Below are positions 1 to 64,000 of a stretch of DNA of 64,000 nt, one piece after another; within the stretch, counting starts at the first letter, position 1; the number at the start of each line of letters is the position of its first letter. Both the position numbers and the translations under genes were made by a program. The notes below the pieces were generated by a model. It saw only the letters and a list, made by a program, of their open reading frames with translations, was not told where the DNA came from and ran no database searches. This stretch comes from Comamonadaceae bacterium (GTDB lineage: Bacteria > Pseudomonadota > Gammaproteobacteria > Burkholderiales > Burkholderiaceae_C): assembly GCA_947450645.1 (NCBI GenBank), contig CANFWH010000004.1, forward strand, positions 1 through 64,000. Reading direction: 5' to 3'.

Positions 1-591
1 CGCTTTTGGGTCATGCTTGCGCATTTGCAAGGCACAACCGTGAACCTCGCGCAGCTAGCTAGAAATTTGCTGATTGATACACGCACGGCTAACAATTACC
101 TTGATTTGTTGGTTGATTTGATGCTGGTTCGCCGCTTGCAGCCGTGGAGTGATAACGCAGGTAAGCGTTTGGTGCGTTCGCCCAAAATATTTATACGTGA
201 TAGCGGACTTGTTCATGGCCTGCTTGGGATTACGGACATGGATAGCTTGCTCAGTCATCCGGTTGTGGGCAATAGCTGGGAGGGGCATGTGCTGGAGAGT
301 TTGCTGTCGGTGCTGCCAGATGGTGCTAGTCCAAGTTTTTATCGCACAAGCGCAGGCGCAGAAATAGATTTGCTATTGACTTGGCCAAACGGTGAACACT
401 GGGCAATTGAAGTCAAGCGCAGTACGACACCGAAATTAGAGCGCGGATTTTATAGCGCGTGCGAAGACTTAAAACCCGTCAAAAAATGGTTGATTTATTC
501 AGGCAACGAAGCTTACCCACTTGGCAACGATGTAGAGGTGCTGCCGCTGGAAGTGGCCATGCAGCGCTTGGCGAATCAAACAGCTATGTAA
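1..591 (+). CDS. AAA-family ATPase, C-terminal part (DUF4143), 5' end outside window
   Basis: The reading frame is open from the first base, so the gene begins upstream; the first ATG at 13 is internal. The visible 196 residues match the DUF4143 C-terminal half of ATPases that carry an N-terminal AAA domain: a winged-helix-like stretch (roughly residues 5-45 of the visible part, LARNL...TANNYLDLL), then the segment FIRDSGLVHGLLGI, then a PD-(D/E)XK-like region (GAEIDLLLTW ... WAIEVKRS) with the acidic and lysine residues usual for that fold. The Walker motifs would lie outside the window. The biological role of this family is poorly defined. The gene ends with an 8-bp convergent overlap with the permease gene on the other strand. 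Confidence 0.8.
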   Translation, partial: RFWVMLAHLQGTTVNLAQLARNLLIDTRTANNYLDLLVDLMLVRRLQPWSDNAGKRLVRSPKIFIRDSGLVHGLLGITDMDSLLSHPVVGNSWEGHVLESLLSVLPDGASPSFYRTSAGAEIDLLLTWPNGEHWAIEVKRSTTPKLERGFYSACEDLKPVKKWLIYSGNEAYPLGNDVEVLPLEVAMQRLANQTAM

Positions 592-1342
592 ATGCGTTGT
601 AACCCGTCTTCACAATCAGCGCACTCACCACAAATACAAACACCCAGCGGACAAATCCTGAGCCGTGCTTCATGGCAAGGCGCGCGCCAAAAAAGCTGCC
701 AATTAAATTAGCGACGACTAAATAGGCGGTGATGTGCCACCAGACATGGCCTTTGTAGGCCAATAAAAGTAAAGCCGCTAGGTTGGTGGCGCTATTAAAG
801 AGTTTGGCGTGTGCGGATGCGCTTAGGAAGTCGTAACCGAGGACGCGCACTAACGCAAAGACAAAAAAACTGCCCGTGCCAGGGCCAAAAAAGCCGTCGT
901 AAAAGCCAATGAGTAAGCCGATGCTGCTAGCAACCAAAACCTCGTGTGAGCCCTTGTAACGCGGGGCGTGTGACTGACCTAGGTTTTTGTTAAGGAGTGT
1001 GTAGATAAGCAAGGCGACGAGCACAAAAGGTAAGGCTTTGCGCAGCGCATCACTGGGGACTAGCAGCAGCGCAGCAGCGCCAAACCCAGAGCCAATCAAG
1101 CAGGCAGCAAGGGCGGGCGCAACAACGTGCCAATCAAACTTTAGCTTGCGGCTATAGGTATGTGCCGCCAAAGCACTGCCCCACACGGAAGCGCTTTTGT
1201 TGGTGCCCATCATGCTGGCGGCGGGTGCGGTGGGGTATGCGGCAAACAGTGCTGGCGTGAGGATGAGCCCGCCGCCGCCCACGATGGCATCTATAAAACC
1301 AGCAAGCAGTGAGGCTGCGGTGACAAAGGCAATTTCAATCAT
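584..1342 (-). CDS. TauE/SafE (YfcA-like) family membrane permease
   Basis: A 252-residue polytopic inner-membrane protein of the TauE/SafE/YfcA family, proposed to export sulfite or related organosulfur anions; the substrate here is unknown. The two half-repeats typical of the family are visible: GFIDAIVGGGGLILTPALF near the N-terminus and GFYDGFFGPGTGSFFVFALVRVLG in the middle. The open frame extends upstream to 1378, but that would overlap the GMC oxidoreductase end. The ATG at 1342 gives the usual MIEIAFV hydrophobic start 8 bp after the neighbour's stop, so I use it. It probably forms a two-gene operon with the upstream oxidoreductase. Confidence 0.85.
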   Translation of the reverse strand: MIEIAFVTAASLLAGFIDAIVGGGGLILTPALFAAYPTAPAASMMGTNKSASVWGSALAAHTYSRKLKFDWHVVAPALAACLIGSGFGAAALLLVPSDALRKALPFVLVALLIYTLLNKNLGQSHAPRYKGSHEVLVASSIGLLIGFYDGFFGPGTGSFFVFALVRVLGYDFLSASAHAKLFNSATNLAALLLLAYKGHVWWHITAYLVVANLIGSFFGARLAMKHGSGFVRWVFVFVVSALIVKTGYNAFT

Positions 1343-1350
1343 CGAATGGC

Positions 1351-3009
1351 TTATTCGGGATTCGCTTCCAAAATCCAACGCGCGGCTTTTTCGGCAATCA
1401 TGAGGGTGGGTGAATTGGTGTTGCCGCTGGTAATGAGTGGCATCACGCCCGCATCGACCACGCGCAAGTTGGTCACACCGCGCACCCTTAGTTTTGAATC
1501 GACGACTGCCATCGCGTCGTCATCCGCGCCCATCTTGGTCGTACCGACAGGGTGGAAGATCGTGGTGGCAATATCGCCCGCAAGCCTTGCTAGATCAGCG
1601 TCTGACTCGTATTGAACCCCAGGTTTGATCTCTTTGGGCGCATATTTGGCGAGGGCTTCTTGACCCACGATGCGGCGCGTGACGCGCAGGCTGTCGGCTG
1701 CGACTTGGCGGTCTGCGTCGGTGCTGAGGTAGTTGGGCGCAATCGCAGGCGCATCTTGAAAGTTTCCAGATTTCAACGTGACCGTGCCGCGGCTCGTCGG
1801 GTTCAAGTTGCACACGCTGGCGGTAAAGGCGTTGAAGTTGTGCAGCGGCTCGCCAAAGGCGTCTAGGCTCAAGGGCTGAACGTGGTACTCAAGGTTGGCA
1901 TGCTCGCGCGAGGGATCGGACTTGGTAAACGCGCCTAATTGGCTCGGCGCCATGCTCATGGGGCCCGTGCGTTTGAGCGCATATTCAAGCCCAATCTTGG
2001 CCTTGCCCCATAGCGTGTTTGCCATGGTGTTGAGCGTTTTGACGCCACTCACTTCGTACACCGATCTAATTTGCAAATGGTCTTGCAAGTTAGCGCCGAC
2101 TCCTTTTGAATCGACCACTGTGTCTATGCCGTGCTTGGCAAGCAGCGCTGGGTCGCCAATGCCCGAGAGTTGCAAAATCTGCGGCGAGCCGATAGCACCT
2201 GCGCTGAGTATCACTTCGCACTTGGCGCGAACCGTCACCATCTCGTGACCGTCCCATACCTCTACGCCCCAGCAGCGCTTGCTGCCATCCGCTTGTGTTT
2301 CAAAGAGCAGTTTGGATACGTGTGCCGAAGTCCACATCTCAAAATTAGTGCGTCCGTAGCAGGTTGGGTTTAAAAACGCTTTGACCGTGTTCCATCGCCA
2401 GCCGCTTTTTTGGTTCACTTCAAAATAACCCACGCCTTCGTTGTTGCCACGGTTGAAGTCGGACGTGGCAGGAATGCCCGCTTGCACTGCCGCTTGCGAG
2501 AACGCATCCAGCACATCCCAGCTTAGTCGTTGCTTCTCGATACGCCATTCGCCGCCTGCACCGTGGAGTTCGTCTGCGCCTTTGTAATGGTCTTCATGCC
2601 GCATGAAGTCGGGCAGCGATTGCTCCCAAGACCAGGAGGCATCGCCCACAGTCGCCGCCCAGCCGTCGTAGTCGCGAGCCTGCCCGCGCATATAAATCAT
2701 GCCGTTGATACTGGAGCAGCCGCCCAGCACCTTGCCGCGTGGATAACGAAGCGAGCGACCATTCAGCCCAGCCTCGGGCTCGGTGTTAAAAAGCCAATCG
2801 GTGCGCGGATTGCCGATGCAATGCAGGTAACCCACGGGAATGTGAATCCAGTGGTAATCGTCTTTGCGCCCAGCTTCAATTAGCAGTGTGCGGCGCTGTT
2901 TTTGTCTAGTCAACCGATTGGCAATCAACGCGCCAGCAGTGCCGCCGCCAATCACGATGTAGTCGAAGCTCTGCACGGGCGTGGCGGTTTTTGTGTCAGG
3001 TGTGGTCAT
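1351..3009 (-). CDS. GMC-family FAD-dependent alcohol/choline dehydrogenase
   Basis: A 552-residue flavoprotein of the glucose-methanol-choline oxidoreductase family. The FAD-binding Rossmann motif YIVIGGGTAGALIANRL lies at residues 17-33. GMC signature 1 is PRGKVLGGCSSINGMIYMRG, signature 2 is ILSAGAIGSPQILQLSGIG, and the C-terminal catalytic region has HPVGTTKMG and MPLITSGNTNSPTLM. It resembles BetA and AlkJ-type dehydrogenases that oxidise alcohols and pass electrons to the respiratory chain. No betaine aldehyde dehydrogenase or BetI regulator is nearby, so choline as substrate is not supported. It is transcribed away from rpmH, in the place where dnaA is found in many relatives. Confidence 0.9.
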   Translation of the reverse strand: MTTPDTKTATPVQSFDYIVIGGGTAGALIANRLTRQKQRRTLLIEAGRKDDYHWIHIPVGYLHCIGNPRTDWLFNTEPEAGLNGRSLRYPRGKVLGGCSSINGMIYMRGQARDYDGWAATVGDASWSWEQSLPDFMRHEDHYKGADELHGAGGEWRIEKQRLSWDVLDAFSQAAVQAGIPATSDFNRGNNEGVGYFEVNQKSGWRWNTVKAFLNPTCYGRTNFEMWTSAHVSKLLFETQADGSKRCWGVEVWDGHEMVTVRAKCEVILSAGAIGSPQILQLSGIGDPALLAKHGIDTVVDSKGVGANLQDHLQIRSVYEVSGVKTLNTMANTLWGKAKIGLEYALKRTGPMSMAPSQLGAFTKSDPSREHANLEYHVQPLSLDAFGEPLHNFNAFTASVCNLNPTSRGTVTLKSGNFQDAPAIAPNYLSTDADRQVAADSLRVTRRIVGQEALAKYAPKEIKPGVQYESDADLARLAGDIATTIFHPVGTTKMGADDDAMAVVDSKLRVRGVTNLRVVDAGVMPLITSGNTNSPTLMIAEKAARWILEANPE

Positions 3010-3025
3010 AGTGTGTTGATTTTCT

Positions 3026-3033
3026 GCGATAAT
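3026..3033 (+). promoter_or_regulatory. possible extended -10 element upstream of rpmH
   Basis: TGCGATAAT at about 3025-3033 fits an extended -10 (TGn followed by GATAAT) about 60 bp before the rpmH start. I see no convincing -35 hexamer at the right spacing. The 83 bp between the two divergent start codons (3010-3092) hold nothing else recognisable. Confidence 0.3.
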
Positions 3034-3092
3034 GCTAGGTTTCCCGCAAATATGTCGTCAGAGCGGGATCCTTTATTTATTAGAGTCCTATT

Positions 3093-3230
3093 ATGAAACG
3101 TACTTACCAACCCTCCAAAATCCGCCGCGCCCGTACTCACGGTTTCCTCGTTCGTATGAAGACACGCGGTGGCCGTGCTGTCATTAACGCACGCCGCGCC
3201 AAAGGGCGCAAAAACTTGACTAACGTCTAA
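3093..3230 (+). CDS. rpmH: 50S ribosomal protein L34
   Basis: A short 45-residue basic protein ([20 protein letters not shown] ... [15 protein letters not shown]) that is unmistakably ribosomal protein L34, a component of the large ribosomal subunit. Beta-proteobacterial L34 is usually 44-46 residues, so it is complete. It is followed after 17 bp by rnpA, the conserved rpmH-rnpA pair. dnaA, which normally lies on the other side and marks the replication origin region, is absent. Confidence 0.98.
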
Positions 3231-3247
3231 ACTTTAGGCTGACCACT

Positions 3248-3640
3248 GTGCAGCATCTCCTGCACAAATCTCAGTTTGACGCAGTGCTCGGCACGCGATC
3301 TGTTTTGTCTAAAACAGCGCGCTCCGAGCATTTTTTTGTGCATCGTTTGCAAATCACGCCAGAGCACGCCGCGCTTTTTCCTGCAGCAATCGCTCTTGAG
3401 GCCTTCGTCGGCGTGATGTCCGCCAAGCGTTTTGCCAAGCGCGCCGTGACGCGTAACCTCATCAAACGGCAGATTTACGCCATCACGACCGAGTTCCCCC
3501 TTGTGCCGGCAGCCTATGCGGTGCGGCTGAAAGCGCCATTTGCCAAAGAGCAATTCAAAAGCGCGAGCTCTGATGCCTTAAAGCGCGTTGTTCGAGCCGA
3601 GCTTCTGGCGCTGCTTGAGCCTTTTCGACTACAGCTATGA
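3248..3640 (+). CDS. rnpA: ribonuclease P protein component
   Basis: A 130-residue basic protein that binds the RNase P RNA and helps 5'-end maturation of tRNA precursors. The family signature is the arginine-rich helix at residues 60-74 (KRFAKRAVTRNLIKR), preceded by the VGVMSAK strand. The start is GTG at 3248; no better ATG lies in this frame. It overlaps yidD by 4 bp (ATGA), indicating translational coupling within rpmH-rnpA-yidD-yidC. Confidence 0.93.
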   Translation: MQHLLHKSQFDAVLGTRSVLSKTARSEHFFVHRLQITPEHAALFPAAIALEAFVGVMSAKRFAKRAVTRNLIKRQIYAITTEFPLVPAAYAVRLKAPFAKEQFKSASSDALKRVVRAELLALLEPFRLQL

Positions 3641-3867
3641 ATCTAATCCAGCGCGGCTTGATTGGCATCGTCAAAGGCTATCGTCTTTTTTTGAGCCCGT
3701 GGTTAGGCTCCGCCTGCCGATTCGAGCCCACGTGTTCCCGCTACGCCATCGAGGCGCTAGAAGTCCACGGCGCGGCGAAAGGCAGCTATCTCACACTGCA
3801 CCGCTTGGGTCGCTGCCACCCGTGGTGCGCGGGCGGACTTGATCCTGTGCCAAGCCCCACCACCTAA
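3637..3867 (+). CDS. yidD: membrane protein insertion efficiency factor YidD
   Basis: A 76-residue protein with the YidD signature: YRLFLSPWLGSACRFEPTCSRYAIEAL followed by GRCHPWCAGGLDPVP. The cysteines in the CRFEPTCSRY and CHPWC segments are typical. It is a small peripheral membrane protein thought to help YidC insert inner-membrane proteins. It sits between rnpA (4-bp overlap) and yidC, as in most proteobacteria. Confidence 0.95.
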   Translation: MNLIQRGLIGIVKGYRLFLSPWLGSACRFEPTCSRYAIEALEVHGAAKGSYLTLHRLGRCHPWCAGGLDPVPSPTT

Positions 3868-3956
3868 TCAGCACATTTCTTTACCTTTGCGGGTGTGTCT
3901 CTCGGCGATAATCAAAAGTTGCTTCTTTTACTCTTGTTTTTTAACTCTGGTCTTTT

Positions 3957-5660
3957 ATGAACGATATCAAGCGCACGATTTTGTGGGTGGTTTTTGGTTT
4001 TTCTATGGTGCTCTTGTGGGATCAATGGCAAATCTATAACGGCCATCCTGCTACCTTTTTGCCGCAAGCTAAACCGCCCGTGACGGCGAACGCAGGGGCA
4101 TCAAATGCTGCCCCTGCTGCGCTACCAGCGGCCTCGCAGGCCAATAGCGGCGTGCCTTCCAGCAGTGTTTCGAGTGGCGCAGCCCCCGCCGTTGCTGGCA
4201 ACAATTTGCCACCAGCGCCGAACAGTGCGGCTCTAGTACCCGCTCGTGAACTGATTGACGTAACGACCGACGTCTACAAACTCGGCTTTGACCCTGAAGG
4301 CGGAACATTGGTTCGTGCTGAGCTTTTAAAGCAGCGCGACATTGTCAATAAAGATATCAACATGGTTTTGCTTGACAGTAGCAAAGACCGCCTCTACAAC
4401 GCGCAGACGGGCTTGATTGGTGCAGCAGGCTTGCCGAATCACAAAACACGCATGACCTTGGTTACACCTGCGCGTGCGCTCAAGGATGGCGCAGACACGC
4501 TCACCGTGCGTTTTGAAGCGGCAGGCGGCGACGCTAAGCTGGCGAAAACCTATACATTCAAGCGCGGCTCTTATGCAATCGGTGTGACGCATGAAGTGAC
4601 CAACATCGGCGCGGCAGAACTGAAGCCGCAACTGTATGTGCAATTGATTCGCGATGGCAACAAGCCAGAGGGAGAGTCCAAGTTTTATTCCACCTTTACG
4701 GGCCCTGTTGTTTTTACCGATACTAAAAAATATCAAAAAATTGACTTTGCCAAAATCGAAAAAAACACCGATGAATTTGAAAAGCTTGCGAGTAGCGGGT
4801 ATGTTGGCATGGTGCAGCATTACTTCTTTAGCGCATGGCTAGCAACGGACGGCGCACCGCACGAAAACTTTATTCGGAAAGTTGATACCAATTTGTATTC
4901 GGCAGGCATGATTGAAAGCATGAAACCGATGGCTGCGGGCCAATCACAAACAGTAAGCAATACGCTCTACGTGGGCCCGCAAGAAGAAAAAAACTTAGAA
5001 GCGCTAGCTCCAGGGCTTGAACTGGTGAAAGACTACGGCTACTTCACTATTTTGTCTAAACCTCTGTTTTGGGTGATTGACCAATTACACAAAATGATTG
5101 GCAACTGGGGCTGGGCCATTGTGGCGGTTGTGGTGTTGCTCAAGATCGTGTTTTATTGGTTTAACGCCAAGGCCTACCAAAGCATGGGCAAGATGAAAGC
5201 CATCAATCCCAAGATCATGGAAATGCGTGAGCGCTTGAAAGACAAGCCGCAAGAAATTCAAAAAGAAATGATGCGGATTTACAAAGAAGAAAAAGTAAAT
5301 CCTATGGGCGGCTGCCTGCCGATCATCATTCAGATCCCCGTGTTTATTGCGCTGTATTGGGTGCTGCTCTCTAGCGTCGAGTTCCGCGGTGCGCCTTGGA
5401 TGCTTTGGATTCATGATCTCTCGGCGCCCGATCCATTCTTCATTCTGCCTGTGCTGATGACGGGCTCGTCGTTGTTGCAAACGTGGCTCAACCCCACGCC
5501 ACCAGATCCGATGCAAGCCAAGATGATGTGGATCATGCCGCTGATGTTCAGCTTCATGTTTTTCTTCTTCCCAGCAGGTTTGGTGCTCTATTGGCTGACA
5601 AACAACCTCTTGTCAATCACGCAGCAATGGGTGATTAACAAACGACTCGGTGTCAGCTAA
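3957..5660 (+). CDS. yidC: membrane protein insertase YidC
   Basis: A 567-residue inner-membrane insertase (YidC/Oxa1 family) acting alone or with SecYEG. It has an N-terminal membrane anchor (residues about 5-20), an Ala/Pro/Ser-rich linker (about 40-85), and the large beta-sandwich periplasmic domain (about 90-350). The conserved C-terminal core follows, with membrane segments at LSKPLFWVIDQLHKMIGNWGWAIV, GGCLPIIIQIPVFIALYWVLL, FFILPVLMTG and PLMFSFMFFFFPAGLVLYWL. The length and ending (WVINKRLG) are standard for gram-negative YidC. The 89 bp separating it from yidD are AT-rich with no clear terminator. Confidence 0.97.
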   Translation: MNDIKRTILWVVFGFSMVLLWDQWQIYNGHPATFLPQAKPPVTANAGASNAAPAALPAASQANSGVPSSSVSSGAAPAVAGNNLPPAPNSAALVPARELIDVTTDVYKLGFDPEGGTLVRAELLKQRDIVNKDINMVLLDSSKDRLYNAQTGLIGAAGLPNHKTRMTLVTPARALKDGADTLTVRFEAAGGDAKLAKTYTFKRGSYAIGVTHEVTNIGAAELKPQLYVQLIRDGNKPEGESKFYSTFTGPVVFTDTKKYQKIDFAKIEKNTDEFEKLASSGYVGMVQHYFFSAWLATDGAPHENFIRKVDTNLYSAGMIESMKPMAAGQSQTVSNTLYVGPQEEKNLEALAPGLELVKDYGYFTILSKPLFWVIDQLHKMIGNWGWAIVAVVVLLKIVFYWFNAKAYQSMGKMKAINPKIMEMRERLKDKPQEIQKEMMRIYKEEKVNPMGGCLPIIIQIPVFIALYWVLLSSVEFRGAPWMLWIHDLSAPDPFFILPVLMTGSSLLQTWLNPTPPDPMQAKMMWIMPLMFSFMFFFFPAGLVLYWLTNNLLSITQQWVINKRLGVS

Positions 5661-5663
5661 CTT

Positions 5664-7121
5664 GTGTCCCCGACGCCCACATCTCAGCCCATAGTCGCCA
5701 TCGCCACCGCCCTTGGGCGCGGCGCGGTCGGCATTGTGCGGGTGAGCGGAATCGGCATAACGCCTATCGTGCAAAGCCTTTGTGGACGTGGCTTGCAGCC
5801 GCGCGAGGCAACCTATTTGCCATTCCAAGACGCACAAGGCCATGCGATTGATTCAGGTCTCGCCCTCTTCTTTCCTGCCCCGCATTCCTACACAGGCGAA
5901 GACGTTTTAGAGCTGCAAGCGCACGGCGGCGCAGTCGTCATGCAACTGCTGCTGGCGCGTTGTTTAGAGGCAGGTAAAGATCTCGGTATTCGCATCGCAC
6001 GCGCAGGCGAGTTCACCGAACGAGCCTTCCTCAACGACAAGTTAGACCTCGCGCAAGCCGAAGCCGTGGCCGATTTGATTGACGCCAGCACCGAAGCGGC
6101 GGCACGCTCGGCCAGCCGCTCGCTGTCGGGCGAGTTCTCCAGCACGATTCATGTGCTGCGTGATGCGCTCATCCATCTGCGGATGCTCGTTGAAGCCACG
6201 CTAGATTTCCCTGAAGAAGACATCGACTTTTTGCAGCAAGCGGATGCACGTGGGCAGCTGCAAAAACTGCAAACGCAATTAGCCGCCGTGATGCAGCGCA
6301 CAACCCAAGGGGCGCTCTTGCGTGAAGGCATCAAGCTGGTGATTGCTGGTCAACCTAATGCGGGCAAAAGCTCGCTCTTAAATGCCCTCGCAGGCGCAGA
6401 ACTCGCCATCGTCACTCCCATTGCGGGCACGACGCGCGACGTGGTGCAGCAGACCATCCAAATTGAAGGCGTACCTGTGCATGTGCTGGATACAGCGGGT
6501 CTCAGAGACAGCACGGCAGAACAAGTGGACGAAGTCGAAAAAATCGGCATCGAACGCGCCTGGCAGCACATTGATAGCGCCGACGTGATTGTGTTTTTGC
6601 ATGACTTAACTAAACAAGGCGATGCCGCGCATGCCAAGCGGGACAAGGCTTTGCAAGCACGCCTACCCACAAGTCGCACGGTGATTGATGTGTGGAACAA
6701 GGCGGATGTTCAATCAAGTATGAACGCCGATGCCGCAGCAAACAATGGGGGTCGGGTGCAGGGAGCCGCTAGCGGCGATTCGTCACCTGACCCCCATTGG
6801 CTTGCGACCCGAAGCGTGAAGTTGTCAGCAAAAACAGGCGTAGGACTCGCCGATCTACGCCAAGCCATCTTGAAGGCCGTAGGCTGGCAAGCCGCCCCCG
6901 AAGGCCTCTTCATCGCTCGTCAGCGCCACGTCCACGCCCTGCAAGGCGTAGGCGAGCATTTGGAACTAGCCCGCGAGCATTTAGAGAGCAAAGCGCCTGC
7001 GCTAGAAGTGATTGCCGAAGAGCTACGCCTCGCCTTAAACGATCTCTCCAGCATCACAGGCGAGTTCACGCCAGACGATTTGCTGGGCGAGATTTTTTCT
7101 AAGTTTTGTATTGGTAAGTAA
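5664..7121 (+). CDS. mnmE: tRNA uridine-5-carboxymethylaminomethyl modification GTPase MnmE
   Basis: A 485-residue GTPase that, with MnmG, makes the cmnm5 modification of U34 in tRNA anticodons. The N-terminal tetrahydrofolate-binding domain starts with [18 protein letters not shown]. The G domain shows GQPNAGKSS (residues 229-237), GTTRD (255-259) and DTAGLR (276-281), and the protein ends in the catalytic FCIGK. The start is GTG at 5664, three bases after the yidC stop. The protein is about 30 residues longer than E. coli MnmE. The excess lies at residues about 354-382, between NKADV and the SVKLSAKTG strand, exactly where a palindromic DNA element (6744-6798) sits. Confidence 0.97.
6744..6798. 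repeat. 55-bp palindromic element inside mnmE
   Basis: A 15-bp left arm (6744-6758, starting AATGGGGGTC) pairs with a right arm (6784-6798, ending GACCCCCATT) with one mismatch. The loop contains a perfect 12-bp palindrome, GCCGCTAGCGGC (6765-6776). It is translated in frame, and its right end encodes DPHWLA. A related element lies in uppP, where the same end encodes DPNWLA. Confidence 0.75.
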
Positions 7122-7136
7122 CGCGAGAAAGCACCC

Positions 7137-8606
7137 ATGTTCGAACAAGCCTTTAAAAATATCGACGACGTGCTGTGGAAAGAAGCGGGTTGCACCACCG
7201 AGCTGGACTACACCGAGCAAACCTCGTGGTTACTCTTCCTCAAGTACCTAGAGAGCTTGGAGCAAGACAAAACCAACGAGGCATTGCTGACAGGAAAAAC
7301 CTACAAACCCATACTGGATAAGGCTTTCCAGTGGGCTACGTGGGCTGCGCCCAAAGATGCAAACAATAAGCTAGGGGAAAGCAAGCTAGACCATAAGACG
7401 GCGACGACAGGTGACGACCTGCGCGACTTCGTCAACAAAGAATTGTTCCCGTACCTAGAGGGCTTTAAAGCCAAAGCCAGCGGCCCCAATACGATTGAGT
7501 ACAAGATTGGTGAAATCTTTGGTGAGATTAAAAACAAAATCCAAAGCGGCTACAACCTGCGCGAAATCATCAACCACATCGACGAGCTTCAGTTTGGCTC
7601 ACAGCAAGAGAAGCACGAGCTCTCGCACCTGTACGAAGCCAAGATTAAAAACATGGGTAACGCGGGGCGCAATGGCGGCGAGTACTACACGCCGCGCCCT
7701 TTAATTCGCGCCATCATCCAAGTGGTGCAGCCGCAAATTGGCGAGCGCGTGTACGACGGCGCGGTGGGCTCGGCAGGCTTTTTGTGCGAGGCGTTCGAGC
7801 ACATGCGTAGCAAGCCAAACCTCAGCACACGGGACATCAAAACACTGCAACAAAACACTTTCTTTGGCAAAGAGAAAAAGTCGCTCGCGTATGTGATGGC
7901 GATCATGAACATGATCCTGCACGGCATCGAAGCGCCCAACATCATCCATACCAACACACTCACCGAAAACTTGGCGGACGTGCAAGACAAAGACCGCTAT
8001 GACGTCATCCTTGCCAACCCGCCCTTTGGCGGCAAAGAGCGCAAAGAGGTGCAGGAAAACTTCAACATCAAAACGGGCGAGACCGCGTTCTTGTTTTTGC
8101 AGCACTTCATCAAAATGCTCAAAGCGGGTGGACGTGCGGGCGTGGTCATCAAAAACACGTTTCTCTCCAATACCGATAACGCCTCCGTCAGCTTGCGCAA
8201 GTTATTGCTAGAGAGCAGCAACCTGCACACCGTGCTCGATTGCCCAGGCGGCACGTTCCTAGGTGCAGGCGTGAAGACCGTGGTGCTGTTCTTCGAGAAA
8301 GGTGCGCCCACGCGCAAGGTTTGGTACTACCAGCTAGAGCCAGGGCGCAATATGGGCAAGACCAATCCGCTCAACGACAACGACTTAGCGGAATTTGTCG
8401 CCTTGCAAAAAAACTTTGCCACCACAGCCAAAAGCTGGAGTGTGGATGTGGGCAGCATCGACCCCAAAACGTTTGATTTGTCTGTCAAAAATCCAGATGC
8501 AGGCGAGGCAGTCGTGCATCGCAGTCCCAGCGCCATCATGGACGAGATAGCGCTCTTGGATGCCGAGAGCGCAGGGTTGCTTTCAAGTATTCGGGCGCTG
8601 CTATGA
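7137..8606 (+). CDS. hsdM: type I restriction-modification system, DNA methyltransferase subunit HsdM
   Basis: A 489-residue adenine-N6 methyltransferase subunit. It has the HsdM N-terminal helical domain (residues 1-about 140), the SAM-binding motif I region VYDGAVGSAGFL, and the catalytic motif IV NPPFGG in YDVILANPPFGG. Methylation needs HsdS for sequence recognition and protects the host from HsdR cleavage. It begins 15 bp after mnmE and overlaps hsdS by 4 bp (ATGA). The locus is inserted between mnmE and crcB, neither of which has any functional tie to it. Confidence 0.95.
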   Translation: MFEQAFKNIDDVLWKEAGCTTELDYTEQTSWLLFLKYLESLEQDKTNEALLTGKTYKPILDKAFQWATWAAPKDANNKLGESKLDHKTATTGDDLRDFVNKELFPYLEGFKAKASGPNTIEYKIGEIFGEIKNKIQSGYNLREIINHIDELQFGSQQEKHELSHLYEAKIKNMGNAGRNGGEYYTPRPLIRAIIQVVQPQIGERVYDGAVGSAGFLCEAFEHMRSKPNLSTRDIKTLQQNTFFGKEKKSLAYVMAIMNMILHGIEAPNIIHTNTLTENLADVQDKDRYDVILANPPFGGKERKEVQENFNIKTGETAFLFLQHFIKMLKAGGRAGVVIKNTFLSNTDNASVSLRKLLLESSNLHTVLDCPGGTFLGAGVKTVVLFFEKGAPTRKVWYYQLEPGRNMGKTNPLNDNDLAEFVALQKNFATTAKSWSVDVGSIDPKTFDLSVKNPDAGEAVVHRSPSAIMDEIALLDAESAGLLSSIRALL

Positions 8607-9805
8607 AAGCAGGGTGGGAGACGAGGGCGCTTGGGGAAGTTTGCAAAGTTATTGGAGGTGGTACGCCATCAAAAGATAACGCGGCGTTTTATTCAGGCGA
8701 TATTCCGTGGGCAACAGTTCGCGATATGCGACAAGATGTTATTACGACAACTGAGTGCTCGGTGACGCGTGAGGCAATAAAGAGTAGCGCGACGAACATC
8801 ATTCCAAGTGGCAACGTAGTTATTGCAACACGTGTGGGCTTGGGCAAAGTATGTTTGCTAGGCCAGGACACTGCGATCAACCAAGACCTTCGTGGCATTG
8901 TTCCAATTAGCACAAAGACTCTTTCCGTTCGATTTTTATATTGGTGGTTGAAAGACATTGCAGATTTAATAATTGCAGAAGGCACTGGTGCAACAGTGCA
9001 AGGCGTAAAACTGCCGTTTGTTAAATCGCTGCAAATCCCACTCCCCCCACTCCCCGAGCAACACCGCATCGTCGCCATTCTTGACAAGGCATTTGATGGC
9101 ATCGCCAAAGCCAAAGCCGCTGCCGAAGCGAATTTGCAAAACGCTCGCGCTGTGTTTGAGAGTCACTTGCAAGAGGTGTTTACGCGGCGTGGGGATGGGT
9201 GGGTGGAGACGACGCTGGATAAAGCATCCGAAATCGTTAATGGTTTTGCGTTTAAAAGTGAAGATTTTTCGCCGCTAGAGACGGTGAAGTGCATCAAGAT
9301 TACAAACGTTGGCGTTAAAACGTTTGTGACGGAGTCGGACAGTTATCTTCCGACACGTTTTATGTCGCAACAAAAAGCGGTATCGGTTGACGCTGGAAAT
9401 ATAGTTATTGCTCTCACGCGATCCATTATTTCGGCAGGTTTGAAAATCGCAATTGTCCCTAAAGATTACGATGGAGCCTTGGTAAATCAACGCGTTGCAG
9501 CGATCAAGCCGCATCCTAATGTTGCATTACCAGTATTTCTTTATTCGTACTTGTCCACGCAGGCAGTTGTTGATTACGTAAAGGCACGAGTTAATACATT
9601 GATGCAGCCAAATCTCTCAATTGTTGATCTGCGCTCAATGCCCATTCCGCTACCTTCACTTGAAATACAAAAAGAAATTTGCCGGAAACTCAATCAACTT
9701 AATGCGCAAACCCAGCATCTCGAATCCCTCTATCAGCGCAAAATCGCCGCGCTGGATGAGTTGAAGAAGTCGCTGCTGCATCAAGCGTTTAGTGGGGCGC
9801 TTTGA
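8603..9805 (+). CDS. hsdS: type I restriction-modification system, specificity subunit HsdS
   Basis: A 400-residue specificity subunit with the standard two-fold layout. The first target recognition domain is at residues about 1-150 (WETRALGEVCKVIGGGTPSK...). The central conserved coiled-coil region begins IPLPPLPEQHRIVAILD (about 148-195). The second recognition domain starts at GWVETTLDKASEIVNGFAF, and the C-terminal conserved helix follows MPIPLPSLEIQKEI and ends KKSLLHQAFSGAL. The recognition domains are visibly more AT-rich than the flanking conserved parts, as expected for exchangeable cassettes. The target sequence cannot be predicted by eye. Confidence 0.93.
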   Translation: MKAGWETRALGEVCKVIGGGTPSKDNAAFYSGDIPWATVRDMRQDVITTTECSVTREAIKSSATNIIPSGNVVIATRVGLGKVCLLGQDTAINQDLRGIVPISTKTLSVRFLYWWLKDIADLIIAEGTGATVQGVKLPFVKSLQIPLPPLPEQHRIVAILDKAFDGIAKAKAAAEANLQNARAVFESHLQEVFTRRGDGWVETTLDKASEIVNGFAFKSEDFSPLETVKCIKITNVGVKTFVTESDSYLPTRFMSQQKAVSVDAGNIVIALTRSIISAGLKIAIVPKDYDGALVNQRVAAIKPHPNVALPVFLYSYLSTQAVVDYVKARVNTLMQPNLSIVDLRSMPIPLPSLEIQKEICRKLNQLNAQTQHLESLYQRKIAALDELKKSLLHQAFSGAL

Positions 9806-9895
9806 GCAACTGTCGACATTTTGTCGATAGTTGAGTTTTGAAAATGAGTTGGTTACGTTTTGTAACCGACTGATATGTGTTGATATGTCGATGCT

Positions 9896-9922
9896 ATCGA
9901 CATGAGCTTATTTAGTGTCGAT
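9896..9922 (+). repeat. 27-bp operator-like unit A
   Basis: ATCGACAT at the left and TGTCGAT at the right, with half-site starts exactly 20 bp apart; the interior reads GAGCTTATTTAG. It overlaps the right half of palindrome 9886-9902. Confidence 0.7.
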
Positions 9923-10055
9923 GTTTTGCGATTTCTTCGACATATCGCCCATGACGCGATAAGAAAATCGCATTTTCTTTACACGTTTGGGTCAATATGA
10001 TCAAAAAAGTCGATTTTCTATACATGTTGGCAGGCGTGATGGATACGTACACGCA

Positions 10056-10082
10056 ATCGACATAAGTTCATTTAGTGTCGAT
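10056..10082 (+). repeat. 27-bp operator-like unit B
   Basis: Same architecture as unit A with interior AAGTTCATTTAG; half-site starts are 20 bp apart. It begins the first half of a 70-bp near-duplication (10056-10125 versus 10126 onward). Confidence 0.7.
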
Positions 10083-10095
10083 AAAATCAAAAAAC

Positions 10096-10122
10096 GTCGA
10101 CATAAAGTGTTGACATGTCGAT
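10096..10122 (+). repeat. 27-bp operator-like unit C
   Basis: Left half GTCGACAT (one difference), right half TGTCGAT, starts 20 bp apart. The interior contains the TTGACA -35 hexamer of the predicted fic promoter. Confidence 0.7.
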
Positions 10123-10138
10123 TCAATCGACATAAAGT
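10110..10138 (+). promoter_or_regulatory. predicted fic-hsdR promoter with operator as spacer
   Basis: A perfect -35 hexamer TTGACA (10110-10115) and a -10 hexamer TAAAGT (10133-10138, 4 of 6 consensus) are separated by exactly 17 bp (10116-10132). Those 17 bp are the perfect palindrome TGTCGAT-tca-ATCGACA. A protein bound there would directly block RNA polymerase. Transcription would start near 10145, about 27 bases before the fic ATG. A poorer copy (TTGATA followed by a palindrome) lies at 9880-9902. Confidence 0.6.
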
Positions 10139-10152
10139 CACAACGTGTCGAT
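10126..10152 (+). repeat. 27-bp operator-like unit D
   Basis: ATCGACAT ... TGTCGAT, starts 20 bp apart. It spans the predicted -10 box and transcription start of fic, and its right half ends 19 bp before the fic ATG. Confidence 0.7.
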
Positions 10153-10171
10153 AAAATCGAAAAACATAAAC

Positions 10172-11284
10172 ATGACTACAACGCCTTGGCAATCTGATCA
10201 GCCTTTTAACGGGCTGCCAAATCTGCCGCCTTTGGATGAAATTGAAACGCGTGCCGTGCTACGTCAGTGTATTGCTGCGCGTGCTGCGCTTGGTGAGTTG
10301 AAGCAGGCCGCTTTGTTGATACCGAATCAGTCGGTACTGATCAATACGTTGCCGCTTTTGGAGGCGAAGTCTAGCTCTGAGATTGAAAACATTGTCACAA
10401 CGACGGACAAATTGTTTGAGCATGCCCAAAACGAAGATCGCGCAGACCCTGCGACGAAAGAGGCGCTGCGTTATAGCCGCGCTTTATTCCGAGGTTTTCA
10501 CGATTTAGTGGCGCGTCCTTTAAGCACCCGCACTGCCGAAGGTATTTGCACGCTCATTAAAGGCGTGGAGATGAGCGTGCGGCGTGTGCCTGGCACCAAG
10601 CTTGTGAATGACGCAACGGGAGAGGTGATCTACACCCCGCCTGATGGCGAAGCACATCTGCGGGATTTGCTTGCCAATTGGGAGCGCTTTTTGCACAATG
10701 AGACGGACTTAGACCCTCTCATTCGTATGGCGATTGGGCATTACCAGTTTGAAGCTATTCATCCATTTACCGACGGTAATGGGCGTACTGGAAGGGTTAT
10801 CAATAGTTTGTTTTTGATTCAAGAGGACTTACTGACTTTGCCCATTTTGTATTTGAGTCGCTACATCATTGCACACAAAGCAGACTATTACCGCTTGCTT
10901 TTGGAGGTGACGAAACATCAAGCATGGGAGGCGTGGCTGCTTTTCATGATTAAGGGCGTAGAAGAAACGGCTGTTTGGACGACGCAAAAAATTGCGGCTA
11001 TTCGAAGTCTGTCGGAACATACAACGCAATACGTTAGACAAAAACTACCCAAAATTTACAGCTACGAATTAGTGAGCCTTATTTTTAAGCTGCCTTATAG
11101 CCGAATCAATAACTTGATGGAAGCCGATATTGCTAAACGTCAAACGGCCTCGCAATACCTGAAACAATTGGTGGATATTGGTGTGCTTGCGCCAGCCAAT
11201 ATCAGCCGAGAAAGATTATTTGTGCATCCTAAACTGATGCAACTACTCACGCGCGACAGCAACGATTTCACGCCGTATGAATGA
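10172..11284 (+). CDS. fic: Fic-family protein AMPylator, type I RM-associated
   Basis: A 370-residue Fic protein, predicted to transfer AMP or a related nucleotide moiety to a hydroxyl side chain of a target protein. The catalytic motif HPFTDGNGRTGR is complete at residues 197-208. An N-terminal inhibitory motif of the form S-xxx-E-N is present at residues 68-73, so this is a self-inhibited class II Fic. The last 80 or so residues (KIYSYELVSLIFKLPYSRINNLMEADIAKR...) look like a winged helix, suggesting DNA binding. A GTG at 10145 in the same frame lies inside the operator repeats; I prefer ATG 10172, although it has no clear Shine-Dalgarno. It overlaps hsdR by 8 bp. Confidence 0.88.
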   Translation: MTTTPWQSDQPFNGLPNLPPLDEIETRAVLRQCIAARAALGELKQAALLIPNQSVLINTLPLLEAKSSSEIENIVTTTDKLFEHAQNEDRADPATKEALRYSRALFRGFHDLVARPLSTRTAEGICTLIKGVEMSVRRVPGTKLVNDATGEVIYTPPDGEAHLRDLLANWERFLHNETDLDPLIRMAIGHYQFEAIHPFTDGNGRTGRVINSLFLIQEDLLTLPILYLSRYIIAHKADYYRLLLEVTKHQAWEAWLLFMIKGVEETAVWTTQKIAAIRSLSEHTTQYVRQKLPKIYSYELVSLIFKLPYSRINNLMEADIAKRQTASQYLKQLVDIGVLAPANISRERLFVHPKLMQLLTRDSNDFTPYE

Positions 11285-13214
11285 AGCCGAAACCCGTGCC
11301 GAGCACATTGACCCTGCGCTAGCCCTTGCTGGCTGGGGCGTGCAGGCGGGTAGTCATAGCCTGAGTCGTGTGCGACGTGAGTTTTCGATTACAGAGGGGC
11401 GTATCGAGGGCGGTGGCAAGCGCGGCAAGGCTTTGACTGCCGATTACGTGCTGGAATACAAAGGCATCAAGCTTGCCGTGATTGAAGCCAAAGCGTTTGA
11501 TCTGCCACTCACCGAGGGACTGGCGCAAGCCAAAAACTACGCCGATAAATTGCAGCTTCGCTTTGCCTATGCCACCAACGGGCGGGGTTTTTACCGCGTG
11601 GATATGCACACGGGCGCAGAGGGTGAGTTGGCGGGTTTGATGGACGGATTCCCTACGCCCGAGCAGCTGTGGGAGCTCACCTTTGGCAAACCCAATGCGA
11701 TGGAATTAGCTACACCGGCTGAACTTTGGCGTGATCGTTTTGCCCTAGTGCCGTATCCAGATAAAAGTGGTTCATGGTCGATTCGGTTTTATCAAGAGTT
11801 GGCGGTCCAGGCGGTGCTTCGCAAAATGGCCGCAGGCGAGAAGCGGGTGTTGCTCACGCTGGCAACGGGTACGGGAAAAACGTCAATTGCGTTTCAGATT
11901 GCTTGGAAGCTATTTCAAACGCGTTGGAACTTAAGCGGTGAACCCACGCGCCGCCCACGCATTTTGTTTTTGGCAGACCGCAACAATTTGGCCACGCAGG
12001 CGTACAACGACTTCACGTCGTTTGCTGCGTTTGCCGATGACGCGCTGGTACGCATCAAGCCTGACGAAATTAGGAAAAAAGGGCGCGTGCCGACGAATGG
12101 CAGTTTGTTCTTTACGATCTTTCAAACCTTTATGAGTGGCACGGACGCAGCAGGCGAGGCAGCGCCTTACTTTGGTGAGTATTCAAAAGATTTTTTTGAC
12201 CTCATCATCATTGACGAATGCCACCGAGGCGGCGCCAATGACGAAGGCACATGGCGTGGCATCCTTGAGTATTTTTCGCCTGCTGTGCAACTGGGCTTAA
12301 CCGCCACACCCAAGCGCAAAGACAATACGAACACCTACGCGTATTTTGGCGAGCCTGCGTTTGTCTATTCGCTCAAAGACGGCATCAATGATGGCTTTTT
12401 GACACCGTTTCGTGTCAAGCAAATTTCGACCACGCTGGATGAGTATGTCTACACGCCTGACGACACGGTACTGGACGGTGAGGTTGAGACGGGCAAGCGT
12501 TACGTAGAGGCGGACTTTAACCGCATCATCGAAATTGCCGCGCGCGAAAAAGCGCGAGTGGATATCTTGATGAATGCCATCGACCAGCGGCAAAAAACGA
12601 TTGTGTTTTGTGCCACGCAGGCACATGCCTTGGCGGTGCGCGACCTCATCAATCAATGCAAAACCAGTAGCGACCCCAACTATTGCCAGCGCGTCACGGC
12701 GAATGATGGCGCGCTTGGTGAGCAGCACCTCAAAGATTTTCAGGACAACGAAAAATCAATTCCAACGATTTTGACGACTTCGCAAAAACTCTCCACGGGC
12801 GTGGACGCGAGGAATGTTCGCAACATTGTGCTGATGCGCCCTGTGAACAACATCATCGAGTTCAAACAAATCATTGGGCGCGGCACGCGCTTATTTGAGG
12901 GCAAAGACTATTTCACGATTTATGATTTCGTCAAAGCTTATGAGCACTTTAGCGATCCCGAATGGGATGGCGAGGCGATAGAAGTTGAGACAGCAACCGA
13001 TCCTCTGCAACCGCCAAAGCCAACAGCGATGCCCTATCCAGCCGCGCCGCAAAGTCAGCCGCTTGAAGTGCGCGAACGCGCCGCCAAAATCAAAGTGAAA
13101 TTAGCGGACGGCAAGGCGCGGACGATTCAGCACATGACGGCTACGAGTTTTTGGCATCCTGACGGCACACCCATGTCGGCGCAGCAATTTATGGAAGCGC
13201 TGTTTGGTAAATAG
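11277..13214 (+). CDS. hsdR: type I restriction subunit HsdR, truncated by in-frame amber codon
   Basis: The ATP-dependent translocase/endonuclease subunit of the type I system (EcoEI-like). The N-terminal nuclease domain shows D56 and E70-A-K72 of the PD-(D/E)XK core. Helicase motifs are ATGTGKT (196-202), DECH (313-316) and TATPKR (from 342), with a C-terminal motif IIGRGTRLFEGKDYFTIYDF. The frame stops at TAG (13212-13214) after MEALFGK, at a point where homologues continue. The sequence after the stop reads on in the same frame for 148 codons of recognisable HsdR. The product therefore keeps nuclease and motor domains but loses the C-terminal helical domain that docks on the methyltransferase. 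It is probably non-functional unless the stop is read through or is a sequencing error. Confidence 0.9.
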   Translation: MNEAETRAEHIDPALALAGWGVQAGSHSLSRVRREFSITEGRIEGGGKRGKALTADYVLEYKGIKLAVIEAKAFDLPLTEGLAQAKNYADKLQLRFAYATNGRGFYRVDMHTGAEGELAGLMDGFPTPEQLWELTFGKPNAMELATPAELWRDRFALVPYPDKSGSWSIRFYQELAVQAVLRKMAAGEKRVLLTLATGTGKTSIAFQIAWKLFQTRWNLSGEPTRRPRILFLADRNNLATQAYNDFTSFAAFADDALVRIKPDEIRKKGRVPTNGSLFFTIFQTFMSGTDAAGEAAPYFGEYSKDFFDLIIIDECHRGGANDEGTWRGILEYFSPAVQLGLTATPKRKDNTNTYAYFGEPAFVYSLKDGINDGFLTPFRVKQISTTLDEYVYTPDDTVLDGEVETGKRYVEADFNRIIEIAAREKARVDILMNAIDQRQKTIVFCATQAHALAVRDLINQCKTSSDPNYCQRVTANDGALGEQHLKDFQDNEKSIPTILTTSQKLSTGVDARNVRNIVLMRPVNNIIEFKQIIGRGTRLFEGKDYFTIYDFVKAYEHFSDPEWDGEAIEVETATDPLQPPKPTAMPYPAAPQSQPLEVRERAAKIKVKLADGKARTIQHMTATSFWHPDGTPMSAQQFMEALFGK

Positions 13215-13661
13215 CCCGATTTTTTTGCCAGCGAGACGGAGTTGCGCGGGCTGTGGAGTGACCCGCTGACACGTAAAAAATTGCTGGCAGGCCTTGCTGA
13301 TAAAGGCTTTGGCAAAGCCCAGTTGCTAGAGATGCAGCGCATCATCGAAGCGTCAAACTCCGACTTGTTTGATGTGCTCGCCCATGTGGCGTATGCGCTT
13401 GAGCCGCTGACGCGCAAGATGCGAGCTGACCGTGCGATGGCTGGGGTCAGCGAGCATTTCAGCGCCAAGCACCAAGTGTTTTTAGACTTTGTTCTGGCGC
13501 ACTATGTCGATTTGGGCGTGGATGAATTAGATGTCGAGAACCTGCGCGGACTGCTGACGCTGAAATACAGCGACTCGATGAGCGATGCGTTAAAAGATTT
13601 AGGTGCGCCGCAAGAGATCAATCGAACGTTTTGCGGGTTTCAAAAATATCTCTATGCCTGA
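13215..13661 (+). pseudogene. hsdR: C-terminal part of hsdR beyond the amber codon
   Basis: It continues hsdR in the same frame (11277, 13215 and 13661 are in register): PDFFASETELRGLWSDPLTR, then KKLLAGLADKGFGKAQLLEM, ending with the EcoEI-type terminus EINRTFCGFQKYLYA. This is the domain that contacts HsdM/HsdS. The only internal start codons are weak (TTG 13242, or ATGs well inside the domain), and I see no Shine-Dalgarno. Independent translation is therefore unlikely. The absence of any further stop or frameshift suggests the lesion is recent. Confidence 0.85.
13287..13312 (-). repeat. 26-bp palindromic repeat in hsdR remnant
   Basis: On the minus strand: left arm GCCAAAGCC, core TTTATCAGC, right arm AAGGCCTGC. 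It is translated as part of AGLADKGFG. Confidence 0.5.
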
Positions 13662-13662
13662 G

Positions 13663-14064
13663 TTAGCCCGCACGACTAGACAACATAGCCACCGTCCCAA
13701 TCCCAAGCAGCGTCATCACCAGCGACGCGCCCACATGCGTTGCAATCGCCCCGCAAGCCCATAGCAATCGGCCTTGCTGCAACAGGCTGACCACTTCGGC
13801 CGAGAACGTAGAGAACGTGGTGAGGCCGCCCAAAAAGCCCGTCACGATAAGCAGTCGCCACTGCGGCGAAAGCTCAGGATGATTGCCAAGGTACGCCACC
13901 GCCACGCCAATTAAATAGCCGCCGATGGCATTGGCCATCAGCGTGCCAGGCGGGATGGTGGGGAAGAGGCTGTTGAGTTGCGCACCCAACCACCAACGCA
14001 GAATCGCGCCCATCGAAGCGCCTACACTTATCGACAACAGTGTTGCCCCTAAATTTGAAACCAT
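13663..14064 (-). CDS. crcB: fluoride ion channel CrcB
   Basis: A 133-residue membrane protein of the CrcB/Fluc family, which exports fluoride as a dual-topology dimer. Family motifs are [13 protein letters not shown] near the start, [17 protein letters not shown], and [15 protein letters not shown]. The frame is open back to 14115, but the extension ([10 protein letters not shown]) is just the antisense of the photolyase N-terminus. The start at 14064 gives the normal CrcB beginning. No fluoride riboswitch is possible in front of it, because its start codon overlaps the divergent photolyase start. Confidence 0.9.
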
Positions 14065-15547
14065 GCCAAGCTCCTCTTCTGTATCGTCGGAATCTTCAAA
14101 AAAGGTATTGTCCACTGCGTTGATGTGGTTCCGCCGCGATTTACGAGCTTCTGATAATGCGGCATTCTTTCACGCATTAAAAAACAACGCACTCAAAAAT
14201 CATGCGGCGGTTTATTGTGCCTTCGTGTTCGACGCTGATATTTTGGATGCGCTGCCAAGAGCGGATCGCCGTGTCGAGTTCATCCACGAATCGCTCGTTG
14301 ACTTAGACGCGCAGTTGCAAAAGTTATCGAATGGACGCGCGCATTTGCTCGTACTGCACGGACGCGTTGTAGATGAAATTCCAAGGCTCGCCGTAGAGCT
14401 TGGCGCAACTTCTGTGTACGCCAATCACGACGATGAGCCCGATGCGATAAGGCGCGACGCCAGTGTGGCTGAAGCTTTGCGGGCGATGGGTGCTAAGCTG
14501 CACACCTTTAAAGACCACGTGATTTTTGAACGCCAAGAGGTACTCACGCAAATGGGTAAGCCGTACACCGTGTTTACGCCGTACAAAAATGCGTGGCTTA
14601 AAAAGCTTGCCAGCACAGGTGATGATGTGCCCGATGGCTTTTATTTGAAGCCTTACCCAACAGAAAAATATGCCCAAGCTCTGCAAGCCGCATCAGATGG
14701 ACTTCGCGAAGTCTATGCTCTGCCAAGCCTTACCCAGATTGGCTTTGAGAAGACCAACATTGCGGAGTTGAATATTCAAACGGGCAGTAGCGGCGCACAA
14801 AAATTATTGATTGATTTCTTGCCGCGTATGCCGCGCTATCAAGAGACGCGTGACTTTCCCGCGATTAAAGGGCCGAGTTATTTGAGTGTGCATTTGCGCT
14901 TTGGTACGGTGTCGATCAGGCAGCTTGCGGGCTTGGCATATGGCCAAGCGCAAGAAGATGTGGGCGCAGCGACGTGGTTATCCGAACTCATTTGGCGCGA
15001 CTTTTATCATCAGATCATGGCGAACTTTCCGCATGCTATGACGGGCAGTTTTAAGCCTGACTACGACCGCATCCAGTGGGAGCAAGGCGAAGAGGCTCAT
15101 GCCCTGTATGCCTCATGGACAGGGGCTTGCACGGGTTATCCACTTGTCGATGCTGCCATGCGACAGCTCAACCAAACGGGCTATATGCACAACCGTTTGC
15201 GTATGGTTGTGGCGAGTTTTTTAACCAAGGATTTGGGACTCGATTGGCGCTGGGGCGAGCGCTATTTTGCTAAAGCGCTCATCGACTTCGATCTTGCCGC
15301 CAACAACGGCGGCTGGCAATGGGCGGCGTCCAGCGGCTGTGATGCGCAGCCGTATTTCCGAATCTTTAATCCGACCAGTCAAAGCGTAAAGTTTGACCCC
15401 AAGGGAAAGTTCATTCGGCGCTACATGCCAGAGCTGGCAGGGCTTAGTGACAAAGAAATTCATGTGCCACGAGACCCCGTTGTCGATCACGCGGAAGCCA
15501 GGGCCAAGACCCTAGAGCGTTATGCCGTTGTTAAAAATTCTGCATAG
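14063..15547 (+). CDS. phrB: deoxyribodipyrimidine photolyase (class I CPD photolyase)
   Basis: A 494-residue FAD-dependent enzyme that uses light to reverse cyclobutane pyrimidine dimers. The N-terminal antenna domain begins [17 protein letters not shown]. The FAD domain has [48 protein letters not shown] and [26 protein letters not shown], all typical of class I photolyases. The open frame extends to 13925 antisense to crcB, but ATG 14063 is the sensible start, with a short Ser-rich leader. A 26-bp palindromic repeat occurs at 14722-14747. The gene overlaps the next one by 26 bp. Confidence 0.93.
14722..14747 (+). repeat. 26-bp palindromic repeat in photolyase gene
   Basis: Left arm GCCAAGCC, core TTACCCAGA, right arm TTGGCTTTG; encodes about residues 220-229 (PSLTQIGF). 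Confidence 0.5.
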
Positions 15548-16178
15548 CGACCCGCACATCATCGTCGCCGTCAAGCCAGCGGGACTGCTAGCCGTGCCTG
15601 GACGCGGCGCGGATAAGCAAGATTGTTTGAGCGCGAGGCTCGCCGTAGAGTTTGGAGATATCCACATCGTGCATCGACTCGATCAAGCAACATCAGGCTT
15701 GATGGTGTTTGCGAGAAGCCTTGCTGCGCTGCGAGACCTACACGCTCAATTTCGCGAAGGCAAGGTAGATAAGGCTTACGAAGCGATTGTGATTGGACAG
15801 CCGCGTGATAAAAGTTTTTCAATTGACCTGCCCCTAATGGCAGACTGGCCGAATCGCCCGAAACAAAAGATTGATTTGGAGAGCGGCAAGCCATCCACAA
15901 CGCGCGTTGAAGTTATCAGTTTTGATGCGGCAACCAACACTAGCCGCGTGCGATTAATTCCAGTCACAGGACGCACGCATCAACTGCGCGTGCACATGAT
16001 GGCCGTGGGACACGTGATTGTGGGTGATGCGTTATATGGCTCGCAAGCCACACCAGATAAGGCCTCCACGAGTGCCGATTCTTTGGCTAACCGTTTAATG
16101 CTGCATGCCAGCGAGCTTGCGTTTACGCACCCTGTCATAACTGCGCAGCTTGAATTTGAATCAAGCCCCGAGTTTTAA
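15522..16178 (+). CDS. RluA-family pseudouridine synthase
   Basis: A 218-residue pseudouridine synthase of the RluA/RluD superfamily without an S4 domain. The catalytic motif is [18 protein letters not shown], where the aspartate in RLDxxTSG is the nucleophile. It is preceded by [12 protein letters not shown] and followed by [13 protein letters not shown] and GDALYG. Short proteins like this modify 23S rRNA or tRNA; the exact target cannot be assigned. It overlaps the photolyase end by 26 bp and ends with a 4-bp convergent overlap with uppP. Confidence 0.9.
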
Positions 16179-17065
16179 GCCGCCCACTTCACTAGCCCCG
16201 AATACGCGGTTGCCAGCACCACAATGCCAAACGCAATGCGGTACCACGCGAAGGCGACAAAGCTATGGCTGGCTATGTATTTAAGCAGCCAGCGCACGCA
16301 AATCCAAGCGCTTAAAAACGAAAACAACAAACCCACAGCGAATATGGGCGCGTCAGCCATGGAGAGCAAGGCGCGCTCTTTGTAGAGGCTGTACGCGCCC
16401 GCGCCAATCAGCGTGGGAATGGCAAGGTAGAACGAAAAATCGGTAGCGGCTTTGCGTGAAAGCCCGAGTAACATGCCGCCGATGATGGTTGCGCCACTGC
16501 GGCTCGTGCCTGGAATCATGGCAAGGCATTGGACTAGGCCAACTTTGAGCGCGAGCAGTGGGGTCATGGACTCGACAGTTTGTTGCTTCGATTCCGCAGC
16601 AAGCCAATTGGGGTCAGACCCCACCGTCGCTTCGCTTTGGGCTTGGGTCAGACCCCAAATGTTTGCTGCTCGCTTCTCCACCCACAAAATAATGATGCCT
16701 CCAACGATGAAGGTTGTTGCAACGACGAGCGGCGTAAACAAATGCGCCTTAATGTATTTGCCAAATAGCAGCCCGAGCACCACCGCAGGCACAAAGGCAA
16801 TCAGCACATTCAGTGCAAAGCCACGGCTAGCTTGGCTTGTGGGCAAGGTCACCACCGTGTCCTTGATCTTTTGCCAATACACCATGATGACGGCAAGGAT
16901 CGCGCCCGTTTGAATCGCGATATCGAACACTTTGGCTTTGTCGTCGTCAAACCCGAGCAGCGCGCCCGCCAAGATGAGGTGCCCCGTGGACGATATGGGC
17001 AGGAACTCGGTCAGTCCTTCGACGATGCCCATGAGGGCGGCTTTGAGTAGTAAGGTGATATCCAT
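16175..17065 (-). CDS. uppP: undecaprenyl-diphosphatase UppP
   Basis: A 296-residue integral membrane phosphatase that converts undecaprenyl diphosphate to the monophosphate carrier for peptidoglycan and other envelope polymers; overproduction gives bacitracin resistance in some hosts. The active-site motifs [15 protein letters not shown] (residues 17-30) and [14 protein letters not shown] are intact. It is about 20 residues longer than usual. The excess (about residues 136-155, [18 protein letters not shown]) is encoded by a palindromic DNA element at 16608-16658. Its start codon overlaps the parC stop by one base (TAATG), so it is the last gene of parE-slt-parC-uppP. Confidence 0.95.
16608..16658. 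repeat. palindromic element inside uppP
   Basis: A perfect 15-bp palindrome TGGGGTC-A-GACCCCA (16609-16623) and a second copy with one mismatch (16643-16657) flank a 19-bp GC-rich spacer. On the uppP strand the right end reads GACCCCAATTGGCTTGC, matching the mnmE element end GACCCCCATTGGCTTGC at all but one base. Confidence 0.75.
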
Positions 17066-19452
17066 TAAATTGCCTTGATTCCAGTAATCTTAAATCCCAC
17101 ATCCAAAACTTTGCCCTTGCGGCCACGCGGCGCTACGGTCATGGCAATCATTTTGTGATCGAGTTTTTCGGTTTTCTCTTTGCCGCCGCGCCCCGCGCCA
17201 TACAGCATGGCGGCTCCGCCTTGCGCAATCACGGCTACTCCTGCGAGCACGTCTTTTGCATCCACGTCCATCAGCATGAGGCCGCGTCCACCGCCGGCCA
17301 TTTGGCGCAAGTCAGTGAGTGCAAAACTGAGTAGGCGACCTTCTCGCGTGCCGCATACCACCTGCTTTGCAGGGCTAGGCGGCTGGGAAGCCATAGCGGA
17401 TGTGGCTTGCGGAGCAGTGGGTATGTGAACGGGCGTATTCAAACTCTCGCCTTTGCCGTCGTGCTCGCCCAAACTCACAAACGCTTTGCCCGCTTTTTGG
17501 CGCGAAATCATATTGGCAACGCTGGCGTAAAAACCATAACCACCGCTGCTGGATAGCAATAGTTGCTCTTCAACCGCACCTGCAAAATAGTATTGCGCTT
17601 GCGTGCCTGCTTCCAGCTCGATGAGGCTTGATATCGGCTGGCCGTCACCACGTCCGCCTGGCAGTAGCGACACCGCAACCGAGTACACACGGACACCCTT
17701 GTCGTTAGCTGTGCCAAAGACGATGAGCGCGTCAATCGAGCGGCATTCGAACACGCGATGCAGCGCATCACCCGCTTTAAACGCGAGCGTGCTTGTGTCG
17801 ATGCCGTGCGCTTTTTGCGTCCGCACCCAGCCGCGCTCAGACACGATGACGGTCATGGGTTCATCGACAATTTTGATCTCGAGGGTGACGCGCTTTTCTT
17901 CTTGAATCAAGGTACGGCGTGCGTCTGTAAATACTTTTGCGTCCGCTTCGATTTCTTTAATCATCAAGCGCTTGAGCGTCGCGGGGCTATTTAAAATTTC
18001 TTCTAATTTTTCTTGCTCTTTGCGCAGCTCCGAGAGCTCTTGCTCAATCTTGATGGCTTCTAGTCTTGCTAGTTGACGCAAGCGGATTTCTAAGATGTCT
18101 TCGGCTTGTCGGTCGGAGAGTTTGAAGCGTGCAATCAGCGCCGCTTTGGGCTCGTCCGACTGGCGAATGATGGCAATCACTTCGTCGATATTGAGCAGCA
18201 CCAGCGCTCGTCCCTCCAAGATGTGGATGCGCTCCAAGACCTTACCCAGTCTGTGTTTGCTACGCCTTTCAATCGTTTGTGCGCGGAACAAAATCCATTC
18301 GTTCAGCATCTGGCGCAGGCTCTTTTGTATCGGCCTACCGTCAATGCCAATCGCGGTCATGTTGATGCTGGACGAGGTCTCTAGCGACGTGTGCGCCAAG
18401 AGCGTCGTAATTAAATCTTGTTGCTCTACGCGCGATGATTTTGGCTCAATCACGATGCGCACCATGGCGTCTTTATTCGACTCGTCACGCACGGTATCAA
18501 CGACCGATAAGAACGTGGCTTTCAGCTGCACTTGCTCTGTGAGCAGCGCCTTCTTGCCCGTCTTCACTTTGGGGTTGCTGATCTCTTCAATTTCGCCCAG
18601 CACGCTGGCGGTGCTGACCCCTGGCGGGAGCTCGTCAATCACCAATTGCCATTGCCCGCGAGCGAGGTCTTCAATGTGCCAACGTGCGCGTACTTTGAGC
18701 GAGCCGCGTCCCGTTTTGTAGGCCTGCGCAATGTCTGCTGCGCCGCTAATAATTTGTCCGCCGCTGGGGTAGTCGGGCGCAGGAAGAATCGCAAACAGCT
18801 CGTCGTCGGGTAACTTAGGATCTTTGATGAGTGCCACGCAAGCCTGAGCGACTTCGCCCAAGTTGTGACTGGGGATTTCAGTCGCCAAGCCCACCGCGAT
18901 ACCGCTTGCGCCATTGAGCAAGTTGAACGGCAAGCGAGCGGGCAACTGGCGCGGCTCCTCGGTGGAGCCGTCGTAGTTGGGAATGAACTCGACCGTGCCC
19001 ATGTCGATTTCGTCCATCAGCAACGTCGTAATTTTGCTGAGTCGCGCCTCGGTGTAGCGCATCGCTGCGGCGTTATCGCCATCGCGTGAGCCAAAGTTGC
19101 CTTGACCATCCACCAGCGGATATCGCTGCGAAAAATCCTGCGCCATGCGCACCATCGCGTCATACGCGGCTTGGTCGCCGTGCGGGTGAAAGCGACCCAG
19201 CACGTCGCCCACGACCCTTGCTGATTTGACGGGGCGTGCGCCCGCATTGCCATTGGGTCCACCAAAGCCCAAACCCATGCGCGACATGGAATAGAGAATG
19301 CGCCGCTGCACGGGCTTTTGCCCGTCGCAGACATCGGGCAAGGCGCGACCTTTGACGACGCTAAGCGCGTATTCCAAATACGCTTGCTGTGCGTAATGCG
19401 CGAGTTCTAGCGATTCGCCTTCGGGTTCAATGGTGATGAGGTTGTCTTGCAT
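17065..19452 (-). CDS. parC: DNA topoisomerase IV subunit A
   Basis: A 795-residue type IIA topoisomerase subunit that, with ParE, decatenates daughter chromosomes. The breakage-reunion domain begins at residue 20, with Tyr133 in [12 protein letters not shown] as the DNA-linking nucleophile and [21 protein letters not shown] as the quinolone-determining region. The C-terminal beta-pinwheel is of the shorter ParC type. A variable linker near residues 675-692 ([18 protein letters not shown]) is encoded by a copy of the 26-bp palindromic repeat and resembles the C-terminus of the neighbouring transglycosylase. It ends overlapping uppP by one base. Confidence 0.96.
17385..17410 (+). repeat. 26-bp palindromic repeat in parC
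   Basis: Left arm GGGAAGCC, core ATAGCGGAT, right arm GTGGCTTGC. Homology to the copy at 19548 extends further left (CAGGG, six bases, GGCTGGG). Confidence 0.7.
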
Positions 19453-19473
19453 ATCGTGTTTCGGTGCTGAGTT

Positions 19474-20274
19474 TTATTTAAGCGGAAGCCCATTCCCCCG
19501 CCCCTTGGTGGGCCGCAGTGGGTCTGGCCCAGCAGGGGGTTTTGGCTGGGAAGCCACAGCTGGCGTGGCTTGCACGAGGGGCGGTTTGAGTGCGGTGTAC
19601 ATTTGCATGACGGTGCGCACGTAGTTTTGCGTTTCTGGGTAGTTAGGGATTTGGTTGCCTGCTTTTTGCACTGCGCCCTCGCCTGCGTTGTAGGCGGCCA
19701 ATGCTAAATCGAGTTGACCTTTGAAGAGGTTGACCAAGTCACGCAAATAGCGTACGCCTGCATTGATATTGGTTTGCGGGTCAAACAATTTTTGCATTTG
19801 CGTGAGTCGTATCTTGCCATGCGCATCGTCCACCACGCCATATCTGGCGGCGGTTTCAGGGATGAGCTGCATGAGACCGAGCGCGCCTTTGTTGGAAATG
19901 GCCGTGATGTTAAAACCCGACTCGGTGGCGATGAGCGCTTGCAAAAGCTCCACGTCGATGTTGTGCTTTTGCGCGGCGGCTTGCATGTGCGGACGCACGG
20001 CTTTGAGCACTTGGGATGACTCAAAAAACGCTGCAAGTTTAGGTGATAGCAAGGTCGGGGCAGGCGGTTCCTCGTGCGCAGACGGATCAGGCTGCGAGGC
20101 CTCATCTGGGAAGGCTTGCGGGCCATCACCCTTTGAAAACAACTCATATCGATCATCAAGCTTGGCGGCTGAAAAATGCCCCACGCCTTGCGCATCGACG
20201 TAGCCCCAGATTTCGGCGGAAGCGCTGCCAGCCATTGCCCAAATCGCAAGACATACAAGCGCCCGCTTAAACAT
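19474..20274 (-). CDS. periplasmic lytic transglycosylase (SLT domain)
   Basis: A 266-residue exported enzyme predicted to cleave peptidoglycan glycan strands to 1,6-anhydro products. A signal peptide covers residues 1-about 21 (ending GSASA). A DUF4124-like N-terminal stretch (EIWGYVDAQGVGHFS) follows, then the SLT domain with the catalytic glutamate in ALIATESGFN, NKGALGLMQLIPETAARYG and DPQTNINAGVRYLRDLV. A proline-rich tail has VQATPAVASQPKPPAG. I chose ATG 20274 (8-bp overlap with parE) over 20295. It lies between parE and parC, an order common in Comamonadaceae-like bacteria. Confidence 0.9.
   Translation of the reverse strand: MFKRALVCLAIWAMAGSASAEIWGYVDAQGVGHFSAAKLDDRYELFSKGDGPQAFPDEASQPDPSAHEEPPAPTLLSPKLAAFFESSQVLKAVRPHMQAAAQKHNIDVELLQALIATESGFNITAISNKGALGLMQLIPETAARYGVVDDAHGKIRLTQMQKLFDPQTNINAGVRYLRDLVNLFKGQLDLALAAYNAGEGAVQKAGNQIPNYPETQNYVRTVMQMYTALKPPLVQATPAVASQPKPPAGPDPLRPTKGRGNGLPLK
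19548..19573 (+). repeat. 26-bp palindromic repeat in lytic transglycosylase gene
   Basis: Left arm GGGAAGCC, core ACAGCTGGC, right arm GTGGCTTGC; encodes VQATPAVASQP of the C-terminal tail on the minus strand. Confidence 0.7.
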
Positions 20275-22276
20275 CAATCTCAATCCCGTCGCCATGAATT
20301 TCCATGAGCTCGCGCCTCGATGCCGCTTCGCCTTTGCCCATCAGCTTAGTCATTTGCACGTGGGTTTGCGCAAGGTCTAACTCGTGCCAGCGCACGGGCA
20401 GTAAGCGCCGCGTGTCGGGGTTGAGCGTGGTGTCCCACAGCTGCTCGGCGTTCATTTCACCCAGACCTTTAAAGCGGCTGATTTGGCAGCGTTCGCGAGA
20501 AACACCATCCTTGGAAGCCTTATCCAGCAAGGCTTGCAGCTCGCCGTCGTCTAGTGCATAGAGTTTGCTGGCGGGCTTTTTGCCACGAGCAGGGACATCG
20601 AGGCGGAACAGCGGCGGACGTGCAATATAGATGTGCCCCGTCTCGATCAGTTTGGGGAAGTGCTTGAGGAACAGCGTGAGTAGCAGCACCTGAATGTGTG
20701 AACCATCCACGTCCGCATCCGACAAGATACAAATCTTGCCGTAGCGCAGGCCACTGAGATCGGGCGTGTCATTCTCGCCATGCGGATCAACGCCAATCGC
20801 GACCGAAATGTCGTGAATTTCGTTGTTGGCAAACAAGCGGTCACGTTCCACTTCCCATGTATTCAGCACCTTGCCGCGCAGGGGTAGCACGGCTTGCGAC
20901 TCCTTGTCGCGTCCCATTTTTGCCGAGCCACCCGCAGAGTCGCCCTCGACCAAAAACACTTCGTTGTGGGTGATGTCTCTCGATTCGCAGTCGGTCAGTT
21001 TGCCAGGCAACACCGCCACGCCCGAGCCTTTTCGCTTCTCCACTTTTTGCCCTGCGCGTTGACGGGCTTGGGCTGCGCTAATGGCGAGTTCAGCGAGTTT
21101 CTTGCCCCAATCAATGTGCGAGTTCAACCATAGCTCAAGGCTTGGACGCACGTAGTTGGAAACGAGCTTCAGTGCGTCTCGTGAATTCAAACGCTCTTTG
21201 ATTTGTCCTTGGAACTGCGGATCTAGCACCTTGGCCGATAGCACATAGCTGGCGCGGGCAAACACGTCTTCTGGCAAGAGTTTGACGCCCTTGGGCAAGA
21301 GCGCGTGCATTTCGATAAAGCTCTTCACGGCTTGAAAAAGCCCATCACGCAGGCCGCTCTCGTGCGTACCGCCAGCCGTGGTGGGAATCAAGTTGACGTA
21401 GCTCTCGCGCATCACCGCGCCGTCCGCGGTAAAGGCCACCGCCCAAGCCGCCCCTTCGCCTTCGGCAAAGCCCGTGTCCTCGACTTCTTTGCCAGCTTTG
21501 GTAAATTGTTCGCCCTCAAAAAGCGGAATCACAGGGTCGCTGGCGAAGCTTTGCGTGAGGTAGTCGTTTAGGCCGCCCTTGTATTGCCACGTGGTGGTTT
21601 GTTCGGCTTTGTCCTTTGCTTTCTCATTGATAAGCGTGACGATGACCCCCGACATGAGCACCGCCTTGGAGCGCAGCAAATGCGTGAGTTCCGAGAGTGG
21701 AAAGTTGGGCGAGTCGAAGTATTTGGCATCGGGCCAGACGCGCACAACGGTGCCTTGTTTTTTGTCGCCTGCCGCCCAATCGCGCTGCGTCAAGGACTCA
21801 ATGACATCGCCGCCAGCAAAGACGAGTTTGGCAATCTTGCCATCGCGGTGCGAGGAGACTTCTAGCCGAGTGGCGAGGGCATTGGTCACACTCACGCCCA
21901 CGCCGTGCAGGCCGCCTGCAAAGCTATACGCCCCGCCGCTCCCCTTATCGAATTTGCCCCCAGCGTGGAGCTGGGTAAACACAATTTGCATCACGGGCAG
22001 GCCTTCTTCAGGATGAATGCCGTGCGGAATGCCGCGTCCGTCGTCCTCCACGCTGACCGAGCCGTCCGCGTGCAGGGTGAGCGTGATGCGTTTGCCAAAG
22101 TTAGCCAGCGCCTCGTCGGCAGCGTTGTCCAGCACTTCTTGGATCATGTGTAGCGGATGGTCGGTGCGCGTGTACATGCCCGGGCGCTGCTTGACGGGCT
22201 CTAGGCCCTTGAGGACGCGGATGGAGTTTTCGGAATACGAGGTCAGTGGTATCGGTGGTGTTGGTGATTTGGCCAT
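20267..22276 (-). CDS. parE: DNA topoisomerase IV subunit B
   Basis: A 669-residue ATPase subunit of topoisomerase IV. The GHKL ATP-binding site shows EVLDNAADEAL, DDGRGIP and GGLHGVGVSVTNAL. The TOPRIM metal-binding site is EGDSAGGSA plus LSDADVDGSHIQ. At about 670 residues and without the GyrB insert, and being next to parC, it is ParE rather than GyrB. The start codon shares CATG with the divergent glycosyltransferase gene. A copy of the 26-bp repeat lies at 20512-20537, encoding part of LQALLDKASKD. Confidence 0.95.
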   Translation of the reverse strand: MAKSPTPPIPLTSYSENSIRVLKGLEPVKQRPGMYTRTDHPLHMIQEVLDNAADEALANFGKRITLTLHADGSVSVEDDGRGIPHGIHPEEGLPVMQIVFTQLHAGGKFDKGSGGAYSFAGGLHGVGVSVTNALATRLEVSSHRDGKIAKLVFAGGDVIESLTQRDWAAGDKKQGTVVRVWPDAKYFDSPNFPLSELTHLLRSKAVLMSGVIVTLINEKAKDKAEQTTTWQYKGGLNDYLTQSFASDPVIPLFEGEQFTKAGKEVEDTGFAEGEGAAWAVAFTADGAVMRESYVNLIPTTAGGTHESGLRDGLFQAVKSFIEMHALLPKGVKLLPEDVFARASYVLSAKVLDPQFQGQIKERLNSRDALKLVSNYVRPSLELWLNSHIDWGKKLAELAISAAQARQRAGQKVEKRKGSGVAVLPGKLTDCESRDITHNEVFLVEGDSAGGSAKMGRDKESQAVLPLRGKVLNTWEVERDRLFANNEIHDISVAIGVDPHGENDTPDLSGLRYGKICILSDADVDGSHIQVLLLTLFLKHFPKLIETGHIYIARPPLFRLDVPARGKKPASKLYALDDGELQALLDKASKDGVSRERCQISRFKGLGEMNAEQLWDTTLNPDTRRLLPVRWHELDLAQTHVQMTKLMGKGEAASRRELMEIHGDGIEIDV
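20512..20537 (+). repeat. 26-bp palindromic repeat in parE
   Basis: Left arm TGGAAGCC, core TTATCCAGC, right arm AAGGCTTGC; near the apparent consensus. Confidence 0.65.
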
Positions 22277-23945
22277 GAGCTATTATTTCACGATGCTAGA
22301 TCGCGAAGCCCTCGTGGCGCCTTTATTGCTGAATTACGACAACAATCCCGAAGAGGCGGTTTTGGTTTTTCGCCGTGCCATAGACGCGGGGGCATCGAAT
22401 CATCCCGATGTGCTCGTGGTTTTTGCCCTCCATTTATTAGCTGTATCAAATTGGGAAGAGGCTGAGGCCGTGCTGCGTAGAGCGCTTGCGATGGCTCCGC
22501 AAAGTATCTTGGCGCTTTATAACTTAGGCTATTTGATGCACATCCAAAAGCAAGATGCGCAAGCTGAGCGGCTGTTTCGGCAAGTGCTGGCGCTAGAACC
22601 CGAGCATGTGGGCGCGATGATTAATTTGGCCAATACGTTGCAGCGGCTGATGCAGCGCGCTCCCGCGCAGGAGCTCATACGCCGCGCTCAAGCAATTGAA
22701 CCTGACAATGACTTGCCCGCAGCGTTTGAGTTGTTTGAGGCTACTTATGACATCAGCAGTACGGATGCCATCATTTTTGCTAAAGCGAAGCAGGCGGCCG
22801 ATTTGCGCTGTAAGGGTTTGCAAATGCCAAAGCAAATGCCGATGGCGCGACCCTGGCATCAAGGCGAGCGTCCACTGCACGTGGGTTTTGTCTCGGGTGA
22901 CTTTAAGTCGCATCCCGTGGGCTTTTTTTTGCAAGACTGGTTGCCGTATGTTGAGCGCAGCCGTTTGATGCTACATGCGTTTTCTATGCAAGAAATAGAT
23001 GATGTGGTGGCGCAAAAACTGCGTTTGCAGTTTGAAACGTGGCACGACATTTCGGTCATGCGTGATGACGAAGTGCGGCAGTGCATAGTGCAGCTTGGCG
23101 TGGATGTGCTAGTCGATCTTTCGGGTCATACCGATATGAATCGTTTGCCGCTATTTGCTGCTCGCGCTGCGCCCATTCAAATCTCTTGGCTGGGTTGGTA
23201 CGCCACAACAGGCGTGGTGAATATGGATTACTTCCTCACCGATCGCATCAGCAGCCCCGAGTCGTCCGCGGCGCATTACTCGGAGCGTTTGCTCTACTTG
23301 CCAGATACGCGGCTGTGTTTGTGCCAGCCTATCTTTGCGTCAGGTGTAAGTCCGCTGCCCGCTGTGAAAAACAAACACATGACCTTTGGCTCGTTTCAGG
23401 CGCTGCTCAAAATGACCGATGCCACGCTAAATTTATGGCGGCAAGTGCTGATGCAAATCCCAACGGCGCAATTGCAAATTCGTTGCACGCAGTTTGCGCA
23501 AAGCGAAAAAGTGCTGCTGTTTAAGCAGCGGCTGGAGGAGATGGGTTTGCCGCTTGCACGGATTGAGCTTTTGGCGCCCATCTCTTACGCGGCGTATCTT
23601 GAGAGCCATCAAAGCATCGATTTGATACTGGACACGATGCCGTTTACGGGCGGGACTACCACGGCCGAGGCGCTGTGGATGGGCGTGCCGACGTTGACCT
23701 TATCGGGCAATACCTTGATTGCACGTCAGGGCGCAAGCTTGCTCACGGCGGCAGGGCTTGGCGATTGGGCGGTGCACTCGGCAGAGGCCTACGTTGCCAA
23801 GGCGCACTATTGGAGTGAGCATGTGCAAGAGCTGGCAACGCTAAGGGCGAGTCTGCGGGGAAAAGTGCGCACGAGCCCCTTGTTTGATGCGCCGCGATTT
23901 GCTCATGTCTTCACCGAGGCGATAGAAGCGGCGGCTCGTTCGTAA
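22275..23945 (+). CDS. TPR-containing OGT-like (SPINDLY, GT41) glycosyltransferase
   Basis: A 556-residue protein with TPR units in residues about 20-150 (for example [28 protein letters not shown]) and a GT41 catalytic region of the O-GlcNAc transferase type. Diagnostic segments are [68 protein letters not shown], and [27 protein letters not shown] near the UDP-sugar site. Bacterial members glycosylate proteins on Ser/Thr, but the target here is unknown. The frame is open back to 22017 antisense to parE. ATG 22275 or 22293 is the plausible start; neither has a good Shine-Dalgarno. Confidence 0.85.
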
Positions 23946-23989
23946 CTTCGGTACAATGCAAAGCTTCTTTTACAACCCTTGAGGGATAT

Positions 23990-24229
23990 ATGAGCGATAT
24001 CGAAACCCGTGTCAAAAAAATCATTGCCGAGCAACTTGGCGTGGAAGAGTCTGCTGTGACCAATGAAAAAGCCTTCGTGGCTGATTTGGGCGCTGACTCG
24101 CTCGACACCGTGGAATTGGTGATGGCCTTGGAAGACGCGTTTGGTATTGAGATTCCTGATGAAGACGCAGAGAAGATCACGACCGTGCAAAACGCGGTTG
24201 ACTACGCCAGCACCCATAGCAAGGCCTAA
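23990..24229 (+). CDS. acpP: acyl carrier protein
   Basis: A 79-residue acidic protein that carries growing acyl chains in fatty-acid synthesis. The phosphopantetheine attachment site is Ser37 in [16 protein letters not shown] good Shine-Dalgarno (GAGGGA, 23981-23986) precedes the ATG. The usual upstream genes fabD and fabG are absent; the glycosyltransferase ends 44 bp before. A TACAAT at 23952-23957 could be a -10 box, but no -35 is evident. Confidence 0.98.
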
Positions 24230-24250
24230 GCCTTAGCCGAATCAAATATA

Positions 24251-24285
24251 AAAAAGCCTGATCCTGTAGCAAGGTCAGGCTTTTT
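24251..24285 (+). terminator. rho-independent terminator between acpP and fabF
   Basis: An 11-bp perfect stem (AAAAAGCCTGA, 24251-24261, with TCAGGCTTTTT, 24275-24285) extends inward as CCT/AGG around GTAGCA and ends in a T run. It begins 22 bp after the acpP stop and ends 17 bp before the fabF start. It probably lowers fabF expression relative to the abundant ACP. Confidence 0.9.
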
Positions 24286-24302
24286 GTCGTTGGAGAATGA
24301 GC

Positions 24303-25547
24303 ATGACAAAACGTAGAGTTGTTGTGACAGGCCTTGGCTGTGTCACCCCCGTGGGAAATGATGTGGTGACGAGCTGGGCCAATTTGTTGGCGGGACAGTC
24401 AGGTATTGCCAATATCACCAAGTTTGATGCGTCCGCTTTTGCCTGCCAATTTGCAGGCGAGGTCAAAGGCTTCAAGGTGGAGGACTATCTCAACACGAAA
24501 GAAGTTCGCACCATGGACACGTTTATTCATTATGGTATTGCGGCAGCTGATCAGGCGGTACGCGACTCGGGATTGATGACAGGTGAGGCCTTGAGTGAGG
24601 AAGAATCGCTGCGCATTGGCTGCAACATTGGCTCAGGTATTGGCGGCTTGCCGCTTATCGAAGAGACAGGTAAGGAGCTTACAGCCCGTGGCCCGCGCCG
24701 CATTACGCCGTTTTTTGTGCCAGCCTCCATCATCAACATGATTTCGGGTCATGTGTCGATTCGCTTTGGTTTTAAAGGGCCGAACATTGCTGTCGTCACA
24801 GCTTGCACCACGGGCTTGCACGCTATTGGCATATCGGCTCGGATGATTGAATACGGCGATGCCGATGTGATGATAGCTGGCGGGGCAGAGTCCACCGTTT
24901 CGCCTCTGGGCGTGGGCGGTTTTGCGGCGGCGCGTGCGTTGTCCACGCGCAACGACGATCCCGCCACTGCTTCGCGTCCGTTTGACAAAGACCGCGATGG
25001 TTTTGTCTTGGGCGAAGGGGCTGGCGTGATGGTGCTGGAAGAGTACGAGCACGCCAAAGCACGCGGGGCAAAAATTTATTGCGAGCTCTCAGGTTTTGGC
25101 ATGAGCGGCGACGCGTACCACATGACTGCGCCCAATACCGACGGCCCACGCCGCGCTATTTTGAATGCCCTCAAAAATGCAGGCGTGAATCCCGATCAGG
25201 TGAATTACGTGAATGCGCACGGCACCTCTACACCGCTGGGCGACATCAATGAAACCAATGCTATTAAAGCGGCGTTGGGCGATCATGCCAAGCGCACGCT
25301 CATCAACTCCACCAAGTCGATGACGGGGCATTTGCTGGGCGGCGCAGGCGGCATCGAGTCCGTTTTCACCGTGTTGGCGCTACATCACCAAAAGAGTCCG
25401 CCGACGATCAACATCTTTAACCAAGACCCCGAGTGCGACCTCGACTATTGCGCTAATACCGCACGCGATGTGAAGATTGACGTGGCGCTCAAAAACAATT
25501 TTGGTTTTGGTGGCACGAATGGCAGCTTGGTATTTAAGAAAATTTAA
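24303..25547 (+). CDS. fabF: beta-ketoacyl-ACP synthase II
   Basis: A 414-residue condensing enzyme that elongates acyl-ACP with malonyl-ACP. The catalytic Cys168 (VTACTTG), His306 (HGTSTPLGD), Lys338 and His343 ([15 protein letters not shown]) are all present, as is the C-terminal [11 protein letters not shown] loop. An in-frame ATG at 24297 exists, but GGAG at 24292-24295 sits about 7 bp before the ATG at 24303, which I take as the start. It follows acpP after a terminator and precedes plsY. Confidence 0.96.
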
Positions 25548-25556
25548 AGGGCGACT

Positions 25557-26180
25557 ATGTTGCTAATTGCTTGTGCTGTACTGGCGGCTTATCTACTAGG
25601 CTCTTTGACCTTCGCTGTGTTTGTGTGCAAGTTGCTGGGTTTGCCCGATCCACGCACCTACGGCAGCAAAAACCCAGGCTCTAGCAATGTGCTGCGCTCG
25701 GGTAGCAAGAGTGCGGCGCTGCTGACTTTGTTACTGGATGCGCTCAAGGGTTTTACCCCTGTGCTGCTGGTCAAGTTGTTCGGCGAACCTTATGGGCTGG
25801 GCGTTGGCACCGAGGCGCTGGTCGGACTTGCTGCCTTCTTTGGCCACCTCTATCCTATTTATTTCAAGTTCAAAGGCGGTAAAGGCGTGGCGACCGCAGC
25901 CGGCGTGATCTTTGCTATGAGTTGGCCGCTAGGCCTTGCTACGCTTGGCACATGGATCATCATTGCATTTTTCTTTCGCTATTCGTCACTCGCAGCGCTA
26001 GTCGCCGCAGTCTTTGCGCCTGTGTATTACCTCATGGGCGACGGTGTGGCGTGGAATGCTGAAACGCCACTTGCGGCTACACTCATTGTTATGAGCGCGA
26101 TGCTGGCCTACGCACACCGCGACAACATCACGCGCTTACTAAAAGGCACGGAATCGCGGCTGGGTAAAAAAGCTGTTTAG
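25557..26180 (+). CDS. plsY: glycerol-3-phosphate acyltransferase PlsY
   Basis: A 207-residue polytopic membrane enzyme that acylates glycerol-3-phosphate from acyl-phosphate, the first step of phospholipid synthesis. The conserved loops are visible: [46 protein letters not shown], and [21 protein letters not shown]. It follows fabF by 9 bp. It ends with a 4-bp convergent overlap with fbp. Confidence 0.95.
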
Positions 26181-27178
26181 GTGTGATAGCTAGTTAAGCG
26201 CTCAACCTCATTCTTCGCGCCCAAAATCACGCTCACGCGCTCGTGTAGCGTTTTAGGTTGAATATCTAAGATGCGCATTTTGCCATTGGTGGCCACGCCG
26301 CCGGCTTGCTCAATGAGCCAGCTCATTGGGTTGGCTTCGTACATCAGGCGCAGCTTGCCTGGTTTTTCGGGCTCGCGCTTGTCCCACGGGTACATAAAGA
26401 TGCCGCCGCGGCTAAGGATGCGGTGCACTTCGGCGACCATGCTGGCAATCCAGCGCATGTTGAAGTCTTTTTTGCGCACGCCTGTTTTGCCCGCCAAGCA
26501 TTCGTCAATATAGCGTTTCACGGGTTCATCCCAGTGGCGCATATTGCTCATGTTGATGGCGAACTCTTTGGTGTCTTCGGGGATGCATACGTTTTCGTCG
26601 GTTAGCACAAAACTACCTTGCTCACGGTCTAGTGTAAACATCGCCACACCATCGCCCACAGTCAATACCAGGGTGGTCTGTGGGCCATAGACACAGTAAC
26701 CTGCGGCAACTTGGTTAGATCCTTTTTGCAAAAAATCTTTTTCGCTCACGCCTGCATCACCATCAGGTTTTTTGAGCACACTAAAAATCGTGCCAATGCT
26801 GACGTTGATGTCGATGTTGGAGGAGCCGTCGAGTGGATCAAACAAGAGTAGGTATTCGCCCTGAGGATAGCGGTTGGGCACCACGTGGATGCCTTCCATT
26901 TCTTCGGAGGCCATTGCCGCCAAGTGCCCGCCCCACTCGTTGGCTTCGATCAGCACGTCGTTGGCAATGATGTCGAGTTTTTTTTGTACTTCGCCCTGCA
27001 CGTTCTCGCTCTCAGCCGAGCCCATGACTTCACCCAGATCGCCTTTGTTGACGGCATGGCTAATGGTTTTGCAACAGCGGGCAACGACTTCAAGCAGCAA
27101 GCGCAATTGCGAGGGAATGTGACCGTGGTCGCGCTGTTGCTCGACTAAATAGCGGGTGAGTGAGATTTTTTGAGTCAT
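26177..27178 (-). CDS. fbp: fructose-1,6-bisphosphatase, class I
   Basis: A 333-residue gluconeogenic/Calvin-type enzyme that hydrolyses fructose-1,6-bisphosphate to fructose-6-phosphate. The metal-binding signature [24 protein letters not shown] is intact, as is the active-site [21 protein letters not shown] segment. It starts 9 bp after ugpE and is probably cotranscribed with ugpA-ugpE, an arrangement without obvious functional logic beyond triose/glycerol phosphate metabolism. Confidence 0.96.
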
Positions 27179-27187
27179 CGAAAGATT

Positions 27188-28033
27188 TTACTTCTCAGCA
27201 TCCACCAAACCCCTTACAAACCAACGCTGCATCAAGATGACGACCAGTACGGGAGGAATGAGTGCCAGCATGGCAGTTGCCATGACCAGTGGCCATTCGA
27301 CTTGGCTTTCGGCGGAAATCATCTGTTTGATGCCAATGACGATGGGGTAATAGGATTCGTCGATCGAGACCAAGAGCGGCCACAGATATTGATTCCAACC
27401 GTAGATAAACATGATGACAAAAAGCGCCGCGATGTTAGTTTTTGACAGAGGCAAGAGTACATCCCAAAAAAAATGCATCGGGCTGGCGCCATCCATGCGA
27501 GAGGCTTCGACTAGCTCGTCTGGAACGGACATAAAAAACTGCCTAAACAAAAATGTGGCGGTCGCCGAAGCCAAGAGCGGTAGCGTCAGACCTGCATAGC
27601 TATTCAGCATTCCGAGGTCGCTGACGATTTTGTAAGTGGGCGAGATACGCACTTCTACAGGCAGCATCAGCGTAATAAAGATGAGCCAAAACGCGACTTG
27701 CTTAAAGCGAAATTTAAAGTACACCAGCGCAAACGCAGAGATGAGGGCGAGGACGATTTTGCCAACGGCAATCAAGCAGGCAATCACAAAGCTCACGCCC
27801 AGCATATGCAGCACAGGCGCGCGCGTACCCGATGTGCCGCCGTTAAATAGCACGTGTGAATAGTTCGCCCATAGCTCGCCGCCAGGCCATATGGGCATTG
27901 GGTTGGCAATGATGGCATCTTGTGTGTGGCTTGAGCCGACGAAGGCAACCCAAATGGGTAGGGCGATCACGGCCACGCCCACGATCAAGATGATGTGCGA
28001 GAGCCAATCGAGAATGGGTTTACGATCAACCAT
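27188..28033 (-). CDS. ugpE: sn-glycerol-3-phosphate ABC transporter permease UgpE
   Basis: A 281-residue inner-membrane permease of the MalG/UgpE type. The cytoplasmic EAA loop is ELVEASRMDGASPMHFFWDVLLPLSK, which docks on the ATPase. The C-terminus MQRWFVRGLVDAEK is characteristic of UgpE. It follows ugpA by 18 bp. The usual next gene, ugpC (ATPase), is missing and fbp follows instead. Confidence 0.92.
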   Translation of the reverse strand: MVDRKPILDWLSHIILIVGVAVIALPIWVAFVGSSHTQDAIIANPMPIWPGGELWANYSHVLFNGGTSGTRAPVLHMLGVSFVIACLIAVGKIVLALISAFALVYFKFRFKQVAFWLIFITLMLPVEVRISPTYKIVSDLGMLNSYAGLTLPLLASATATFLFRQFFMSVPDELVEASRMDGASPMHFFWDVLLPLSKTNIAALFVIMFIYGWNQYLWPLLVSIDESYYPIVIGIKQMISAESQVEWPLVMATAMLALIPPVLVVILMQRWFVRGLVDAEK

Positions 28034-28051
28034 GAAAAATCTTCGGTTTCA

Positions 28052-28945
28052 TCAGTAACGCACCTTCTTCTCAACGTAGCGGAATTGCACAAAGGTCAGC
28101 ACCACCACAATCGCCATTAAGATGACGCTTTGCGCCGCAGAGCCGCCTAAATCTTGCGCCTTAAAGCCGTCGTAGTACACACGGTAAACCAAGATGGCCG
28201 TATCTTTGCCAGGGCCGCCGTGGGTGGTGGCGTCCACAATGGCGAAGGTGTCAAAAAAGGCGTAGACGATATTGATGACAAGCAAGAAAAACGTCGTCGG
28301 CGTGAGCAGGGGAAACGTAATCGTCCAAAACCTACGCCAAGGGCTAGCGCCGTCAATCGACGCGGCTTCAATCAGCGAGCGCGGGATCGATTGCAAGCCT
28401 GCGAGGAAGAACAGAAAGTTGTAACTGATTTGTTTCCAAACTGCTGCCATCACAATCAGCGTCATGGCGTGTGTGCTGTTCAGCGCATAGTTCCAGTCCA
28501 CACCCAGCAAGTGCAGCACATAAGTCAGCACGCCGAATGAACTGTTAAACAAAAACATCCACAACACGGCGGCCACCACAGGGGCGACAGCGTAGGGCGT
28601 AATCAAAAGCGTTTTGTACAGCGCCGCGCCGCGCATGACGCGATTGGCACAAACAGCCAAGAGCAAAGAGAATGAAAGTCCAATGCCCGCCACTAGCGTT
28701 GAAAAGAAGGCGGTGGTTTTGAATGAGCCCAAGTAAGTAGGATCATTCCACAGTGCCTTGAAGTTCTCTAGCCCCACAAACTCGCGGCTTGCGCCAAAGG
28801 CATCTTCTTGCAGCACCGATTGAAAGAGCGCTTGACCTGCAGGCCAAAAGAAAAACACGAGCACGATAACTAGTTGTGGCGCAAGGAGTAACCAAGGCAG
28901 CCAACGATGCGCGATTCGAGTCGAAAAGGTGACGCGTTTTTCCAT
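28052..28945 (-). CDS. ugpA: sn-glycerol-3-phosphate ABC transporter permease UgpA
   Basis: A 297-residue permease partner of UgpE (MalF type). The EAA loop is [27 protein letters not shown], and segments such as [21 protein letters not shown] are typical of UgpA. I use the ATG at 28945 (MEKRVTF); the ATG at 28957 is also possible. The binding protein UgpB, normally just upstream, is absent and a divergent EamA transporter gene lies there, so UgpB and UgpC must be encoded elsewhere if the transporter works. Confidence 0.9.
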
Positions 28946-28968
28946 GCGGTCGAGCATAAACTATCGCC

Positions 28969-29883
28969 ATGAACACCACCCCGCGCAAAACCCGGCTAGA
29001 CGCCATCGCCATTGGCCTCCTCTTTGTGTGTTGCGTCTTTTGGGGCTGGCAGCAGGTGCTGGTTAAGGCGACGCTGCCATTCATTCCTCCGGTCATGCAA
29101 GTGGCGATGCGCTTTGTGCTGGCAGCTGTGCTACTCGTGCTGTGGTGCCGCTGGTTCAAAACCCCGCTCTTTGGACGCGATGGCACGCTAGCAGCAGGCT
29201 TGCTGGCGGGTAGTTTGTTTGCGCTCGAGTTTGTCTGTATCTACATCGGCTTGCAATACACCAGCAGCTCTAGGCTGACCGTGTTTTTGTACACGGCGCC
29301 GTTTGTCGTTGCTTTGGTGCTGCCTCGTTTTGTTAAAAGTGAGGCGCTGCGGCGTACTCAGTGGCTGGGTTTGGGCTGCGCTTTTGTCGCTGTGTTGTTT
29401 GCAATGTCGGGCAACCTCAGTACCGCGACTGCCGCTAGCCCTTACCAGTCGTGGCTTGGCGATGGTCTTGCGTTGGCAGCTGGCGCATTCTGGGGCTTGA
29501 CCACGGTGGTGATCCGCGCGACCAAACTGGGCGGCATCCGAGCTGAGAAATTGCTTTTTTATCAATTGGCCGTGTCGGCGCTGATCTTGTTGCCCGTCTC
29601 GTTACTCCTTGGTGAAAACTGGGGTCAAACCTTTGCCAGCATGAACAGCTTTGCATGGGGCTCGCTCCTCATTCAAGCCGCGGTGGGCGGGTTTGCCAGT
29701 TACCTCGTTTGGATGTGGTTACTGGGACGCTACCCCGCAACGCTGCTCTCGTCCTTTGTTTTTCTCACGCCCGTGTTTGCACTGGTGTTTGGTGCGTGGT
29801 GGCTGGGAGAGCCCGTTACCGCAAGGCTTGTCGCGGCATTGGTTTTGGTAGGCGCAGGCATTGTGCTGGTGAATCGCAAGTAA
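28969..29883 (+). CDS. EamA/DMT-superfamily transporter
   Basis: A 304-residue protein with about ten membrane segments arranged as two EamA repeats (residues about 15-145 and 155-303). It begins AIAIGLLFVCCVFWGWQQVLVKATLPFIPPVMQVAMRF and ends LVLVGAGIVLVNRK. Members export amino acids or metabolites; the substrate cannot be told from sequence. The gene diverges from ugpA with about 11-23 bp between starts. Confidence 0.88.
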   Translation: MNTTPRKTRLDAIAIGLLFVCCVFWGWQQVLVKATLPFIPPVMQVAMRFVLAAVLLVLWCRWFKTPLFGRDGTLAAGLLAGSLFALEFVCIYIGLQYTSSSRLTVFLYTAPFVVALVLPRFVKSEALRRTQWLGLGCAFVAVLFAMSGNLSTATAASPYQSWLGDGLALAAGAFWGLTTVVIRATKLGGIRAEKLLFYQLAVSALILLPVSLLLGENWGQTFASMNSFAWGSLLIQAAVGGFASYLVWMWLLGRYPATLLSSFVFLTPVFALVFGAWWLGEPVTARLVAALVLVGAGIVLVNRK

Positions 29884-29895
29884 TAATACTTCCTC

Positions 29896-31590
29896 ATGAA
29901 TCTCGATGAACTCATTGTGCTTTCGGCGCAGCAATATCATGCTGGGCAACCCGACCAATCGCTGGTGACGTGTCAGCAAATTTTGATGCAAGAGGTGAAT
30001 CACGTCACAGCTTGGAGCAATGCGTCTGCGGCGTTAGCGGCCATGGGCCGCTGGATTGATGCGTTAGCTTATGCACGATACGCCTTGGCGTTAGAGCCCC
30101 AGCGGCCAGATGCGCTCAATAATTGCGCGGAAATTTTGCTTGCACTGGGGCGCAAGGAAGAAGCGGCTTTATTGTTTCGTAACCTTGGCTGGACGCAGTA
30201 CCAAGCCAAGGAGCGTGATGCCGCGATGGCAAGTTATGAGCGAGCGCTATCGATGAATCCTCAAGACGTTGAGTGTCTGCATGTGCTCGCGGGATTGCAC
30301 AGTGAGCGCAAAGAGTCGACACAAGCTTTGATGCTCATGAATCGTGTACTGGGCATCAACCCGCAGCACTTGGCTACCCTAGCCGCTAAAGGCAACTTGT
30401 TGGGTGGCCAAGCAGAACAAGGCTTGGCGGCGGAAGCGTGTTTTCAAACAGCGCTGACCATCGACCCTAATCACTGGATGACGCTGTACAACTACGGTGT
30501 CTATCTGGCGAACGTAGAGCGCTATAGTGAAGCCGTGCAGATGTATGTGCGGGCAGGTCATGCAGACCCGAATCACCATTTGTCATTTTGGAATTTGTCG
30601 AATTTATTGCTGCGTCTTGGCGACTATCCGCATGCTTGGCCGCTCTATGAGTGGCGCTGGAAAACCGATCACTTAAAACCTGCGTATTTGCAATTGCCTA
30701 TGCCGCTGTGGTTGGGGCAAAACTTGCAGGGCAAACGTATTTTGTTGCATTTTGAGCAAGGCTATGGCGATGCGTTTCAGTTCATTCGTTTTGCCAAAGA
30801 TGTGGCTGCCAGAGGTGCGCATGTCACGATCTTTATGCCCAAGGAAATTTGCGACAATTTTGTGGGCGTAGCGGGCGTACACGAGATCAAGCCTTGGCAT
30901 GAAATCCCGCAAGGCTTTGACTATCACGCGCCGCTGATGTCCTTGCCCGTGCCGCTGGGTTTGACCATGCAAAATATTCCCAGTCAGGCGCCCTATATGC
31001 TCGCAAACCCAGAGCGGATAAGGCTTTGGCAAGAGCGATTGCTAAAGCTGGGTAAGAGTAAAAAGCAAAAATTAAGGGTTGGATTGGCGTGGTGCGGTCG
31101 CCCCACACACGAAAACGATCGCAATCGCTCAATTGCTTTTGATGAGTTGGTGCCGCTGATTGATGCTTTCCCGCAGGCGCAGTTTGTCTCTCTACAAGTG
31201 GGTCCACGCGAATCGGATTTGCCAGCACTTGATGCGTGTCAGGCAATCGTACGCATAGAGGATCAGATCAAAGATTTTTCGGATACGGCTGCGCTCATCA
31301 TGCAGCTTGACGTGCTGATTAGTGTGGACACCTCGGTAGTGCATTTGGCAGGCGCACTGGGCAAGCCCGTGTGGGCTATGATTCCTGCTGCATCAGATTG
31401 GCGCTGGTTGTTGAACGTTGAGCCCTATGCCGAAGCCACACCGTGGTATCCCAATGTGCGCCTTTTTCGACAAAGCTTGGACGACGGCAAAACTTGGCGC
31501 TGGACGAACGTGCTGGCGCGCGTTCAGTCTGAGTTAGAAAAATTACTTCTTAGCCAGCAAGCCACCCAGCATTCCAGCAAGGTCGCCTAA
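29896..31590 (+). CDS. TPR protein with GT9-like glycosyltransferase domain
   Basis: A 564-residue protein. Residues about 5-265 are TPR units (for example AMASYERALSMNPQDVECLHVLAGLH). Residues about 280-540 resemble glycosyltransferase family 9 (ADP-heptose transferase fold), with ILLHFEQGYGDAFQFIRFAKDV and, near the end, VLISVDTSVVHLAGALGKPVWAMI followed by DWRWLL ... PWYPNVRLFRQ. Paralogues with the same ending lie at 46343 and 47661 in the type II secretion operon. The acceptor is unknown. Its last 48 bp overlap the convergent YidB-like gene. Confidence 0.82.
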   Translation: MNLDELIVLSAQQYHAGQPDQSLVTCQQILMQEVNHVTAWSNASAALAAMGRWIDALAYARYALALEPQRPDALNNCAEILLALGRKEEAALLFRNLGWTQYQAKERDAAMASYERALSMNPQDVECLHVLAGLHSERKESTQALMLMNRVLGINPQHLATLAAKGNLLGGQAEQGLAAEACFQTALTIDPNHWMTLYNYGVYLANVERYSEAVQMYVRAGHADPNHHLSFWNLSNLLLRLGDYPHAWPLYEWRWKTDHLKPAYLQLPMPLWLGQNLQGKRILLHFEQGYGDAFQFIRFAKDVAARGAHVTIFMPKEICDNFVGVAGVHEIKPWHEIPQGFDYHAPLMSLPVPLGLTMQNIPSQAPYMLANPERIRLWQERLLKLGKSKKQKLRVGLAWCGRPTHENDRNRSIAFDELVPLIDAFPQAQFVSLQVGPRESDLPALDACQAIVRIEDQIKDFSDTAALIMQLDVLISVDTSVVHLAGALGKPVWAMIPAASDWRWLLNVEPYAEATPWYPNVRLFRQSLDDGKTWRWTNVLARVQSELEKLLLSQQATQHSSKVA

Positions 31591-31971
31591 ATTGCCTAAG
31601 CCGCCTGCAGGCGCTTGGCCGGTGGGCGTGAGCTTGTCAACGAGGCCTGGCAGCATGGTACTGAGCTGACTCATCGCGTCGGCGGGGTTGATGCCTAGTT
31701 TGGCCGCGATGCCTGCGACGGCATCAGAGCCCAGTACGCTTTGCAATTGGTCGGCGCTAATGGGTAGGTTCTGCCCGCTGCCAATCCACGAGCTGACCAC
31801 ATTGCCAAGTCCTGCTTGCTCGAACTTGCCAACCAAGCCGCCGAGGCCGCCATGTTCGCCGTCGTTAGCCAGCATACCGCCCAGTGCGCCAGCTAAGCCG
31901 CCCGCGCCGCCTTGTTGGCCGCCTAAAACATTATTGAGTACTGAGCCCAAAAGTCCATCTAATAATCCCAT
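31543..31971 (-). CDS. YidB-like DUF937 protein
   Basis: A 142-residue Gly/Leu-rich protein (MGLLDGLLGSVLNNVLGGQQ ...) of the YidB/DUF937 family. The C-terminal half has the family core LPISADQLQSVLGSDAVAGIAAKLGINPADAMSQLSTMLPGLVDKLTP. The function is unknown. It follows rsmE on the same strand with a 40-bp gap, and its 3' end overlaps the TPR/GT9-like gene by 48 bp. Confidence 0.85.
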   Translation of the reverse strand: MGLLDGLLGSVLNNVLGGQQGGAGGLAGALGGMLANDGEHGGLGGLVGKFEQAGLGNVVSSWIGSGQNLPISADQLQSVLGSDAVAGIAAKLGINPADAMSQLSTMLPGLVDKLTPTGQAPAGGLGNLGDLAGMLGGLLAKK

Positions 31972-32011
31972 GCGGTTCTCCAGATTGATTTAAAAATGCC
32001 ATCTTAACGGG

Positions 32012-32743
32012 CTATCCAGTTATGACTGTGACAAGCGCCGCAATCGCAGCTGTCTCCGCACGCAACACCCGATTACCTAGCGTGACGGGCTCGTAGCCCG
32101 CTGCCAGCGCTTTGGATTCTTCTGTTGCAGAGAGGCCGCCTTCTGCACCTGAGAGCACATAAACGGTCTCGCAAGCCTTACTGCGCATAGCCTGCACGAG
32201 TATCGTGCTGTTGGTTTGCAGGCTCAAAATGATGTGACAGGTATCTTTTTGTGCGGCGATTTTTTGCGCGGCAAGATAGCCACCAAGTGTTTTGATTGTA
32301 TGAATGTGCGGCACGCGGTTGCGCCCCGATTGCTCGCAAGCCGCATGGGCTATGGCTTGCCAGTGCGCTTGCTTTTTTTCGGCGCGTTCGCCGCTGAGGC
32401 GTAGCACGCCGCGTTCAGTCATTAAAGGCTGAATGCTGGCAACGCCGAGCTCCGTTGCTTTTTCAACCAACCAATCCATGCGCTCGTTAGCAGGGACACC
32501 TAGCGCCAAATGCACAGCCAGCGAGGCTTCGCGTTCAATAGGGTGATGCGTGGTCACTTGCACGGTGACGCTGGATTTGCCCATGCGCTCAATCATTGCG
32601 TCGTACTCGCCGCCTTGTCCGTCGAATAGCGTGATCGTCATTTCGGGCTGCATCCGCAGCACTTGCACGTGACGCGCTGCGCCTGCGGGCAGATCGAGCG
32701 CAAGGCCGATGGATAGGGGCGTGGAGCAATAAAAGCGTGGCAT
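32012..32743 (-). CDS. rsmE: 16S rRNA m3U1498 methyltransferase RsmE
   Basis: A 243-residue SPOUT methyltransferase that methylates N3 of U1498 in 16S rRNA. The N-terminal PUA-like part (MPRFYCSTPL ... HVQVLRM) and the SPOUT knot region (YVLSGAEGGLSATEESKALAAGYEPVTLGNRVLRAETAAIAAL) are typical. It starts 2 bp after amgK ends, in the position where many bacteria have murU. Confidence 0.94.
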   Translation of the reverse strand: MPRFYCSTPLSIGLALDLPAGAARHVQVLRMQPEMTITLFDGQGGEYDAMIERMGKSSVTVQVTTHHPIEREASLAVHLALGVPANERMDWLVEKATELGVASIQPLMTERGVLRLSGERAEKKQAHWQAIAHAACEQSGRNRVPHIHTIKTLGGYLAAQKIAAQKDTCHIILSLQTNSTILVQAMRSKACETVYVLSGAEGGLSATEESKALAAGYEPVTLGNRVLRAETAAIAALVTVITG

Positions 32744-32745
32744 GA

Positions 32746-33864
32746 TTATTTGGCAGCCTCAATTTCGTCGACCAAGCGCAGCAAGGGTTTGAGTTCGATG
32801 TAGCGGTTGCAAGTGCTGCGCACGTAGGCGATAAAGCGCGGTGTATCGGCCAAGTATTTGGGTTTACCATCGCGCAAGGTAAGCCTTGCAAAAATGCCCA
32901 AGATTTTGAGATGGCGCTGTAAGCCCATCCATTCGACGGCTTTATAAAACGCGCCGAAATCATCCTGCCACTCGTCCAGCATGGGCAAGCCTGCCGCTTT
33001 GGCTTTTTGCCAATAGCGAATCGTGACATCTAAAACGAAATCTTCTTCCCAGCTTAAAAATGCGTCGCGCATCAAACTGGCAATGTCGTAGGTAATGGGA
33101 CCATAGACCGCATCTTGAAAATCCAGCACACCTAGCATTTGCTCAGGCTTGGCATTTTTTAGTAACTCAGGATATGGTGCCATTAGGTTGCGCGGCATGT
33201 AGTCGCGATGCACGAAGACGCTGGGACTTGCTAAATTGCTTGAAACGATACTGCTGAAAGCCTTATCCAGTATGGCTTGCTGGCGTGTGTTCAGTAGCAT
33301 GCCGCGGTGCTTGGTGATGTACCAGTCGGGGAAGAGTTGCAACTCGCGGCGCAAGAGGGCTTCGTCATAGGGCGGCAGAACTGCGGGTTTGGATGCAAGT
33401 TGCCATGCCACTAACGCATCCAGCGCTTGGTCGTAAAGCGGCAAGTTGCTACTGACGGTGCTACTGGTGTGTTCGTAACCCGCTTGCTTGTCTAAAACAT
33501 CGAGCATGGTCTTCGTGCCCAGATCGGTCAGCAACATGAAACCGTGAGCGGCATTCCAATTCAAAATGTGCGGCGCGAGCAATCCTGCGCTCTGCATGAG
33601 TTTTGCGATGCGCACAAAGGGCTCGCTATCCTCCTTATCAGGCGGGGCGTCCATGAGGATGAAGCTTGTAAGCCCTTGCTGCGCTTGATCTGTACCTGTG
33701 CTATTGATGCGAAAGTAGCGCCTAAAGCTCGCATCGGCGGACGCAGGGCGAAGTGAAGCGGGGTTCAGGTGATGCTGCGCGGCTTGATGCGAAAGCCATG
33801 TGCCAAATAGCACTTCACGCTGTGGATCAGCCCAAACGATGGCGGGGGTTTGTGTCTCTAGCAT
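32746..33864 (-). CDS. amgK: aminoglycoside-phosphotransferase-like sugar kinase (AmgK-type)
   Basis: A 372-residue kinase of the APH fold. The catalytic loop HRDYMPRNLM and metal-binding LDFQDAVYGPITYDIASLMRDAF match AmgK, the anomeric MurNAc/GlcNAc kinase of peptidoglycan recycling, which is encoded beside lptD in pseudomonads and many beta-proteobacteria. The partner uridylyltransferase gene murU is not next to it here. Its start codon shares CATG with the divergent lptD. A 26-bp palindromic repeat copy lies at 33255-33280. The family is certain; the exact substrate is inferred from context. Confidence 0.82.
   Translation of the reverse strand: MLETQTPAIVWADPQREVLFGTWLSHQAAQHHLNPASLRPASADASFRRYFRINSTGTDQAQQGLTSFILMDAPPDKEDSEPFVRIAKLMQSAGLLAPHILNWNAAHGFMLLTDLGTKTMLDVLDKQAGYEHTSSTVSSNLPLYDQALDALVAWQLASKPAVLPPYDEALLRRELQLFPDWYITKHRGMLLNTRQQAILDKAFSSIVSSNLASPSVFVHRDYMPRNLMAPYPELLKNAKPEQMLGVLDFQDAVYGPITYDIASLMRDAFLSWEEDFVLDVTIRYWQKAKAAGLPMLDEWQDDFGAFYKAVEWMGLQRHLKILGIFARLTLRDGKPKYLADTPRFIAYVRSTCNRYIELKPLLRLVDEIEAAK
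33255..33280 (+). repeat. 26-bp palindromic repeat in amgK
   Basis: Left arm TGAAAGCC, core TTATCCAGT, right arm ATGGCTTGC; translated as part of QQAILDKAFS. Confidence 0.65.
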
Positions 33865-36253
33865 GGATAATCGAAGGATGTTGTCATGGGTTTACTACCG
33901 CTATTGTTATCGCTTTGTATGGACGCCCTTGCTGGCCGCGTTGGCAATGCTACCCACAGCGCCTAGCTTTGCACAAGACGATGCAAAATTGAAAGCTAGC
34001 GCGCAACTTCAAGAGAAACTGCCAAGCAGTGTACTCAAACAAACGCCCACGTTTATTTTTGGCGATGCCATGACGAGCCGCCCCGAGCTGGATGTGGTAA
34101 TTGAGGGCAATGCCGAAATTCGTAAAACCGATACGGTGATTCGCGCCAAGCGCATCGAATACAACCAAGTAAGTGATGAGGCCAAACTTTCGGGCGATGT
34201 GGTGGTGAACCAAGGCGGCAATCGGTTTTGGGGCCCTGATCTGCAAATTGGTTTGACCGATTTCATGGGATTTTTTAACCAACCTTCCTACAAGTTTTAT
34301 AAAACAGGCGGACAAGGCAGTGCACAACGCATTGATTTTGTAAGCCAGCGCTCGGCCATTGCTAAATTTGCCAACTACAGCACATGCAGACGACCCGACG
34401 CCTTGGACGGCAAGCCTTGGAAGCCCGATTGGATTTTGAATGCGAATCAAATCGACTTCAATATGGAGGAGGATATTGCGACGGCATCGGGTACGACTTT
34501 GCGCTTTAAAGACGTGCCAATTTTGGCGATCCCTAGCTTTAGCTTCCCGATGAGCGGGGCTAGAAAATCGGGCTTGCTCGCGCCGACCATTGCAAGCGAT
34601 AACCAAAGTGGCTTCATCGTGACGCAGCCCGTGTATTGGAACATTGCGCCTAACCGCGACGCTACGCTTTATCCGACCTCCATTGCCAAGCGGGGCATGA
34701 ACTATGGCGGAGAGTTTCGCTATTTAGAACCTAATAGCGTGGGGACGATCAAGGCGGACTATTTACCAAACGATAAACTTGCGGGCGCTACGCGCTGGGC
34801 GTATGCGGTAGATGAGCGCGGCTTGATTCGTGCGCCGCTGCAAGGTGCAAGTGACGTGACCATGAGTCTCAAACTCAACCGCGTGAGTGATGATCGTTAT
34901 TGGCGTGACCTACCCAACTCCACCTCGTCATTGACGCAGCGTTTGTTAAACAATGAATTGAATACCACGGCAAGTTTGAATGGTTGGGCCACACAGTTTC
35001 GCGTTCAACGCTGGCAAACCTTGCAAGATGTAACGAATGTCATCACGCCGCCGTTCGACCGCTTTCAATTGAATACCAAGCGGGGCTTGGCTTTGCCCAG
35101 TGGCGTGGTTGTCCAGATGGAGGGCGACTACACCGAGTTTCACTCCGACCCTGGATTGACGCTGCAACCCAATGGCACACGGGCTTACGCGCAAGGTCAG
35201 ATGTCAAGGCCGTGGATACAACCTTGGGGATTTATCACCCCCAAGATTCAGTGGAATGGAGCGGTTTATCATACGGACAATTCGGCTGTGGGTGTTGACA
35301 CAGTTACCCAGCGCACAATACCGACGGCGAGTCTGGATGGCGGTTTATATTTTGAGCGCAGTACGGCACTATTTGGTAATAGTTATACGCAAACATTAGA
35401 GCCTCGGGCCTTTTATGTGCGCACGCCTTATTTCAATCAGTCCGCTTTTCCGAACTATGACAGCGGCGCAAAAGACTTTAACCTGTCAACCATTTATAGT
35501 GAAAATACCTTCGCTGGTAATGATCGCATTTCTGATATGAATATGCTGACGCTAGGTGTTACGAGTAAGTTTTTAAATCCAAATACAGGCGCGCAGGCCT
35601 TTAGCGCAGGCATTGCACAGCGCTTTAGTTACATCGATCAGCTCGTGACGTTGCCTAATACAACAGCGCCGACCAGTCGATTGAGTGACTACCTGGTCAG
35701 TGCCAGTGCTCGGGTGTATCCAGCTTTAACGGTAGATGGCTCGGTTCAAGTCGCGGCCAACTCTGCTGCTTCGGAGCGCACGACATTGAGCACACGTTAT
35801 ACGCCTAGCAATTACCGTTCGGTGTACGCTGCGTATCGTATGCAGCAAGGCGTGAGCGAGCAAATGGATGTTGGTTGGCAATGGCCCTTGGGTGACATAT
35901 TTCAAAGAGCCGACGACAATACGGGGACAAGCAGTGCGGGTAGAGGCCTTGGCCCTAATCGCTGGTATAGCGTGGCACGCTTGAATTACAGTATGTTTGA
36001 TAATCGATTGGTTAACGCTATTGCTGGCTTTGAATACGATGCCGATTGCTGGATTGGTCGTATCATTCTGGAGAAGACGCAGTTGGACGCGAGTACAGTG
36101 AATCAACGCATCATGTTCCAGATTGAGTTCACGGGCTTTTCTCGCCTAGGGCAGGGCGGGAATCCGCTGGCTAGTTTGCGCAGTAACATCCCACGCTATC
36201 AAAACTTGCGCGAGCAAATTACCGCGCCGAGCCGCTTCAGCCAATATGACTAA
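33863..36253 (+). CDS. lptD: LPS-assembly outer-membrane protein LptD
   Basis: A 796-residue outer-membrane barrel that, with LptE, inserts lipopolysaccharide into the outer leaflet. A signal peptide (residues about 1-38, ending SFAQ) is followed by the OstA/LptA-like N-terminal domain (VIEGNAEIRKTDTVIRAKRIEYNQVSDEAKLSGDV) and the barrel beginning FRFKDVPILAIPSFSFPMSG. Only two cysteines remain in the mature part, Cys175 and Cys729, which could form one inter-domain disulfide instead of the two in E. coli. The frame is open to 33800, but ATG 33863 or 33878 is the likely start. It overlaps surA by 8 bp. Confidence 0.95.
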   Translation: MDNRRMLSWVYYRYCYRFVWTPLLAALAMLPTAPSFAQDDAKLKASAQLQEKLPSSVLKQTPTFIFGDAMTSRPELDVVIEGNAEIRKTDTVIRAKRIEYNQVSDEAKLSGDVVVNQGGNRFWGPDLQIGLTDFMGFFNQPSYKFYKTGGQGSAQRIDFVSQRSAIAKFANYSTCRRPDALDGKPWKPDWILNANQIDFNMEEDIATASGTTLRFKDVPILAIPSFSFPMSGARKSGLLAPTIASDNQSGFIVTQPVYWNIAPNRDATLYPTSIAKRGMNYGGEFRYLEPNSVGTIKADYLPNDKLAGATRWAYAVDERGLIRAPLQGASDVTMSLKLNRVSDDRYWRDLPNSTSSLTQRLLNNELNTTASLNGWATQFRVQRWQTLQDVTNVITPPFDRFQLNTKRGLALPSGVVVQMEGDYTEFHSDPGLTLQPNGTRAYAQGQMSRPWIQPWGFITPKIQWNGAVYHTDNSAVGVDTVTQRTIPTASLDGGLYFERSTALFGNSYTQTLEPRAFYVRTPYFNQSAFPNYDSGAKDFNLSTIYSENTFAGNDRISDMNMLTLGVTSKFLNPNTGAQAFSAGIAQRFSYIDQLVTLPNTTAPTSRLSDYLVSASARVYPALTVDGSVQVAANSAASERTTLSTRYTPSNYRSVYAAYRMQQGVSEQMDVGWQWPLGDIFQRADDNTGTSSAGRGLGPNRWYSVARLNYSMFDNRLVNAIAGFEYDADCWIGRIILEKTQLDASTVNQRIMFQIEFTGFSRLGQGGNPLASLRSNIPRYQNLREQITAPSRFSQYD

Positions 36254-37682
36254 CTACAAACTACTTGCCACTATTTCACTACTTTGGTTGAGCTTGGTCA
36301 GCGCGGAGACGATGGCCCAGACGGGCATTCAAAAACGTTCGCCCGCATCGGCTAAAAAAGCCAAAGCTGCCACGCAGCCTGTAGTAGATGCAAAATCGCC
36401 AGTGCCAAGCACGGACATCAAGTTGATGACGGCACCACTCGTTCCCTCTAATGTGCTGCGCGAGGTTGACTACATTGTGGCGCTGGTGAACTCTGAGCCC
36501 ATTACGCACAATGAGGTGCTACTTCGCCAAAGGCGCTTGCAGGCACAGTGGGCGACGCAGGGCGTGGCTGCGCCTCCTGAGCAAGAAGTATCAAAGCGAG
36601 TGCTTGAGCAGCTCATCGATGAGCGTGTGATGTTGCAGATAGCGAAAGAGGAAGGGGTGCGTATTTCCGACACGCAACTGAATGAGGCGCTTCTTAATAT
36701 GGCGCGGCAAAATCAATTGGCTGGGTTGGCGGAGCTCAAAACGACGTACGAGGCGAAGGGCGGCAATTGGAATAATTATCGCGAAGAGATTCGCGCCGAG
36801 CTCACACGCACGCAAGTGCGTGAGCGCGAGGTCACTGCTCGGGTGCGCGTAAGCGAAGGCGACATTGATCAAGCTTTGCAAGATCAAAGCTTGGGTGGGG
36901 CAGACAAGCAAGACATTAATTTGGCGCAAATTTTGATTGCTTTGCCAGACAATCCAACGCCTGCTGAAGTTGCGCTTGCTAAAGCGCGGGCAGAAAAAAT
37001 AGGGGCAGAGGCGCGCAAGGGTGCGAACTTCACCCAGTTAGCAGAGCAAGCCTCGGATGCTGGCGATAAGGCGAAGGGCGGTGTGATGGGGTTGCGCTCG
37101 GCAGATCGCTATCCAACGCTTTTTGTTGAGGCAACTCGAAACCTGAGGCTAGGTGAGGTGAGTGAAATTCAGCGTAGTGATGCAGGCTTTCATATCCTCA
37201 AATTGCTAGAGCGCCAAAGCAGTAGCACGGCGACGGTGATGCAATCGCATGTGCGCCACATTTTGCTGCCGCTGACAGATAAGCTCAACGAAGAACAAGC
37301 CAAAGCGCAGCTCAGATCCTACAAATCACAAATTGAATCAGGACGAACCACATTTGCCGCAATGGCGCGCGAGCACTCGATCGACGGCTCAGCCGCGCAG
37401 GGCGGCGATTTGGGCTGGACGTCACCAGGATTGTTTGTTCCTGAGTTTGAGAGTGTCATGAACGCACTGCCGACAGGAAAATTGTCCGATCCTTTTACTT
37501 CGCGCTTTGGTGTGCATTTGCTGGAAGTGGTCGATCGCAAAGCCGTGGCCATTAGCGTACGTGAGCAACGAGAGGCCGTGCGTAACCAGCTACGAGAGAA
37601 AAAAGCAGGTGAAGCCTATGTGCTATGGATTGCTGATGCTCGTGGACGCGCGTTTATTGAGTACAAAAATATGGCGCAATGA
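36246..37682 (+). CDS. surA: periplasmic chaperone / peptidyl-prolyl isomerase SurA
   Basis: A 478-residue periplasmic chaperone for outer-membrane proteins such as LptD. It has a signal peptide ([20 protein letters not shown]...), the SurA N-domain ([25 protein letters not shown]), and two parvulin PpiC domains at about residues 217-318 and 327-430 (second: [10 protein letters not shown] ... [26 protein letters not shown]). It is translationally coupled to lptD (8-bp overlap) and to ksgA (4-bp ATGA). Confidence 0.95.
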
Positions 37683-38452
37683 GACACATCCCTCGTAAGC
37701 GATTCGGACAGCATTTTTTGTCCGATAAATCTATTCTGGGCGATATCGTGGATGCGATTGCGCCAAAGATCACAGACTTTATGGTCGAAATTGGCCCAGG
37801 TCTTGGCGCGATGACCATGCCACTGCTGGAGCGTCTAGCGCATTTGACGGTAATTGAGCTGGATCGCGATTTGGCGGCACGGCTTCGGCAAAAAGAGAAG
37901 ATCACCGTCGTGGAGTCGGACGTGCTTAGGGTTGATTTTTTGGCGCTTGCTGCCGCGGGCCAATTGGGTGGTAAGCCACACTCCATGCGTGTTGTGGGCA
38001 ATTTGCCGTATAACATTTCAACGCCTATTTTGTTTCATTTATTGGACGTCGCGCATTTAGTGCAAGACCAACACTTCATGCTACAAAAAGAAGTGATTGA
38101 CCGTATGGTGGCCAAGCCAGCAACATCCGACTATGGACGTCTGAGTGTGATGTTGCAGTGGCGCTACGACATGCAGTCTTTGTTCAATGTGCCCCCTGCG
38201 TGCTTTGATCCACCGCCTCGGGTGATGAGTGCTATCGTGCGGATGTTGCCAAGAGCCGAGCCAAAGGAGTTAAAAGTTGCGCACTTCAGTGAAGTTGTCA
38301 AGGTGGCTTTTAGCCAAAGGCGTAAACTCTTGCGCCATACTTTGGGCAAGTGGCTAGATGAAAAAAACTTTGCTGGCGAGTTTGATGTGCAGCGCCGTGC
38401 AGAAGAGGTGTCTGTGAACGAGTACATAGCGCTCGCTCAAGCTGGGCTTTAA
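37679..38452 (+). CDS. ksgA: 16S rRNA dimethyladenosine transferase
   Basis: A 257-residue enzyme (RsmA/KsgA) that dimethylates A1518 and A1519 of 16S rRNA. Motifs are RFGQHFLSD, the SAM site [11 protein letters not shown], and the catalytic NLPYNIST. The C-terminal domain has the usual [16 protein letters not shown]. It ends 2 bp before the convergent barstar gene. Confidence 0.96.
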
Positions 38453-38454
38453 CT

Positions 38455-39036
38455 TTAGCGGGCGGCCAACCAATAACCTGCGTTAAAAGGGCTGCTCATG
38501 CGCAACGCAAGGGGCGAGACATCTACTAATTTGTCGGTTGGCATGGGCTCATCAAAGCCCTCAAGCTCTTGTCCATCCTTACCAGTGCCGCCTGCTGATC
38601 GGGCCACAGCGAATGAGTAAAAGCAGCGAAAAGGAATTTTCCGGTCGTGCCAATAATCGGCTGCATCGCGGAAGATGTCGATCAATTGCTCGCGCGTTTC
38701 TTTGTCAAATTTGGAGGTCACAGGGATATGTTCCAAAATTAAAATAAAGCCAGCCTGCTGACCCGCCTTATAGATGGGGTCGGTTAGGCAATCATAAAGC
38801 GCATCGAAATTCTTACCAAAATGCGCGGGGAAAGTGAATTGCAAAGCAATGGTGTCTAAGATATCTTGCTTGGTTTGTGTTGTGCCTAAGTTGGCGTACA
38901 AAAAATGATGCCCCAGTTGCTGGGCAGCATTTTGTAACTCTTCGACGCTATGCGCGCGAATGGATTGGACGATATTGGCCTTGACGCGCTTGAGAGGCAG
39001 ATCTTTTTGGGGGTCAGTGTGAGTGATGATGTCCAT
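38455..39036 (-). CDS. barstar-family ribonuclease inhibitor
   Basis: A 193-residue cytoplasmic protein. The barstar core covers residues about 40-125, with the hallmark FGKNFDALYDCL. The C-terminal extension (about 135-193) is not part of classical barstar (about 90 residues). It has no signal peptide. It lies 17 bp after a gene for a secreted guanyl-specific RNase, so it probably protects the cytoplasm from that enzyme by binding its active site. Confidence 0.85.
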   Translation of the reverse strand: MDIITHTDPQKDLPLKRVKANIVQSIRAHSVEELQNAAQQLGHHFLYANLGTTQTKQDILDTIALQFTFPAHFGKNFDALYDCLTDPIYKAGQQAGFILILEHIPVTSKFDKETREQLIDIFRDAADYWHDRKIPFRCFYSFAVARSAGGTGKDGQELEGFDEPMPTDKLVDVSPLALRMSSPFNAGYWLAAR

Positions 39037-39053
39037 GGTGTTTGTATTTCTTG

Positions 39054-39419
39054 TTAGGGCATGATGCGTTTGAACGACGCGTAGTGGTTGTCGGTGTAAT
39101 AGCAGGCGTCAGGTGCTTTAACTTTCGCGCCGCCGCACACGATGCGGATCGCGCCTCGGTTACGTGTTGCGGCAGTTTTGACCGTGTACTCATGGTAATA
39201 ACCACGCTTTTGTTGCGGCAATTGCCGCTCATTATTGTAAAAAACGACGCCGTCTTTTTCGTAGGGGAAAGGACCGCCTTGTTGAATCAGTCCGTAAGTC
39301 TCTTGAGCGGGCTTTGGAAATGCATTGAAGGCGACATCGTTAGAAAAAGCGAATGCCGCAGCCGAACTTGCAAAAAGTACAAGCGCGACAAAAAAGCTGT
39401 TGGAATTTTTTCGGAACAT
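39054..39419 (-). CDS. secreted guanyl-specific ribonuclease (N1/T1/Sa-like)
   Basis: A 121-residue exported RNase. The signal peptide is MFRKNSNSFFVALVLFASSAAAFA. The mature part has the microbial ribonuclease fold, with GLIQQGGPFPYEKDGVVFYNNE, then the catalytic Glu in YYHEYTV, Arg in RNRGAIRIV and His in YYTDNHYASFKRI. The open frame extends to 39458, but MFRKN at 39419 begins a proper signal peptide. It is paired with the barstar gene downstream. Confidence 0.88.
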   Translation of the reverse strand: MFRKNSNSFFVALVLFASSAAAFAFSNDVAFNAFPKPAQETYGLIQQGGPFPYEKDGVVFYNNERQLPQQKRGYYHEYTVKTAATRNRGAIRIVCGGAKVKAPDACYYTDNHYASFKRIMP

Positions 39420-39495
39420 GTGGTCAGGCCTCCAGCCAAACCCATAGTGTGACGCCAAACCCTAAAAAAATCAAGCCCTTAGCAGCGTTTTGGTC

Positions 39496-40530
39496 TTACG
39501 CCATAAGCAGTCTAGGGGGCAATTTGAATACTTGTTGACCAATTGCCACAATGTGCTCAGGCGTCGTTCCGCAGCAACCGCCCACAATGTTCACCAGCCC
39601 CTCGGCGGCGAACTCGTGTAGTAAGCGACTGGTCACTTCGGGTGTTTCGTCAAAACCTGTCTCCGCCATCGGGTTGGGCAGCCCTGCGTTCGGGTAGCAG
39701 CTGATGTAGGTATCTCCCGCCACTTTGGCCAACTCTTGGATGTAGGGCCGCATCAGCGCCGCACCTAGCGCACAGTTCAGTCCCACCGCCAGCGGCTCTG
39801 CATGGCGAATGGAATGCCAAAACGCCGTCACGGTTTGGCCGCTGAGTATCCGTCCCGATGCGTCGGTTACCGTGCCGCTGATGATGATGGGCAGGCATTC
39901 ACCGCGGGCCTCAAAGTACTCGTCAATGGCAAAGAGTGCGGCCTTGGCATTTAAAGTATCAAAAATGGTTTCCACCAAAAGTAGGTCTGAGCCGCCCTCC
40001 ACCAGCGCTTCCACCTGCTCGTAGTAAGCCGCCCGCAGCTCTTCAAAGCTCACATTGCGGGCGCCTGGGTCATTCACGTCAGGGCTAATGCTGGCGGTTT
40101 TGGGTGTGGGCCCTAATGCGCCCGCGACAAAGCGTGGTTTGTCGGGTGTGGAAAATTTGTCACAAGCAGCGCGCGCTAGCTTGGCGGATGCAAGGTTCAT
40201 TTCCTTGGCCAAATCCTGCATGTCGTAGTCGGCCTGCGCCACCGTGGTCGCGCCAAAGGTGTTGGTCTCCACCATGTCCGCTCCTGCGGCAAGGTAACCT
40301 TCGTGAATGTCACGGATGATGTCAGGCCGCGTCAAACTCAAAAGCTCATTATTGCCTTTGATGTCCTTGTGAAAATCTTTAAACCGCTCACCGCGGAATT
40401 GCGCTTCGTTTAGCTTGAATCGCTGCACCATCGTGCCCATCGCGCCATCCAAAATCATGATTCTGTTTTTGAGAATCTCAGGCAGCGCTTGGCCGCGGGT
40501 GTATTTTTTTTGGATAAGTTGAGCAGTCAT
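39496..40530 (-). CDS. metH: homocysteine S-methyltransferase domain protein (N-terminal half of split MetH)
   Basis: A 344-residue zinc enzyme corresponding to the first domain of cobalamin-dependent methionine synthase. Zn ligands are Cys253 (GLNCALG) and Cys319-Cys320 ([10 protein letters not shown]). It contains [12 protein letters not shown] near the start and VETNTFGAT. In Comamonadaceae-type genomes MetH is often two genes; the second (folate, B12 and activation domains) is usually adjacent but is not in this window. Whether it acts with a distant partner or alone cannot be told. Confidence 0.88.
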
Positions 40531-40552
40531 CGCCTGATTTTAGAATAGCGGC

Positions 40553-40960
40553 ATGACTGCCCCACAATTGCAACACCTAGAGCCCAAAGAAACTTGGGCC
40601 TTGCTACAAGCCACACCCGATGCCGTTTTGATTGACGTTCGCATGGAAATTGAATCCATGTACGTAGGCAGACCGCCGCGCGCCATCAATATCCCGTGGT
40701 ACGAATATCCCGCTTTTGAAGCCGACAGCGATGCGTTTGTCGCCGCCGCCCTACACGAAGTAAAAAGCCTCGATCAGACCGTCGTGCTCATTTGCCGTAG
40801 CGGCACACGCACGCTAGATGCTGGCAAAGCCTTGCTGGATAAGGGCTTCACAAGGGTGATTAACGTGCTGCATGGCTTTGAAGGCGATTTGGATGTCAAT
40901 GACCACCGTAGCACGATCAACGGCTGGCGCTTCGATGGCCTGCCGTGGGGGCAGATGTGA
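40553..40960 (+). CDS. rhodanese-like sulfurtransferase domain protein
   Basis: A 135-residue single rhodanese domain. The active-site loop is ICRSGTRT with Cys81, and the N-terminal element DAVLIDVRMEIESMYVGR and VINVLHGFEGDLD are typical of the family. It is probably a cytoplasmic persulfide or thiosulfate sulfurtransferase. It diverges from metH with 22 bp between start codons and converges with the OsmC gene 3 bp away. Confidence 0.9.
   Translation: MTAPQLQHLEPKETWALLQATPDAVLIDVRMEIESMYVGRPPRAINIPWYEYPAFEADSDAFVAAALHEVKSLDQTVVLICRSGTRTLDAGKALLDKGFTRVINVLHGFEGDLDVNDHRSTINGWRFDGLPWGQM
40824..40849 (-). repeat. 26-bp palindromic repeat in rhodanese gene
   Basis: The minus strand reads GAAGCCC, TTATCCAGC, AAGGCTTTGC; translated as GKALLDKGF. 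Confidence 0.6.
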
Positions 40961-40963
40961 GCA

Positions 40964-41413
40964 TCAAACCTCGGTGTAATCAAACCCCGTCGTAATCTCC
41001 GCCATCTTGCCCAGCATGATGGATGCGGAGCAATATTTGTCGTGACTCATGGCGATGGCGCGTTCAATCGCGGAGGTGGAAATGCCCTTGCCCGTGACGG
41101 TGAATTGCATGTGAATCTTGGTAAAAATTTTCGGGTCAACTTCAGCGCGTTCCGATGAGAGCTTTACGGAGCAACCGCGCACATCGTGCCGTCCGCGCTT
41201 CAAAATCAGCACCACGTCATACGCCGTGCAGCCGCCCGTGCCGGCTAGCAAAAGCTCCATCGGGCGCGGCGCTAGGTTCATGCCGCCGTTTTCAGGCTTG
41301 GCCGCGTCTGGCGCGCCGTCCATCATTAAGGCGTGACCACTGCCTGTTTCGGCTAAAAATCCCATTTTGGAGTTCGCGCCACTTGCGCCTGTCCAGCTGA
41401 CTGTGCATTGCAT
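40964..41413 (-). CDS. OsmC-family peroxiredoxin-like protein
   Basis: A 149-residue protein of the OsmC/Ohr superfamily, thiol-dependent reductases of organic hydroperoxides or of unknown substrates. The two cysteines are Cys62 (GGCTAYDV) and Cys128 (DKYCSAS). It resembles the YhfA branch more than Ohr. It diverges from ilvA, with 24 bp between starts. Confidence 0.88.
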   Translation of the reverse strand: MQCTVSWTGASGANSKMGFLAETGSGHALMMDGAPDAAKPENGGMNLAPRPMELLLAGTGGCTAYDVVLILKRGRHDVRGCSVKLSSERAEVDPKIFTKIHMQFTVTGKGISTSAIERAIAMSHDKYCSASIMLGKMAEITTGFDYTEV

Positions 41414-41437
41414 ATTTGTTCCTTATGATTGAGTGCT

Positions 41438-43018
41438 ATGAATAAGCCCCTAACTCACCCGCTCACACCTAACGATTATCTAAAGAAAATCCTGGCCGCT
41501 CGCGTCTACGACGTGGCGAAGGAAACAGCGCTTGATTACGCCAAGAATCTCTCGGCTCGGATTGGGCACACGGTGTTACTCAAGCGCGAAGACCAGCAAC
41601 CCGTGTTTAGCTTTAAGCTACGCGGCGCATACAACAAGATGGTGCAGTTGACGCCAGCGCAACTCAAAAAGGGCGTGATCTGCGCCTCGGCAGGCAACCA
41701 CGCGCAGGGCGTGGCGCTGGGCGCAAAGACGCTGGGAACTAAGGCCATCATTGTGATGCCCACCACCACGCCGTCGGTCAAAGTCGATGCGGTGCGTGCA
41801 CTGGGCGGCGACGTGGTTTTGTTTGGCGAGAGTTATTCCGATGCCTCGCTTCACGCGCAAAAACTGCAAGCGCAAAAAGGTCTCACCTTTATTCATCCGT
41901 TTGACGATCCCGATGTCATTGCAGGTCAAGGCACGATTGGCTTAGAGATCCTGCGTCAAATGCAAAGCGCGCCCTCCAAAAAATTAGATGCGGTGTTTGT
42001 GGCGATTGGCGGCGGCGGTTTGATTTCTGGCGTGGCGAACTGCATCAAGGCGATCGACCCCAGCATCCGCGTCATTGGCGTGCAAATGAATGACTCCGAT
42101 GCCATGATGCAATCGGTCACTGCGGGCAAGCGCGTGACCTTGCCTGACGTCGGTTTGTTCTCGGACGGTACAGCCGTCAAGCTAGTGGGCGAAGAAACTT
42201 TCCGCGTGGCTAGCAGCGGTTTGGTGGACGAATTTATGACCGTCGATACCGATGCTGTTTGCGCGGCGATCAAGGATATCTACGTGGACACGCGCTCTAT
42301 CGTCGAGCCCGCAGGGGCGCTGGCGGTTGCGGCGATTAAGCAATACGCGGAGGCCCGCAAAGCCAAGCGGGGTAAGGCTTCCAGCAAGTCCGAAACCTAC
42401 GCTGCGATTTTGTGCGGCGCGAACATGAACTTTGACCGCTTGCGGTTTGTTGCCGAACGCGCCGATGTAGGCGAGCACAAAGAGGCGCTTTTTGCCGTGA
42501 CGATTCCAGAAGAGCGCGGCAGCTTCAAGCGCTTTTGTGCGCTCATTGGCGAGGGGCGCAGCGTCACCGAATTCAACTATCGCATGAGCGACGCGAAAGC
42601 GGCACATGTGTTTGTCGGCTTATCGACCAGTACCGCAGACGAATCCAAAAAAATAGCCAAAGCCTTATCTAGCGAAGGTTTCAAGGCGATTGACCTGACG
42701 CACGACGAGCTTGCCAAAGAGCACATTCGGCACATGGTGGGCGGCGCATCCAGTCTTGCTGTGGATGAGCGCATCTTGCGTTTTACCTTTCCCGAGCGCC
42801 CAGGAGCGTTGATGAAATTTTTAAGCGCGATGCAACCCAATTGGAATATCAGTCTTTTTCACTACCGCAATCAAGGCGCGGACTATGGGCGGATTTTGGT
42901 GGGTGTGCAAGTGCCTAAACGCGAATCGAAGGCGTTGGATGCCTTCCTTAAAAACCTTGGCTACCCGTTTGTGGAAGAAACCGCCAACCCCGCGTATCAA
43001 CTTTTTTTGCAGAGCTAA
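41438..43018 (+). CDS. ilvA: threonine ammonia-lyase, biosynthetic
   Basis: A 526-residue PLP enzyme converting threonine to 2-oxobutanoate, the first step of isoleucine synthesis. The PLP lysine is Lys60 in SFKLRGAYNK, and the phosphate-binding glycine loop is AIGGGGLISG. Two ACT-like regulatory domains (residues about 345-425 and 435-520) indicate feedback control by isoleucine. A Lys/Ser-rich stretch near residues 308-320 (AKRGKASSKSE) is unusual. I use ATG 41438 instead of the upstream TTG. Confidence 0.95.
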   Translation: MNKPLTHPLTPNDYLKKILAARVYDVAKETALDYAKNLSARIGHTVLLKREDQQPVFSFKLRGAYNKMVQLTPAQLKKGVICASAGNHAQGVALGAKTLGTKAIIVMPTTTPSVKVDAVRALGGDVVLFGESYSDASLHAQKLQAQKGLTFIHPFDDPDVIAGQGTIGLEILRQMQSAPSKKLDAVFVAIGGGGLISGVANCIKAIDPSIRVIGVQMNDSDAMMQSVTAGKRVTLPDVGLFSDGTAVKLVGEETFRVASSGLVDEFMTVDTDAVCAAIKDIYVDTRSIVEPAGALAVAAIKQYAEARKAKRGKASSKSETYAAILCGANMNFDRLRFVAERADVGEHKEALFAVTIPEERGSFKRFCALIGEGRSVTEFNYRMSDAKAAHVFVGLSTSTADESKKIAKALSSEGFKAIDLTHDELAKEHIRHMVGGASSLAVDERILRFTFPERPGALMKFLSAMQPNWNISLFHYRNQGADYGRILVGVQVPKRESKALDAFLKNLGYPFVEETANPAYQLFLQS

Positions 43019-43479
43019 TTTTTAATGGGTAACTCAAGCGTAAAAGCGGCTACGCCGTTTGAGCCGAGCGATGCTTCGCGAGCCTTAACGGACGTGACCT
43101 CCAGGCCGCCATCAATGGCGGAGCCCACCCGATAAGGCTTGGCGGGCTTGCCATCTACGGAAATGAGTGCGGCACCATTTTTATTGCCCACGCTGAGTAC
43201 GCCTTGCAACTGAAACCGAGCTTGCATGGCGGTCAAAGCGCTGGCGGCTGTGGGGGAGATAGGATTTTTTGCACCTAGTGCTCTCGCGACTTGCGGCGTG
43301 AGACTGGGTTCTGGCGCAGCGCTGGTCGTTGTGAGCACCTTAGCCGAAGCATTGCTGGCATCGTTTGCGGAGGCATTCATGCTTTGCAAAACCCAAAACC
43401 CGGCGCTTGCAGCCGCGCATGCCCAAAGCAAAAAGGTAGCGAGGCGAACGATCCAAAAGTTGCGTAAAGAAGAAGGCAT
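43015..43479 (-). CDS. gspC: type II secretion protein GspC (short form)
   Basis: A 154-residue inner-membrane protein. It has one membrane segment at residues about 11-31, an Ala/Ser-rich linker, and a C-terminal homology region (QARFQLQGVLSVGNKNGAALISVDGKPAKPYRVGSAIDGGLEVTSV). GspC links the inner-membrane platform to the GspD secretin through this region. It lacks the PDZ domain of longer GspC proteins. It is divergent from gspG (20 bp between starts) and overlaps the ilvA end by 4 bp. Confidence 0.8.
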   Translation of the reverse strand: MPSSLRNFWIVRLATFLLWACAAASAGFWVLQSMNASANDASNASAKVLTTTSAAPEPSLTPQVARALGAKNPISPTAASALTAMQARFQLQGVLSVGNKNGAALISVDGKPAKPYRVGSAIDGGLEVTSVKAREASLGSNGVAAFTLELPIKN

Positions 43480-43499
43480 GGGCGGATTATCATTCAGCT

Positions 43500-43922
43500 A
43501 TGAAAAACTTAAATACAAAGCGTGGTTTCACTTTAATCGAGCTCATGGTCGTATTGGTCATCATTGGCATTTTGGCGGCGCTCATCGTGCCCAATGTGTT
43601 GGACCGCGCAGATGATGCGCGAACGACAGCGGCCAAAACCGACATCGCCAATCTCACGCAGGCTTTAAAACTCTACAAGTTAGACAACCAGCGCTACCCA
43701 GGCGCAGACCAAGGCCTGCAAGCCTTGGTTGCAAAACCAAGCGCGGGGCAGATCCCCACGGCATGGCGACCCTACCTCGACAAATTGCCGCAAGACCCGT
43801 GGGGTAAGCCTTACCAGTATTTAAACCCAGGCATCAAAGGCGAGATTGACGTGATGTCATTTGGTGCGGATGGCGTAGCGGGTGGCGAAGGTAAGAACGC
43901 GGATATAGGGTCGTGGCAATAA
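43500..43922 (+). CDS. gspG: type II secretion major pseudopilin GspG
   Basis: A 140-residue pseudopilin. The prepilin cleavage site is KRG/FTLIELMVVLVII after Gly9, with Glu at +5. The C-terminal domain shows the GspG calcium-loop region (PGIKGEIDVMSFGADGVAGGEGKNADIGSW) and the DQGLQALVAKP and LPQDPWGKPY segments. It is the first gene of the gspG-to-F operon and overlaps gspH by 10 bp. Confidence 0.97.
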   Translation: MKNLNTKRGFTLIELMVVLVIIGILAALIVPNVLDRADDARTTAAKTDIANLTQALKLYKLDNQRYPGADQGLQALVAKPSAGQIPTAWRPYLDKLPQDPWGKPYQYLNPGIKGEIDVMSFGADGVAGGEGKNADIGSWQ

Positions 43923-44347
43923 GCAAAACTCGTGGCTTCACGCTGTTAGAGCTACTCATCGTGATTGCTGTTATCGCGCTGGGTACAGCGGGGGTCGCTT
44001 TAGCAATGCGCGACACGGGACAAACGAGTTTAGAGCGTGAAGCACTTAGGCTAAGCGCCTTGCTGGACGCGGCTCGCAGCCAATCACGAGCCGCTGGCGT
44101 CATGGTGACGTGGGAAGCCGTGCAAGATGATTCCGCGCTGCCCGTCATGCGTTGGCGTGGCCTGCGTAGCAAAGAGCCGTTGCCGACGCAGTGGTTAGAT
44201 GCGCAAACCCGCGTTCTGCCCAGTGCGCCCATCATGCTCGGCCCCGATCCCGTGATCGCACCCGTGCGTGTGCGCTTGCAGTTGGGTGCGGATCTGCGCG
44301 ATGTGGTCACCGATGGCGTGGGTGCGTTTCGGGTGGAGCAGCCATGA
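43913..44347 (+). CDS. gspH: type II secretion minor pseudopilin GspH
   Basis: A 144-residue minor pseudopilin with the cleavage site KTRG/FTLLELLIVIAVIAL and Glu at +5. The start is GTG at 43913 (ATA AGC follows), since no ATG precedes the signal. It overlaps gspG by 10 bp and gspI by 4 bp. Confidence 0.88.
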   Translation: MAISKTRGFTLLELLIVIAVIALGTAGVALAMRDTGQTSLEREALRLSALLDAARSQSRAAGVMVTWEAVQDDSALPVMRWRGLRSKEPLPTQWLDAQTRVLPSAPIMLGPDPVIAPVRVRLQLGADLRDVVTDGVGAFRVEQP

Positions 44348-44712
44348 AGAGAGGCTTCACCTTAGTCGAAGTCCTCGTCGCGCTGGCGATTGTCGCTATT
44401 GCACTCGGAGCGGGCTTGCGCGTGAGTGGCTCGCAAATCAACAATGCCGAACGTCAAGGGCTGATGTTTCGCGCCCAGCTTTGCGCCGAGAACGAGCTCA
44501 TCAAACTGCGCCTCACACGCCAATTGCCTGACACAGGCGATAAAAGTTTTAATTGCGATCAAGCAGGTATGACGCTTGCTGGCAAGCTGCACATTGACGC
44601 CACGCCCAACCCCAGCTTTCGCAAAGTCGATGCCACTGTTTACCAAGCGGCGGGCGACGACAAAGAGGCTTATACGCTTTTAAAACTTTCAACTTTAGCG
44701 GGGCGGTTTTGA
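44344..44712 (+). CDS. gspI: type II secretion minor pseudopilin GspI
   Basis: A 122-residue minor pseudopilin, MKRG/FTLVEVLVALAIVAIALGA, with the GspI-type QINNAERQGLMFRAQLCAENELIKLRL region. The frame is open upstream to 44191, but ATG 44344 places the class III signal at the N-terminus and overlaps the gspH stop (ATGA). Confidence 0.92.
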   Translation: MKRGFTLVEVLVALAIVAIALGAGLRVSGSQINNAERQGLMFRAQLCAENELIKLRLTRQLPDTGDKSFNCDQAGMTLAGKLHIDATPNPSFRKVDATVYQAAGDDKEAYTLLKLSTLAGRF

Positions 44713-45401
44713 TGCAAGCCACAGCCAGAAAGGCTTCCCGAGGCTTTACCTTGGTCGAAGTGCTCGTCGCCTTGGTACTGGTCAGCCTGTTATCGCTCTT
44801 GGCGTGGCGGGCGCTAGACGGCATGGGGCGTGCAGGCGAAATCACCGTCAGCAATGAGCAAAGCTTGCAGCGTGTGCAAATTGCTTTGGCGCAGTGGGCA
44901 GCAGATTTAGATGCGTTGGCCGATACCAGTGCCACCACGGCGATTGCACAGCCGCTCGATTTTGATGGCCAAAGCATGCGTCTCACGCGCTATAGCAGCC
45001 AGCAAAACGCGGCTGATGCTACGGGCATTCAAGTGGTGGCTTGGACGCTCAGAAACACGAGCACAGGACGTGTCTGGCAACGCTGGACATCGCCGACCTT
45101 CACTGATAAAAATGGCCTGCAAGCCGCATGGGACGGGGCTTCGCGCTGGAGCAAAACGCCACTGCCCGAAGACGATGCGCGCACGGTGATGTTGATTCCC
45201 GTCGATAGCTGGCAAGTGTTTTATTACCGAGGCGATGCGTGGAGCAACCCGCAATCGGCCATCGGTGCAACAGGCGCGAACGCAAGCCGCATTCCAGATG
45301 GTGTGCAGTTGATACTCAACTTGCCGGCGGCGAGCGCCCAATCGCTGGGCGGCAAGCTCACGCGCTATTGGATTGCGCCCACACAAGGGGCGACGAAGTG
45401 A
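44712..45401 (+). CDS. gspJ: type II secretion minor pseudopilin GspJ
   Basis: A 229-residue minor pseudopilin with the signal ASRG/FTLVEVLVALVLVSLLSLLAWRALDGM. The start is ATG 44712, overlapping the gspI stop. Codons 2-9 (QATARKAS, just before the cleavage site) are formed by a copy of the 26-bp palindromic repeat (44714-44739), so the leader peptide itself is repeat-derived. Confidence 0.92.
   Translation: MQATARKASRGFTLVEVLVALVLVSLLSLLAWRALDGMGRAGEITVSNEQSLQRVQIALAQWAADLDALADTSATTAIAQPLDFDGQSMRLTRYSSQQNAADATGIQVVAWTLRNTSTGRVWQRWTSPTFTDKNGLQAAWDGASRWSKTPLPEDDARTVMLIPVDSWQVFYYRGDAWSNPQSAIGATGANASRIPDGVQLILNLPAASAQSLGGKLTRYWIAPTQGATK
44714..44739 (-). repeat. 26-bp palindromic repeat at the gspJ start
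   Basis: The minus strand reads GGGAAGCC, TTTCTGGCT, GTGGCTTGC. It begins at base 3 of the gspJ coding sequence and encodes the prepilin leader. Confidence 0.65.
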
Positions 45402-46330
45402 AGCAGCAACGCGGCGCGGCCATTTTGATTGCGATGTTGGTGGTGACGCTGGTGGCGACTTTGGCTGCGGGTCTTCAGTGGCGACAGTGGCGAATGCTTC
45501 AAAGCGAGTCCGCTGCCCGTGCGCAAAGCCAAGCCAGTTGGGTGCTGGTGGGTGCGCTTGATTGGGCGCGTCTTATTTTGCGCGAAGACGCACGCTCGGC
45601 AGGCAACATTGGCATTGTCGATCACTTGGGCGAGCCGTGGGCGCTGCCGCTGCAAGAGGCCAAGCTGGCTTCGTTTTTAACGGCAGATAGTTTGCAAGAT
45701 GCAGCGCAAGACACCGCGTATTTGTCGGGTTATATCGCGGACGCGCAAAGCAAAATTAACCTCACTAATTTGGTGTCGCAGCAAACGGGGCAAGCGGTGT
45801 TATCCACCAGCACGTATCAAAGTTTGCTGCGCCTCTATCAGCAGCTCAATTTGCCACAAGAAGAGCTGAAACAATGGACCACGCGTTGGCAAGCCATCAC
45901 GCAGTCTGCGTTGCAGGCCAATACCAGTGTGGCTTTGCGCCCCATGCGCATTGGGCAGTTGACGTGGTTGGGCGTATCTGCACGCAGCGTCGAGATACTC
46001 AAAAACTACCTCACCATTTTGCCCAAAGCCACGCCCATCAATCTGAATACGGCAAGCGTTGAGGTAATCTTTGCCGCCGTGCCTGGCATCGAGATGGCTG
46101 CCGCGCAAAAGCTGGTGCAAGGACGCGCGCAGTCGCCGCTGCAAAAATTATCGGATGCAAGTCATGTGATGGGGCTTGGCACTAATTTGTTAGATGCGGA
46201 CTTCAGCATTTACAGCCAATATTTTGAAGTGCATGGGCTCTTGCGCCTTGGTGATTGGGCGTTCACAGAAGAGTCGCTGCTTTGGCGTGAAGGCTTAAAC
46301 GTCACCACGCTGTGGCGCAGACGGTTGTAG
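45398..46330 (+). CDS. gspK: type II secretion minor pseudopilin GspK
   Basis: A 310-residue large minor pseudopilin that caps the pseudopilus tip with GspI and GspJ. The signal is QQRG/AAILIAMLVVTLVATLAAGLQW, which lacks Glu at +5 as usual for GspK. The segment PINLNTASVEVIFAAVPGIEMAAAQKLV is the typical helix-hairpin-like region. The start is GTG 45398, overlapping the gspJ stop (GTGA). The long upstream open frame to 45239 is spurious. Confidence 0.92.
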   Translation: MKQQRGAAILIAMLVVTLVATLAAGLQWRQWRMLQSESAARAQSQASWVLVGALDWARLILREDARSAGNIGIVDHLGEPWALPLQEAKLASFLTADSLQDAAQDTAYLSGYIADAQSKINLTNLVSQQTGQAVLSTSTYQSLLRLYQQLNLPQEELKQWTTRWQAITQSALQANTSVALRPMRIGQLTWLGVSARSVEILKNYLTILPKATPINLNTASVEVIFAAVPGIEMAAAQKLVQGRAQSPLQKLSDASHVMGLGTNLLDADFSIYSQYFEVHGLLRLGDWAFTEESLLWREGLNVTTLWRRRL

Positions 46331-46342
46331 TGAGATGATGCG

Positions 46343-47668
46343 ATGAGTGACGTGCAAACTATTTTTGTGCAAGGCTATACACATTACATCGAGGGGCGCG
46401 AGGCTGAGGCGTTGGCGTGTTTTGACGCGGTCATTGCCGCCGCCCCCGATGACTGGCAAGCGCGTAATAATCGCGCGGTCTTGCTGCAAAACGCCGAGCG
46501 TTACGCCGAAGCTTTGATGGACGCTGACGAGCTGCTGTGCTTAGATGCCGCCCATGCGGGCACGCACGCCATGCGGGGTCGGATCTTGCTTCGGCTGAAT
46601 CGTTTTGCCGATGCGCTGGCTTGCTATGCACGCGTTCGCGAACTTGATCCTGCTTATCCACTCGACGCATACGAAGAAGCTTTTTGCAGACTGAGCTTGG
46701 GCGACTATGCCCAAGGCTGGCGGCTGCACGAAGCGCGTTGGCAAACGAGTTCGATGCAGGCAACAACAAAACAAATGAGCCAGCGCGGCTATACCCAGCC
46801 GCTATGGCTTGGCGAGGAGTCGCTTGCGGGCAAAACGATCTTTTTATGGCCTGAGCAAGGGCATGGTGACACGCTGCAGTTTTGTCGCTATGTGCCTGTG
46901 GTGCAGCAAATGGGGGCGAAGGTTTTGCTGGCTACTAATCACGCCATGCTGCGACTGCTGCAACATTCGTTTGCGCATCCCGATATTGAAATCGTGCTCG
47001 ACTTGGTGGACAGCCCCTATCGCTTTGACTTTCATTGCCCGCTGATGAGCCTCCCATTGGCCTGCGGTACCGATAGCCTGGCCAAAATTCCAGCCCATAT
47101 ACCGTATCTGTTTGCTCCCTCGCAGGCCATAGCCAGCAAGGCTTTGCCAAGTGCCATTTCTGGCGTGCTACGCGTGGGCTTGGTATGGGCAGGTGGGCCG
47201 CGTCCCCATCAACCCGAGCTGCAAAGCATTGATGCGGCGCGTTCGCTGCGGCTCGAACAATTTGTGCCCATGCTTGCGCTTGGGCAAACAAGCCGCGTGC
47301 AATTCTTTAGCCTGCAGCTTGGTGAGCCCGCATCGCAATTGCACGCGCGACAAGGCTTGCCCCTCATCGACCTTACGCCTGATGGGACGGATTGGGCGGA
47401 CACCGCCGCGCTTGTTGCCAATCTCGACCTCGTCATTTCTTGTGACACCGCCATTGCGCATCTCGCCGCCGCGATGGGCAAGCCGACATGGATACTTGCC
47501 CGCTTTAATGGCTGCTGGCGCTGGCTGGCTGGTCGCGACGATAGCCCGTGGTATCCCAGCGTGCGCCTCTTTCGGCAAAGCGTGCGCGGCGATTGGGCCA
47601 GCGTTGTGGATGAAGTGGCCACGGCATTGCAGGCGCTGATGGGCGAGTCAAGGCGCGCACATGAGTGA
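46343..47668 (+). CDS. TPR protein with GT9-like domain, inside the T2SS operon (copy 1)
   Basis: A 441-residue protein. TPR units occupy residues about 3-120 (EALACFDAVIAAAPDDWQARNNRAVLL...). The C-terminal part resembles glycosyltransferase family 9: TIFLWPEQGHGDTLQFCRYVPVV, then VGLVWAGGPRPHQPELQSIDAARS, and LDLVISCDTAIAHLAAAMGKPTWILARFNGCWRWL. It starts 12 bp after gspK and overlaps copy 2 by 8 bp, so it is cotranscribed with the secretion genes. The function is unknown; modification of a secreted or envelope component is an inference. Confidence 0.82.
   Translation: MSDVQTIFVQGYTHYIEGREAEALACFDAVIAAAPDDWQARNNRAVLLQNAERYAEALMDADELLCLDAAHAGTHAMRGRILLRLNRFADALACYARVRELDPAYPLDAYEEAFCRLSLGDYAQGWRLHEARWQTSSMQATTKQMSQRGYTQPLWLGEESLAGKTIFLWPEQGHGDTLQFCRYVPVVQQMGAKVLLATNHAMLRLLQHSFAHPDIEIVLDLVDSPYRFDFHCPLMSLPLACGTDSLAKIPAHIPYLFAPSQAIASKALPSAISGVLRVGLVWAGGPRPHQPELQSIDAARSLRLEQFVPMLALGQTSRVQFFSLQLGEPASQLHARQGLPLIDLTPDGTDWADTAALVANLDLVISCDTAIAHLAAAMGKPTWILARFNGCWRWLAGRDDSPWYPSVRLFRQSVRGDWASVVDEVATALQALMGESRRAHE
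47121..47147 (+). repeat. palindromic repeat in TPR/GT9-like gene copy 1
   Basis: CGCAGGCC, core ATAGCCAGC, AAGGCTTTGC; the paralogous position in copy 2 (48631-48657) keeps both arms with core ATATTCCAT. Confidence 0.5.
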
Positions 47669-49145
47669 GCCAGCGCAACTTTTAACGGATGCTATTGCTT
47701 TGCAAAACGCGGGGCAGTTTGAAGACTCGCTGATTCAGTACGACGCATTTTTAGCGGGTTATGTTGGCACGGCGCAAATTCATACCAACCGTGGTCTGGC
47801 GCTGTTTGAGCTGGGGCGCACGGGCGAAGCGATTGCGGCTTACCAGCAGGCCGTGCAGTGCGATGCGACTTATGGAGATGCGCACTACAGCATGGGTCGG
47901 GCGCTGTTTACACTGCGCCGCTTTGCCGAGGCTTTGGCAAGTTTTGATGCGGCGATGGTGATTGCACCCAGCGTGGACACCTATGTTTCGCGCGGATCGA
48001 CGCGCATGGAACTTTTGCAATACGAGGACGCACTGGACGACTACGAAGCGGCCATTCGCATCAATTCCAACTTCGCCAAAGCCCATATGAATAAAGGCTC
48101 GGCGCTGTATGAGCTGGAGCGATTGAGCGAAGCGCAGGCGTGCTACGTGCAAGCGATCGCACTCAATCCCAACGATCACAGTACGGAGTGGAACTTGGCG
48201 CTGTGCCTGCTTCGAACAGGAGACCTCAAGCAAGCGTGGCCGTATTACGAGCGCCGCTTAGAAGGTCGTTTGAGTCAACCGCTTCGGCGAGCCCAGTACG
48301 GCAAGCCCCGCTACGCGGGCGATGCGGCGGGGCTTGCTGGCAAAACGATTTTGCTGTGGCCCGAGCAAGGACATGGCGATGTGATGCAGTTTTGCCGCTA
48401 TGCGCTGGAGCTAGAGCGCGTGGGCGCAAACGTCATCCTTGAGGTGTACCCGTCGCTTTTGCGATTGATGCAAAACTCGTTTGCAGGCACGGGCATTTGC
48501 GTAGCCTTGGATGGCACCGTCACTTCCGCTGAATTTGATTTTCATACGCCGTTGATGAGTCTGCCACTGATCTGCGGCACGGATCGCCTTGCTAACATTC
48601 CTGCCAAGGTGCCGTATCTGTTTGCTGCCCCGCAGGCCATATTCCATAAGGCTTTGCCAAGAGCCATTCGGGTAGGGTTGGTGTGGGCTGGCGGCTCACG
48701 CCCCAACCAACCCGTGGATGTCAAAGTCGATGCGGCGCGGTCGCTTCAGCTTACGCAATTCACGCCACTTTTTGATTTGGCGAAAGCAATCAAGGTGGAT
48801 TTTTTTAGTTTGCAATTGGGCGAACCTGCGGCACAGTTGCAAGCGCAACATGGCCTACCCATCATCGATCTCACTGCCGACATAAAGGACTGGGCAGATA
48901 CGGCCGCTTTGATTGCCAACCTTGACCTCGTCATTTCCGTTGATACCGCCGTTGCGCACCTTGCAGCGGCGATGGGCAAGCCCACATGGATTTTGTCGCG
49001 CTTCAATGGCTGCTGGCGCTGGTTGCAGGGCCGCACGGACAGCCCGTGGTATCCGACCGTTCGATTGTTTCGGCAAAAAACACGCGGCGATTGGGCGACC
49101 GTGATGGCTGAAGTTGTGCTTGCCTTGGATTCATACAATGCTTGA
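47661..49145 (+). CDS. TPR protein with GT9-like domain, inside the T2SS operon (copy 2)
   Basis: A 494-residue paralogue of the preceding gene. It has more TPR units (residues about 5-180) and a very similar C-terminal domain: TILLWPEQGHGDVMQFCRYALEL, then VGLVWAGGSRPNQPVDVKVDAARS, and LDLVISVDTAVAHLAAAMGKPTWILSRFNGCWRWL, ending DSPWYPTVRLFRQ. Copies 1 and 2 are clearly a tandem duplication followed by divergence. It overlaps gspL by 8 bp, so it is fully embedded in the operon. Confidence 0.82.
   Translation: MSEPAQLLTDAIALQNAGQFEDSLIQYDAFLAGYVGTAQIHTNRGLALFELGRTGEAIAAYQQAVQCDATYGDAHYSMGRALFTLRRFAEALASFDAAMVIAPSVDTYVSRGSTRMELLQYEDALDDYEAAIRINSNFAKAHMNKGSALYELERLSEAQACYVQAIALNPNDHSTEWNLALCLLRTGDLKQAWPYYERRLEGRLSQPLRRAQYGKPRYAGDAAGLAGKTILLWPEQGHGDVMQFCRYALELERVGANVILEVYPSLLRLMQNSFAGTGICVALDGTVTSAEFDFHTPLMSLPLICGTDRLANIPAKVPYLFAAPQAIFHKALPRAIRVGLVWAGGSRPNQPVDVKVDAARSLQLTQFTPLFDLAKAIKVDFFSLQLGEPAAQLQAQHGLPIIDLTADIKDWADTAALIANLDLVISVDTAVAHLAAAMGKPTWILSRFNGCWRWLQGRTDSPWYPTVRLFRQKTRGDWATVMAEVVLALDSYNA
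48631..48657 (+). repeat. palindromic repeat in TPR/GT9-like gene copy 2
   Basis: CGCAGGCC ... AAGGCTTTGC, at the position homologous to 47121-47147, so it probably predates the gene duplication. Confidence 0.4.
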
Positions 49146-49911
49146 TATGTTTGTTTTGACACCCTCTTCACTTGACCCCAAGAGCATGAACCTTGTGCTG
49201 CCCGCGGAGCGCTTCTCGGTGCACGAGGTTACTTTGCCGCCTACGCCAGCGCACCGCGTGCAAGCCGCGCTGGCTGGGGCTTTGGAGGAGCAGCTGCTGG
49301 ACGATCCAGCCGACTTGCACTTTGCGCTTGCACCCGATGCCGCGTCTAGTATGAAAGCGGGGCGTCCTTTTGAAGTCATGGTCTGCGATAAAGCGTGGCT
49401 CAAGGGTTTGCTTGTCAAGCTAACGGCTGAGGGTCACACGATTGCAGCGATTACGCCCGAAGCTGGGGAGCGCCAGTTTGTTGGCTGGAACTTGGCGCAG
49501 TTTGATTTGCGCGCTCAGCCGCGCCTAACCGCCCTGCTGCAAGCCACAGCCAGTATGGCTTGGCGAGCATCTGACTGGCGCTGGGCGCGTTTTGGTCTTT
49601 TGGCGCTGGTGATCGTACACATCGTTGGACTGAATCTGTGGGCGTGGCGTGACCGTACCGATTTAGACGCACAGCGCGAGCAAATCAATCGCTTACTGCT
49701 GCAAACTTACCCCGAGACGCAGGTCGTGGTCGATGCGTCTGCACAAATGGCCAAGGCCTTGGCACGCGACAAAGCCATGCGCGGCGGCCTAGGCAGTCAA
49801 AGCCTAGAGACGCAACTTGCCAGCCAAGCCATTGCAGGCAAGGCTTACAGCCAAATCGACTACGCGAATAATGAACTCAAGCTTACCGAGCTGAAAGTGA
49901 GTCAACCATGA
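49138..49911 (+). CDS. gspL: type II secretion protein GspL
   Basis: A 257-residue inner-membrane platform protein. The N-terminal cytoplasmic part binds GspE, a membrane segment lies at residues about 155-173 (FGLLALVIVHIVGLNLWAW), and a periplasmic part partners GspM. Sequence identity to well-known GspL is weak; the call rests on position and topology. The start at 49138 (MLDMFVLT) or 49147 is possible. Two copies of the 26-bp palindromic repeat lie in it (49539-49564 and 49823-49848). Confidence 0.82.
   Translation: MLDMFVLTPSSLDPKSMNLVLPAERFSVHEVTLPPTPAHRVQAALAGALEEQLLDDPADLHFALAPDAASSMKAGRPFEVMVCDKAWLKGLLVKLTAEGHTIAAITPEAGERQFVGWNLAQFDLRAQPRLTALLQATASMAWRASDWRWARFGLLALVIVHIVGLNLWAWRDRTDLDAQREQINRLLLQTYPETQVVVDASAQMAKALARDKAMRGGLGSQSLETQLASQAIAGKAYSQIDYANNELKLTELKVSQP
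49539..49564 (-). repeat. 26-bp palindromic repeat in gspL (first copy)
   Basis: The minus strand reads GCCAAGCC, ATACTGGCT, GTGGCTTGC; encodes QATASMAW, similar to QATARKAS of GspJ. Confidence 0.65.
49823..49848 (+). repeat. 26-bp palindromic repeat in gspL (second copy)
   Basis: Left arm GCCAAGCC, core ATTGCAGGC, right arm AAGGCTTAC. Confidence 0.45.
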
Positions 49912-50408
49912 GCGCACCGGTTGTAGACGCCTTTGGCGCGTGGTTCGACCAGCGTCATCCGCGTGAGCGCCAATGGCTTACGCTTGCCTTCGCTGTGGTC
50001 GTTGCCGCGCTGTTGTGGTGGATCTTGATAGCACCCGCGCTTCATACGTATCGTGCGTCCAATGCTGCTCACACCCAGCTAGACACCGAGCTGGCGCAGA
50101 TGCAAGAGTTGGCGCGGGAGGCTAGGCAGACTCGGGCTTTGCCCGTAGTCAGTGCGCAAGAGGCGCAGGCATGGTTAGACGCATCGATTAAAAAATTGGG
50201 CAAGGCCAATTTGAGCGCGCAAGGCGCTAGAGTACAAATTAATTTTGCGGGCGCATCGCCCGAAGCCCTATCCATGTGGCTTGCCGAGGCGCGTAGCGCG
50301 GCACAACTGTTGCCTACGCAGGCCAATTGGAAGCGCAGCGCGAGCAGCGTGAATGCCGCCTTGCCATTGTGGGACGGCGTGATGGTGCTTGAATTGCCCG
50401 CTAAATGA
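49908..50408 (+). CDS. gspM: type II secretion protein GspM
   Basis: A 166-residue protein with a short cytoplasmic start containing WFDQRHPRERQW, one membrane segment (LTLAFAVVVAALLWWILIAPAL) and a small periplasmic ferredoxin-like domain. This is the usual GspM layout. It overlaps gspL and gspN by 4 bp each. Confidence 0.88.
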   Translation: MSAPVVDAFGAWFDQRHPRERQWLTLAFAVVVAALLWWILIAPALHTYRASNAAHTQLDTELAQMQELAREARQTRALPVVSAQEAQAWLDASIKKLGKANLSAQGARVQINFAGASPEALSMWLAEARSAAQLLPTQANWKRSASSVNAALPLWDGVMVLELPAK

Positions 50409-51214
50409 ACGCACATAAAAAATGGCTGTGGAGCGGTTTGGCGGCGGGTCTTTTGTATGCCCTGATCGCTTATGCCCCTGCCAGTTGGCTTGCCAGTGGC
50501 ATTGCCGCAGCTAGCAGCGGACAGGTTCTGCTAGCTGCGCCGCGCGGTACGGTGTGGGATGGCTCGGCCGATGTGGTGCTCTCGGGTGGCGAGGGCAGCA
50601 GCGGAGCGGTCAGATTGCCTGGCGCCATGCATTGGCATATAGCGCCCAAGTGGTTGGGGTTCGATGTTCAACTCGCAGCGCTTTGCTGCACCCCTACTGC
50701 AAGCCCCGTTCTGCTTGGCTTGCGGGCGGATCCTTTCGTCGATAAGCTGAATGTGGCGTGGCATTTTGATGCACTTAGCTTGCAGTTGCCTGCCGAGCTA
50801 CTGGCGGGATTGGGTGCGCCTTGGAACACCTTGCAATTGATGGGCGAACTGAGTCTTAGTAGCGACAAGCTGGCGGGCGTGTGGTCGCGGGCGGAGGGAT
50901 TGACTAACATCACGGGCCGCGCCTCGGTGCAAGCTAGCCATGTGGCAACGGCGCTCTCGACGGTACGTCCACTGGGCAGCTACCGCCTGAGCAGCACAGG
51001 CGCCGTGATGCGACTGGAGACGCTGGCGAGTGCCCCAGCAGAAGCGGCGTTGATACTGTCGGGCACAGGGCGCATCGAGCAAGGCCGCATCAGTTTTTTG
51101 GGCGAGGCGCAGGCCGCGTCAGGACGGGAAGAGGCGTTATCGAACCTGCTCCATATTGTTGGACAATGGCAACCCAGCACTGACGGGCGCTCGCGCTCGA
51201 TTTTGAAGTTATGA
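50405..51214 (+). CDS. gspN: type II secretion protein GspN
   Basis: A 269-residue protein with one N-terminal membrane segment (WLWSGLAAGLLYALIAYAPASWLA) and a long periplasmic domain, GLRADPFVDKLNVAWHFDALSLQLPAELLAGLGAPWNTLQLMGELSLS being the recognisable GspN part. GspN is an accessory component found in some T2SS clusters. It is followed after 10 bp by gspD. Confidence 0.85.
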   Translation: MNAHKKWLWSGLAAGLLYALIAYAPASWLASGIAAASSGQVLLAAPRGTVWDGSADVVLSGGEGSSGAVRLPGAMHWHIAPKWLGFDVQLAALCCTPTASPVLLGLRADPFVDKLNVAWHFDALSLQLPAELLAGLGAPWNTLQLMGELSLSSDKLAGVWSRAEGLTNITGRASVQASHVATALSTVRPLGSYRLSSTGAVMRLETLASAPAEAALILSGTGRIEQGRISFLGEAQAASGREEALSNLLHIVGQWQPSTDGRSRSILKL

Positions 51215-51224
51215 GACACACTCC

Positions 51225-53312
51225 ATGAAGCAACTTTTTGTTTTTATTTGCTTGACGCTTATCGTGGCAAGCACAGCGTTTGGTCAAACCAAGCGAGGGG
51301 CAAGCGCACCTGTCACGCTCAATTTTGTTAATGCCGAAATAGAAGCCGTGGCTCGAACCATTGCCACGCTCACCAATCGCAACGTGGTGGTCGATCCACG
51401 CGTGAAAGGGCAACTTAATCTGTCCACCGAAAAACCTGTGAGTGGCGCAGAAGCGTTCAATCAATTTTTAAGTGCGCTGCGCTTGCAGGGCTTTACGGTG
51501 GTGGAGTCGGGCGGGCTCTATAAGGTTGTGCCCGAAGCCGATGCCAAGCTGCAAGGCGGCGAGAGCACGGTGGTTGCGCCAGGCGAGAGTAGCAAGAGCG
51601 CGGGTAATCAAATCGTCACCAAAATTTTTACGCTTAATTTTGAAAGCGCCAATAACCTTGTGCCGATTTTGCGGCCTTTGATTAGCCCCAACAACACGAT
51701 CAATGTGAGCACCAGCAGCAACGCGCTCATCATTACTGATTACAACGAAAACCTTTCGCGCATTGCTCGCATCATTGCTGCGCTCGATGTGGCGAGCGCC
51801 ACCGATCTTGAGATCATTCCGCTTAAAAACGGACTCGCAAACGACATGGCGCCGCTCTTGCTGCGCTTGCTCGAGTCCAGTAGCACGGTTGGCGCTGCGC
51901 CAGTGGGCGGTGCCGCCGACAGCGCATTTAAAACCACCATCGTGGCCGAGTCGCGTAGCAATGCCTTGATTGTGCGTGCTGCCAATCCTGCGCGTTTGTC
52001 GCTAGCTAAATCGCTGATTCGCCAGCTCGATCAACCTGCATCCAACGGCAATGGCGCGGCAGGCAACATTTATGTCGTGACGCTTAAAAATGCAGATGCC
52101 ACCAAGCTGGCGGTCACGCTGCGCGCGGCTTTGCAGGCCACGGCCTCAGGCGGCGGCGTGGGCATTGGCCTGGCAGGTAATACGGCGTCCACGGGCACGA
52201 CCAGCACCGCCTCTGGCAGCGCCGCTACAGCGCCGATTGCCGCCAGCGCTCAGCCCAGTACGGGAGGACAAATTCAGGCTGATCCTGCCACCAACTCACT
52301 CATCATCACGGCCTTAGAGCCGCAGTACCGCCAGCTTCGTGCGGTGATTGATAAGCTGGATGTGCGCCGTGCGCAGGTGTTTGTCGAGACTTTGATTGCC
52401 GAGGTCAATTCCAATAAAGCGGCGGCGTTTGGTGTGCAGTGGCAAGCGGCAATTGGTAACACGGGACTTGGCACTAATTTTGGCACGACGGGCAATTTAG
52501 CGACGATTACTGGCAACGTTGCAGCGGGTACGGCGAGTACTTTGAACCAAGGTTTTAACATTGGCGTGGTGCAAAAAATTGGTTCGAATAACCAACTAGG
52601 ATTTTTGGCCAACTTTTTAGAAACCACGGGAGATGGCAATGTGCTCTCTACGCCTAACTTGCTGACGCTGGATAACGAAGAAGCCAAAATTGTGGTCGGA
52701 CAAAACGTGCCCTTCCTCACAGGTCAATATACCAATAGCAGTAGCGGCAGCACGACCAATCCGTTTCAAACCATTGAGCGTAAAGACGTGGGCATTACGC
52801 TACGGGTGAGGCCGCAAATTAGCGAAAACGGCACGATCAAAATGACCATCTTTCAAGAGGTCTCCAGCGTCGATGCCACAACGATCAATTCAACCTCGGG
52901 TTTGACGACCAATAAGCGCTCGTTAGAGTCCAACGTCTTGGTTGAAGATGGCGCCGTGGTGGTGCTCGGCGGCCTCTTGCAAGACACGCAGTCCGATAGC
53001 CAAAGTCGCGTGCCTGGGTTGGCGAGCATCCCGCTTTTTGGCGCACTGTTTCGTAACGAAAACAAGAGTCGCGCCAAAACTAATTTGATGGTATTTTTGC
53101 GTCCTGTGATTGTGCGCGATGGTGCAAGCACCGAAGCACTCTCTTTGAAGCGTTACGAAAATATGCGCAGTTTGCAAACCGATCAAGTGGAGCAAGACAA
53201 AGCCAACTCACCGCGCTTTAACTTTGGCGTGCCTGTGTTGCCAGAGAGTAGTAATTTGCCGCTTAAAAATTCGCCGCTCATGCAAATGACGCCGCTTGCT
53301 CCAGCAAAATAA
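51225..53312 (+). CDS. gspD: type II secretion outer-membrane secretin GspD
   Basis: A 695-residue secretin forming the outer-membrane channel. A signal peptide (MKQLFVFICLTLIVASTAFG) precedes the N0 domain (VTLNFVNAEIEAVARTIATLTNRNVVVDPRVKG) and repeated N1-N3 domains. The secretin core includes LSTPNLLTLDNEEAKIVVGQNVPF, ERKDVGITLRVRPQISENGTI and VVVLGGLLQDTQSDSQSRVPGLASIPLFGALF. A Gly/Ser/Thr/Ala-rich insert near residues 305-345 interrupts N3, as in many GspD proteins. There is no obvious pilotin-binding S-domain. Confidence 0.97.
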   Translation: MKQLFVFICLTLIVASTAFGQTKRGASAPVTLNFVNAEIEAVARTIATLTNRNVVVDPRVKGQLNLSTEKPVSGAEAFNQFLSALRLQGFTVVESGGLYKVVPEADAKLQGGESTVVAPGESSKSAGNQIVTKIFTLNFESANNLVPILRPLISPNNTINVSTSSNALIITDYNENLSRIARIIAALDVASATDLEIIPLKNGLANDMAPLLLRLLESSSTVGAAPVGGAADSAFKTTIVAESRSNALIVRAANPARLSLAKSLIRQLDQPASNGNGAAGNIYVVTLKNADATKLAVTLRAALQATASGGGVGIGLAGNTASTGTTSTASGSAATAPIAASAQPSTGGQIQADPATNSLIITALEPQYRQLRAVIDKLDVRRAQVFVETLIAEVNSNKAAAFGVQWQAAIGNTGLGTNFGTTGNLATITGNVAAGTASTLNQGFNIGVVQKIGSNNQLGFLANFLETTGDGNVLSTPNLLTLDNEEAKIVVGQNVPFLTGQYTNSSSGSTTNPFQTIERKDVGITLRVRPQISENGTIKMTIFQEVSSVDATTINSTSGLTTNKRSLESNVLVEDGAVVVLGGLLQDTQSDSQSRVPGLASIPLFGALFRNENKSRAKTNLMVFLRPVIVRDGASTEALSLKRYENMRSLQTDQVEQDKANSPRFNFGVPVLPESSNLPLKNSPLMQMTPLAPAK

Positions 53313-53315
53313 TCC

Positions 53316-54710
53316 ATGCGTTACCCCCTGCCCTATGCTTTTGCTCGTGCTCAGCAGCTTTTGCTGGTCGATGATGGCGCACAGCTGATCCTGCTGCAAG
53401 GCTTGTCCAGCAAGGCTTCTGGCATATCGGAAGTGCGCCGTAAGTATGCGACGCAACATTTGGAAATCGCGCAATTGGGAGAGGCTGAACTCGCTCAGCG
53501 CATCAGCCAAGCCTACGCCAGTGGCGAGTCCAGCGCTCAGCAAGTAGTGAGCGAAGTGCAGTCCGACGCTGACCTCTCGCGCATGATGCAAGAGTTGCCA
53601 GCGGTGGAGGATTTGCTCGAGTCTGCAGGCGACGCGCCCATCATCCGAATGCTCAACGCGCTCCTCACGCAAGCCGCACGTGATGGCGCTAGCGACATTC
53701 ACATCGAGCCCTACGAGCGGCACTCGGTCGTGCGCTTTAGAGTGGACGGGGCTTTGCGCGAAGTCGTGCAGCCCAATCGCGCCTTGCACGCTGCACTCAT
53801 TTCGCGCCTCAAAATCATGGCGGAACTTGATATTGCCGAAAAGCGCTTGCCGCAAGATGGTCGTATCAGTCTGCGCATCGGCACTCGCGCGGTGGATGTG
53901 CGCGTTTCGACTTTGCCCTCAGCTTATGGCGAACGCGCCGTGCTGCGTTTGTTGGATAAATCCGAATCTAAACTTACGCTAGAAGCCGTCGGCATGCAAG
54001 GCGAAACGCTGCGTCGCTTCTTGCAACTCGTCAGTCAGCCGCACGGCATCATCTTAGTCACGGGCCCCACGGGGTCGGGCAAAACCACCACGCTGTACTC
54101 GGCGCTTGGCAAGCTGGATGCGCACTCCAGCAACATCATGACCGTGGAAGACCCCATCGAATATGAGCTTGCGGGCATTGGACAAACACAGGTCAACGCC
54201 AAAATTGATCTCGACTTTGCCAAGGCGCTGCGGGCTATTCTCAGACAAGACCCTGACGTCATCATGATTGGCGAGATCCGCGATTTTGAAACCGCGCAGA
54301 TTGCGATTCAAGCTTCGCTCACGGGGCATTTGGTGCTGGCGACCTTGCACACCAATGATGCGGCCAGCGCTGTCACCCGATTGATTGACATGGGCATTGA
54401 GCCGTTTTTACTCAGCTCATCGCTCTTAGGTGTGCTCGGGCAGCGCTTGGTGCGAAAGCTCTGCAAAGCCTGTGCTGGCGTGGGTTGCAGCCAATGCGCG
54501 GATACGGGTTACTCAGGCCGCACGGGCATCTTCGAGTTACTGACCACCGACGAAGCACTCAAAGCCCTCATTCACACCAGCGCTAGCGAAGCACATATTC
54601 GCGAGGCTGCCATCAAGGGCGGCATGGCGCTCATGCGCGAGGATGGCGAACGCTTGATTGCAAGAGGCGTGACCAGCCGCGAAGAGCTGGTTCGTGTGAC
54701 GAGAGACTAG
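53316..54710 (+). CDS. gspE: type II secretion ATPase GspE
   Basis: A 464-residue traffic ATPase that powers the pseudopilus. It has the Walker A motif [14 protein letters not shown] and Asp box/Walker [15 protein letters not shown]. The zinc-binding tetracysteine Cys383, Cys386, Cys391, Cys394 ([12 protein letters not shown]) is present. It starts 3 bp after gspD. A degenerate copy of the 26-bp repeat lies near the N-terminus (53395-53420). Confidence 0.96.
53395..53420 (+). repeat. degenerate 26-bp repeat in gspE
   Basis: Left arm TGCAAGGC, core TTGTCCAGC, right arm AAGGCTTCT; the left arm deviates from the palindrome. Confidence 0.4.
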
Positions 54711-54725
54711 CGCGGGATTCTCAAA

Positions 54726-55949
54726 ATGCCCGCCTACCAATTCACCGCCTTAGAAGCTGACGGCAAAACCCGCAAGGGCATCATCGAAGCCGACACGGCA
54801 CGCGGTGCGCGTAGCAACCTCAGGGCGCAGTCGCTGATTCCGCTGGAAGTGAATGCGGTTGTTGGTGTATCGAACGCTAGTGCCAAGTCACAAGGCCTCT
54901 TCGCACCGCGCCGCGTGTTTGGTACCACCGCGCTTACGGTTTGGACGCGCCAGCTCGCAGGCCTTGTGGGCTCTGGCTTGCCGCTGGAGCGGGCATTGAC
55001 TGCGCTGGTGGACGAGTCTGAGAGCGAAGCCCAGCGCGGCTTGGTGGCGGCACTTAGGTCGGAAGTGAATGGCGGCTCGCCTTTTGCCACGGCGCTCGCG
55101 CAGCATCCGCGTGAGTTCTCGGATATCTACTGCGCCGTCATTGGCGCGGGCGAGCAAAGCGGCAACTTGGGCGAAGTCTTAAACAAGCTTGCCGACGATT
55201 TGGAAGAGCAGCAAACGCTACGCGCCAAGCTCATCGGCGCGGCGCTCTATCCCGCCATCGTGACTTTGATTGCCACTGTGATTGTGATTTTTTTAGTCAG
55301 CTATGTGGTGCCGCAAGTTGCCAGTGTGTTTGCAGGCAGCAAGCGCGCGCTGCCGTTTTTGACCGTGGCCATGCTCGGCATTAGCAGCTTCATCCGCAAC
55401 TGGGGATGGCTGCTACTCGTGGTGTTGGTACTGCTGGGAGCTTTGCTGCGTATGGCTTTGCGGGCAGATGCTTTCCGCGAGCGCTTTGATGCCGCGTGGC
55501 TGGAGTTGCCCCTGATTGGCAGACTCGCACGTGGTTACAACGCTGCTAGATTTAGCGGCACGCTGGCGATGCTCGCGTTAGCAGGTGTGCCGATTTTGCG
55601 CGGACTTCAGACGGCAGCGATGACGCTGTCGAATCGCGCTTTGCGCCGCGATGCGTTAGAAGCGCTGGTGCAAGTGCGCGAAGGAGCGACGCTGGCCAGT
55701 GCACTCTCCAAGCAAGGGCGCTTCCCAAGTCTTCTCGCAATGTTTGCGCGGTTGGGTGAGCAAACGGGGCAATTGCCCAAGATGTTAGACCACGCTGCCA
55801 AGCAGCTTGGTAACGATGTACAGCGCCGTGCAATGGGGCTTGCGACCATCCTAGAGCCGCTCTTGATTGTGGTGATGGGTGTGGTGGTGCTCCTCATCGT
55901 GCTGGCGGTGCTTCTCCCCATCATTCAAATGAATCAGTTTATGAAATGA
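54726..55949 (+). CDS. gspF: type II secretion inner-membrane platform protein GspF
   Basis: A 407-residue polytopic platform protein with two GspF domains (residues about 70-195 and 275-400). It opens with MPAYQFTALEADGKTRKGIIEADTARGARSNLR and contains GSGLPLERALTALVDESES, GEQSGNLGEVLNKLADDLEEQQTLRAKL and the matching second-half GEQTGQLPKMLDHAAKQLGNDVQRR. It is the last secretion gene, overlapping the 5'-nucleotidase gene by 4 bp. No prepilin peptidase (gspO) is in the window. Confidence 0.96.
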   Translation: MPAYQFTALEADGKTRKGIIEADTARGARSNLRAQSLIPLEVNAVVGVSNASAKSQGLFAPRRVFGTTALTVWTRQLAGLVGSGLPLERALTALVDESESEAQRGLVAALRSEVNGGSPFATALAQHPREFSDIYCAVIGAGEQSGNLGEVLNKLADDLEEQQTLRAKLIGAALYPAIVTLIATVIVIFLVSYVVPQVASVFAGSKRALPFLTVAMLGISSFIRNWGWLLLVVLVLLGALLRMALRADAFRERFDAAWLELPLIGRLARGYNAARFSGTLAMLALAGVPILRGLQTAAMTLSNRALRRDALEALVQVREGATLASALSKQGRFPSLLAMFARLGEQTGQLPKMLDHAAKQLGNDVQRRAMGLATILEPLLIVVMGVVVLLIVLAVLLPIIQMNQFMK

Positions 55950-56848
55950 AAAAATTAGTGGTCGCCATCTCCAGCCGTGCGCTCTTTGATTTTGAAGCGG
56001 AGAACACCGTCTTTGAAAACGACAACGACAAAGCCTATATGCGCCTTCAGCTTGATAAGCTGGAAGAGCCCGCCAAGCCTGGCGTGGCGTTCTCTTTGGT
56101 CAAAAAGTTGCTGTCGTTTAACCAAGCCGAAGATGGTTCTGCGCTTGCTGAGCCGCGTGTGGAAGTCGTGATTTTGTCGCGCAACGATCCTGTCTCTGGG
56201 ATGCGCGTATTCCGTTCGGCGCAGCACTATGGGCTCAACATCCAACGTGGCACGTTTACCAAAGGCGAAGCGCCGTGGCGTTACTTGAAACCACTACACG
56301 CTAACCTTTTTTTGTCTGTGAACTTAGAAGACGTTCGCGCTGCGCTCAATGCTGGCGTGCCCGCCGCGCAGGTGTATCCGCTGTCCAAGCTGGCAAGCGC
56401 TGCGCATCCGCTAGAAGTTCGCATTGCATTTGACGGCGATGCGGTGTTGTTCTCCGACGAGGCGGAGCAAGTTTTTCAAGCTGAAGGTTTGGCTGCTTTT
56501 CAAAAACACGAAAAGGCAAAAGCCTTGCAGCCCTTATCCGCTGGGCCTTTCAAGCCACTCTTAGAGGCGCTGCATCATTTGCAGGCCGTCGGCAACAAGC
56601 ACATGCGATTGCGTACGGCGCTGGTCACGGCACGTAGCGCACCCGCACATGAACGCGCGATTCGCACCTTGATGAGTTGGAACATCGAAGTAGATGAAGC
56701 CATGTTTTTAGGTGGCCTTGCCAAGGGCGAGTTCCTGCGCGAGTTTGAACCCGATTTTTTCTTTGACGATCAAACTCGCCATGTGACGGCGGCTTCCGAG
56801 CATGTGCCCTCGGGTCATGTGGCGAGCGGCATTACGAACAAAAATTAA
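55946..56848 (+). CDS. cytosolic 5'-nucleotidase (PF06189-type)
   Basis: A 300-residue protein of the 5'-nucleotidase family related to cytosolic nucleotidase I. Its sequence includes LVVAISSRALFDFEAENTVFE, VILSRNDPVSGMRVFRSAQHYGL, RIAFDGDAVLFSDEAE (the Asp-containing HAD-like core), RTALVTARSAPAHERAIRTLMSW and PDFFFDDQTRHV. It probably dephosphorylates nucleoside monophosphates. It overlaps gspF by 4 bp, so it is cotranscribed with the secretion genes without obvious functional connection. Confidence 0.85.
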   Translation: MKKLVVAISSRALFDFEAENTVFENDNDKAYMRLQLDKLEEPAKPGVAFSLVKKLLSFNQAEDGSALAEPRVEVVILSRNDPVSGMRVFRSAQHYGLNIQRGTFTKGEAPWRYLKPLHANLFLSVNLEDVRAALNAGVPAAQVYPLSKLASAAHPLEVRIAFDGDAVLFSDEAEQVFQAEGLAAFQKHEKAKALQPLSAGPFKPLLEALHHLQAVGNKHMRLRTALVTARSAPAHERAIRTLMSWNIEVDEAMFLGGLAKGEFLREFEPDFFFDDQTRHVTAASEHVPSGHVASGITNKN

Positions 56849-56864
56849 TTTTTAAGGAGTCGAT

Positions 56865-57185
56865 ATGAAGCGTATTTTTTTAATTTTGGCGCTCTTGCCT
56901 GTTCTCGTTTTTGCGCAGGCCACCAAGGTTGGCTCCGATATGGCGGGTGCGCCTGGCAGCAACCCGCGTGCGAGTTTAGATGCGCGCATCAACCGACTCG
57001 ACTTGAATCACGACGGCATGATTAGCCGTGAGGAAGCCAGTGGCTATCCCAAGCTGGCAAAGGCTTTCAACCGTATTGACGTGAATAAAGATGGCCAGTT
57101 ATCACGCGATGAGTTGATGGCGTTTAGAGATAAAGCCAAAGCAATGCGCGCTGCCAAAAAAGGCACGACCGCGCCAGCTAACTAA
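56865..57185 (+). CDS. small exported EF-hand protein
   Basis: A 106-residue protein with a signal peptide ([18 protein letters not shown]) and two canonical EF-hand loops, [12 protein letters not shown] (residues 46-57) and [12 protein letters not shown] (72-83), each with the Asp/Asn ligands and bidentate Glu. It is predicted to be a periplasmic or secreted calcium-binding protein. A strong Shine-Dalgarno AAGGAG precedes ATG 56865. It lies at the end of the secretion operon and overlaps queC by 4 bp convergently. Confidence 0.85.
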
Positions 57186-57907
57186 GCGGTAGTTTTATAT
57201 TTATTCCAGCCCTTGCCGCGCAAATCGCAAGCGGGGCAGGTTGTTTTTTGCCCGAGTTCGCAGCCATAGCCCCAATCATGGCGATGCACACGATCCCCCA
57301 AATAGCAGGTGTGCGTGTGCTCCACAATCAAATCCACCAAGACTTTGCCGCCTAAGTCTTCGGCTAGTTGCCACGTCTGGGCTTTGTCAATCCACATCAG
57401 CGGCGTCTCGATTAAAAAGCGCTTGTCCATGCCCAAACTGAGCGCAATTTGCATGGCCTTCATGGTGTCGTCGCGGCAATCGGGGTAGCCCGAAAAATCG
57501 GTTTCGCACACGCCCGTCACAATGACTTGCAGACCGCGCCGATACGCCAATGCTGCCGCAAAGGTGAGGAACAGCAAGTTGCGTCCTGGCACAAACGTAT
57601 TGGGCAGCCCCGAGGCTTCCATTTCAAACGCCACATCGCGCGTGAGTGAGCAGTCGCTAATTTGCCCAAGCAGCGCCATATCAAACTGATGATCGTCGCC
57701 AAGCTTGTGCGCCCAGTGCGGGAATTGCTTTTTTATTTCAGCTAGCACCGTCAATCGGCAATCGAGCTCCACGCGGTGGCGCTGCCCGTAGTCGAACGCG
57801 AGCGTCTCCACTCGGTCATATTTGGAGAGTGCTTCGGCCAAGCACGTGGTGGAATCTTGCCCGCCAGAAAACAGAACAAGCGCCGCAGTATGTAATTTGT
57901 TTTGCAT
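57182..57907 (-). CDS. queC: 7-cyano-7-deazaguanine synthase QueC
   Basis: A 241-residue ATP-dependent enzyme making preQ0, a precursor of queuosine in tRNA. The PP-loop SGGQDS is at residues 14-19, and the zinc cysteines are Cys201, Cys216, Cys224 and Cys227. Other queuosine genes (queD, queE, queF) are not in the window. It diverges from mnmA with 17 bp between start codons. Confidence 0.96.
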
Positions 57908-57924
57908 GGGTACAATTTTCCACT

Positions 57925-59052
57925 ATGACGGACCAACAAAAACAAAATACAAAAACACGCGTTGTCGTGGGTCTTTCGGGTGGTGTGGACTCCGCCGTGA
58001 CGGCGTACTTGCTGAAAAAACAAGGCTACGAGGTCATTGGCATCTTCATGAAAAACTGGGAGGGCGACGATGACGACGAGTTCTGCTCGTCCAATATCGA
58101 CTTCGTCGATGCCGCTGCCGTAGCCGATGTGCTGGGCATCGAGATCGAGCACGTCAACTTTGCAGCCGAATACAAAGACCGCGTGTTTGCCGAGTTTTTG
58201 CGCGAGTACAGCACGGGGCGTACGCCCAATCCCGACATTTTGTGCAACGCCGAAATCAAGTTCAAAGCTTTCCTCGATCACGCCATGCGACTGGGTGCAG
58301 AGAAGATTGCCACAGGGCACTACGCCCGCGTGCGCTTGAACGAGACGACCCGCAAATACGAGCTGCTCAAAGGACTCGATAACACCAAAGACCAGAGCTA
58401 CTTTTTGCATCGCCTCAATCAAGCGCAGCTCAGCAAAACGCTATTCCCCGTGGGCGAGCTGCACAAGACGGCGGTGCGCCGCATCGCGGACGAAATCGGT
58501 TTACCCAACGCGAAGAAGAAGGACTCGACAGGCATTTGTTTTATTGGCGAGCGGCCGTTCCGCGAGTTTCTCAATCGCTACATCGCGAACCAACCAGGCA
58601 AGATTAAAGACGAGACGGGTCGCACCGTTGGCCAGCACGTCGGGCTGTCGTTTTATACGCTGGGACAGCGTCAAGGACTCGGTATTGGCGGCGTGAAGGG
58701 CGCGCCCGAAGTGCCGTGGTTTGTGGCGCGAAAGGACATGGCAAGCAACACGCTGATTGCCGTGCAAGGGCACGACCATCCGCTACTACTCTCGCACAAA
58801 CTCACGGCGCTGGATACCAGCTGGGTGGCAGGCGAGCCGCCAGTAGCAGGTAACTATGCAGCCAAAACGCGTTATCGGCAAGCAGATGCGGCGTGCGCAT
58901 TCGGCACTGCTGGAAGCCTTACCCAGCAAGGCTTTGCGCTTGATTTTAAAGATGCGCAGTGGGCGGTGACACCAGGTCAATCTGCTGTGCTGTATGACGG
59001 CGAGGTGTGCCTAGGTGGCGGGGTTATTGAAAGTCAAACACAGGCGCATTGA
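57925..59052 (+). CDS. mnmA: tRNA-specific 2-thiouridylase MnmA
   Basis: A 375-residue enzyme that thiolates C2 of U34 in tRNA, acting on the same base as MnmE. The PP-loop SGGVDS is at residues 18-23, and the catalytic cysteines are Cys107 ([10 protein letters not shown]) and Cys205 ([10 protein letters not shown]). The frame is open back to 57829, antisense to queC, but ATG 57925 is the sensible start. A copy of the 26-bp repeat lies at 58911-58936. It overlaps the convergent exported-protein gene by 29 bp. Confidence 0.96.
58911..58936 (+). repeat. 26-bp palindromic repeat in mnmA
   Basis: Left arm TGGAAGCC, core TTACCCAGC, right arm AAGGCTTTG(C); encodes about residues 329-338 (GSLTQQGFA). 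Confidence 0.6.
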
Positions 59053-59665
59053 TGCCGCAAGCGCCGCCGCCTGAGCCAACCTTGTTGGCCGTGTTCACAA
59101 TAAATTTTGAGCTCACATTGCCCAAGACCACCAACGGATTCGCGATCTTAATGCCATTGGTGCTAGCAGTATTTGCAGGCTGTAAAAAGGCATTGCTGCC
59201 TGTGCCTGAGTTGGCATTGGTCGTTAAATACAGGTAAACAATGTCAACGCTAGGGACAGTGCCCGTCCCCGTGCAAGCCGTCGTCACGCCCGAATTAGGC
59301 GCACTCATGTTACTGGTGTTGGTACAAACATCGGTTGTGTATTGTGTGCCTGCAGCGCATGACGCGCCCGCAGCGGCAACGGGCGTGAACACAATGTTGT
59401 CCGACATTTTGATGATCACGCAGTTGTAGGTGCCATCGGGCGGGTTGGTTGGCGAGCCGCTGCTGCCTAGCGTCGGATTGGAAATGAAGTCAAGCAGGGT
59501 CGGTGCTGCATTACTAAAAATGGTGATGGGGCTGGTGCAGAACGGACTAGTGGATACCATGACGCCATAGACCGATAGCTTGAGCAAGCTTGCGCTTGTT
59601 GTTTGAGCCATGGACTGAGCGGCAAAAAAAGACAAGCTTAAAAAAAGCAATTTCAAGGATTTCAT
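59024..59665 (-). CDS. exported Ser/Thr/Asn-rich protein of unknown function
   Basis: A 213-residue protein I do not recognise. The signal peptide is [20 protein letters not shown] (cleavage likely after SMA or MAQ). The mature part is low in charge, rich in Ser, Thr, Ala, Asn and Gly, and has several cysteines (for example SPFCTSP, TYNCVII, GASCAAG, DVCTN, TACTG, GACGIN), compatible with disulfides in a secreted protein. The Shine-Dalgarno GGAGC lies about 8 bp before ATG. It follows a 38-codon lipoprotein gene by 25 bp. As an extracytoplasmic product it could be a T2SS substrate, but nothing shows this directly. Confidence 0.7.
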
Positions 59666-59690
59666 GATCGTGCTCCGAGTGATAAAAGGG

Positions 59691-59807
59691 TTAACTACCA
59701 GCGCCAGTAACGGTCATCTTGTCAGCGGAAGCACCGCCGCCGCCGCAAGCGACCACTGTGAGCATTAAAAATGCGGCGCACAAAATGGCTTTTAAAACTT
59801 GCTTCAT
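59691..59807 (-). CDS. small putative lipoprotein, 38 aa
   Basis: The minus-strand frame from ATG (59807-59805) to TAA encodes MKQVLKAILCAAFLMLTVVA followed by CGGGGASADKMTVTGAGS. The lipobox-like TVVAC would make Cys21 the lipidated residue after a normal signal sequence, leaving an 18-residue mature peptide. A strong Shine-Dalgarno (AAAGGAGA) sits 5-6 bp before the start, which is the main reason to believe it is translated. It lies upstream of, and probably cotranscribed with, the exported Ser/Thr-rich protein. Confidence 0.65.
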   Translation of the reverse strand: MKQVLKAILCAAFLMLTVVACGGGGASADKMTVTGAGS

Positions 59808-59835
59808 GAGGTCTCCTTTAGGACGTTACGGACAC

Positions 59836-61167
59836 TTATACCGTATCAGACTGACGAGACCAAGGCGCAATAGCTTTAAAGCGCTGGATGTACTCTGGTG
59901 TGAGCCAAAAAATGTAGCCCGTGAATGCGGCGTTGGCAACGCCTACCAGCAAAAAGATTTGCGGAATCGTTGCGCCTAGCGACAGCAAAGCACCCGCCAT
60001 GATGGAGCTGACGATCATGAAAAACGCATTCAAGATATTGTTGGCCGCAATGATGCGTGCGCGGTGTGACGGGTCGGTGCGTAGTTGCACCAGTGCATAC
60101 ATCGGCACGCTGTAAAGCCCGGCAAATAAAGCCAGCAAAGCCAAATCTGCCATCACGCGCCAGTGATAGGACAGTGCAGCAAAAGTTGCAATACCCATCT
60201 CGCTAGACGGTGGCAGCGCATGCGCTGCAAAGTAAAAATCGATTGCAAACACGCTCATGCCGATCGCACCAAAAGGAACCAGACCCATCTCGACATGGCG
60301 CTTGGACAGCACTTCGCACAGTAGCGAACCCACGCCAATGCCAATGGAAAACACGACGAGCAAGAGCGACGCGACGTTTGCGTCGCCGTGCAAGACATCT
60401 TTAGCAAGACTTGGAAATTGACCCAAAAACACCGCGCCAAAAAACCACATCCAACTGATGCCCAGCAAAGAGCGGAACACAACGATGTTGCTGTGCGCGA
60501 GTTTTAAATTCTTCATCGTCTCGGAGATGGGATTCCAGTTCATCACCAAATCAGGGTCGGTGGAGGGTGCGCTGGGTATCGCCTGCGCGGCCATGCGTCC
60601 CAGCACCGCCAAGGCGATGCAGGCCACAGCCACAGCGGTGTGTCCCACTTCGGGCAGGGCGACGAGTACGCCGCCCACAATGTTGCCAAGCAAGATGGCG
60701 ACGAATGTGCCCATCTCCACAACGCCATTGCCGCCCGTGATTTCGCGCTCATTCAAAACTTGCGGGATATAGGCAAACTTGACTGGGCCAAACAGCGTAG
60801 AGTGCAAGCCCATCAAAAACACGCAGATCAAGAGCACAACAACGTGGTTGGCATAAAAGCCATAAGCGCCTAGCAGCATGATGGCGATCTCTAGGTTTTT
60901 GACAAAGCGAAAGACGGCAGCCTTATCCAGCTTGTCCGCCAATTGACCGCTGGTGGCAGAGAACAAAACAAACGGCAAGATGAACACAGCACCAATCACC
61001 AGCCCCGCAAGCGTGGACGGCAACCACGACACGCTAAGTTGATACGTCACCATGACGGTGAGCGCAAATTTAAACAAGTTATCGTTCGCCGCACCTGCAA
61101 ACTGCGTCCAAAAAAAAGGCGCGAAGCGGCGTTGTTTGAGGAGATCGAATTGGTTGGGGTTGGACAT
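59836..61167 (-). CDS. MFS transporter, LplT-like
   Basis: A 443-residue major facilitator with 12 predicted membrane segments. It begins RRFAPFFWTQFAGAANDNLFKFALTVMVTYQL and contains SGQLADKLDKAAVFRFVKNLEIAIMLLGAYGFY and LHSTLFGPVKFAYIPQVLNEREITGGNGVVEMGTF. These are strongly reminiscent of LplT, the lysophospholipid flippase, and of the MFS part of MFS-acyltransferase fusions. No acyltransferase domain or aas gene is attached here, so the substrate is uncertain. Confidence 0.85.
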   Translation of the reverse strand: MSNPNQFDLLKQRRFAPFFWTQFAGAANDNLFKFALTVMVTYQLSVSWLPSTLAGLVIGAVFILPFVLFSATSGQLADKLDKAAVFRFVKNLEIAIMLLGAYGFYANHVVVLLICVFLMGLHSTLFGPVKFAYIPQVLNEREITGGNGVVEMGTFVAILLGNIVGGVLVALPEVGHTAVAVACIALAVLGRMAAQAIPSAPSTDPDLVMNWNPISETMKNLKLAHSNIVVFRSLLGISWMWFFGAVFLGQFPSLAKDVLHGDANVASLLLVVFSIGIGVGSLLCEVLSKRHVEMGLVPFGAIGMSVFAIDFYFAAHALPPSSEMGIATFAALSYHWRVMADLALLALFAGLYSVPMYALVQLRTDPSHRARIIAANNILNAFFMIVSSIMAGALLSLGATIPQIFLLVGVANAAFTGYIFWLTPEYIQRFKAIAPWSRQSDTV

Positions 61168-61179
61168 TTAAGATTCCTT

Positions 61180-61968
61180 TTATTTGAGTACTCGAATCAC
61201 AGGCAACGCTGCCAAGCTCGCCACCAAATGCTTGAGCGTATGCCCGCTCACCCAGCGCCCCATTGCCTCGAACACCCATGAATCCGTGGCCTCCAGCACT
61301 TTGGCTGCGCCGTAAAAGAGGATGATCCACAGTAGCGAGACGCCCAACGCCTTGGTGGTCGGTCGGGTGATGGCTAGTACCAACACCATCGCCATGCCGC
61401 CAAATTGCAGTACGCTCCACGGCAGCACGTCGCTGGTTTGTCGCCACACGAGGAGTGACAGTACACCTGCCAAAAGGCTTGCTAATCCAAGCCAGATACC
61501 GCTTTGGGCACTTACGCGCTCAGACGCAGCAATGCCTAGCATTCCTGCAAACGCGAAGACCATGCCCGCTCTATCCCACAAAAGCGTGGCATCGCTAGGC
61601 GCGAGGTGATAAAGACTTGAGCCAATGGTGGTGAAAATAAGACCTATAAAAAAGAGCGCGAGGACGAAATTTTCACGCCCCCTATATCGATGGGAAGACT
61701 TACGCAGCTTAGCTTGCAGCAGGAGCCCCCATATGCCAAAGATGGTAAAAGGCAGATTAGAGAGCACATCTGCCGCGTTCGGAATACCCATCCATGCCCG
61801 GTCATCGACGAAATGGTTGCTGCCTAAATCGCTATGCAGGCCAAGACTAATGATGATCTGTTTGGCGCTTTCGGGATCGATGGGGCACACGAAGTGACCG
61901 ACGAATCCCAGCACGAACAGCGCGAGTGTTGCGAGTAGCAAGCGGCGTTCATGTCGTGTGAATTGCAT
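61180..61968 (-). CDS. seven-TM membrane protein, CREST-superfamily (alkaline-ceramidase-like)
   Basis: A 262-residue polytopic protein. The arrangement NVLSNLPF-like (ADVLSNLPFTIFG), GSSLYHLAPSDATLLWDRAGM and C-terminal SGHTLKHLVAS gives the Ser, His, Asp and HxxxH residues that define CREST-type membrane metal hydrolases (alkaline ceramidases, PAQR receptors, Per1). The substrate is unknown. It is followed 12 bp later by the LplT-like gene, and its stop/start region overlaps the dehydrogenase gene by 1 bp, so these may form one transcript concerned with lipids. Confidence 0.7.
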   Translation of the reverse strand: MQFTRHERRLLLATLALFVLGFVGHFVCPIDPESAKQIIISLGLHSDLGSNHFVDDRAWMGIPNAADVLSNLPFTIFGIWGLLLQAKLRKSSHRYRGRENFVLALFFIGLIFTTIGSSLYHLAPSDATLLWDRAGMVFAFAGMLGIAASERVSAQSGIWLGLASLLAGVLSLLVWRQTSDVLPWSVLQFGGMAMVLVLAITRPTTKALGVSLLWIILFYGAAKVLEATDSWVFEAMGRWVSGHTLKHLVASLAALPVIRVLK

Positions 61969-62831
61969 TACTGCTTCCTAAAAAATTCAAACAGTGCGCC
62001 ATCATCCAAATCAGCATACCCTTGGGAAGCCGCATCGGTAAAGGCCTCTGAGGCAGGCAAGCCGACAGGGCAATCTACACCTGCCTTGGCAGCCATCGCT
62101 AGTGCGAGTTTCGTATCTTTGGCTAGTAGCGTCATGTGTGCACGCGGCGCGTAGTCGCCTACTAATGCGCGGCTCATGCGGTCTTGACCAATCCAGCTTT
62201 GCGCGCTGCCGCTTTGCATTACGGCAAGCGCTTTGTGCGCGTCGAGTCCCATGTGTTCGGCCAAGGCGAGCACTTCAGCAGCGCCAGCTAGATTGATACC
62301 TGCTAAGAGGTTGTTGCACAGCTTCATACGCGCGCCATCGCCGACGCGTTCGCTGATATGAAAGACGTGGTTCGATAAGTCGTGGAGCAGTGCTTGGTGT
62401 TTAGCAAAGAGTGCGCTTGAACAGGCGACCATTAAGGTCATTGTTCCATTTTCGGCACGTGCAGGGCCGCCCGACATAGGCGCATCAATGGCCTGCAAGC
62501 CACTCGCAGCAAGGCTTGCGCAAGAGCGCTCTACATCTTCTGGCGCAATCGTGGGGCATAAGATAACGGTGCGACTGCTCGTTTTGGATGCGGAAATGAT
62601 TGGCAGCACGGCCTCGACCTGCACGCTATCGACGACACAAATAATGACGACAGAGCAGTCATCGGGAAGGCTGGATGCGTCGCCATGAACGACTCCGCCG
62701 AGTTTGGCAAGCGCTTCAGTTTTGGCGACATCAACATCAATCACGTGGACGTGGTAGCCTTTGCTTAGCAAGCACTTCGCCATGCCGCCGCCCATATTGC
62801 CAACACCGATGATGGCGACTTGCTTCATCAT
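61968..62831 (-). CDS. 3-hydroxyisobutyrate dehydrogenase-like NAD(P)-dependent oxidoreductase
   Basis: A 287-residue beta-hydroxyacid dehydrogenase. The dinucleotide-binding motif is VAIIGVGNMGGGMAKCLLSKG, the substrate-binding signature is DAPMSGGPARAENGTMTLM, and the catalytic lysine is in KLCNNLLAGINLAGAAEVLALAE. The substrate (3-hydroxyisobutyrate, tartronate semialdehyde or similar) cannot be fixed. ATG at 62831 or 62828 begins MMKQVAIIG; the longer frame upstream overlaps rodA. A copy of the 26-bp repeat is at 62494-62519. Confidence 0.88.
   Translation of the reverse strand: MMKQVAIIGVGNMGGGMAKCLLSKGYHVHVIDVDVAKTEALAKLGGVVHGDASSLPDDCSVVIICVVDSVQVEAVLPIISASKTSSRTVILCPTIAPEDVERSCASLAASGLQAIDAPMSGGPARAENGTMTLMVACSSALFAKHQALLHDLSNHVFHISERVGDGARMKLCNNLLAGINLAGAAEVLALAEHMGLDAHKALAVMQSGSAQSWIGQDRMSRALVGDYAPRAHMTLLAKDTKLALAMAAKAGVDCPVGLPASEAFTDAASQGYADLDDGALFEFFRKQ
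62494..62519 (+). repeat. 26-bp palindromic repeat in dehydrogenase gene
   Basis: Left arm TGCAAGCC, core ACTCGCAGC, right arm AAGGCTTGC; the outer seven bases GCAAGCC/GGCTTGC form a perfect inverted repeat. Confidence 0.65.
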
Positions 62832-62835
62832 TGAT

Positions 62836-63990
62836 TTACGTCTGTACCAAGCGCCGCGCTTTGGCAATCGACAGCAAAATCCCAACGCCTAAGCCCAGCG
62901 TCACCATCGCTGTGCCGCCATAGCTGATGAAGGGCAGCGGTACGCCAACGACAGGCAAGATGCCGCTGACCATGCCCATGTTGACGAAGGCGTAGGTGAA
63001 AAAAATCATGGTCACTGCGCCGCCCAAAAGGCGTGCAAACAGTGTGGGCCCAGCGAGCGAAATCGTCAGTCCACGCAAAATCAAAACCCCAAATGTGATG
63101 ATGAGTACCAGAGCGCCCAAGAGGCCAAATTCTTCCGAAAACGCGGCAAAAATAAAATCAGTTGTGCGCTCGGGAATAAACTCGAGATGTGTTTGTGTCC
63201 CTTGAAAATAACCCTTGCCAAAAATACCACCAGAGCCAATGGCAATCATTCCTTGAATGATATGAAAGCCTTTACCCAAGGGGTCTAGCGAGGGATCGAG
63301 CAGCGTGCAAATGCGCTGACGTTGGTACTCGTGCAAGAGAGGCCACACCACGTCATCGGCACACAAGCGCCCTTCAAATAGCACCAGTGTGGCCACGCCG
63401 ACAAGGCCAATCAGCATGGGCGGAATGATCAGCATCCAATGCAAGCCAGCAAAAAACAAAATGTAGAGCCCGCCTGACAAAACCAAAATGGCCGTACCCA
63501 AATCGGGTTGCCGCACGATGAGTGCGACAGGAATGGCAAGGAGCAAGCTGGCAACAAAAAAGTCGAGTGGACGCAATTGCCCTTCGCGTTTTTGAAACCA
63601 CCACGCCAGCATCAGCGGCATGGCGATTTTTAAAATTTCGCTGGGTTGAATCGTGATGCCGATATTGACCCAGCGCCGTGCGCCCTTTTTGGTCAGACCA
63701 AAGATGGCGACGGCAATCAGCAGCATCACGCCCACGGTGTACAGGGGCACGGCCAGCGTCATCAGCCGCTGCGGCGGAATTTGCGCGACGATAAACATGA
63801 TGATCGTAGCAATCACGATATTGCGCAAGTGGTCAACAAAGCGCCAGTCGTAGCCGTCTGCGACAGAGAACATATTGATGAGGCCAATCAAAGCCAGTAC
63901 GCCCACGGCGCTTAGCAACGGCACATCGAAGCCACGCACGATAAAGAGCAGGCGGTGGTAGAGAGTGGGTTTGTCCAGAAAATGAGCCAT
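62836..63990 (-). CDS. rodA: rod-shape-determining peptidoglycan polymerase RodA
   Basis: A 384-residue SEDS-family glycosyltransferase that polymerises peptidoglycan with PBP2 in cell elongation. It has ten membrane segments and the RodA signatures PDLGTAILVLSGGLYILFFAGL, GKGYFQGTQTHLEFIPERTTDFIFAAFSEEFGLLGA and GIPxPF-like GVPLPFISYGGTAMVTLGLGVGILLSI. The start at 63990 is 10 bp from the window edge. The reverse complement of the last bases reads TAA, which may be the stop of mrdA (PBP2), the usual upstream neighbour. Confidence 0.95.
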   Translation of the reverse strand: MAHFLDKPTLYHRLLFIVRGFDVPLLSAVGVLALIGLINMFSVADGYDWRFVDHLRNIVIATIIMFIVAQIPPQRLMTLAVPLYTVGVMLLIAVAIFGLTKKGARRWVNIGITIQPSEILKIAMPLMLAWWFQKREGQLRPLDFFVASLLLAIPVALIVRQPDLGTAILVLSGGLYILFFAGLHWMLIIPPMLIGLVGVATLVLFEGRLCADDVVWPLLHEYQRQRICTLLDPSLDPLGKGFHIIQGMIAIGSGGIFGKGYFQGTQTHLEFIPERTTDFIFAAFSEEFGLLGALVLIITFGVLILRGLTISLAGPTLFARLLGGAVTMIFFTYAFVNMGMVSGILPVVGVPLPFISYGGTAMVTLGLGVGILLSIAKARRLVQT

Positions 63991-64000
63991 GGGTGAATTA

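Follow-up and report, generated by a model that had tools for sequence, protein, structure and literature searches.

Autorepression by a Fic protein has been described for CccR of Yersinia pseudotuberculosis, a Fic-HTH protein that represses its own promoter via its HTH part (PMC9755527). In the sections of that report drawn on here, the C-terminal HTH of CccR binds a palindrome near its own -35/-10 region, for which a dimer is needed, and the operator is a single 46-nt footprint with 10-bp arms and a 26-bp spacer; CccR is described as a secreted effector, and the same sections contain no link to hsd genes (PMC9755527). CbFic2 of Coxiella burnetii is a class II Fic with a DNA-binding C-terminal winged helix; the portion of the study used here reports work with random DNA sequences and defines no operator, and states that DNA binding by SoFic had not been shown (PMC10628234). 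The anti-phage protein Sofic (PMC12249575) belongs to the same family as the Fic protein analysed here. According to the available text of that paper, wild-type EcSofic is toxic on leaky expression, the C-terminal domain has a role, auto-inhibition is said to be incomplete and an antitoxin, AS1, is proposed, whose mode is not known; how toxic Sofic is held down in healthy cells is, as far as that text goes, only partly explained, and it makes no mention of DNA-binding, helix–turn–helix, wHTH, transcription or autoregulation (PMC12249575).

A search that covered chiefly the open-access literature, with preprints outside its range, returned no publication on a SoFic operator or on control of hsd genes by Fic. 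Fic autorepression as such is therefore known from CccR, and we found no report of the spaced code seen here. Our analysis of a 64-kb window (the whole stretch of DNA that was analysed) points to an auto-operator, an array of spaced inverted repeats in front of fic through which Fic would repress fic and, along with it, hsdR; judging from the sequence, we give this reading a probability of about 0.82. The array is very probably the landing site of Fic, because its repeats recur before fic across very different bacteria and vary in step with the DNA-reading part of Fic. Fic at this locus would thus work like CccR, with a different operator.

The array occupies the 366 bp between hsdS and fic (9806-10171, the coordinates given in the original prediction) and holds 13 TGTCG/CGACA cores. 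It is built of alternating inverted repeats, a short dyad (N, 17 bp) and a long dyad (W, 27 bp), with 7-bp arms and spacers of 3 bp (N) and 13 bp (W); start-to-start distances are 30 bp from N to W and 40 bp from W to N, giving a unit of 70 bp (Table 1). This alternation of 17- and 27-bp dyads, like the lengths of arms and spacers, is unlike the CccR operator. The two perfect 17-bp palindromes that had been predicted, TGTCGAT-N3-ATCGACA, are present as N1 and N3. The predicted 70-bp near-duplication is likewise real: it is the duplicated N + W, with 50-nt copies at 10054 and 10124 that are 80% alike and a third copy at 9894 that is 70% alike, and it was seen because the N/W unit repeats every 70 bp (30 + 40). 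What had been counted as four 27-bp units is better described as three inverted units, W1 to W3, plus everted spacings between dyads, although the 7-mer half-sites inside a unit do start 20 bp apart. W3 overlaps the fic start codon by a single base, the A of the ATG at 10172. Between W1 and N2 lie two degenerate units, 41 bp apart, that resemble the half-site of another SoFic subclade.

Table 1. Features of the hsd-fic locus, in window positions; dyads and half-sites have no strand
Feature	Position	Strand	Basis or remark
hsdM, type I modification subunit	7137..8606	+	Pfam N6_Mtase, HsdM_N; PADLOC MTase_I
hsdS, type I specificity subunit	8603..9805	+	Pfam Methylase_S
First half-site cluster, TGTCGACA and TGTCGAT	9811..9828	no strand	sequence, core positions
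Terminator-like 10-bp hairpin after hsdS	9847..9871	+	terminator scan, fold z, alignment with L089
Short dyad N1, perfect TGTCGAT-N3-ATCGACA	9886..9902	no strand	
Long dyad W1, 27 bp, 1 mismatch	9916..9942	no strand	
Two degenerate units with TTTACACG and TATACATG	9958-9987, 9999-10028	no strand	
Short dyad N2, left half degenerate	10046..10062	no strand	by eye; 70-bp repeat
Long dyad W2, 27 bp, 1 mismatch	10076..10102	no strand	
Sigma-70-like promoter TTGACA-17-TAAAGT	10110..10138	+	scan, 10/12 letters
Short dyad N3, perfect	10116..10132	no strand	coincides exactly with the promoter spacer
Long dyad W3, 27 bp, 2 mismatches	10146..10172	no strand	covers the inferred start of transcription and the leader
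fic, SoFic-type class II Fic protein, 370 aa	10172..11284	+	start ATG 10172
C-terminal winged helix of Fic, residues 298-360	11063..11251	+	AlphaFold model, Pfam PF21248
Recognition helix, residues 323-335, starts RQTASQ	11138..11176	+	AlphaFold model; covariation
hsdR	11277..13214	+	first 8 bp overlap fic end; in-frame TAG 13212-13214
Remainder of hsdR frame past stop	13215..13661	+	

Allowing up to three mismatches, the 64-kb window has 7 matches to the palindrome, and 5 of these fall within the array; 100 shuffles gave a mean of 1.72 and none with 7. Counted over 200 bp, the cores reach a maximum of 7 in the array, compared with 4 in the rest of the window. The array is also unusually long, its 13 cores in 366 bp comparing with a median of 5, and only one of 77 homologous upstream regions equals 13. 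Rfam gave no match to a known RNA element in the array up to an E value of 1.

The fic frame is open and its catalytic motif is intact, the pattern HPFx[D/E]GN[G/K]R being found as HPFTDGNGRTGR in the translation. Pfam recognizes Fic_N, Fic and SoFic-like_C domains, PADLOC assigns SoFic at 1.8e-119, and SoFic chains in the PDB match residues 5-369 at 2.7e-157 to 4.5e-155, so that by family the protein is classed as a SoFic-type anti-phage AMPylating enzyme. The N-terminal inhibitory motif, for which we take the pattern of class II Fic proteins to be [S/T]xxxE[G/N], appears as SSEIEN at residues 68-73. A C-terminal SoFic-like winged helix is found both by PF21248 (9.9e-33) and in the AlphaFold model, which was built from an eight-sequence alignment with a mean pLDDT of 75.7 and, for the winged-helix part, values of 73-93 per ten residues.

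Arrays of this kind are conserved in front of homologous fic genes. Our test set comprised the best 80 of 583 relatives (named loci, 57-74% identical to the window Fic), 77 of which had 300 bp of upstream DNA, with controls of 300 bp past the stop (78 loci) and 300 bp located 1.5 kb upstream (72 loci). The window and the loci read first, all outside the 80 test loci, supplied the core motif, and near-identical loci were kept in for the inverted-repeat, strict-dyad and core counts. At least three NCGACA cores lie in the 300 bp before fic in 68/77 of these loci (from the best 80 of 583), against 1/78 and 1/72 in the controls, and the remaining 9/77 upstream regions have fewer than three; this conservation before homologous fic genes supports the reading as an operator array. 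A stricter shuffle test using dyads only was passed by 39/77 regions (controls 1/78 and 0/71); this test has too little power where a locus has few sites, and the count of cores was set beside it. Inverted repeats spanning 17, 19, 21, 25, 27 and 29 bp occur in 37-69 copies upstream versus 1-6 per control. Core spacings across the 77 loci favour 12 bp (59 pairs), 22 bp (62) and 18 bp (93), and at longer range 30 bp (54 pairs), 40 bp (46) and 70 bp (47), over a background with a mean of about 2 pairs per distance. In E. coli EC1515 the annotated fic is preceded by W-N-W-N-W, with long dyads that by eye are degenerate on the right, and core-bearing loci also occur under the record labels Proteobacteria, Acidobacteria, Planctomycetota and Spirochaetae (labels of assembled genomes, taken as given) and on a Mesorhizobium plasmid.

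Already among the first upstream regions inspected, fic genes without hsd neighbours bore arrays. In the test set, with flanks of up to 7 kb considered, 8/9 loci with detected hsd genes and 60/68 without them carry the array; the count of hsd-linked loci is a lower bound, because that search overlooked HsdR in locus L121, where Pfam confirms it. The array is tied to fic rather than to restriction. As separate observations, one locus (L122, genome G385) has a second array immediately after fic (7104-7260), and among distant Fic proteins of about 30% identity that arose in the first k-mer screen (L021-L031), several have, by eye, AAAG/CTTTAAT-type repeats before the gene.

The letters of the repeats covary with the recognition helix of the adjacent Fic. 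Among proteins of at least 55% identity (L183 omitted), an RQT helix is paired with TCGACA in 58/61 decided cases (6 more have none or a tie) and an RQA helix with another first base in 27/34 (3 more with none or a tie), an association with a Fisher P of 4e-14. In a tree of the Fic part without the winged helix, computed for 92 proteins having two or more sites and a majority (182 branches), the residue changes 11 times and the site 8 times, and 5/8 site changes, including two reversions, share a branch with a residue change; the P of about 1.5e-5 is rough, because branches were treated as equal. For the comparisons, 145 loci were reduced to 88 by identical C-terminal sequence, and alignments were then required to exceed 200 bits. 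Rarer helices pair with other words, in small numbers: RH with GCGCC (L115, and more weakly L228), SRQTA with TTAACA (L126, L127, L145), SR[LI]TA with TATACA (L085, L102, L104), SRPTA with TTTACA (L101) and HRNTA with TGTGCA (L124). This comparison omitted L039, L051, L054, L117 and L137, which are cut or broken, and gave no repeated word for most of the remaining members of the 40-46% subclade or for the HRNTA proteins L082 and L140.

The original prediction had named the winged-helix end of Fic a candidate DNA-binding part, and both the conservation and the recognition-helix covariation support it as the reader. The evidence that the HTH of Fic sets the site specificity is covariation, which has exceptions: 7 RQA proteins have TCGACA and 3 RQT proteins have another base, and since some RQT proteins lack TCGACA (L199, L204, L218), other residues must matter or sites have been lost. 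It had also been stated that the cluster contains no regulator gene. Among open reading frames of at least 80 aa that do not overlap the named genes, the stretch spanned by hsdM and hsdR shows no further gene, and the regulator is very probably fic itself. The array could instead be read by some other regulator of the host, as might be thought from the occurrence of some arrays without any fic nearby. However, the letters of the site track the helix of the adjacent Fic, the spread of cores over several labelled phyla and a plasmid makes one shared host factor unlikely, and in the source genome the palindrome at up to one mismatch is confined to the array, which together leave a host reader highly improbable.

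The fit of the array to the promoter suggests how Fic might act. A dimer or oligomer of Fic would bind the array via its C-terminal winged helices, with one half-site per domain. N3 would sit between -35 and -10 and W3 over the transcription start, and from this placement bound Fic should exclude RNA polymerase, repressing rather than activating, and keep its own level low; the upstream N + W copies may contribute cooperativity, and phage attack may lift the repression. The promoter scan as such found 2 sites versus 1.3 expected, which is not above chance, and the promoter call therefore rests on the layout recurring in homologous loci: a promoter with a dyad as its spacer is found in 30/77 of them and in 0/78 and 0/72 controls. 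As with CccR, then, a palindrome lies at the gene's own -35/-10 region. With hsdR overlapping fic, and a terminator-like hairpin placed after hsdS, repression of fic would extend to hsdR but spare hsdMS, and fic-hsdR probably form one transcript under Fic control, as the gene layout suggests. The hairpin is one of 4 sites found by the terminator scan (0.6 expected), has fold z scores of -5.3 and -5.1, and in the relative G003 (locus L089) has one pair altered on both sides and another changed from G-U to G-C; it is perhaps the end of the hsdMS transcript.

Restriction-modification systems offer a precedent for a different purpose. Type II systems with C proteins carry the gene for their own regulator; this protein occupies spaced operators at the promoter from which it is itself expressed, and it influences the restriction gene. 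The original prediction saw the array as parting the modification genes from fic and hsdR, with restriction timed to follow methylation; the array would then mainly delay restriction, Fic acting like such a controller protein so that HsdR appears after methylation by HsdM/HsdS. The separation is plausible here, where the array, the terminator-like hairpin and a promoter-like site stand between hsdMS and fic-hsdR. Similar placements occur elsewhere: hsdR and hsdM/hsdS were both found in 13 loci (the window, L096, L105, L121, L129, L133, L149, L150, L179, L191, L196, L202 and L219), and in 12 of these the array lies between the R and M/S genes, the sole exception being L129, where it precedes fic-hsdM-hsdS and hsdR lies farther along. 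L121 has an N-W-N array (7131-7385) about 170 bp before the first hsdR start codon while fic overlaps hsdS (HsdR by Pfam), and in L096 the array comes after hsdS and is followed by two small genes, fic and hsdR; in neither is the array directly before fic. As the purpose of the array, however, restriction control is argued against by the 60/68 loci that carry it with no detected hsd genes, and by six loci (L133, L179, L191, L196, L202, L219) in which it precedes fic-hsdM-hsdS, so that the methylase would be the regulated part there. A repressor by itself, moreover, gives hsdR no lag behind fic, and the hsdR of the source genome has an in-frame stop. Unlike the C-protein systems, we have type I genes, an enzyme as the regulator, and an array found mostly without detected hsd genes. 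Since the placement of the array differs among hsd loci, the regulated part varies; array-timed restriction is not general, and we regard a delay of restriction as the main role as rather unlikely. Under autorepression by Fic, an anti-phage enzyme is the likely regulator of type I genes.

The stop in hsdR falls after 645 residues, whereas hsdM and hsdS are open, and owing to it the three type I genes are not all uninterrupted; residues 1-147 of the frame that follows match the C-terminal part of the uninterrupted 797-aa HsdR of the relative L149, and the stop could be a real pseudogene or an assembly error (the source assembly is 2.47 Mb in 76 contigs). The gene order is mnmE, hsdM, hsdS, array, fic, hsdR and then crcB on the opposite strand, with hsdM starting 15 bp past mnmE. 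In a genome of the same genus (G004) a crcB-like gene by eye directly follows mnmE, and the 6.5-kb hsd-fic block (7122-13662) therefore looks like an insertion. The array could be a relic or repeat element with no present function, for example from earlier fic modules, which would agree with the interrupted hsdR, with arrays elsewhere that lack fic or stand beside fic pieces, and with the degenerate TATACATG-like units inside the array. Against a relic, fic is open with its catalytic motif, and G003 keeps the array at a mean column identity of 91% with promoter and N3 unchanged; we consider it very unlikely. In G003, which is of the same genus, fic is 99% identical while the hsdS match is far weaker, as if the specificity gene had been swapped.

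The original prediction suggested looking for the palindrome elsewhere in the genome. At up to one mismatch it occurs in the 2.47-Mb genome only at 9886, 10116 and 10146, all in the array, and a regulon elsewhere in the genome was accordingly rejected at this threshold. The 27-bp form with one mismatch has four sites, two in the array and two elsewhere, and at up to three mismatches the two patterns have 166 and 187 matches versus 71 and 74 for the reversed patterns. Across 399 genomes of the order, the N-W unit is found in 77 at up to two mismatches (14 for the reversed control) and in 38 at up to one. A fic match lies within 1 kb in 18/38 genomes, of which 16 are uninterrupted, one (G101) has a stop and one (G307) an internal deletion; 5 others show fragments of fic or a contig that breaks off within it, one has another Fic (L316), and G443 has a Fic fragment at a distance of about 4.7 kb, with G249 outside the count. 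In 12/38, Fic similarity is absent from the stretch fetched; N-W arrays without fic in that stretch include those of L308, L309, L311, L313, L315, L318 and L319. A class-wide scan (array in 31/369 genomes) served only for choosing examples. A gene with a SoFic winged helix beside fic-less arrays was sought with the profile on open reading frames of at least 50 aa in 30 loci and was rejected, the hits being three complete or partial fic genes and one marginal Fic (L316). No common gene was seen among 20 chosen neighbour proteins by Pfam; these neighbours comprise, among others, hsdM, Nmad2 and SNF2 genes, an AbiEi-like gene that scores under the curated cut-off, a schlafen-like gene carrying Fic-like_C, and housekeeping genes. 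The fic-less arrays may be remnants or sites of other regulators, and both are possible.

For Sofic, an operator would give the C-terminal domain a part in reading DNA, with sites that are predictable from the protein, and a conserved operator together with a partial recognition-helix code makes the restraint of Sofic directly testable. Could the array then be more than an operator? If it were a DNA-borne antitoxin and state reader, the N and W dyads would suit two conformations of the Fic dimer, the promoter would sense the nucleotide state, and bound Fic would be both a repressor and a restrained enzyme; phage attack would free Fic, whereupon Fic and HsdR would rise and AMPylation would be unleashed at once. 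In the parts of the two studies drawn on here, the C-terminal domains of Sofic are placed differently in apo and ATP-bound structures (PMC12249575), and the activity of CbFic2 is altered by DNA binding (PMC10628234). However, the toxicity of EcSofic is there described as requiring the dimer, the opposite of what is proposed for CbFic2 (PMC12249575, PMC10628234), and we consider this extension quite improbable.

A second type of half-site, TATACAT, is found in 7/16 hsd-linked and 2/96 other upstream regions (Fisher P of 1e-5, which is not that of a planned test, because the motif was first seen in L191, L202, L219 and the window). The degenerate units of the window array (9958-10028) resemble it, and TATACA precedes certain fic genes from another subclade (L085, L102, L104). 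A swap of one fic module for another in hsd loci would explain these sites.
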